A DNA stretch of 32,774 nt from an uncultured Alphaproteobacteria bacterium (GTDB lineage Bacteria > Pseudomonadota > Alphaproteobacteria > UBA7887): the NCBI GenBank assembly GCA_902562525.1, contig CACETT010000012.1, positions 1 to 32,774 on the forward strand. The letters are read 5' to 3'. This document shows positions 1 through 32,774 of this stretch, in pieces. Both the position numbers and the translations under genes were made by a program. The notes below the pieces were generated by a model. The model saw only the letters and a program-made list of their open reading frames with translations, did no database searches and was not told the DNA's origin. Position 1 is the first letter of the stretch; every line of letters starts with the position of its first letter.

Positions 1-766
1 AGCTTCTGGAAAAAACGTACCCGCTAAGACCCTCGCAAAACTTATTAGGATATTTAGCTACGACGTCGATTTTCAACGAGATATTAGAGAAGGAGATAAG
101 TTTGAAATATTTTTTGAAGTTTTGGTCGATGATGGAGGGCGCACGGTGGACGCTGGTGAGATATTATATTCCTCATTAAATCTGAGTGGAGCTAGTCTGA
201 ACATTTATAAGTTCACATTAAAAGATCACGGCATTGATGATTACTTCGACGACCAGGGGCAAAGCGTTCGAAAGGCCTTGATGCGTACCCCAATCGACGG
301 CGCGCGACTCACTTCTACTTATGGAAATCGAAAGCACCCAACTCTGGGTTACACTCAAATGCATCGGGGAGTGGATTTTGGAGCGCCTAGGGGCACGCCC
401 ATCTTTGCCGCAGGGGATGGCGTCGTCGATAAATTAGGATCACACGGGGCCTATGGAAATTATCTTCGATTGCGGCATGGGCCTACCTATCAGACCGCCT
501 ACGCACACTTGCACAAGTTCGCGCAAGGACTACACACGGGGAAGCGGGTAAAACAAGGTGATACAATTGGCTTTGTAGGCTCTACAGGCCGATCTACCGG
601 GCCTCATCTACACTACGAAGTTTTGAAACACGGAAAACAAGTGAACCCTCTAGGAGTGAAACTACCTTCTGGACTCCTCCTCCAGGGGAACCAACTCATT
701 AAGTTTAAGGAAGAGAGAGAACAATTATTGAAGCAATTTACATCCGAGAATGGAGAAACCCGCTAG
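1..766 (+). CDS. M23 family metallopeptidase, 5' end outside window
   Basis: The reading frame is open from base 2 to the TAG at 764-766, so the gene starts before the window; the TTG at 122 is not its real start. The C-terminal half is a LytM/M23 zinc endopeptidase domain. It shows the H-R-G-V-D-F segment (codons near 362-379) and the G-P-H-L-H-Y motif (near 600-617), which supply the HxxxD and HxH zinc ligands of the family. The part before it, rich in acidic residues and ending near codon 290, resembles the beta-rich linker domain found before M23 domains in alphaproteobacterial cell-wall hydrolases. Members cut peptide cross-links of peptidoglycan in the periplasm. Any signal peptide, membrane anchor or LysM domain would lie upstream and cannot be seen. 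It converges on the gene that ends at 865. Confidence 0.9.
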   Translation, partial: ASGKNVPAKTLAKLIRIFSYDVDFQRDIREGDKFEIFFEVLVDDGGRTVDAGEILYSSLNLSGASLNIYKFTLKDHGIDDYFDDQGQSVRKALMRTPIDGARLTSTYGNRKHPTLGYTQMHRGVDFGAPRGTPIFAAGDGVVDKLGSHGAYGNYLRLRHGPTYQTAYAHLHKFAQGLHTGKRVKQGDTIGFVGSTGRSTGPHLHYEVLKHGKQVNPLGVKLPSGLLLQGNQLIKFKEEREQLLKQFTSENGETR

Positions 767-864
767 TCAATGTGCGCCGTCATTAAACAGGTGCGGACAT
801 GGCTCGCTACCCCCCCCCAGACTCTGACAACCCTTTCTGGAAAACAGGCTCGAAATCCATAATC

Positions 865-2808
865 TCAAAATCCAAACATGTGGTCCAGGGAAAATGCGCC
901 TTTCGGATGAACCAATGTATGGTAACCAAAAAGACGACACCCCAGATCCCGAACCGAGATATACCCGGAAAAATTTTTATTCTCTGCCAGGGCAGTTTTG
1001 AAAATCTCACGAACACTTAGCATTCGCGAGCCCCCGCAAGGAATCTGCAAAGGGTGACTAGCGACTTCCCGCCCTAACCCGTCTTTAAGACTTAAAATCG
1101 TGTTCGATTTTTCAAGCCAAGGCATTGAGGCAGGATAAATTAAATGAAGCAATGTATCTAATTTTGGATGACCGAGCCTGACATATAGCCGCGTACTAAG
1201 GCCTGGGGGCTTGCCTGTATATGACTGAGGCTGGTCTTTATAAGTTACCGGAATATTAAACATATGCGACCCAAAACTAGTCTCTGCCTGATGCCCCGAG
1301 ACTGTATTTCGGTAGTGAAATATAGCATGCATCCACCCATCGGCCTCGGAACCATTGGCCAGGTCATAGGTCAACTCCATATGTCCACAGTGTTCAAGCA
1401 ACTCACTATTGGCCGACCTTAGACACTCAGTTACAGATATTGGAATGGCCTCCCCCCTATCCAAAAACCTTAGAGGAAAGGACTCCATTTCAATACCCTC
1501 CCTGTCAAAAACAGTCAGATTAGCCGCCAACTCATTCTGAGTTGTGGCCATTGGAGTCCAAAGAACTTTGGAGTCATATTGGTTGGCCGGAAGAATTGGC
1601 GCTGCAAGGATATAGCCCTTGCCAACAAGGCCCTTTAGCCCGAGAAGATTTTGATCAGGGATTAAGTCGGTTCGTTCAACATTAACATGAGCAATCCGCC
1701 TATTCTCTTTGGAGTCAATCACCTCATACCTTGGCCTAACAAGATACTTCCCCGCGTGAAGCTCCAACTGGCTCCCCGCCGCCAGCCCTGGCAACAACTC
1801 AGAAATATTGATAGGCATAGTAGCAAAAGGTTCCACAACTCCATCGATCCAATGTAACTCATCTTCGCCCATTACACGCAGGCCGATAGACTGAGGAGGT
1901 ATAGCAACGGGGTGACTGTTTTGTACCCACAGCATTACCTGCTCCCCAGTATTAGGGGTCGGTAACCCAGCATAAACCTCAGCCGGCCAAGCATTAGCAT
2001 CATGAGTACAGGAAAGAGTCCCATATCCATCATTAAATATGTCCAAGACATACTTTAGTTGGTCATGGCCCGCTATCCCAATTGCATGAATGAAGAGTTG
2101 CCCAGTGAAGGGGCCAAGATTAAACCGCCTCCGAACATCACTACTTTCAATAACAATAGCTGCACTTTGGTCCGGCAATTCCTTCTCCCAAGCAGCAACC
2201 GCAACCCCTGCATCATCAAATAGACAAAGCCAAAGTTTTACCGCTCGCGCCCCATGGCCGTGCCAATAATTGACTGTAGTAAGGGTAGTATGGAGATCAC
2301 CAACATCACGAAAAAAAGCAAAATTCGTTGCGAAGTTTATTGGCGATAGATACTCCCTATTAAGAGTGATGAAGTCATCCGGTAACCGTAAACTGTCAAG
2401 GGTAAGGCATGTTACATTAGCCGGGAGAAGCCCATCAATCTGGGTCAAAAACCTATCAGCATCAAACATTAACACAAAAAGCAACTCCGCTTTTGAACGG
2501 GAAAGCAGGGATATAGGTTGAGCTGTCATACCCCGCCGGATACAACCCACATCATTAATGTCTTGGACATACAAATCCAAAAAATTAATGTCGTTGACAT
2601 CGTTAAAGACTGCAAAAGCGTCAAGGACATCAAATGGGTCGTATACGGCCACTTCTCTGGCAGCCCGCAAATTTTCCAGCAATCTAGCTGCTAAAATTGG
2701 CACCAATGGATGGCCAAGAGCTTTAAAAAGACAATCGGGGCCATCTTTGTTGCTGAATGTTTTAATAGGCAAAGACACGCTTACATCACACCTGCTCAGC
2801 GTTTTCAT
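865..2808 (-). CDS. Uncharacterised protein with two repeated beta-rich modules
   Basis: I do not recognise this 647-residue protein. Residues 30-145 alternate hydrophobic strands and helices in a Rossmann-like way (V-A-V-Y-D-P, then D-L-Y-V-Q-D, then L-L-F-V-L-M-F-D). The rest looks like two copies of a module of about 200 residues, at roughly 156-364 and 406-634. Each copy has an F-D-x-x-G turn (197 and 434), and about 102-113 residues later an aromatic/hydrophobic strand ending in H-P (299 and 547). No signal peptide or membrane segment is visible. The ATG at 2808 was chosen because it overlaps the upstream ELM1-like gene by 23 bases; the in-frame ATG at 2850 would overlap by 65, and neither has a good ribosome site. 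The overlap suggests translational coupling, hence a shared process, possibly glycan-related. That function is inference only. Confidence 0.75.
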   Translation of the reverse strand: MKTLSRCDVSVSLPIKTFSNKDGPDCLFKALGHPLVPILAARLLENLRAAREVAVYDPFDVLDAFAVFNDVNDINFLDLYVQDINDVGCIRRGMTAQPISLLSRSKAELLFVLMFDADRFLTQIDGLLPANVTCLTLDSLRLPDDFITLNREYLSPINFATNFAFFRDVGDLHTTLTTVNYWHGHGARAVKLWLCLFDDAGVAVAAWEKELPDQSAAIVIESSDVRRRFNLGPFTGQLFIHAIGIAGHDQLKYVLDIFNDGYGTLSCTHDANAWPAEVYAGLPTPNTGEQVMLWVQNSHPVAIPPQSIGLRVMGEDELHWIDGVVEPFATMPINISELLPGLAAGSQLELHAGKYLVRPRYEVIDSKENRRIAHVNVERTDLIPDQNLLGLKGLVGKGYILAAPILPANQYDSKVLWTPMATTQNELAANLTVFDREGIEMESFPLRFLDRGEAIPISVTECLRSANSELLEHCGHMELTYDLANGSEADGWMHAIFHYRNTVSGHQAETSFGSHMFNIPVTYKDQPQSYTGKPPGLSTRLYVRLGHPKLDTLLHLIYPASMPWLEKSNTILSLKDGLGREVASHPLQIPCGGSRMLSVREIFKTALAENKNFSGYISVRDLGCRLFGYHTLVHPKGAFSLDHMFGF

Positions 2809-3808
2809 TAGACTCGGAAACGGATAACCCCATTCTTTTTCGGATCTCATTTGAAACTAGATTAGCATCATTAATTGGTGGATAACTCCAATCCAATAAT
2901 GTCTCCGGAAAAGAATTCTCCGGAAGTGGTCGAGCAGCACCGTACTCGAATAAATGCTTGTGCAACCTGTTATGTTTTGCAGCAGTCATGCCAATTGGGG
3001 CATAGATAAACACGGGTCGACCAGTCGCACAAGCCTCCGTACACATGGACATCGAATCTCCTGTAACTATCACGGCATCACTAAGAGCCAGATATCCCAG
3101 ATACGGGTTTGGATTCCTGCTTTCGTGCCAATTAAAGAGTTTTACCTCTCCCTCCAGGCGCTCTGCGAACCTTCGCATAGCAATCGGGTTAGTTCGACGG
3201 CTAGTCGAGACCATAAGGGAACCGCCTAACGACTTTGCCATACTGGAACACCTACGTCCAAAATCACCTGCGATGGCAGAGGAGAAGCTCTTTCGCTTGG
3301 TATCACCGCCTATAAGCACAGCAATACGCGGGCGGCTCAGGCCAATGAGGTCTTCTTTCCAAGAGTCTGAAGCAGTTGCTAACCGACTTACCGTAACATT
3401 GTGCGGGGCGCCAAGCGTCCTGACGATATTCTCGTTAGATCCCATATCGTCGTGGAGGGGTGCCGAGACAAGATCTAGATCCCTAACAGGACGCCCTGGC
3501 CACATTAGCTGGGCCAAAAAGACACTGGCTTGGGATCTTTTTTTAATGTAGCGGGCTACCGCCACGGTCCGACGCCCGGACGCTATTACCAAATTGGGCC
3601 ATGGGGAAGAAATTGTCTCCGCACTCTCTCGAGTGATGTGCAGGATACTGGAGCCCAAAACAATGTTCGGCAACCTTGCCCACTTATTATAAGCAATGCG
3701 TTTGACTTCATACGGCAAGCCTAGAGCGTCGGCCACACCCAAACACTGGCTCACATTACCTGAATATTCGTCAGCCAACACCCAAATAGCTGGATCATCC
3801 AATCCCAT
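2786..3808 (-). CDS. ELM1-like GT-B-fold protein (mitochondrial fission ELM1 family)
   Basis: This 340-residue protein has the features of the bacterial ELM1/DUF1022 family. It opens with W-V-L-A-D-E-Y-S-G-N, followed by an S-G-R-R segment near residue 77, an I-G-G-D segment near 167, and the family's strongest stretch V-T-G-D-S-M-S-M-x-T-E-A near 250-262, then G-R-P-V-F. The last part resembles the donor-binding half of GT-B glycosyltransferases. Plant ELM1 takes part in mitochondrial fission; the bacterial role is unknown, and a sugar-nucleotide or envelope function is only a guess. It follows greA after 50 bases and overlaps the next gene, so it probably belongs to the car-greA transcription unit. 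Family assignment is secure from the motifs; biochemical function is not. Confidence 0.85.
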   Translation of the reverse strand: MGLDDPAIWVLADEYSGNVSQCLGVADALGLPYEVKRIAYNKWARLPNIVLGSSILHITRESAETISSPWPNLVIASGRRTVAVARYIKKRSQASVFLAQLMWPGRPVRDLDLVSAPLHDDMGSNENIVRTLGAPHNVTVSRLATASDSWKEDLIGLSRPRIAVLIGGDTKRKSFSSAIAGDFGRRCSSMAKSLGGSLMVSTSRRTNPIAMRRFAERLEGEVKLFNWHESRNPNPYLGYLALSDAVIVTGDSMSMCTEACATGRPVFIYAPIGMTAAKHNRLHKHLFEYGAARPLPENSFPETLLDWSYPPINDANLVSNEIRKRMGLSVSESNENAEQV

Positions 3809-3858
3809 TGTGCATCCAATTAAATGTCAGAAAGACCCAATCTGTAGTACCCACAAAA

Positions 3859-4332
3859 TCAACGATAATTAATTTTCATGACTTCGTAGGAACGACTTCC
3901 GTTAGGTGTGTTTACGTGGACCGAGTCCCCGATCGCCCTACCTATTAGTGCCCGGGCAACCGGTGAGGTGATGGAAAGCCGTCCATTATTAACGTCTGCC
4001 TCATCAGCTCCCACTAGCTGATACGTTTTCTTTTCATCAGTTTCCTCATCTGCCAGGGTAACTGTGGCACCAAACTTTATTTGTTTACCTGAGAGCTTGC
4101 TGACATCGATCACCTCTGCCCGACTCATCTTATCTTCAAGTTCGCGCACTCGACCTTCCACGAAGCTTTGACGTTCACGAGCAGCATGATATTCGGCATT
4201 TTCAGAAAGGTCCCCATGTTCGCGAGCCGCACTAATTGCCTTAATAATGCTAGGGCGTTCTTCAGTTTTCAGCCGTTTTAACTCTGCTCCCAAGCGAGCA
4301 TAACCATCAGCCGTCATCGGAACTCTTTCCAT
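3859..4332 (-). CDS. greA: Transcription elongation factor GreA
   Basis: The protein is 157 residues, the usual GreA length. It has the N-terminal coiled coil with the G-D-L-S-E-N-A-E-Y signature near residues 40-48, whose acidic tip enters the RNA polymerase secondary channel. The C-terminal FKBP-like domain follows, with the S-P-V-A-R-A-L-I-G segment near 122-130. GreA rescues backtracked polymerase by stimulating cleavage of the nascent RNA. I place the start at the ATG at 4332, because GGAAGG (4340-4345) lies seven bases before it; an in-frame TTG at 4347 has no such site. It follows carB by about 80 bases, and carB-greA adjacency is common in alphaproteobacteria. Confidence 0.96.
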
Positions 4333-4412
4333 CTCAACACCTTCCAATCCCCGCCTGCCGCCCCGAAATACTCAGTCGACCAGGACATAACTTAGTCGTA
4401 ACATGCTAGCTA

Positions 4413-7400
4413 TTAAGTGTAAGATTGAAGGGCCATGACTTCAAGAGCACCACGACATAAAGCCGAGATTCCGCTGACCGCAGCCCTACTCCCTGATACC
4501 GTTGTATAATATGGAACACCATTTATTAATGCGGCGTGACGCAGGCTAAAACTGTCCGCTATGGCCTGCGCCCCCTGCGAGGTATTAAAAATCAAATCGA
4601 CTTGCCCATCAGTGATCGCATCTACCAGGTGTGGCCTACCCTCCCGGACCTTATTTATGGTTTTCACCGCTATACCGGTTTCCTCTAGGGCAACCGCCGT
4701 CCCCCGTGTTGCTAATAACTCAAACCCCATTTCAACTAAGTCTTTGCAAAGTGGGACGATATGTCCTTTGTCACTGTCACGCACTGATACGAAAACTGTA
4801 CCGCTCATAGGCAGGATAGTTCCAGCAGCAATCTGTGATTTTGCAAAAGCTCGCCCAAAATCGGTGTCCAAACCCATAACCTCACCCGTAGATTGCATTT
4901 CTGGGCCAAGCAAAACATCCACCCCTGGAAATCTGCTAAATGGGAAGACAGATTCTTTCACGGCCACGTGAGATAGAGACTTCTCTCTCAGACCAAAGTC
5001 GCTTACAGCTTCACCAACCATTACACGTGCCGCTAATTGGGCAACCGCCACACCTGTGGCCTTCGCAATAAAAGGTATCGTCCGGCTGGCGCGCGGGTTC
5101 ACCTCCAGAATGTAGATCTCTGCCGATCGTCCATCCATCTTTACTGCAAATTGTATATTCATGAGACCGGTCACGTTAAGAGCACTAGCTAACGCCACAG
5201 TTTGCTTACGCAATTCCTTAATAATATCAATACTCAGTGAATACGGCGGTAGAGCACATGCCGAGTCGCCTGAATGGATGCCCGCCTCCTCTATGTGTTC
5301 CATTATACCAGCTATATAAACGTCGCTCCCATCACAAAGCGCATCCACATCGACCTCTATTGCATCCGACAAGAAACGGTCAATGAGGACCGGCGAACCT
5401 TCCGAGGCCGTTAATGCCTCCGTAACATACCTTGTCAGCGAGGCCTTCTCGTAGACTATTTGCATTGAACGCCCCCCTAGCACATAGGACGGACGCACCA
5501 AAACAGGATATCCAATGCCATCTGCCACCTGAATAGCTTCACTAACAGAGCGACAAGTGCCATTAGCTGGTTGTTTAAGGTTAAGTTTACCGAGGACGCG
5601 GTTAAACCGTTCTCTATCTTCAGCTAAGTCTATAGCATCCGGGGGTGTACCTAGTATCGGCAAGCCAGCATCCTGGAGCGCACGCGCTAATTTCAAGGGG
5701 GTTTGACCCCCAAACTGAACTATTACCCCTAATAGTTTTCCTCTGGACATCTCTCTCTTCGCAATTTCCAGCACGTGCTCATGGGTCAGTGGTTCAAAAT
5801 ATAAACGGTCGGAGGTATCATAATCTGTAGAAACAGTTTCTGGATTACAATTCACCATGATCGTTTCAAACCCAGCCTCACACAGGCCGTAAGCGGCATG
5901 GACACAACAGTAATCAAATTCTATCCCCTGACCAATTCGATTAGGACCGCTGCCCAGAATCATTATTTTGTCGCGGCCGCTTGGTTCCGCCTCACACAAG
6001 TTACTGCCATGATTAAAAGGAGCTCCGTAAGTAGAGTACATATAGGAGGTTTGCGAGGCGAATTCCCCTCCACATGTATCTACTCGTCTAAATGCCGGAT
6101 AAATGTCAAATTTCTGCCGGTTTGCAGACACAGCAGAAACCTCCAAACCGGTAAGTTTGGCAAGCCGCAGATCTGACAATCCGAGCGCTTTAAGTTGCCA
6201 CCAATCTTCCTTTCTATCTGGCAAGCCATTTATTCGGACTTCCTCCTCTATAGCCACAATTTCCTCAACTTGTCTTAGAAACCAAGGATCATAGCCCGTG
6301 GTGGTTTGAATTGTGTCTAGCGACAATCCTAACCGGAATGACTGTGCAATCAGAAGCAGTCTATCAGGCGTCGGCTTAGAGAGAGCAGCCATCAAAGCAG
6401 CTGGGTCCGCCTCGCCCTGCTCAAAACCAGGGAGAGTGATTTCGTCAAAACCCGAGAGGCCAATTTCCATCGAGCATAGACCCTTTTGGACTGACTCAGC
6501 AAAACAACTTCCAATGGCCATCGTCTCCCCAACTGACTTCATGGCAGTGGTAAGGGTGCAGTCAACTTCCGGGAATTTCTCGAACGTAAACCTTGGAATT
6601 TTGGTAACCACATAATCAATAGTGGGCTCGAATGAAGCTGGAGTTACACCCGTGATATCATTCGTTATTTCATCCAGTGTATAGCCAACCGCTAATTTCG
6701 CAGCAATTCGCGCGATTGGAAAGCCTGTTGCCTTGGATGCAAGCGCGGAAGACCTTGAGACTCGTGGATTCATCTCAATGACGACAAGACGACCACTCTC
6801 TGGGTCGACTGCAAACTGTACATTTGAACCACCAGTTTCCACGCCGATCTCGCGCAGTACGGCTATAGAGGCATTCCGCATAATCTGATATTCCTTATCA
6901 GTCAGCGTTAATGCCGGCGCAACGGTAATGCTATCGCCCGTGTGAACCCCCATCGGATCTACATTCTCTATGGAGCAAATGATAATGCAATTATCAGCGG
7001 CATCCCGCATTACCTCCATCTCGTATTCCTTCCATCCTATGATGGATTCTTCGACCAAGACTTCCGAGGTGGGCGACATGTGCAATCCATGCGCAACGAT
7101 CTCCTCAAACTCTTTGCGGTTGTAGGCAACTCCGCCCCCTTCTCCGCCAAGTGTAAAAGAGGGCCTCATAATCGCCGGCAATCCTATTTCCTCGAGAGCA
7201 GGAGCTATTTCCGCCTCGGTGCGAACCATCGCGCTGCGGGGCATTTCCAACCCAATCCGGCCCATTGCCTGCTTAAATAAATCCCTGTCCTCGGCATTTG
7301 CAATTGCATCATAATTAGCCCCTATCATCTCCACACCAAACTTGGACAGAACCCCAGATTCGGAAAGGGCAAAACCTATATTTAAAGCCGTCTGGCCACC

Positions 7401-7670
7401 CATAGTAGACAGCAATGCATCAGGCCTCTCCTGCTCAATTATCTTTGCAACAAAGTCAGGAGTAATAGGCTCAATATATGTAGCAGAGGACAGACTGGGA
7501 TCAGTCATAATAGTAGCTGGATTAGAGTTAACCAAAATAACCCTATAGCCCTCCTCCTTCAAAGCCTTACAAGCCTGAGCACCCGAGTAATCGAACTCGC
7601 AAGCCTGTCCAATAATGATTGGGCCTGCTCCAACTATAAGAATGCTTTGTATATCGGTTCTTTTGGGCAT
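4413..7670 (-). CDS. carB: Carbamoyl-phosphate synthase large subunit
   Basis: This 1085-residue protein has full length and order for CarB. The first half holds one ATP-grasp unit (about 130-400), with the carboxyphosphate-site segments M-G-G-Q-T-A-L-N and [12 protein letters not shown]. The second half starts near 570 with [15 protein letters not shown] and repeats the fold (about 680-870, E-V-N-P-R-A-S-R-T). A C-terminal MGS-like allosteric domain occupies about 945-1085. With CarA it makes carbamoyl phosphate from bicarbonate, glutamine-derived ammonia and two ATP, for pyrimidine and arginine synthesis. It starts 50 bases after carA. The sequence before the ATG (GAAGAACACTAG) is only a weak ribosome site. 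No missing catalytic segment was seen. Confidence 0.98.
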
Positions 7671-7720
7671 CTAGTGTTCTTCATACAAAATGCGAGCGCC
7701 AAAACCTCGGATGGTAGTTG

Positions 7721-8881
7721 CTAGGTAACGCTCATGAGTTGGGTAAATCTAGAAAACAAATAATGGCTATCTTGAGGTCCAGGCGATGCCTCAGGATGAT
7801 ATTGAACAGAGAAAATAGGCTGGCCGTCAACTGCGAGACCTTCAATTGTTTTATCAAAGAGAGATACGTGGGTAGGACGAATACCATCAGGCAACCCGTC
7901 TTCCAAAACGACAAAACCATGATTTTGGCTAGTGATCTCCACTTTTCCCGTGGCTATCTCTTTAACTGGATGATTGGCACCACGATGACCCTGCTGCATC
8001 TTTCCAGTCTGGGCGCCTAACGCAAGCGCCAATAGTTGGTGTCCAAGACAAATTCCGAAAATTGGCAAGCCGGATTTTATGAGTTCCTTGATTATTGGCA
8101 CAGCTATGACCCCAGTAGCCGCCGGATCTCCCGGACCATTGGATAGGAATACGCCATCCGGTTTAAGAGCCAGAATGTCTTTAATTGGCGTTTGGGGCGG
8201 CACAACTGTTACAGCACAACCGGAACTCGCCAGATTCCTGAAAATATTATGTTTTGCTCCATAATCTATTGCCACGACATGATGCTTTATCTCACTGCCT
8301 TCAAAAGAACCAGTCCCAAGCCTCCATAAACCTTTAGACCATTTCACAATTGAGTCAGTGCCAGCGCCCGTAGCTAGATCCGTTCCTTCTAGTCCACTCC
8401 ACTCAATTGCCATTTGTTGGCAACGCCGCGCCTCGAATTCCAGACCCCCATAATTCGAGATGACGCCCTTGGGAGCGCCCCCATCCCGGATATGCAGTGT
8501 TAGCGCCCGAGTATCTATCCCGGAGACCCCAATGACTCCATTGGCATGGAGCCATTCGTCCAAGTGAAAACGCGCTCGAAAATTAGATGGGGACGTAATA
8601 TCAGTACGGAAAAGAACCCCGCAAGCCAGAGGTCGATCAGACTCATCATCTTCATCATTTACACCAACATTTCCAATATGGGGAAATGTGAAAGTGATGA
8701 TTTGGCCCGCATAAGAAGGGTCTGTTATAATTTCTTGGTAGCCCGTCATCGATGTATTGAAGCAGACCTCACCGACGGCCTCTCCGAGTTTGCCGATTCC
8801 CCTACCCTCCAAGACCGTGCCGTCTTCCAAGACCAACGCCCCGGTAGGTTTTGAGAACGTTCGCGCAAACTTTTCCGACAT
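7721..8881 (-). CDS. carA: Carbamoyl-phosphate synthase small subunit (glutaminase)
   Basis: The 386-residue protein has the CarA N-terminal domain (about 12-150, with C-F-N-T-S-M-T-G-Y-Q-E) and a class I glutamine amidotransferase domain (about 195-380). The nucleophile is the cysteine in F-G-I-C-L-G-H-Q, and the His/Glu partners are in Q-Y-H-P-E-A-S-P-G-P. It releases ammonia from glutamine and passes it through the tunnel to CarB. It is the first gene of the leftward unit carA-carB-greA. The upstream 299 bases are shared with the divergent yqeY-dnaG-rpoD unit and contain a possible sigma-70 promoter at 8945-8973. Confidence 0.98.
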   Translation of the reverse strand: MSEKFARTFSKPTGALVLEDGTVLEGRGIGKLGEAVGEVCFNTSMTGYQEIITDPSYAGQIITFTFPHIGNVGVNDEDDESDRPLACGVLFRTDITSPSNFRARFHLDEWLHANGVIGVSGIDTRALTLHIRDGGAPKGVISNYGGLEFEARRCQQMAIEWSGLEGTDLATGAGTDSIVKWSKGLWRLGTGSFEGSEIKHHVVAIDYGAKHNIFRNLASSGCAVTVVPPQTPIKDILALKPDGVFLSNGPGDPAATGVIAVPIIKELIKSGLPIFGICLGHQLLALALGAQTGKMQQGHRGANHPVKEIATGKVEITSQNHGFVVLEDGLPDGIRPTHVSLFDKTIEGLAVDGQPIFSVQYHPEASPGPQDSHYLFSRFTQLMSVT

Positions 8882-9180
8882 GTCTAGAAACTAACCCCTG
8901 ACCGCCATCCAGATCCTCTGGCCAAGCTCAATACATCTCCAGCCAACCTACGCAGAGATACAGACTACGTCAAGAGAGCCACCCCTTGTTTAATACTGCT
9001 ATTTCAGTCGGTTATAAAATTTTTAATTATCAGTGGCTACAGGGCCCTGAAAGTTGTACTATCACTCTCCTTCGGCGAACTCCGACCCCAAGCTTCCAGC
9101 GTTTAAACCGCAAAGCCGGGCGCACTGGGCGCCGAACTAGCACTCCTTTTTTTCTTCCAGATTACATCGAAAGAAATTAC
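8882..9180. other. Divergent intergenic region between carA and yqeY
   Basis: This 299-base stretch has no convincing gene, although the yqeY frame stays open back to a TTG at 8986. It must hold the promoters of both leftward carA and rightward yqeY. For carA a TTGACG/17/TAGGTT match is seen at 8945-8973. For yqeY the only hint is a TATAAA (9013-9018), with TTGTTT 21 bases upstream, which is too far for a standard sigma-70 pair. An imperfect hairpin (seven pairs, one bulge) lies at 9029-9049, around the palindrome CAGGGCCCTG. No known riboswitch or attenuator pattern was recognised. Confidence 0.5.
8945..8973 (-). promoter_or_regulatory. Possible sigma-70 promoter of carA
   Basis: On the minus strand TTGACG (8968-8973) is followed after 17 bases by TAGGTT (8945-8950). 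The -35 matches the consensus at five of six positions and the -10 at three of six. Transcription would start about 55 bases before the carA ATG. The -35 and spacing are good, the -10 is poor. Confidence 0.35.
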
Positions 9181-9654
9181 ATGTTGCGCGACCAACTTGC
9201 TACAGATTTAAAAACATCCATGAAAGCGAAAGATACATGCGGAACTGCAACACTGCGTTTAATACTCGCTGCCCTAAAAGACCGGGACATAGCCTCTAGG
9301 ACAGACACAAATGCCCCCATGCCGTCCACCGAAGAGGATGATACAGTAATCAAACAAATGCTCGCAAAAATGATTAAACAAAGGCGAGAATCAATTCAGA
9401 TTTATAAAGAAGGGGGACGGGACGATCTGGCTGAAAGAGAGGCCGCAGAAATTCGTATTATTGAAGGCTACCTGCCGACCCAGATGAGCCATGAAGAAAT
9501 GGCAATAGTGGTATCCGAAACTATTGAAAAACTGGGCGCCAATTGTATTAAGGACATGGGCAAGACAATGGCAGCGCTCAAGGCCAGATACTCGGGACAG
9601 ATGGACTTTTCACAAGCAAGTAATATAGTCAAGGAACGTCTCACTAGCACATAA
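9181..9654 (+). CDS. yqeY: GatB/YqeY domain protein
   Basis: The 157-residue protein begins with L-R-D-Q-L-A-T-D-L-K-T-S-M-K-A-K-D and continues with T-L-R-L-I-L-A-A-L-K-D. These are typical of the stand-alone YqeY family, which is related to the tail domain of the GatB subunit of the amidotransferase that makes Gln-tRNA and Asn-tRNA. The conserved E-G-Y-L-P-T-Q-M segment is near residue 95, and the C-terminal helix bundle ends in V-K-E-R-L. Its own function is not settled; a tRNA-related role is inferred from the domain. The ATG at 9181 is chosen over the TTG at 8986 because homology starts there. The next gene, dnaG, begins 10 bases after the stop. Confidence 0.93.
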   Translation: MLRDQLATDLKTSMKAKDTCGTATLRLILAALKDRDIASRTDTNAPMPSTEEDDTVIKQMLAKMIKQRRESIQIYKEGGRDDLAEREAAEIRIIEGYLPTQMSHEEMAIVVSETIEKLGANCIKDMGKTMAALKARYSGQMDFSQASNIVKERLTST

Positions 9655-9664
9655 CGAGCTTGCC

Positions 9665-11383
9665 ATGGGTTTCCCGCCTAGTTTCCTTGACGATCTACGA
9701 ACCCGAGTGTCACTTAGCCAATTAGCTGGTCGTCGAACAACCCTTACCCAGCATGGTATGGAATTTAAGGGCTTATGTCCTTTCCACAATGAAAAAACCC
9801 CCTCCTTTACGATTAATGAGGAAAAAGGGTTTTTCCACTGCTTCGGATGCGAAGCACATGGCGACATCTTTGGATTTGTTATGCAACTGGAAGGGCTTTC
9901 GTTCGTAGAAGCAGTAGAGCAAATAGCCAATGAATGCGGCATAGCTATACCAGCGCCGTCAGCTGATGCAGATTCGCAAAGGGCTCGTCGAAGAACCCTA
10001 GTAGAGACTAACGAACTCGCGACAAAATGGTTCGAAACACAGCTAAGGGGCCCAGATGCCAAGCCTGCTCGCAAATATCTGAGAGCTCGCGGATTGGACG
10101 GTACGACAGCAAGGCACTTTCGTCTTGGATTTGCGCCCAGCACTGGAACCACCCTTTCAACTCATATGATCAAACAAAAGGTGACTCCATTAAGCTTGTT
10201 AGCCTCGGGTCTCGTGAGACAACCAGAAGATGGGAGAAAGCCTTACGACTTTTTTCGTGGCCGAATCATTTTTCCCATCATCGATAAAACAAGAAAGATT
10301 ATCGGCTTTGGTGGACGCACCCTAGGCAACGGCGAACCCAAATACATAAATTCCCCCGAAACCGATTTGTTCCGGAAAGGATTAACTCTCTACAATCTGT
10401 CTAATGCAGTTGCCGCAAGAAACCAATCACCGACGCTGATCGTCGCAGAGGGTTACATGGACGTGATAGCTCTGCATCGTGCGGGTTTTACTCGCTCCGT
10501 CGCTCCACTAGGAACTGCCCTTACGAATGAGCAAATTATCCAACTGTGGCGGCTATCTCCCGAACCCCTGGTTTGTTTTGATGGCGATCCCGCAGGGAAC
10601 AAGGCGGCCTACCGAGCAGCTACTCGGGCACTACCATTGCTAAAACCCGGGCACTCACTTAGTTTTGTCTTCCTTCCCACTGGACACGATCCTGACAGCC
10701 TAGTTTCAGAAAATAGGATCACTGAGTTAAAAAACTTAATCCAAAGTCCAGTCACACTTGTCGACTTCATTTGGAATCAACTGGCAGTCCAACAGCCTGT
10801 CGACACACCTGAGCGACAAGCAGCATTTAAGCAGAACCTCAGAAAGATTGCTCTAACTATTGCCGACAGAACTGTGCAACAGGGATATTTGGCAGAGTTC
10901 AAGAAACGTGTGGACCAACTATTTGCTTATAAGCCATCGTTTGTTGGAAAAAGAAAGCCATTCCACAAATGGGAGTCACCAGCACTTTTGAGAAACCATT
11001 CACGAGGAAGAAACAGGTCAGGCGACCCAGAACACCGCGAGCGCGTTCTCATTGCTACCCTCATTGGACATCCTGAGCTCATAAAAGATGTTCGCGAAGA
11101 CTTGTTAGAAATACAAATACGTAACCCAAAACTTCAAACCCTTAAAGCCTCTCTACTCGATACCTGGCAACAGGATCCAACAATTGATTACAGCAGGGCC
11201 AGGGAAGAGTTAACCAACAAAGGCCACGGTGAAACCGTTGCCCTGCTGTTTGATCGAACTGGCTGGAACCAGACCATCATTGAACCGAGCATCCGGCCGG
11301 AATCGGATGCCGAAACAGCATTGTTGGCGTGGAGAGAAACTCTTGCCATTCATCGGGAAGAAACCGCCCACTCAGAACCTTGA
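9665..11383 (+). CDS. dnaG: DNA primase
   Basis: The 572-residue protein has the three expected parts. An N-terminal zinc-binding domain carries C38, H41, C59 and C62 (C-P-F-H and F-H-C-F-G-C). A catalytic core with a TOPRIM domain has the metal-binding E262 (E-G-Y-M-D-V) and D-G-D at 306-308. The C-terminal helicase-interaction region, after about residue 430, is less conserved. It makes RNA primers at the replication fork. It sits between yqeY and rpoD, the alphaproteobacterial form of the macromolecular synthesis operon, without rpsU. A spacer of 166 bases separates it from rpoD. No key residue is missing. Confidence 0.97.
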   Translation: MGFPPSFLDDLRTRVSLSQLAGRRTTLTQHGMEFKGLCPFHNEKTPSFTINEEKGFFHCFGCEAHGDIFGFVMQLEGLSFVEAVEQIANECGIAIPAPSADADSQRARRRTLVETNELATKWFETQLRGPDAKPARKYLRARGLDGTTARHFRLGFAPSTGTTLSTHMIKQKVTPLSLLASGLVRQPEDGRKPYDFFRGRIIFPIIDKTRKIIGFGGRTLGNGEPKYINSPETDLFRKGLTLYNLSNAVAARNQSPTLIVAEGYMDVIALHRAGFTRSVAPLGTALTNEQIIQLWRLSPEPLVCFDGDPAGNKAAYRAATRALPLLKPGHSLSFVFLPTGHDPDSLVSENRITELKNLIQSPVTLVDFIWNQLAVQQPVDTPERQAAFKQNLRKIALTIADRTVQQGYLAEFKKRVDQLFAYKPSFVGKRKPFHKWESPALLRNHSRGRNRSGDPEHRERVLIATLIGHPELIKDVREDLLEIQIRNPKLQTLKASLLDTWQQDPTIDYSRAREELTNKGHGETVALLFDRTGWNQTIIEPSIRPESDAETALLAWRETLAIHREETAHSEP

Positions 11384-11549
11384 CTTCATTGCCAACAATG
11401 ACGTTATCATGTATTTAAGTGCGCCATTGGCGCTGGAGAGGCTGAAAGACCGAGAACACACGGCCCATAGCGAAATCCGGTGCTGACAGTCACGCTTGAC
11501 GTTCTGCCCTGAACGCTCCACGTCTTTAACTTTTGAGGTTTCAAAATTC

Positions 11550-13505
11550 ATGTCTAAACAGCAGGTCAAAAGAGCTTCAAACGACCGATCAGATGCCACT
11601 GACTTACCCCTGGTCGAAAAAGCTGGGGCGGCAGTTAAAGCACTCCTAGCAAAAGGTCGAGAAACTGGCTACATCACCCTAAACGACCTTAATAAGGCAT
11701 TGCCTAGTGAAGTAAATTCTTCAGAGCAGATAGAAGATATTACTGCGACATTCTCTGAACTGGGAATTCAGATCGTAGAAGACGATGATGTCGAAGAAAG
11801 TGCTTCAGAAAACTCCGAGCAAAAAGAAGCTCCTCAGGGAACGGCAAAAAGTGAAGATGAATTGGGACGGACAGATGATCCCGTCCGGCTGTACCTGCGG
11901 GAGATGGGCAGCGTTGAACTTCTCTCTCGAGAAGGTGAAATTGCAATAGCAAAACGCATTGAGGCAGGGCGAAACATGATGTTTGGGTCCATTTGCGAAA
12001 GCCCTATCACCCTCTCAACCATCAAAAATTGGCATAGCTCTATTGACGATGAAACAATGTTATTAAGAGAGGTAATTGATCTTGATGGAACCTTCGGCGG
12101 TCCAACCGTTGGGGCAAGCACCTCCACCGCACCATTGGAGAAAAACCAAAGCCCCAGCCCTGATGCCAGCGATAACGAAAATAGTGATGACGATGATTCA
12201 GATGACAATGAAGGGAATGTCCCTCTCTCAGCTATGGAAGAGGCCCTACGCCCAAAAATCCTAAAAGTTTTTGGGGTGATAGCAAAATCAGCGACTAAAA
12301 TTTCTCGTATTCAGGTGCAGAAGTTGGAGGCGGCCCAAACCAGGGATGAGATTAGCCCCACTACCTTGAAGCGCCATGCAAAACTGCTCCAGGAAATAAA
12401 GGATATTATGGTAAGCCCTCCTGGCCTGCAAAAGAGGATCGAACTCAACAATTTCCGGATCGAGGAACTTGTTGACCAGTTATATGGGCTCAACCGCCGT
12501 TTGATTGGCCTTGAAGGAAGACTGTTTCGTCTGGCGTCGAAGCATAAAATCGGCCGCGAGAGCTTTTTAAAACAATACCTAGGGAAGGAACTGGAAACTG
12601 CCTGGCTGAGGCGGGTTGGCCGCCTGAAAGAGAAGGGTTGGAAAGAATTTGCTAAAAGCCGCAAAGAGGACGTCACAGAGATTAGGACCAGCATAGCCGA
12701 AATCTCCGTTATATCGAGCTTAACTATTCCAGAATTCAGGAAAATAGTCTCAGCCGTACAGAAGGGCGAGAGAGAGGCTGGCCGCGCAAAGAAAGAGATG
12801 ATCGAAGCCAATCTGAGATTAGTAATATCTATTGCCAAAAAATATACCAATAGGGGACTACAATTTCTGGATCTCATACAAGAGGGCAACATAGGCCTCA
12901 TGAAGGCGGTAGATAAGTTCGAGTACCGAAGGGGTTATAAGTTCTCTACCTATGCAACGTGGTGGATTAGGCAAGCGATAACAAGGTCGATTGCGGACCA
13001 GGCACGCACCATCCGAATCCCCGTGCACATGATAGAAACAATAAACAAGTTGGTCCGAACTTCTCGCCAGATGCTCCATGAGATTGGCCGCGAACCCACT
13101 CCCGATGAGCTAGCTCAAAAGTTGAGCATGCCTTTGGATAAAGTGCGGAAGGTTCTCAAAATTGCTAAAGAACCAATAAGTCTAGAAACACCAATAGGCG
13201 ATGAAGAGGACAGTCATCTAGGAGATTTCATTGAAGACAAAAACGCAATAATTCCCCTAGATGCGGCGGTACACTCTAACCTACGCGAAACCACCACCCG
13301 CGTTTTATCTTCCCTTACACCGCGTGAAGAACGCGTCCTTCGCATGCGGTTTGGCATTGGAATGAATACTGACCATACCCTTGAGGAGGTCGGCCAACAG
13401 TTCTCCGTGACACGTGAACGCATAAGACAGATAGAGGCCAAAGCGCTGCGCAAGTTGAAACACCCATCCCGGTCGCGAAAACTGAGAAGCTTTCTCGATA
13501 CATGA
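11550..13505 (+). CDS. rpoD: RNA polymerase primary sigma factor RpoD
   Basis: The 651-residue protein shows sigma region 1.1 (about 10-85), region 1.2 with [11 protein letters not shown] near 110, and a long non-conserved region with a run of Asp/Glu/Ser near 208-222. Region 2 follows ([13 protein letters not shown] and [12 protein letters not shown], the -10 recognition and melting part), then region 3, and region 4.2 with [11 protein letters not shown] near the C-terminus. The ATG at 11550 is used instead of the TTG at 11496, because the family's N-terminus begins with the short M-S-K-Q-Q stretch; GAGG lies 12 bases upstream. It is the housekeeping sigma factor. The dnaG-rpoD spacer has a small GCGCC/GGCGC repeat but no convincing separate promoter. 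Confidence 0.97.
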
Positions 13506-13600
13506 TGAGTTCCCACAAAATTAATGAATACACCGCCAAATATCCTGAGGTGACATTCCGATACCACAATTAACATCACTGCCCATAGCAAAGTAATAGA

Positions 13601-13630
13601 TTGTCAACTAAATTTGCTGCAATCTTAAGT
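13601..13630 (+). promoter_or_regulatory. Possible promoter of the tRNA gene
   Basis: TTGTCA (13601-13606, five of six -35 matches) is followed after 18 bases by TTAAGT (13625-13630, three of six -10 matches). Transcription would begin about five bases before the mature tRNA, which suits a tRNA gene. The weak -10 keeps this tentative. Confidence 0.35.
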
Positions 13631-13641
13631 TGAAGAAAACG

Positions 13642-13718
13642 GGGCCCGTAGTTCAGCTGGTTAGAACGCGCCGCTCATAACGGTGATGTCGCAGGTTCGA
13701 GTCCTGCCGGGCCCACCA
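13642..13718 (+). tRNA. tRNA with anticodon CAT (elongator Met or lysidine-modified Ile2)
   Basis: The 77-base cloverleaf folds cleanly. The seven-pair acceptor stem is GGGCCCG/CGGGCCC, the D arm GTTC/GAAC, and the anticodon stem CGCCG/CGGTG, with one G-T pair. The loop is CTCATAA with CAT at 13676-13678, and the T arm is GCAGG/CCTGC around TTCGAGT. The discriminator is A and CCA is encoded. It is not initiator tRNA, because the first base pair is G-C and the anticodon stem lacks the run of three G-C pairs. The acceptor pairs 4-69 and 5-68 are both C-G, as in the E. coli isoleucine tRNA recognised by TilS and unlike E. coli elongator tRNA-Met. I therefore lean towards Ile2 (reads AUA). Confidence 0.97.
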
Positions 13719-13978
13719 CACCTGCAAATGTCAACGCCTAAACAAAGAGAGTACCCTAGGAAGTATACATAAAATAGTATGCCATACTCCCTCAAAAATC
13801 CTTTAAATATATGAAAACAAGGGTAATTCATGGCCTTGCCGACTTTAAAGGCATGGGTTAAGCTGCAGCACAGGCTGGTCGACTGGGGTGAACCGATAAA
13901 CCCCCTACCGCAAAAAAACAACAATGCCGTCCGAAATTAGTGGATGAAACATAGCCTAACTGGGGAGGAAAAGGCCTG

Positions 13979-15919
13979 ATGGAAGCTAAAATCGTCTGGC
14001 TGTTTGTATTTGTGGCACTGTATTGGGCCTATTGTATTTTTTGGGGAGTCCGCGGGGCACTCACATCTAAAACGGCGTCGGACTACTTTATAGCAGGACG
14101 GCGGCTATCGATTTGGGTTTTTGTCCTAGCAGCAACAGCAACGTCATTCTCCGGTTGGACGTTCATGGGGCATCCAGGCCTCATTTACCGCGATGGATTC
14201 CAATATGCCTATGCTTCGTTTTACGCGATCACCATTCCATTCACCGGTGTCATTTTTCTGAAACGCCAATGGATGCTAGGGAAACGTTTCGGCTATGTAA
14301 CGCCTGGTGAAATGCTATCCGACTACTTTCAGGGTGATATGATTCGGATTTTGGTAGTCATAGTAGCGTTATTATTCTCAATTCCTTACTTGGGTGTCCA
14401 GTTAGGCGCCTCCGGATTTCTCTTCAACGTGTTGACCGATGATTTGGTTTCAAGGGGCGTAGGAATGTGGGTTCTCTCCGCTGTAGTTTTGATCTATGTC
14501 GCTTCCGGCGGACTTCGGGCAGTAGCGTATGTCGATACCCTTCAATGCATCCTACTTGCCTTTGGAATAGTATCTATTGGGTTCATCGCCTACAGCCAGC
14601 TAGGGGGTTGGGGCTCATTCAATGATGCTATGGCAACTCTTGGCAAAACCGATATCGGGAAATGGGGTGCAACCCAAGACGGGCATAATGCGTATTTAGC
14701 GATTCCGGGCGTAATCCAATTCACGGCTGGGCTCGGTGTAGAAACCCCAATCGGTGGTCTGTGGACTGGAATTATGGTGCTTACCTATATGTTTGCCCTT
14801 ATGGGAATCCAATCCGCACCAGCGTTTTCCATGTGGTCCTTTGCAAATACTGACCCAACACCATTCGCCCCTCAGCAAGTGTGGGCTTCTGCCTTCGGAA
14901 TCGGTTTAATATTATTCTTTTTCACCGCCGCCCAAGGGATGGGGGCCCATTTTCTAGGAGCAACACCGTCGGTCACTGAAGTGGCTGGCATAGCCAATGT
15001 GATACCCGACCTAACTGCCAATAAACAAGGTGGTTTGATACCGCATTATATCAATTTAATTGGCGATACAGCTCCCTGGTTTGTTGGACTTCTGGCGGTC
15101 TGCGCACTAGCAGCAATGCAATCCACTGGAGCGGCTTATATGTCGACGGCAGGCGGTATGCTTACTAGGGATCTATATAAGCGGTATATTGATCCCTCCG
15201 CAAATCATGCTACGCAAAAACTTTTTGGCCGCATAGGAGTGGCCTTTATAGTGATTTCTGCTTTACTGGTAGCCACCTACTCCCAGGACGCATTGGTATT
15301 ACTTGGAGGTCTGGCGGTTGCCTTTGGGTTCCAAATGTGGCCCTCCTTAGCAGCTGTTTGCTGGATACCATGGATCACACGACAGGGTGCTAGTTGGGGC
15401 CTGGTTGCTGGGCTACTGGCAGTAATTTTTACAGAAAAATTTGGAATGGCAATAGCTGGTAGCATGGGCGTGGACCTTCCATGGGGACGGTGGCCCTGGA
15501 CCATCCACTCCGCCGGATGGGGAATCATTTTTAATGTTGCCGTTTGTACTATTATATCTGCCATGACCCAAACAGAAAACGGAACAAAACACCGGATGGG
15601 CTACCACAACTTCCTCAGAAAGGCGACATCTCTGCCTGCGAGCAAAAAAAGTCTTGTGCCAGTCGCTTGGATTGTAACTCTGGCATGGCTTTTCTTTGGG
15701 ATAGGACCTGGCGCCGTGATTGGAAATACTATATTTGGCGCTCCAAACGAAGGGCCAGGAGGCTGGACATTTGGCATCCCATCCATATGGGCATGGCAGA
15801 TTTTATTCTGGATTCTGGGCGTCGGGATGATGTGGTTTCTAGCCTACAAAATGGAATTATCAACTCCTCCCAAAACGAAGATTGAACCCTTGACGGATGA
15901 TATTGGTGATAGGAATTAG
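13979..15919 (+). CDS. Sodium:solute symporter family protein
   Basis: The 646-residue protein has 13-15 hydrophobic segments and belongs to the SSS family. Visible family traits are the Y-F-I-A-G-R-R-L-S segment after helix 1 (about 37-45), a small-residue-rich helix with A-T-A-T-S-F-S-G-W (about 50-59) corresponding to the sodium site region, and S-G-G-L-R-A-V-A-Y-V-D-T-L-Q (about 177-190). The substrate is unknown; family members carry amino acids, organic acids or sugars with sodium. The GGGGAGG at 13962-13968 gives a strong ribosome site ten bases before the ATG. The 260 bases between it and the tRNA hold no gene; they include a small AGTAT/ATACT repeat near 13776. Two membrane proteins follow and may be linked to it. 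Confidence 0.92.
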   Translation: MEAKIVWLFVFVALYWAYCIFWGVRGALTSKTASDYFIAGRRLSIWVFVLAATATSFSGWTFMGHPGLIYRDGFQYAYASFYAITIPFTGVIFLKRQWMLGKRFGYVTPGEMLSDYFQGDMIRILVVIVALLFSIPYLGVQLGASGFLFNVLTDDLVSRGVGMWVLSAVVLIYVASGGLRAVAYVDTLQCILLAFGIVSIGFIAYSQLGGWGSFNDAMATLGKTDIGKWGATQDGHNAYLAIPGVIQFTAGLGVETPIGGLWTGIMVLTYMFALMGIQSAPAFSMWSFANTDPTPFAPQQVWASAFGIGLILFFFTAAQGMGAHFLGATPSVTEVAGIANVIPDLTANKQGGLIPHYINLIGDTAPWFVGLLAVCALAAMQSTGAAYMSTAGGMLTRDLYKRYIDPSANHATQKLFGRIGVAFIVISALLVATYSQDALVLLGGLAVAFGFQMWPSLAAVCWIPWITRQGASWGLVAGLLAVIFTEKFGMAIAGSMGVDLPWGRWPWTIHSAGWGIIFNVAVCTIISAMTQTENGTKHRMGYHNFLRKATSLPASKKSLVPVAWIVTLAWLFFGIGPGAVIGNTIFGAPNEGPGGWTFGIPSIWAWQILFWILGVGMMWFLAYKMELSTPPKTKIEPLTDDIGDRN

Positions 15920-16041
15920 GTCAATGGATAGGGGCTCAACTTAGTACCTGGAACTGATCCGTTGTACGTCGCCTCTCCGCAAGAAGGGAAGATCTGATCT
16001 TTCATGTAACCACTTTTGTAGAATTTTCCCTGGTATAGCCA

Positions 16042-16278
16042 GTGCCCCTCTTATTCAATGACGAATACTGGTTTATATGGGCGATAGTGTTAACTCTGGC
16101 TTTATGGCTTCCAATGCGACAGCTAATTTGGGCCCTGGGGGCTCGCCGCCTGCAAAAGAAAAGTCCCCCACCCAACGAGAAGACCTCCAATCAGTTAAAG
16201 CGCAGAGCAGCCCTAATATCTCTTCTAATATCAATGATTTTTGCAATCTTCTATACATTATACCTATTTAGAAAATGA
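16042..16278 (+). CDS. Small two-helix membrane protein next to the symporter
   Basis: This 78-residue protein begins with GTG and has two predicted membrane helices, at about 10-30 (rich in W, L, A) and 54-75. Between them is a basic, proline-containing loop (about 35-52). I do not recognise a named family. It is considered real because its TGA at 16276-16278 lies one base before the ATG of the TPR gene, a typical coupled junction, and because it follows the symporter on the same strand after 122 bases. The positive loop suggests it faces the cytoplasm. A role as an accessory or assembly factor of the symporter is inference. The ribosome site is weak, so the start could differ by a few codons. 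Confidence 0.65.
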   Translation: MPLLFNDEYWFIWAIVLTLALWLPMRQLIWALGARRLQKKSPPPNEKTSNQLKRRAALISLLISMIFAIFYTLYLFRK

Positions 16279-16279
16279 G

Positions 16280-16888
16280 ATGTCACCAAATGTAATCAAA
16301 CGTTTTACGGTTCTCTTGTTTACAACAATGCTTGTTGTAGGAGGCATGACATTATTGTACGACAATTTTTTTACACAACCGCCAGGTGATTATGAAACCA
16401 AGCGCGGAGATATTTTACTCTCCAGTGGGGATTACCCAGAAGCCCTCGAATATTTTGATAGAGCCCTCATAAAAACACCTAACCACCGAGGAGCTTTGAT
16501 GGGACGGGCACTCGTCTTCATTCAAACGGAACGGTATCCCGAGGCCGAAGCAGAACTTACCCACCTTATTAGTTGGCTAGAAACAAACATTTCTCCAACC
16601 GATCTCACGGGAATCGGGGCTCTGGCAGCTGCCTACGCCAACAAAGGCATCATCCTAGACAGACAAGGAGCTTATGAAGAGGCATTAGCTAACTACATAA
16701 AAGCACTTGAAGTGGACGAAGATTCGGTGTCGGGTCCCGGGATCGGTTACAAAATACTCTACGACCCGCGCCCTTCTACGGTGCGGAAAAGAGCCCTCTA
16801 CATTTACGAACAGCTGCAACTTCCTGAGGACCAACGGGCGATGAGCCTGCCTGAATTAGACTCAGCATCTCGAATGTACAAACCCTAG
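16280..16888 (+). CDS. Membrane-anchored TPR protein
   Basis: The 202-residue protein has one membrane segment at about 9-27, then tetratricopeptide repeats. One pair is around 37-100 (G-D-Y-P-E-A-L-E-Y-F-D-R-A-L followed by R-Y-P-E-A-E-A-E-L). Another is around 116-150 (A-N-K-G-I-I-L-D-R-Q-G-A-Y-E-E-A-L-A-N-Y). TPR domains bind other proteins; here the domain probably projects into the periplasm. The ATG at 16280 is used rather than an upstream in-frame start at 16241, which would lie inside the preceding gene. It ends a probable three-gene unit with the symporter. The actual partner is unknown. Confidence 0.85.
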   Translation: MSPNVIKRFTVLLFTTMLVVGGMTLLYDNFFTQPPGDYETKRGDILLSSGDYPEALEYFDRALIKTPNHRGALMGRALVFIQTERYPEAEAELTHLISWLETNISPTDLTGIGALAAAYANKGIILDRQGAYEEALANYIKALEVDEDSVSGPGIGYKILYDPRPSTVRKRALYIYEQLQLPEDQRAMSLPELDSASRMYKP

Positions 16889-16906
16889 ACAGATTTTCCG
16901 CACAGT

Positions 16907-17110
16907 TTACATGAACGAAAACAAATCCAAAACATCTCGAAACAAGATTAAAAAGAAAAACATCGCAGCTATACAACCAAACAACAGCCGCACTAAGTCG
17001 CTATTACCTTGTGCATCCCGATACCGGACGCCATTGTAGGCTATCAATCCCGTTACAACTAAAAACACTATATCTACCAGTGTTTCAATCTCGCTAGATA
17101 CAGAAACCAT
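16907..17110 (-). CDS. Small membrane protein, uncharacterised
   Basis: This 67-residue reading frame has a membrane-protein profile. A helix at about 10-25 is followed by a polar loop with G-V-R-Y-R-D-A-Q-G-N-S-D, then a second helix at about 42-60, with a charged R-D in the last turn. The ordered hydrophobic/polar pattern looks coding, and nothing else occupies these bases. It converges on the TPR gene with an 18-base gap and lies 102 bases after fprA on the same strand, so it may be transcribed with fprA. The ribosome site is poor. No family is recognised. Confidence 0.55.
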   Translation of the reverse strand: MVSVSSEIETLVDIVFLVVTGLIAYNGVRYRDAQGNSDLVRLLFGCIAAMFFFLILFRDVLDLFSFM

Positions 17111-17212
17111 TCATTAGGGCCACAGTAAGTATATTTTTAAACACTTCAGCGTACGCACAAAGGATCGAGCAAACAATCCCTCGGCTTCAATATCTTGCTC
17201 CAAGACAATGAG

Positions 17213-18508
17213 TTATACTGCCAACATGGCCTTGATATTATTAAATTTTACCCGAGGGCGACCCCCCTCGGCTCTACTCATCTCGGCCATATCTATGGTC
17301 TGCCACTGTTCTGCGTCGACCACCTTTACATTCCGCGAGTCTAGAAGGGCACGGAACTCAGACACTCCCGACCCCTTGGGCGGCACCACCTCGGGATTAA
17401 TCAGACCAATTACTTCCCTAGCATCTACGCGGTTGGTGCCTATGACACCATTTGAACCCCGCCGCGCCCAACCCACAACATAAACGCCGTTCTCCACCAT
17501 ACCATCAACGTTACTCACCTGGCCCGTTTTCACATCATAAGGAACACCATCTATAGGCTTAGAGACATACCCAATTGCCGGGATCACTAGGTCTGTAGGT
17601 ATAAGAAATTCTTCCCCTGTGGCCTTAGCCACCCCATCTAGAACCTCATTTTTTCCGAGATTGATGCCAGTAACGTGCCCCTCTCCAACTATTTTCAAGG
17701 GCGAAGCACAAAAGCGCAGGTGTAACCTCACTTTTCTCTCTCCCCTCACCAAGCGGGAGAATGATTCAAGGACACGGAGATTACGCTCCTTCTTCTTTCT
17801 TGCGGATTGATCAATACCGTCTAAATTCACAGGAAAAAGACTTTGATCAACAACTGGAACAGCGTCCTCAAGATCCCCCAATTCAGACAACTCGGGGAAG
17901 CTGAAGTTGGCCTCTGCCGGCCCACGCCGCCCTACAACGTGGATATCCTCGATCTCTGAACTTGCTAAACACTGGCCCGCCCTTGGATCAATATCCGTCT
18001 TAGCCAATTCAGATCCAGTTTTTGCTAAAAGTCGGGCTATATCGAGGGCAACATTCCCATTCCCGATTACCACTGCAGACTTAGCCTCACTCACAGAGGC
18101 ACTACAATCAACAAAGTCCGGGACTGCATTATACCATCCAACAAAATCCGTCGCTGAAACCACTCCCTTGGTATCCGCACCTGGAATTGAGAGACGTCGG
18201 GGATGCTCCATACCAACTGAGATAACTACCAGATCGAAAATAGACTTAAGTTCTTGATAAGTAACATCGCGGCCCACATTTACATTACCAACAAATCGTA
18301 CCCCACTTTTGGCGAGAATCTTGTCAAATATTTTAGTAACGTTTTTGGTGCTTAAATGATCTGGGGCCACCCCATAACGCACTAGACCAAAGGGCGCAGG
18401 CCACTGTTCAATTATATCAATTTCTGCATCAGGGAAGGATGACAGCACAGCATCAGCGGCGTAAAACCCTGCTGGGCCGGCACCAACAACTGCAACTGAT
18501 AGAGGCAT
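17213..18508 (-). CDS. Ferredoxin-NADP+ reductase, adrenodoxin reductase type
   Basis: The 431-residue flavoprotein has an N-terminal FAD dinucleotide fold (G-A-G-P-A-G-F-Y at 9-16). The family signature P-A-P-F-G-L-V-R-Y-G-V-A-P-D-H follows near 37-51. An NADP-binding motif lies at about 148-159 (I-G-N-G-N-V-A-L-D-I-A-R), and near the C-terminus there is G-W-A-R-R-G-S-N-G-V-I-G-T-N. This matches FprA/adrenodoxin reductase, which moves electrons from NADPH to ferredoxins serving P450s, Fe-S assembly or other oxidoreductases. No ferredoxin or P450 gene lies next to it in this window. AAGG lies about seven bases before the ATG. The thiolase gene is upstream on the same strand, 222 bases away, so a separate promoter is likely. 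Confidence 0.9.
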   Translation of the reverse strand: MPLSVAVVGAGPAGFYAADAVLSSFPDAEIDIIEQWPAPFGLVRYGVAPDHLSTKNVTKIFDKILAKSGVRFVGNVNVGRDVTYQELKSIFDLVVISVGMEHPRRLSIPGADTKGVVSATDFVGWYNAVPDFVDCSASVSEAKSAVVIGNGNVALDIARLLAKTGSELAKTDIDPRAGQCLASSEIEDIHVVGRRGPAEANFSFPELSELGDLEDAVPVVDQSLFPVNLDGIDQSARKKKERNLRVLESFSRLVRGERKVRLHLRFCASPLKIVGEGHVTGINLGKNEVLDGVAKATGEEFLIPTDLVIPAIGYVSKPIDGVPYDVKTGQVSNVDGMVENGVYVVGWARRGSNGVIGTNRVDAREVIGLINPEVVPPKGSGVSEFRALLDSRNVKVVDAEQWQTIDMAEMSRAEGGRPRVKFNNIKAMLAV

Positions 18509-18606
18509 ATAGGCTACCTTCTGGTTAAACCTGCCGCAAGAAAAGAACCCTGTTCCGTAGGGACTGAATCATAAGAAGTCGCACTACAGGAAAGCTCCAA
18601 ACTTTA

Positions 18607-18629
18607 GTCGTGCCCCCTCAGATCACGAC
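18607..18629. repeat. Inverted repeat between thiolase and fprA
   Basis: GTCGTG (18607-18612) and CACGAC (18624-18629) form a perfect six-base inverted repeat with an 11-base spacer, in the 222-base gap upstream of fprA. Read on the minus strand it is followed by TAAAGTTT, so it could be a weak thiolase terminator or an operator for fprA. A six-base repeat can arise by chance. Confidence 0.3.
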
Positions 18630-18730
18630 AGAAAAATAATACCAATCGAATACCCCCAATCCAGCCTTGAAATCAAGAAAAACTAAGACACGTTAGGTAA
18701 AACAAGTATGCGGTTACGGGAAGGCACCTG

Positions 18731-19936
18731 TTACACGCGCTCCAGTACCACTGAAATGCCCTGCCCCACACCTATGCACATAGTACATAGAGCCCTTTTT
18801 CCCCCTTGTGCCCTTAACTGATATGCCGCTGTTGTAATAAGCCTGGCCCCACTCATTCCCAGAGGATGCCCCAATGCAATGGCACCACCTTGTTGATTGA
18901 CGTGGTCAGAATCGTCAGCCAGGCCAAGGTCCCTTAAAACGGCTAAGGCTTGAGCAGCAAAAGCCTCATTCAGTTCAATCAAATCAAAGTCACCTATTTC
19001 CAATCGAGCTTTATGCATAACTTTACGAGTAGCTGGAGCGGGCCCCATCCCCATGACCCGCGGCTCAACGCCGGCCGTAGCCATTGCCACCACTCGAACC
19101 ATAGGCGTCAATTCATAGCGTTTGACCGACTCCTCGGAGGCAAGTAGAAGTGCGCACGCGCCGTCATTAACACCGGCCGCGTTTCCAGCAGTCACTGTCC
19201 CCTCTTGTCTGAATGGCGTAGGTAATTTTGCGAGCCCCTCCATCGAGGTGTCAGGCCTCAGGTGCTCATCCTTATCAATTACCAAATCTTCTTTCTTACG
19301 TCTCGGAACCGAAACTGGCATGATTTCTTCAATGTATTTACCCCCATTTTGCGCCTTGCCCGCCCTGAGCTGACTCCGATAAGCAAACGCATCCTGATCT
19401 TCGCGTCGAATCTGAAAGGCTTCAGCAACATTTTCAGCAGTCTCAGGCATGGAATCTGTCCCATATTGCTGCTTCATGAGCCGGTTGACAAACCGCCACC
19501 CAATAGTCGTGTCATACATCTCTGCATTTCTCGAAAAAGGAGTTTCGCCTTTCCCTATCACAAAGGGAGCACGTGACATGCTTTCAACCCCGCCTGCAAT
19601 AACTAAATCCACTTCACCACACCGAATTGCACGGGCGGCGGTGCCCACGGCATCCATACTAGATCCACAAAGCCGATTAATGGTCGCACCTGGAACATCG
19701 GGTGACAAGCCCGCCAATAATCCTGCCATACGTGCAACATTCCGATTATCCTCTCCAGCCTGGTTTGCACAACCATACACAATATCATCTAGTTTTCCCC
19801 ATTCCACCTTAGAATTTCGTTCCATCAGTCCTCGGATTGGGATAGCTGCCAGATCATCTGTTCGTATAGACGAGAGTCCCCCTCCATAACGACCAACCGG
19901 TGTTCTTATCGCATCACAGATGTACGCTTCAGACAT
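18731..19936 (-). CDS. pcaF: 3-oxoadipyl-CoA thiolase-type acetyl-CoA acyltransferase
   Basis: The 401-residue protein has the same length as PaaJ/PcaF and resembles them closely, with I-C-D-A-I-R-T-P-V-G-R-Y-G-G near the start and C-A-N-Q-A-G-E-D-N-R-N-V-A-R-M at 56-70. The catalytic residues are C90 (N-R-L-C-G-S-S), H357 (G-H-P-L-G-M-S-G) and C387 (C-T-M-C-I-G-V-G-Q-G). The reaction splits 3-oxoadipyl-CoA, or a related 3-ketoacyl-CoA, into acetyl-CoA and a shortened acyl-CoA, the last step of the beta-ketoadipate or phenylacetate routes. Neither pathway's other genes are present in the window, so the physiological substrate is uncertain. GGGAGG lies nine bases before the ATG. Confidence 0.9.
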   Translation of the reverse strand: MSEAYICDAIRTPVGRYGGGLSSIRTDDLAAIPIRGLMERNSKVEWGKLDDIVYGCANQAGEDNRNVARMAGLLAGLSPDVPGATINRLCGSSMDAVGTAARAIRCGEVDLVIAGGVESMSRAPFVIGKGETPFSRNAEMYDTTIGWRFVNRLMKQQYGTDSMPETAENVAEAFQIRREDQDAFAYRSQLRAGKAQNGGKYIEEIMPVSVPRRKKEDLVIDKDEHLRPDTSMEGLAKLPTPFRQEGTVTAGNAAGVNDGACALLLASEESVKRYELTPMVRVVAMATAGVEPRVMGMGPAPATRKVMHKARLEIGDFDLIELNEAFAAQALAVLRDLGLADDSDHVNQQGGAIALGHPLGMSGARLITTAAYQLRAQGGKRALCTMCIGVGQGISVVLERV

Positions 19937-19988
19937 TGCTGGAAACCTCCCATAAAGGTAATTAAGCTAGAGTTAGTATCATACTTTA

Positions 19989-20024
19989 TTGACAAGGGAA
20001 TTACCCCATCGCCTATTTTATATT
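19989..20024 (+). promoter_or_regulatory. Possible promoter of the 43-residue ORF and hydrolase
   Basis: A perfect TTGACA (19989-19994) is followed by TATTTT (20014-20019) after 19 bases, overlapped by TATATT (20019-20024) after 24. The gap is longer than the ideal 17, and the leader before the ATG at 20034 would be only about eight bases. The site sits in the 97-base space between the divergent thiolase gene and this small gene. Confidence 0.35.
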
Positions 20025-20033
20025 GAATACGTA

Positions 20034-20165
20034 ATGCCTTCCAGCCGCAAGCTCTCCTTCATGAAACGTCATCTCCGTGTCCTTGTCCCGGCTGTTTTTC
20101 TGGGTTTAACTGCCTATCTTCTCGTCCTTCTACTAATAGAAATTTTTCGAAAAGCCGGACTATAA
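20034..20165 (+). CDS. 43-residue single-helix membrane protein
   Basis: A short frame from the ATG at 20034 to the TAA at 20163-20165 encodes 43 residues. A basic N-terminus (S-R-K, K-R-H-L-R) is followed by one hydrophobic helix at about 16-35 (V-L-V-P-A-V-F-L-G-L-T-A-Y-L-L-V-L-L-L-I) and a short tail E-I-F-R-K-A-G-L. The positive-inside pattern suggests an inner membrane protein with its N-terminus in the cytoplasm. The hydrolase gene starts four bases after the stop, which suggests coupling. The alternative is a chance frame or a misread leader. I do not recognise a family. Confidence 0.55.
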   Translation: MPSSRKLSFMKRHLRVLVPAVFLGLTAYLLVLLLIEIFRKAGL

Positions 20166-20169
20166 ACAG

Positions 20170-20808
20170 ATGAGCAGCTCAATTCCCCTTCTCATCAATG
20201 GACCTTCCAACGGAACGGCAACACTTGTCTTGGCACACGGTGCCGGGGCACCTATGGACAGTGAATTTATGGAGTACATAGCTACCCAACTTGCATTAAA
20301 AAGTATAAAGGTCGTGCGCTTTGAATTTCCATACATGGCGGAGCGCCGCACAGGTGGCTCCAAACGGCCCCCAAACCCGATGCCACAGCTATTATCATTC
20401 TGGCATACAGTACTTGGGCAGCTGAGATCCGAAGAGAATCTATTTATAGGAGGAAAATCTCTGGGGGGCCGAATGGCTAGTATGATAGCTGACAGCTACC
20501 CGGTAAAAGGTTTAACTGTTTTGGGTTATCCCTTCCATCCACCAGGGAACCCTACAAAGACCCGTACCTCCCACATGGAATTCTTAAAAACCCCGTGCCT
20601 TATCGTTCAAGGTGAGCGAGATACTCTGGGAAATAAAACAGAAGTAACCAGATACCACCTATCTCCAAATATATGCATGCGATGGCTTCCTGACGGCGAT
20701 CACTCGTTCAAACCCAGAAAGAAATCTGGACGCACGTTAATCCAAAACTGGGACGCGGCGGTTAACCATATCTGCCTATTCCTGGAAAAAACCATCGCGG
20801 AGGCATAG
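20170..20808 (+). CDS. Alpha/beta hydrolase of the KANL3/Tex30 type
   Basis: The 212-residue protein is a compact alpha/beta hydrolase. The oxyanion-side loop is L-A-H-G-A-G-A (21-27), the nucleophile elbow G-K-S-L-G-G has S97, the acid is D151 (G-E-R-D-T-L-G), and the base is H178 (G-D-H-S-F). The F-P-Y-M-A-E-R-R segment near 53-60 and the elbow G-G-K-S-L-G-G-R-M-A-S are typical of the bacterial KANL3/Tex30 family, once annotated as dienelactone-hydrolase-like. No signal peptide is seen, so it acts in the cytoplasm. Substrate unknown. It is preceded by a 43-residue membrane ORF with a four-base gap. Confidence 0.9.
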   Translation: MSSSIPLLINGPSNGTATLVLAHGAGAPMDSEFMEYIATQLALKSIKVVRFEFPYMAERRTGGSKRPPNPMPQLLSFWHTVLGQLRSEENLFIGGKSLGGRMASMIADSYPVKGLTVLGYPFHPPGNPTKTRTSHMEFLKTPCLIVQGERDTLGNKTEVTRYHLSPNICMRWLPDGDHSFKPRKKSGRTLIQNWDAAVNHICLFLEKTIAEA

Positions 20809-20884
20809 GCTGCAACACTGCAATTCATTATTTGTTGGCACTCCCTACTTTTTTGCTGCAAGTCTAAGAATAATCCAAGTTAAC

Positions 20885-20900
20885 AGGCAATCTGCCTTTT
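20885..20900 (+). terminator. Weak hairpin with T run after the hydrolase gene
   Basis: AGGCA (20885-20889) and TGCCT (20893-20897) flank a three-base loop and are followed by TTT then CTC. It lies between the convergent hydrolase and ABC1 genes, 76 bases after the hydrolase stop, and could end the rightward transcript. The stem is short. Confidence 0.3.
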
Positions 20901-20901
20901 C

Positions 20902-22257
20902 TCAGACAAGGCCCACAGCGCGGAGAGCCTGGCTTTGCCGTTCCTCCAATTCACTAACCTCAAAACCATCAATCAAGTCTTCAAAAGTTGCGTGCCAATT
21001 AATTTCCGCTCCTAAATGCATAAAAACGGAGCCTAAACCAACAGCTGCCCGATCCACCAGCACAAACTCAGGTGGCGGCTTAACACCTCCTAACCGACGG
21101 AGCTCTCCATGTACCTGGGAGGCAACTTTTGCTCCGTACTGACTACCCCCATCATTTTGTATCTTTCTCGTTTTATCCTCCAAAAGAGGGGCATAAACAA
21201 AATTAGCCCAAACATTCAGCACTTCGATAATCTCATTCGATAAATTTGCAAAGCCCCAGCTTTCGTAGGCTGCCACCTCAAGTTCCTTATCCCCCTTCAA
21301 AAGAGCTTGATAAAGATCGATAACCCCTTTCACAAAACGAGCTTCAAATATCCGAACACAGCCAAAATCCAGCAAGTTTATGGTTCCATCCGGGCGGGCT
21401 GTATAATTCCCCAAATGAGGGTCGCCGTGAATCACACCAAAAAAATAGAATGGCACGTACCACGCCCGAAACATGTTACGCGCCAACGTATTACGGATTT
21501 GAGGAACTCCTTCAGCTAAACCCAACAAAGGTTCACCGTCTAACCAAGTCATTGTCAGCAAACGCTCCGTGGATAGATCACCCATTATAGCAGGCACGTT
21601 GACCCCTGCCTCCCCACTCAGGAGGTCCTCGTATAGACGACAATGACGAGCCTCTCTCTTATAATCCAACTCCTCGCGCAATCGATCGGAAATCTCCTGA
21701 TATATAGCCGTTGGGTCAATACTGTCATCGTATCTTCTGAAGAGATTGAAGATCAGTTTTAGCTGTACAAGATCGGCCTCCACTGCAGAACTCATACCTG
21801 GATACTGCAATTTACAGGCCACTCCTTGTCCATCGTGGAGGCTTGCTCTGTGAACCTGACCCAAAGACGCAGCAAACGCAGCCTCCTCCTCAAAAGATTT
21901 AAATTTGTTTTGCCACTCTTTCCCAAGCTCTGTAGCCATACGGCGGCGGACAAAAGGCCAACCCATGGATGGGGCGTTTGACTGTAATTGCCGGAGCTCT
22001 GCAGCATATTCTGAAGGCAAAGCATCGGGTATAGTCGCAAGTAATTGCGCAACCTTCATCAATGGCCCTTTTAGCCCTCCAAGGGCCTCCTTTAAGTCCT
22101 TTGCGTGACGGGTCCTATCAATATCAAACCCCAGGTATCTCTCGCCAGCAACCCTAGCAGCCAGATTCCCCATCCGGCGAGAAACATCCGCATATCTTAA
22201 TAACCTACTCCCACGCCTATTTGAATCCGATGACTTTGAGAATACGTCATCAGCCAT
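20902..22257 (-). CDS. ABC1/AarF (UbiB-Coq8) family kinase-like protein
   Basis: The 451-residue protein has the ABC1 family order. The N-terminal extension motif reads K-V-A-Q (68-71), where most members have KxGQ. Next come the alanine-rich loop A-F-A-A-S-L-G-Q-V-H (about 127-136), the lysine in V-A-C-K-L-Q-Y-P-G-M (K149), the catalytic-loop H-G-D-P-H-L-G-N (277-284), and D-F-G (297-299). Such proteins are ATPases/atypical kinases that support ubiquinone synthesis or lipid handling at the membrane. The ATG at 22257 is used: it overlaps the pepF stop by eight bases, and GAG lies about nine bases upstream. An in-frame ATG at 22284 is also possible. Coupling to pepF is probable. Confidence 0.88.
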   Translation of the reverse strand: MADDVFSKSSDSNRRGSRLLRYADVSRRMGNLAARVAGERYLGFDIDRTRHAKDLKEALGGLKGPLMKVAQLLATIPDALPSEYAAELRQLQSNAPSMGWPFVRRRMATELGKEWQNKFKSFEEEAAFAASLGQVHRASLHDGQGVACKLQYPGMSSAVEADLVQLKLIFNLFRRYDDSIDPTAIYQEISDRLREELDYKREARHCRLYEDLLSGEAGVNVPAIMGDLSTERLLTMTWLDGEPLLGLAEGVPQIRNTLARNMFRAWYVPFYFFGVIHGDPHLGNYTARPDGTINLLDFGCVRIFEARFVKGVIDLYQALLKGDKELEVAAYESWGFANLSNEIIEVLNVWANFVYAPLLEDKTRKIQNDGGSQYGAKVASQVHGELRRLGGVKPPPEFVLVDRAAVGLGSVFMHLGAEINWHATFEDLIDGFEVSELEERQSQALRAVGLV

Positions 22258-24037
22258 TTTCAAGCTCGTCAACAAAACCTTCAATAACTCTCAGTCCCTC
22301 GTACCAAAAATTTGGATCCGCCGCATTCAGTCCAAAAGGCCTCAAAAGCTCAAAGTGTCGCCTGGACCCTCCCGCACGCAACATATCAAGATACTTGTCT
22401 TCAAACCCATCGGGTTCGGCTTGATAAATACCGTAGAGTGAATTTACTAGACAGTCTCCGAACGCATACGCATACACATAGAAGGGAGTATGAACAAAAT
22501 GCGGAATATACGACCAGTAGACCTTATAATCCTCATGGAGCTGTATACCTGGCCCTAAACTCTTTGCCTGGATCTCCATCCATACATTCCCTATAACTTC
22601 GCTGCTCAACTCACCTGATTGTCGTAGCCCATGCAATTTTTTTTCAAATTGGCAAAAAGAAATTTGGCGAACCACTGTGTTAAGCATATCCTCTATTTTT
22701 CCAGCTAGCATTAATTTACGCCTGACCGGCTCCCTTTCCCGCTCCAGCATCGCCCGAAAAACTAGCTGCTCGCCGAACACACTAGCTGTCTCAGCCAACG
22801 TTAGGGGTGTATCAGCCATTAGGGCCCCCTGATTTGCAGACAAAATCTGATGGACCCCATGCCCCAACTCATGGTCAGGCGTCATAACATCTCTGACCTT
22901 TCCTTGATAATTAAGCAAAATATAAGGGTTGGCAGAGGGAACTGTAGGATGGGAGAATGCCCCAGGAGTCTTGCCTGGTCTGATGCATGCATCTATCCAT
23001 TTTTTCTCAAAAAATTGTTCGCCAACTCGCGCCATTGTGGGAGAAAAATCATTGTAGGCAGATAAAACCAAGGCTCTCGCTTCCTCCCAGGACGTTAGGG
23101 AATCATCATCATCCGGCAGCGGAGCATTGCGATCCCAATAATCTAGCTTCTCTTTTCCCAGCCACTTAGCCTTTAGTTTATAGTAACGATGCGAAAGCTT
23201 TGGATAACTTTGCTCCACCGCCTGTATAAGAGAATCTACTATGTCATCCTCAACTAGATTCTCTAGGTTTCGCGACGATATTGGTGCCACAAACCCTCTA
23301 CGTTTATCCTCAATCTCCTTGTCCTTAATCAAGGTATTAGTGATTAAGGTGAGAGTTCTAATTTGGCCAGAAAGCACACCAGAAATTTCCTGTGCTATTT
23401 CTTTACGCACAGTTTGGTCTGGCGAAGCCAGAAGATCGAATGCCTCTGAACTGTTTAACAACTTTCCTCTATGAACGAAACTCAAGCCAGCGATAGTCTC
23501 ATCAAAGAGCCGCACCCAAGAAGATCTTCCCGTAATACTCTTATCCAAAAGAACGCTCTCTGCATCATCCGAGAGCTGATAAGGGGCAAAAGCCCGGCAA
23601 TCTTTGATCCAAGGCCCATAGAGAACTAAATCTGGGAATGCCAAAAACTCTTTAACCTTACCATCCTCTAAGCGATTAATTTCTAGACTAACGAACAGCA
23701 ACTTACTCGAAATTTCCGTGCATTTTTCCTGCAGGTTCTGATAAAACTGGCCATTATGCTCATCTCTCATATCTGCAGCGTAGATGAGCTGTGAAAAACT
23801 GGAAATCCTTCCTAATCGATCCTGCAAGGACTCATAACTCTTAATGAGGGACAACATCTCTCTACCTTCAAGGCGTGCAATCCGGCCTTGAAAATCTTTT
23901 TCTAATCCTTGTGCATCGGCCAACACGTCAGCCAAAGATTCTTCTACCGCGGGATCAGAAACACCCAAGAATAAGGCCCCCAGATCCCACTCAGGAAGCT
24001 CGCCTAAGCTCGCAGTCTTTTTCGTTACCACAGACAT
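22250..24037 (-). CDS. pepF: Oligoendopeptidase F, M3 family
   Basis: The 595-residue protein is a zinc metallopeptidase of the M3B group. The HExxH motif is H389-E390-L-G-H393 (P-D-H-E-L-G-H-G-V-H), and the third ligand is E416 in L-A-E-T-A-S-V-F. The all-helical N-terminal part (1-200) and the length match the PepF family. It hydrolyses oligopeptides of limited size in the cytoplasm. GAGG lies a few bases before the ATG at 24037. The ABC1-family gene starts inside its last codons. The upstream region, to 24156, is shared with the divergent acyl-CoA synthetase gene. Confidence 0.95.
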   Translation of the reverse strand: MSVVTKKTASLGELPEWDLGALFLGVSDPAVEESLADVLADAQGLEKDFQGRIARLEGREMLSLIKSYESLQDRLGRISSFSQLIYAADMRDEHNGQFYQNLQEKCTEISSKLLFVSLEINRLEDGKVKEFLAFPDLVLYGPWIKDCRAFAPYQLSDDAESVLLDKSITGRSSWVRLFDETIAGLSFVHRGKLLNSSEAFDLLASPDQTVRKEIAQEISGVLSGQIRTLTLITNTLIKDKEIEDKRRGFVAPISSRNLENLVEDDIVDSLIQAVEQSYPKLSHRYYKLKAKWLGKEKLDYWDRNAPLPDDDDSLTSWEEARALVLSAYNDFSPTMARVGEQFFEKKWIDACIRPGKTPGAFSHPTVPSANPYILLNYQGKVRDVMTPDHELGHGVHQILSANQGALMADTPLTLAETASVFGEQLVFRAMLEREREPVRRKLMLAGKIEDMLNTVVRQISFCQFEKKLHGLRQSGELSSEVIGNVWMEIQAKSLGPGIQLHEDYKVYWSYIPHFVHTPFYVYAYAFGDCLVNSLYGIYQAEPDGFEDKYLDMLRAGGSRRHFELLRPFGLNAADPNFWYEGLRVIEGFVDELENG

Positions 24038-24112
24038 AAAACCTCGCCTTCACCACCTATCTATATGTTGATCATATCTAGCTAAAACAACCAAGCCCAT
24101 TGTATTATTTAC

Positions 24113-24118
24113 TATAAT
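24113..24118 (+). promoter_or_regulatory. Consensus -10 (TATAAT) before the acyl-CoA synthetase
   Basis: A perfect TATAAT hexamer lies 38 bases before the ATG at 24157, a plausible distance for transcription start at about 24125. No good -35 is present 16-18 bases upstream (ACCAAG at the 17-base position), so an activator may be needed or the match may be chance in an AT-rich spacer. Confidence 0.35.
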
Positions 24119-24144
24119 ATGACTAGCTTGGACCAGTGCCGAAG

Positions 24145-24151
24145 AAGGAGG
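24145..24151 (+). promoter_or_regulatory. Ribosome binding site that fixes the acyl-CoA synthetase start
   Basis: AAGGAGG lies five bases before the ATG at 24157. It argues for this start over the in-frame GTG at 24136, which would place the motif inside the coding sequence. Confidence 0.75.
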
Positions 24152-24156
24152 CAAGA

Positions 24157-25911
24157 ATGGATTTAAACCGTTGGCCGAATCTGGTTGCTATGTTCTTTGA
24201 ACAAGCCTCTACCAAGAAGAATTCCCCATTCCTGTGGAAAACGCAACAAGGCGAATGGAACTCCATAAGCTGGGCGGAAACTGCGAAGCAAGTGCGATTG
24301 CTAGCTCTTGCATTGCAAGAATATGGCCTAAATTTGGGTGATAGAGTTGTACTTGTTGGTGAAAATAGCCCTGAATGGGCGATTGCAGATTTTGCAGTTA
24401 TGGCAGCTGGTGGCGTAACCGTGCCGACCTATATTACAAACACATCCAATGATCACCGCCATATCTTGACAGATAGTGAAGCAACCATAGCCATAGTTTC
24501 GAACCAGAAATTAGCCGACCCCTTATTAGAGGCAGCTGCGGACCTCCCACATTTAAAACAAATAATTTCCATGGAAAAAATTGAAGTAAATCCTGATGCT
24601 GGATTTAAAATTAAATCCTGGAGTGAAGCGCTACATCAGGGCGGTTTGAGCACCAATCAAAACACTATTAGGTCGGACCAAATAAGCCAAGAAGATACTG
24701 CCTGTATAATTTACACCTCTGGTACTGGTGGCACTCCCAAAGGGGTCATGCTCAGTCACCGTTCCATACTGTGCAATTGTGTAGGGGCCTTCCACTTACT
24801 TCTTGAGTTAGGTCTTGATGACGAAGTTTTTCTATCATTTTTGCCACTCTCCCACTCCTATGAACACAGCTGCGGGCTCATGTTTCCCACCTCTATTGGG
24901 GCACAAATCTATTACGCTGAAGGTATCGATAAGCTGGCAGCAAACCTCACGGAAGTTCGACCCACCCTTATGACAAGCGTGCCCAGGCTATACGAGATGA
25001 TGCGCTTAAGAATCTTAGACGGTGTTCAAAGGGCTGGCGGACTCAAGGCAAAATTGTTCATGCTTGCCCTAAACTTAGGTACCGAACGCTACGAACAAGG
25101 AGGGCAGTTAAAGTTTCACAAAACACCAGTAGATAAGCTTGTAGATATTCTGGTCAGAGAAAAGGTCAAAATGAGGTTTGGTGGTCGGCTAAAGGCCATG
25201 GTATCTGGTGGCGCTCCTTTAAACATACAAGTTGGAATATTTTTTACCGCATTAGGGCTACGCCTATTGCAAGGGTACGGACAAACAGAGGCTGGGCCGG
25301 TAATAAGTTGCAACCCATCAACTAAAATTAAACTAGATACGGTGGGCCCCGCTCTCCACAGCGTGGACGTTAAGATTGCGGAAGACGGCGAAATCCTAGT
25401 TAGAGGACCCCTTTTAATGAATGGCTATTGGAAACAACCCGAAACCACCCAAGATACCATCAAAGATGGCTGGCTTCACACGGGAGACATAGGAGAGCTA
25501 GATAGAGACGGCTATATAACTATCACAGACCGAAAAAAAGATATCATTGTATTATCTGGAGGAGACAACATATCTCCTCAAAGAGTAGAGGGCATTCTGG
25601 GGCTGGAGCCCGAGATTGCACAGGCAATGGTGGTGGGCGATGGCCGCAAACACCTCGTGGCATTGCTAGTCCCGTCGGAACAAACCCGCGAACTTCAAAC
25701 AAATTCCTCCGACGAGCACGCCTTAAAAAAACTCATTGGAGATGCCGTCGCAAGAGCCAATTCAACCCTTTCTGTAATCGAACAAGTGCGAGGCTTCAGT
25801 GTTATCGACGCTCCTTTCACTGTTGATAACGAGATGCTGACACCTACCCTAAAAAATAGGCGTCACAAGATCCTCCAAAATTATGCAGAAGCCATTGAAA
25901 CTTTGTATTAG
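24157..25911 (+). CDS. Long-chain acyl-CoA synthetase (AMP-forming)
   Basis: The 584-residue protein belongs to the adenylate-forming superfamily. The phosphate-binding loop is Y-T-S-G-T-G-G-T-P-K-G (186-196); the GG in place of the more common TG occurs in the long-chain group. Later motifs are G-Y-G-Q-T-E-A-G-P (near 374), L-H-T-G-D-I-G-E-L (near 443), D-R-K-K-D-I-I-V-L-S-G-G (near 463), and the C-terminal catalytic lysine in T-P-T-L-K-N-R-R. It activates fatty acids with ATP and CoA for beta-oxidation or lipid synthesis. No signal peptide is seen. It is transcribed alone and converges on the ABC transporter operon with a 47-base gap. Confidence 0.93.
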   Translation: MDLNRWPNLVAMFFEQASTKKNSPFLWKTQQGEWNSISWAETAKQVRLLALALQEYGLNLGDRVVLVGENSPEWAIADFAVMAAGGVTVPTYITNTSNDHRHILTDSEATIAIVSNQKLADPLLEAAADLPHLKQIISMEKIEVNPDAGFKIKSWSEALHQGGLSTNQNTIRSDQISQEDTACIIYTSGTGGTPKGVMLSHRSILCNCVGAFHLLLELGLDDEVFLSFLPLSHSYEHSCGLMFPTSIGAQIYYAEGIDKLAANLTEVRPTLMTSVPRLYEMMRLRILDGVQRAGGLKAKLFMLALNLGTERYEQGGQLKFHKTPVDKLVDILVREKVKMRFGGRLKAMVSGGAPLNIQVGIFFTALGLRLLQGYGQTEAGPVISCNPSTKIKLDTVGPALHSVDVKIAEDGEILVRGPLLMNGYWKQPETTQDTIKDGWLHTGDIGELDRDGYITITDRKKDIIVLSGGDNISPQRVEGILGLEPEIAQAMVVGDGRKHLVALLVPSEQTRELQTNSSDEHALKKLIGDAVARANSTLSVIEQVRGFSVIDAPFTVDNEMLTPTLKNRRHKILQNYAEAIETLY

Positions 25912-25958
25912 CAATACACGTTGCCTAATCGCCGCAAATAGCACTCGCTCGCATAAAC

Positions 25959-27050
25959 TTACAAAGCAAGATCGGTAGACCGATCGAAAATATGAATTTG
26001 CTCAGTATCAAAGCAGACCTTGGCAGATTGTCCAGGCTGTGGATTTAACTCCGGAGCTACCCGCCCGCACAATGCTTCACCTGCTAGAGAAAAGTAAACC
26101 ATGGTTTCCATACCTAGTGGCTCCACAAAGTCTACGTCTACTGAAAGAGAAACACCATCTCGATCGACTCTTTCTTCCGTTACATGCTCGGGCCGTATTC
26201 CAAGAGTTAAAGGTTTCCCTACATAGGGTCTATACCTCTCAAGGCGTCCAGAGGAAACCGGCAAACTCAGTTCGCTGCCAACCTTGACAACAAGACCTCC
26301 GTCCAATTCACTCAATTCACAATCCAAGAAATTCATAGCCGGTGAGCCTATAAAACCTGCAACAAATCTTGTTCTAGGAGAATGATATAGTTCTCCTGGG
26401 GTACCAACTTGATCAATCAATCCAGCGTTCATAACAACCACCCTATCTGCAAGGGTCATCGCCTCAACCTGATCATGGGTAACGTAGACAGTAGTAGTTT
26501 TCAAATGTTGGTGAACGCGCTTGATTTCTATCCGCATTTGCCCACGAAGCTTCGCATCAAGGTTACTTAACGGCTCATCAAAGAGAAATACTCGTGGATT
26601 CCGGACGATTGCCCGCCCCATTGCTACCCGTTGACGCTGACCCCCAGAAAGCTGCTTGGGCCTTCTGTTCAATAACTCCGTGATACCTAAAACTTCAGCT
26701 GCTTCCTCAACACGCTTTTTGATATCATCCTTAGGATATTTTCTAAGCCGAAGACCAAATGACATATTTTGAAATACTGTCATGTGAGGGTAGAGCGCAT
26801 AATTCTGAAAGACCATTGCAATATCGCGATCTTTTGGAGGAACATCATTAACTAGTTCCCCCCCTATCAGAATCTCGCCTTCCGTGACCTCCTCAAGTCC
26901 CGCGATCATTCGGAGGGTCGTGCTTTTGCCACACCCAGAAGGACCAACCAGAACGACAAATTCATTATTTTTTATTTCGAGATCTATGCCGCTAACCGCC
27001 TCAGTGCGGTCAAACCTTTTATGAAGATTGGTTAAAGTAACGTCTGCCAT
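25959..27050 (-). CDS. Sugar ABC transporter ATP-binding protein (MalK/UgpC type)
   Basis: The 363-residue protein has Walker A G-P-S-G-C-G-K-S-T (36-44), signature L-S-G-G-Q (134-138), Walker B F-L-F-D-E-P (155-160) and switch histidine in V-T-H-D-Q (near 192). A C-terminal TOBE-type regulatory domain (about 240-363, with G-I-R-P-E-H-V) marks the CUT1 sugar importer group. It powers the transporter formed with the two permeases encoded upstream, from which it is separated by six bases. A palindrome covers its last codons. The substrate cannot be read from this subunit. Confidence 0.95.
   Translation of the reverse strand: MADVTLTNLHKRFDRTEAVSGIDLEIKNNEFVVLVGPSGCGKSTTLRMIAGLEEVTEGEILIGGELVNDVPPKDRDIAMVFQNYALYPHMTVFQNMSFGLRLRKYPKDDIKKRVEEAAEVLGITELLNRRPKQLSGGQRQRVAMGRAIVRNPRVFLFDEPLSNLDAKLRGQMRIEIKRVHQHLKTTTVYVTHDQVEAMTLADRVVVMNAGLIDQVGTPGELYHSPRTRFVAGFIGSPAMNFLDCELSELDGGLVVKVGSELSLPVSSGRLERYRPYVGKPLTLGIRPEHVTEERVDRDGVSLSVDVDFVEPLGMETMVYFSLAGEALCGRVAPELNPQPGQSAKVCFDTEQIHIFDRSTDLAL
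25970..25985. repeat. Palindrome at the 3' end of the ABC operon
   Basis: GATCGG (25970-25975) and CCGATC (25980-25985) form a six-pair stem with loop TAGA, inside the last codons of the ATPase gene. On the minus strand it is preceded by ATTTT and followed by TTGCTTTG, a weakly terminator-like context. It may end the ABC operon transcript, or it may be chance in coding sequence. Confidence 0.35.
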
Positions 27051-27056
27051 GTTATA

Positions 27057-27959
27057 TCAACCCTTTGTCGCGCCAGATGTCAGCCCAGCTATATAATAGT
27101 CCATTAAAAACGCATAAAGAATAACAGGGGGAGCAGCAGCCAATAAGGCCCCTGCCATCAACCCACCCCAATGAAATACATCGCCTTTGATTAAGGTAGT
27201 AACGGTCCCAACAGTTAATACCATCTGATTATCACTATATATATAAGCGAGAGGATATAAAAACGATGCCCAAGAAACCGTGAACGCGAAAATCGTTGCT
27301 GCAATCAGGCCAGGCAACGCAACCGGAATAAACACCCTTAACAGCATCTGCATATGATTCGCTCCATCAATCAATGCCGCTTCATCTAACTCCTTGGGTA
27401 TAGAAGCAAAATATCCGATCATAATCCAAGTGCAAAATGGAACAGTCAATGTGGGGTAAACAAGCACCAACACCCAGTACGAATTTAATAAACCCAATCC
27501 ACCAACGATTTTAAATAAAGGAATAAATAGCAACGAATCCGGGACCAGATACACAAGGAAAACGCCAGTCGCTATTACACCTGAGCCCCAAAATCCCAGT
27601 CTGGAAAGAGCATAAGCAGCGAGAACGCTGATCACCATAGTAATTAACACCACAAAAAAGGCGACGATTACCGTATTTTTGAAATATGTGAGAAATGCTG
27701 TCTCGGTCAACAAACTAATGTAGTGCTCGATCGTCAGACCTTGTTCAATAATCCACGGATTTGTAGAAAGATCAGCAATCTCAGCGTTTGTCTTCAACGA
27801 GGTAATCAACATGTAAAAAGGGGGGCACAAAAAGAAAATCACGAACACGATTAGGCACGCATACGAAGCAATCAAAGCCCACTTACGGTCGCTGTTTAAG
27901 CTTGTGTTGTTGCCAATGAGTGCCCCCAGGGCACCCGTGTTACGTGTGCGATTTGTCAT
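27057..27959 (-). CDS. Carbohydrate ABC transporter permease (MalG-like)
   Basis: The 300-residue membrane protein has an N-terminal helix (about 29-51) and five further helices. The coupling loop E-A-A-L-I-D-G-A-N (near 193-201) is the EAA motif of the MalG-type CUT1 permease that contacts the ATPase. Its start overlaps the stop of the other permease gene by four bases (ATGA), and it ends six bases before the ATPase gene. Together they make the membrane channel of the importer. Confidence 0.93.
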   Translation of the reverse strand: MTNRTRNTGALGALIGNNTSLNSDRKWALIASYACLIVFVIFFLCPPFYMLITSLKTNAEIADLSTNPWIIEQGLTIEHYISLLTETAFLTYFKNTVIVAFFVVLITMVISVLAAYALSRLGFWGSGVIATGVFLVYLVPDSLLFIPLFKIVGGLGLLNSYWVLVLVYPTLTVPFCTWIMIGYFASIPKELDEAALIDGANHMQMLLRVFIPVALPGLIAATIFAFTVSWASFLYPLAYIYSDNQMVLTVGTVTTLIKGDVFHWGGLMAGALLAAAPPVILYAFLMDYYIAGLTSGATKG

Positions 27960-28882
27960 ATATTCACCGTACGCTGGCGGACATTGCGGAGGATTATGAA
28001 TGCGAGCACCGCAAGCACAGGGAACATAAATAGGGAAACTGCCGCGCCTAACGGAATATCTCCTGATTCGATCCCCACCCTAAAGGAATATGACGCGAAT
28101 AAATGCGTCGAGTTCCTCGGCCCACCTTGGGTTAGCACCCGCACGATATCGAAGTTAGCAAACGTTACGATTATTGAAAACAACACCGTAATAGAAATGA
28201 TATTCCTCATCATTGGAATGGTCACATGTATCAATTTCTGCCAGGCGCTAGCTCCATCTATAGAAGCCGCCTCATACAAATCCTCAGGGATAGACTTTAA
28301 CGCAGCTAAATACATGATTAGGAAGAATGGAGCACCCACCCAAACATTGACTAATATAATCGAAAACCGCGCCCAAAAAGTATCACTGAGCCAGGGAATA
28401 GCCGACAACCCGAGCGCTTCTAATATCCAATTGAAAGAACTATAAGTTGGCTCAAACAACCACCACCAGCCAAGTGTGGAGAGCGCCGGAGGGATAACCC
28501 AAGGCACGAGCATCATCCCCCGCCACTTACGTTGGCCTTTGCTTGGGATATTATTTACTGCATGTGCAGCTATAAAACCGATAAGAGCCTTAAAAACTAC
28601 GGCAATAAGGGCAAAAGTCACAGATTGCTGAACCACCATCCAAAAGGTTTCTCGTTTAAACAAAAACAGAAAGTTGGAAATCCCCACAAAAGCGGTTTCC
28701 GCCTTGTTTAAAGTCGAGAGATAAATGGAATAAAAAAATGGGTAAGCGACAAGGCAACCGATGATCAGCAACAAGGGCAGCACCATCATGAACGCTATCG
28801 TGGAGCGCTGCCTGAGAAAAATATACAAACTGCCTCGCCGGATTGGTTGCGAAGAGCCCAACGTTTTTGAGCTATCAACCAT
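27956..28882 (-). CDS. Carbohydrate ABC transporter permease (MalF/UgpA-like)
   Basis: The 308-residue protein has six membrane helices, the first at about 31-53. It carries the EAA coupling loop E-A-A-S-I-D-G-A-S (near 209-217), as in the MalF/UgpA group. It begins 23 bases after the binding-protein gene and overlaps the MalG-like gene by four bases. With that subunit and the ATPase it forms the sugar importer. The C-terminal end is short and basic. No unusual feature was seen. Confidence 0.93.
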   Translation of the reverse strand: MVDSSKTLGSSQPIRRGSLYIFLRQRSTIAFMMVLPLLLIIGCLVAYPFFYSIYLSTLNKAETAFVGISNFLFLFKRETFWMVVQQSVTFALIAVVFKALIGFIAAHAVNNIPSKGQRKWRGMMLVPWVIPPALSTLGWWWLFEPTYSSFNWILEALGLSAIPWLSDTFWARFSIILVNVWVGAPFFLIMYLAALKSIPEDLYEAASIDGASAWQKLIHVTIPMMRNIISITVLFSIIVTFANFDIVRVLTQGGPRNSTHLFASYSFRVGIESGDIPLGAAVSLFMFPVLAVLAFIILRNVRQRTVNI

Positions 28883-28905
28883 GAAGCAATCCTATGCTTA
28901 CCATA

Positions 28906-30258
28906 TCAGCCACGCATGATCCCTTCCATCTCGTTCTCTGCCCAGCCAATGGCATCATCAAACGTATCACCACCCTGCGTAACCCGGGCCACCAAATTTG
29001 GCAAGATACCCTGGGCAAAAATTTGTGCCCCGTACTCGGGCGGTGCCGGCACCCCAGCCGTTGTGGGCACCTCGTCTCCACGGATCGGATAATTATAAAG
29101 CACTCCAGATGGAGGCCCAGCGTTTTTCCATAAATCATTACTTTGATAATGGGAAGTGATCAGAGGAATATCAAAGCCCTTTGAGCCAGCAACCAATCGA
29201 TCAACAACGTCCTTCCTGGCCAAATACCTTAGCAAGTCCTTTCCCGCCGAAATATTACTGGAGAAATCCCATATCCCCCAAAAAAATGGGGCACTCGCAC
29301 GGTATCTTCCTTTTGGACCGCGAGGCGAATCATGATGCCAGAGTTGCTCAGCCACAGCTGGCATATCCCTGCTGGAAACTGCCCAAATACTTGGAGGATT
29401 AAATGCAGTGGATCCTGAGCCCGATATCATAAACCGATTGTTACTGGCATCATCCCATGCGTAAACGCTATCCGGCATGTACTGCGTCAGCCGAGAAAGA
29501 TACTCCAAGACCTCGCGAATTTCATCCGAATCAACTGTAATGTCACCAGATGCATCCATAACCTCTGCGCCATAGGCGGCAAACAACGAGCCTAACCACT
29601 GGTTGCCATCAGGAGTTGGGGCGATGGGAGCACCAAATGGCTTGCCAACAGCATGAAGTTTGTGAGCAGCGGTTAGAAAACTGTCATAGGACCAGGCATC
29701 AACCAACTCATGATTGCGCGCGCCGCCTGCCGGGAAAATGGAGGTCAGATCGATGCCGGCATGTTCCCGATACAGGTCAAGCCGTGAGACCGAAGGATAA
29801 CTGAGAGAGCCAGCTGGAGCAGGTGCACCCCTCCAAACCCCATCGAGATGAGCAAAAAACTCTGCGGCGGGACTCAGGGCTCCATGGGCACTAATAATAT
29901 CGTTAACCACATCATCAACCGGCTCAAGACGATGTCGAAACATAGATGGCATCCATTGGGGCACGCAATATACGTCGTGACCTGTCTCTGCACGGGACTC
30001 AGCCTGAGCTGTTAGTAGAAGTTTATTACCAATGGACGTAATAAAATCGATGGTGAGATCCACGCCGTTGGATCCCGCCCACTCCTCGCAAACCTCGCGC
30101 AACACATCATTTGCCCCTGGGACCCAGTGATCCCAAGTACCAATCGCCAGTTTCCCTGCAGAATGGGAAGTTTTAACATACGGCGCAGTAGCCACAACTA
30201 CCCCAAGGGCTCCCATGCCCTGCAAGAATTTGCGTCTTGACCCGTTACGTTGTTGCAC
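28906..30258 (-). CDS. Tat-exported ABC transporter substrate-binding protein
   Basis: The 450-residue protein is the solute receptor of the adjacent importer. Its N-terminus has a twin-arginine signal (S-R-R-K-F-L-Q-G with R8-R9), then a hydrophobic stretch G-A-L-G-V-V-V-A-T-A. It then shows a periplasmic type 1 sugar-binding pattern (I-G-T-W-D-H-W-V-P-G near 38-47, and many aromatic residues). Export in folded form is the expected result of the twin arginines. The GTG at 30258 is used because GGAG lies five bases before it; an upstream in-frame GTG at 30279 lacks such a site. Substrate unknown; sugars or polyols are typical of the group. Confidence 0.88.
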   Translation of the reverse strand: MQQRNGSRRKFLQGMGALGVVVATAPYVKTSHSAGKLAIGTWDHWVPGANDVLREVCEEWAGSNGVDLTIDFITSIGNKLLLTAQAESRAETGHDVYCVPQWMPSMFRHRLEPVDDVVNDIISAHGALSPAAEFFAHLDGVWRGAPAPAGSLSYPSVSRLDLYREHAGIDLTSIFPAGGARNHELVDAWSYDSFLTAAHKLHAVGKPFGAPIAPTPDGNQWLGSLFAAYGAEVMDASGDITVDSDEIREVLEYLSRLTQYMPDSVYAWDDASNNRFMISGSGSTAFNPPSIWAVSSRDMPAVAEQLWHHDSPRGPKGRYRASAPFFWGIWDFSSNISAGKDLLRYLARKDVVDRLVAGSKGFDIPLITSHYQSNDLWKNAGPPSGVLYNYPIRGDEVPTTAGVPAPPEYGAQIFAQGILPNLVARVTQGGDTFDDAIGWAENEMEGIMRG

Positions 30259-30263
30259 TGGCT

Positions 30264-30270
30264 CTCCCCC
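30264..30270 (-). promoter_or_regulatory. Ribosome binding site for the binding-protein gene
   Basis: On the minus strand GGGGGAG occupies 30270-30264, five bases before the GTG at 30258. It decides this start over the GTG at 30279. A possible promoter lies further upstream (TTGACG at 30329-30324, 17 bases, then CAACAT), but its -10 is poor. Confidence 0.6.
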
Positions 30271-30503
30271 CTTAGACACGGTTTCACCAAAAAGCCCCGC
30301 ATGTTGGGCTACGTTTATGATCTCGTCAACAAGTTACGTAATAGATCCTAAATTAAAGACCCATGAGAGCCCTTCGTGGCGCCAGAAGAGTAGAACATCG
30401 ATTATTTCTAGATTAATATGAGGTGGTTCAAAACTATTTCTAAAGTAGGGGTCTTCAATCTGAAACCAAAAAGCCTCCGGGTCCCCTCGATGGAAACAAC
30501 AAC

Positions 30504-31181
30504 ATGGCACACTTTGATTTAGCGCGAAGACTAACGGGCGAACTAATTGGCACTGCATTCCTATTGGCCTGTGTAATTGGCTCTGGGATCATGGGAGAAA
30601 CCTTATCGCCAAACAACGATGGGATCGCGCTGCTTGGCAATACCATTGCTACCGGAGCTATCCTTGTCGTCTTGATTTTGATATTTGGTCCGATTTCTGG
30701 AGCACATTTTAATCCGGCCGTGACATTGTCATTTCTCATTCAGAACCAAATCTCTGTTAGAGAGGCCATCTATTATTGGGTCTGTCAGATAGCAGGGGGA
30801 TTGCTCGGCATGTTGGCCGCCCACTTTATGTTTGAATTACCGCTCTTTCAGATATCAACCAACCTTAGGGCTGGAGAATCCCAATGGCTTGCTGAGGCCA
30901 TAGCTACCTTTGGCCTTGTCGCAACAATCATCGGGTGCTTAAAATTCAAACCTGCAGCGATACCCTATGCGGTAGGCTTATACATAACCGCGGGGTACTG
31001 GTTCACTGCCTCTACATCTTTTGCCAACCCTGCCGTTACCCTTGCCCGTAGCTTGACCAATACCTTTTCTGGGATAGCACCGATCAACACCCCAGGCTTT
31101 ATAATTGCCCAAGTGATTGGCGCCATAGCAGCCACATACTGTTTCCTGTGGTTGTTGAAAGAAAAAAGTGTGCGCGACTAA
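30504..31181 (+). CDS. Aquaporin (MIP) family channel, AqpS-like
   Basis: The 225-residue protein has six membrane helices and the two half-helix motifs N-P-A (70-72, in G-A-H-F-N-P-A-V) and N-P-A (175-177, in T-S-F-A-N-P-A-V). Position 178, where water channels carry the selectivity-filter arginine, is valine. That substitution and the overall sequence (for example S-G-I-M-G-E and Y-W-F-T-A-S-T-S-F-A-N) resemble rhizobial AqpS-type channels, which are linked to arsenic transport. No ars genes are present here, so water, small polyols or metalloids are all possible. The 245 bases upstream, shared with the ABC operon, hold no gene; they contain an AGCCC/GGGCT repeat at 30293-30310. It converges on the racemase gene. 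Confidence 0.93.
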   Translation: MAHFDLARRLTGELIGTAFLLACVIGSGIMGETLSPNNDGIALLGNTIATGAILVVLILIFGPISGAHFNPAVTLSFLIQNQISVREAIYYWVCQIAGGLLGMLAAHFMFELPLFQISTNLRAGESQWLAEAIATFGLVATIIGCLKFKPAAIPYAVGLYITAGYWFTASTSFANPAVTLARSLTNTFSGIAPINTPGFIIAQVIGAIAATYCFLWLLKEKSVRD

Positions 31182-31212
31182 AATTACAAGCCTAAGAAGA
31201 GATCGAACAGCT

Positions 31213-32397
31213 CTATAGCTGAGGACCGTCTTTCCACCCCACTACACCACTTGCGAGCATTTCATCAACTTCTGATGGCTCAAAGCCCCACGAAACCAGT
31301 CCCTCACGGGTATTCTCACCAACTGCCGGCGAAGCGCCCTTAACAGACCCAGGAGTTCTATCAAAACGCGGGGCCGGATTTGGTTGAGCCACGCCCTCCA
31401 CCTCGACAAAGGTCCCTCTAGCCTTATTATGTGGGTGGTGAGGTGCCTCGTTGAATGTGAGAACCGGGGCAAAACAAACATCCGTGCCTTCCATAATCTC
31501 ACACCACTCCTGCCGCGTCTTAGTTCTGAATACTTGTTCAAATCGCGCGCTCATTTCTGGCCACGAAGCTTTATCTAACTGATCAGGGAGATTAGCATCA
31601 CCCTTTAGCCCTGTCTTTTCCAACAGCAAATCGTAAAATTTTGCTTCGATAGATGCAACGGATACAAATTTATTATCTTTGGTTTCGTAACATCGGTAAA
31701 ACGGCGCCCCACCGTCCAACATATTATCTTGCCTATCGTGAGAATAATCACCAACAGCGGCCATACCATACATTGCCAAAGCCAGGTATGCAGAGCCCTC
31801 GGTCATAGCTATATCCACCACCTGGCCGGCTCCAGAATTCCTTGCCTCGTATACACCTGCCATAATTCCGAGCGCCATAGACATAGCTCCACCACCCATG
31901 TCTGCGACAACATTAAGAGGTGGGGTTGGAATCTCTTTGGATCCGATAGCATGTACAATTCCGGTAAGAGAAAGATAATTCAAGTCGTGTCCAGCTGCGT
32001 GAGCTAACGGCCCTGTTTGCCCCCATCCAGTCATACGAGCATAGATCAACTTCGGGTTCCGCCCGAAGCACTTATCAGGGCCCAATCCAAGTTTTTCGGT
32101 AGTACCTGGACGAAAAGGGTCCACCAATACATCTGCACCCTCAATTAGACGGAGAGCCGTTTCTACGCCCAACCCTTGTTTGAGGTCAATCGAAACAGAA
32201 TGTCTACCACGCCTTAACAAATCTGTCCTACGATCCCGCGGGACACCAAGCTGGGCATCCCTATTGCGATCAACTCGAATGATAGTCGCTCCAAGGTCAC
32301 TAAGTAAGCTGCAACACAGAGGCGCTGGGCCTATTCCTGCCAGTTCAACAATCTTGAGGCCCGCTAATGGCCCACCCCCTTTTTCCTCAACTTCCAT
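31213..32397 (-). CDS. Alpha-methylacyl-CoA racemase (family III CoA-transferase fold)
   Basis: The 394-residue protein has the AMACR pattern. R96 lies in F-R-P-G-T-T, H137 in A-A-G-H-D-L-N-Y, and D166 in V-A-D-M-G-G-G; these correspond to the Arg/His/Asp catalytic set of the mycobacterial racemase. It interconverts (R)- and (S)-2-methylacyl-CoA, so that branched fatty acids or sterol side chains can enter beta-oxidation. The CoA-transferase alternative is less likely because of the H-D pair. GGGGG lies about seven bases before the ATG at 32397. It follows the exchanger gene on the same strand by 74 bases. Confidence 0.93.
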   Translation of the reverse strand: MEVEEKGGGPLAGLKIVELAGIGPAPLCCSLLSDLGATIIRVDRNRDAQLGVPRDRRTDLLRRGRHSVSIDLKQGLGVETALRLIEGADVLVDPFRPGTTEKLGLGPDKCFGRNPKLIYARMTGWGQTGPLAHAAGHDLNYLSLTGIVHAIGSKEIPTPPLNVVADMGGGAMSMALGIMAGVYEARNSGAGQVVDIAMTEGSAYLALAMYGMAAVGDYSHDRQDNMLDGGAPFYRCYETKDNKFVSVASIEAKFYDLLLEKTGLKGDANLPDQLDKASWPEMSARFEQVFRTKTRQEWCEIMEGTDVCFAPVLTFNEAPHHPHNKARGTFVEVEGVAQPNPAPRFDRTPGSVKGASPAVGENTREGLVSWGFEPSEVDEMLASGVVGWKDGPQL

Positions 32398-32471
32398 ATG
32401 GCACCCCCAATTCTAAACAACGTTCCAAAACGGTCCAGCCACGACTAAATTAAATTCGCATGGATTTTTCC

Positions 32472-32774
32472 TTACCGAACCCACAAGTGGTACATATAGA
32501 CAGCGTACAATATAAAGAGCCCAGCACCTGCCGACCGCGTAATAGCGCAACCGATCAACATAAGTCCACAGAGCCCAATAGTTGCACCCCCCATTACCCA
32601 CAAATCAATTGTTATTACTTCCACGGGAACCGGGACAAGACCAATTAAAGAAGTGATGCCCACAACCCCAAACAAATTAAATATATTACTGCCAACAATA
32701 TTGCCCACAGCCAAACTCGTATGCCCTCTGACAGCGGCAATAAGAGAGGTAGCTAACTCAGGCAGTGAGGTCCC
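32472..32774 (-). CDS. Na+/Ca2+ exchanger (CaCA) family protein, 5' end outside window
   Basis: The frame is open from the right edge to the TAA at 32472-32474, giving the last 100 residues. It starts in the second alpha repeat: G-T-S-L-P-E-L-A-T-S-L then G-N-I-V-G-S-N-I-F-N, the ion-binding signature of the CaCA family. Three further hydrophobic helices follow, and the end is at H-L-W-V-R. Members exchange sodium or protons for calcium across the inner membrane. The TTG at 32714 is an internal codon, not the start. Confidence 0.92.
   Translation of the reverse strand, partial: GTSLPELATSLIAAVRGHTSLAVGNIVGSNIFNLFGVVGITSLIGLVPVPVEVITIDLWVMGGATIGLCGLMLIGCAITRSAGAGLFILYAVYMYHLWVR

Follow-up and report, generated by a model that had tools for sequence, protein, structure and literature searches.

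A conserved, unnamed four-module protein encoded beside ELM1-family genes and its possible part in LPS inner-core assembly

The stretch of DNA considered here (32,774 nucleotides, hereafter the window; GenBank assembly GCA_902562525.1, contig CACETT010000012.1, from an uncultured alphaproteobacterium) carries on its minus strand, at positions 865-2,808, an open reading frame of 647 residues, and the question raised by this locus is what kind of protein the frame encodes and in which process the protein takes part. The frame, as called in an earlier reading made without database searches (the sequence-only reading), was borne out; it stays open upstream to position 2,850 (661 residues), and the plus strand of 865-2,808 holds short frames only, the overlapping ones of at least 60 residues being 73, 83 and 89 residues long. 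Translation probably starts at the GTG codon at 2,778, ten codons inside the ATG at 2,808, which gives a gene at 865-2,778 (minus strand, stop codon at 865-867) and a protein of 637 residues. The GTG was preferred because the relatives share an N-terminus of the form M-x-L-x-I-x-T-[FY], shortly ahead of a conserved [L/F][F/Y]-K-x-x-x-H-P block, and this common start falls there; in a genus-mate (L002) the GTG is present and no start codon is found at the position of the ATG. The upstream neighbour on the same strand (2,786-3,808) encodes a putative glycosyltransferase of the ELM1 family (PF06258, Pfam E-value 3.7e-84), and its stop at 2,786 lies 7 bases before the presumed start of the four-module gene.

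Regarding the distribution of the protein, a full-length homologue was found in 23 of 96 genomes of alphaproteobacterial relatives (the window's own genome counted), with one match each and, the window itself excepted, identities of 40-84%. A set of 398 genomes sampled from the phylum gave four full-length homologues (own genome again counted) and one partial match. A scan of genome contigs with a single sequence returned no relatives, whereas a scan with an alignment recovered them: at least 588 stretches matched the pattern and at least 577 encoded a relative, a count in which a single gene may be represented by several stretches; 80 loci were retained. The cultured hosts among these loci include Tistlia, Oceanibaculum, Oleisolibacter, Pelagibius, Azospirillum and Marivibrio. 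MAGs labelled as beta- and gammaproteobacteria form two separate clades with top support in the tree; a few MAG labels (Omnitrophota, Anaerolineae) may reflect binning errors.

The earlier statement that the protein belongs to no named family withstood the database searches. Pfam gave nothing significant (best weak matches with E-values of 0.016-0.2, in one or two of 21 members), NCBIfam gave no match, and the PDB sequences returned chance-level matches only, one per search (E-values 0.94 and 0.6). No match was found in plasmid and phage collections either, and a mobile origin of the gene was rejected on this ground. In the available excerpts of the literature on bacterial ELM1 proteins, Kdo hydroxylation, ASRT/ASRAH and the Azospirillum core, nothing was recognised as the four-module protein. 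The family is real, conserved and unnamed, and it is an unusual gap that 637-residue proteins so conserved, found in 23 of the 96 alphaproteobacterial relatives as well as in beta- and gammaproteobacteria, have a significant match in neither Pfam nor NCBIfam.

An AlphaFold model was built on a 68-row alignment (pLDDT 90.3, pTM 0.91) and module boundaries were read from DSSP; residue numbers of the model (A2) are one lower than those of the 637-residue protein. In the model, a Rossmann domain precedes four beta-sandwich modules, each about 110-130 residues long. The predicted Rossmann-like domain comprises A2 residues 38-138 (window positions 2,362-2,664), module A residues 133-262 (1,990-2,379), module B residues 263-372 (1,660-1,989), module C residues 384-512 (1,240-1,626) and module D residues 520-636 (868-1,218), all on the minus strand; module B is the most divergent by profile comparison, and module D ends in a nearly invariant DHMFG(F). 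The predicted order of elements is the same in every module (strand, turn, strand, strand, short helix, strand, final strands), and module A folded alone gave a pLDDT of 82 and eight strands. Modules D and A match the same stretch of 6nob (chain residues 4-97 and 4-101, respectively; for D with Z 5.9 in the whole-model search), which speaks for one fold shared by the two. In all four modules a histidine conserved at 97% or more stands no further than two residues from where a C-terminal strand ends (H259, H364, H505 and H633 in the 637-residue numbering), a pattern that was spotted after the fact.

The sequence-only reading had described two copies of one beta-rich module, each marked by an F-D-x-x-G turn (197 and 434 in the 647-residue numbering) and an H-P (299 and 547). 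All four landmarks are present, and H-P is also found at 33, 585 and 634. Among 5000 shuffles of the protein, 45 contained two F-D-x-x-G motifs and none the full paired pattern, a result whose surprise is overstated, since the motifs were those that the sequence-only reading had itself picked out. Within the family, the D-x-x-G pair proved to be a real feature: the turn of module A (197; 2,206-2,220, minus strand) is complete in 42 of 68 aligned members, with the glycine in 68 and the aspartate in 51, and that of module C (434; 1,495-1,509, minus strand) is complete in 8, usually reading Y-D-x-x-G, with the aspartate in 63 and the glycine in all 68. The H-P pair, in contrast, is a coincidence, since H-P 299 is kept in 54 of the 68 members and H-P 547 (1,165-1,170, minus strand) by chance in the window protein alone (1 of 68); the former follows strand 279-286 in module B and the latter the opening strand of module D (528-533), so the two also occupy different positions in their modules.

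Profile comparison by hhalign gave a probability of only 4-8% for the two halves as earlier proposed. Regarding single modules, the values were 13-27% for A-C, 61-76% for C-D, 7-11% for A-D and less than 1% for A-B, B-C and B-D. The offsets (A-C 14, C-D -5, A-D 9) are mutually consistent (9 = 14 - 5), and in these registers of low probability the D-x-x-G turn falls at the same place in modules A, C and D. In the reversed-sequence controls, module B scored up to 12% against reversed A, and modules C and D up to 10% and 61%, respectively, each against its own reversed sequence, so that the scores of single modules are no better than some of the controls. With profile scores low and reversed controls as high, the repeat rests mainly on the model, and duplication is weakly supported by the profiles themselves. 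The two-fold repeat was rejected for four modules in view of the scores of the halves, the unconserved H-P 547 and the four sandwiches of the model; what stood of the claimed internal duplication is therefore the repeated beta-rich unit, and its two-unit form fell.

Among known structures compared by VIA-align, module A aligned best with TM1070 (1nc7_B), with a Z-score of 9.1 and an rmsd of 2.8 over 101 residues of the 116-residue chain. Three ASRT entries came next (Z 6.5-6.6), level with a carbohydrate-binding module that is unrelated (6.5), and further matches were the N-terminal domain of a GH32 protein (6nob, 6.2) and FlgD (6.2); TM1070 alone stands clear of the unrelated entries. Foldseek on module A alone yielded no match at an E-value of 0.001 or below. 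TM1070 and ASRT define the ASRAH superfamily of predicted sugar binders, the domains of which occur single, as dyads and as tetrads, some of them adjoining glycosyltransferases (PMC2739507, in excerpts). Module A has in common with ASRT/ASRAH (PF07100; TM1070, 1nc7; Anabaena sensory rhodopsin transducer, 2ii7) the eight strands, a D-x-x-G-type turn, an I/L-P strand and the short helix. The four-module protein differs in being fused to a Rossmann domain, in yielding no PF07100 match at an E-value of 1 or below among 21 family members, and in not keeping the signature cysteine: module A reads H-T-R-x-x-x-x-N against S-H-E-x-x-C-x-x-N in ASRT, with the same spacing of histidine and asparagine and no cysteine (for modules B-D this was assessed by eye). 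When profiles were compared with those of PF07100 members, the single modules scored 0.1-1.1% and a merged profile 0.1-9% (reversed merged controls up to 2.4%), and no sequence kinship to ASRT was found per module, with the merged profile or with a tetrad profile. Because this comparison gives no support, module A is said here to resemble an ASRAH-type sandwich in its predicted structure, and membership is not claimed. The carbohydrate-binding role that had been suggested as possible gains from the likeness of module A to the predicted sugar binder TM1070 (Z 9.1), which the sequence profiles do not confirm as kinship. If the resemblance reflects kinship, the range of the ASRAH-type sandwich would come to include a cytoplasmic protein of four modules and a Rossmann domain. 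Two other genomes (loci L121-L124) hold frames of 464 and 511 residues which, judged by eye, seem to contain four tandem ASRAH-like repeats, and PF07100 matches two stretches in each of these two proteins.

The Rossmann-like N-terminal part, also anticipated from the sequence, is upheld as a fold: it superposes on the NAD-binding domain of the redox sensor Rex (3wg9_C; also 3wgh, 2dt5) with a Z-score of 8.4 and an rmsd of 3.5 over 99 residues. This likeness is one of a common fold, Z-scores of 7-8 being usual for models without a clear match, and the domain differs from Rex in that the glycine-rich loop is not kept and the model contains no DNA-binding domain. By eye, the G-x-G-x-x-G loop after strand 1 is absent from the alignment, where the family mostly has V/I/L-A-x-Y-D-P-x-G; nucleotide binding by the domain is uncertain for this reason. 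A weak profile match to the Rossmann part (L108, E-value 4.4e-4) resembles, by eye, a radical-SAM-type protein beside a glycosyltransferase-like gene.

Foldseek searches with the whole model brought up mostly strings of extracellular Ig-like domains in the PDB and mostly uncharacterised or Ig-like viral proteins in BFVD, in both cases with TM-scores of about 0.1. Taken at face value, the top PDB matches would fit a secreted or surface protein of Ig-like repeats, carbohydrate-binding or adhesin-like; the low TM-scores speak against this, as do the enzymes acting in the cytoplasm that are among the gene's neighbours. The highest hydropathy over 19 residues is 1.44 in the window protein (family median 1.28, maximum 1.79), and the scan gave no clear transmembrane segment and no strongly hydrophobic stretch at the N-terminus or elsewhere. 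A surface protein is thus highly improbable; lacking a clear hydrophobic segment, the four-module protein is probably cytoplasmic.

Genomic context, which the sequence-only reading had not covered, carries most of the functional information. ELM1 is present in 76 of the 96 alphaproteobacterial genomes, including all 23 with the four-module gene (Fisher p 0.002, kinship ignored), and in 19 of these 23 the two genes lie no more than 4 kb apart; in the other four they are apart, in two cases on different contigs. The 53 genomes that have ELM1 without the four-module gene show that ELM1 does not need the four-module protein. A second recurrent neighbour is a 2OG/Fe(II) oxygenase, found in 15 of the 96 genomes, namely in 11 of the 23 with the four-module gene and in 4 of the 73 without it (p 1.2e-5, kinship ignored); it belongs to PF13640 (one member scanned), and the H-x-D motif is present in 42 of 42 printed members. 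The window's own family (nine genomes, G000-G008) yielded no oxygenase match at an E-value of 1e-10. Across the 80 loci, ELM1 occurs within 6 kb in 68, the oxygenase in 42 (one of which, in L089, looks like a different one) and either of them in 73. Gene order varies among ELM1-oxygenase-four-module gene, oxygenase-ELM1-four-module gene and oxygenase-four-module gene-ELM1, which argues that the linkage is not just one frozen block. In one locus (L109, 3,630-5,555) ELM1 forms part of an open frame of 642 residues directly upstream of the four-module gene, with an overlap of a few bases; residues 266-622 match ELM1, about 265 residues ahead of them have no Pfam match, and the true start may lie further in.

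Many of the 80 loci cannot be counted as independent, since ELM1 and the four-module gene are in many alphaproteobacterial cases part of an inherited block that also holds carAB, greA or trxB. The neighbourhood might accordingly be no more than inherited gene order, and the protein might have another cytoplasmic role, for example in redox or metabolite sensing; the gene often lies between ELM1 and trxB-lysR within this vertically inherited block, beside trxB and a LysR regulator, and the Rossmann domain resembles Rex. However, ELM1 or the oxygenase is still found in 18 of the 20 loci in which none of carA, carB, greA, trxB and lysR is in view, including 12 of 12 for which 8 kb of upstream sequence can be seen (some of the 20 are short contigs with their wider surroundings unseen). 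The beta- and gammaproteobacterial clades likewise have no trxB or lysR in view, and LPS-type genes are found in several of them. Inherited order as the whole explanation is therefore regarded as improbable.

A link to lipopolysaccharide is suggested by what is reported of ELM1 proteins elsewhere. In Acinetobacter baumannii, the addition of KdoIII and GlcNAcA to Kdo2-lipid A requires the ELM1-family protein 2903 along with LpsB; the authors of that study infer 2903 to be a glycosyltransferase and discuss an assisting role as less likely (PMC10936431, in excerpts). The Acinetobacter outer-core locus encodes five GtrOC proteins that fall in PF06258 (clan CL0113) and are listed as having no known bacterial function (PMC10327509, partial text). 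Proteins of the ELM1/GtrOC1 type (PF06258; A. baumannii 2903) are the genomic and presumed LPS-core partner of the four-module protein, not its relatives, since the four-module protein has no PF06258 match.

By analogy with the Acinetobacter protein needed for assembly of the lipooligosaccharide core, our main reading is that the four-module protein works in the cytoplasm with ELM1 in assembling or modifying the LPS inner core, to which we assign a probability of roughly 55%. Core sugars are added in the cytoplasm. At the inner face of the inner membrane, the four sugar-binding-like sandwiches would bind either the donor sugar or the Kdo/core sugars carried by the lipid A acceptor, and the ELM1 protein, with the oxygenase where present, would then add or modify a residue; the Rossmann domain might bind a nucleotide or sugar-nucleotide or act as a docking part. 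Confidence in any specific chemistry of the four-module protein is low. If this reading holds, the poorly understood bacterial ELM1 proteins would gain a second partner besides LpsB, and inner-core assembly among Rhodospirillales-like bacteria would become testable by a single gene deletion.

Other genes of LPS type were found near the four-module gene. The gene waaA lies near it in four gammaproteobacterial loci (checked with Pfam in L039 and L060), and L112 has two LptF/LptG-family permeases and LptD beside it. A cluster of PAP2 phosphatases is represented in nine loci (one member checked; best NCBIfam match LpxF, E-value 1.6e-37, below the curated cut-off) and a PMT cluster in six (one member checked; best NCBIfam match ArnT, E-value 1.6e-8, likewise below the curated cut-off). 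In L038, L046, L051, L080, L097 and L101 LpxF-like PAP2 and ArnT-like PMT genes occur, mostly in front of the four-module gene; the two kinds of gene possibly form a lipid A modification cluster. The surroundings in L037 include GT4, GT9, a methyltransferase and another transferase, and those in L083 an acyltransferase and an O-antigen ligase. In the tree, the waaA, PAP2, beta/GT and lpt contexts fall in different parts, with the waaA loci in one clade, the PAP2 loci on one side of a branch and the lpt row L021 on a long branch. Judged by this spread, the contexts arose separately a few times at least, though not dozens of times; the four-module gene is linked to LPS-type genes in separate lineages.

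The same neighbourhood could also belong to a protein which is itself an enzyme of the LPS pathway, with the Rossmann domain and sandwiches forming an active site that modifies a core sugar (e.g., by oxidation, hydrolysis or transfer of a small group) and with the invariant histidines as catalytic residues or metal ligands. In a 103-row alignment, 119 positions are conserved at 97% or more, ten of them histidines, with many D, E, R, K and N and a linker P-Q-S-Y (of low pLDDT in the model), and each module has its conserved histidine near a C-terminal strand end, as given above. The invariant histidines include residues 231, 238, 259, 364, 466, 484, 505, 620 and 633. In pairwise comparison the four-module protein is better conserved than ELM1 (99% of 2278 pairs) and than the oxygenase (95% of 820 pairs), whereas it surpasses TrxB, CarB, GreA and LysR of the same loci in just 2, 0, 16 and 26% of pairs, respectively. 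Lying above ELM1 and the oxygenase and below these four, its conservation allows catalysis and does not demand it, and would equally fit a tight protein-protein or sugar-binding role. Moreover, no enzyme fold was matched beyond single domains (transglutaminase, GH2 and NAD kinase with TM-scores of about 0.1 or Z-scores of at most 5.1) and no known catalytic motif was recognised in the protein. An LPS-pathway enzyme in its own right is therefore a rather unlikely alternative, albeit the most probable of those weighed here.

The oxygenase permits a further, tentative extension of the main reading. By comparison with inner-core assembly of the Kdo 3-hydroxylase (KdoO) type, this LPS-linked 2OG/Fe(II) oxygenase, which matches PF13640, is a candidate for hydroxylating a core sugar. 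Ko-containing LPS has been reported from Granulibacter (PMC8036547, in excerpts). In the extended form, ELM1, the oxygenase and the four-module protein would together make up an undescribed module for modification of the LPS inner core, in which the ASRAH-type protein grips the core sugars and its invariant histidines join in the chemistry; such a module would belong to Rhodospirillales-like bacteria and would have been passed also to beta- and gammaproteobacteria. This extension is speculative and its truth doubtful, and if correct it would give a new, possibly enzymatic, role to a sandwich for which only the sensing or binding of sugars has been predicted to date. The main gains of the analysis are the LPS linkage and the ASRAH-like fold.

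Elsewhere in the window, positions 25,959-30,279 (minus strand) hold an ABC transporter block with an ATPase containing a MalK-type OB domain and two permeases. At the position of the binding protein the block has a protein of 457 residues with no significant Pfam match and a weak match to a TAT signal (E-value 0.02). A MIP/aquaporin-family gene lies beside the block on the plus strand (30,504-31,181), and by eye the whole has the appearance of a glycerol uptake locus.
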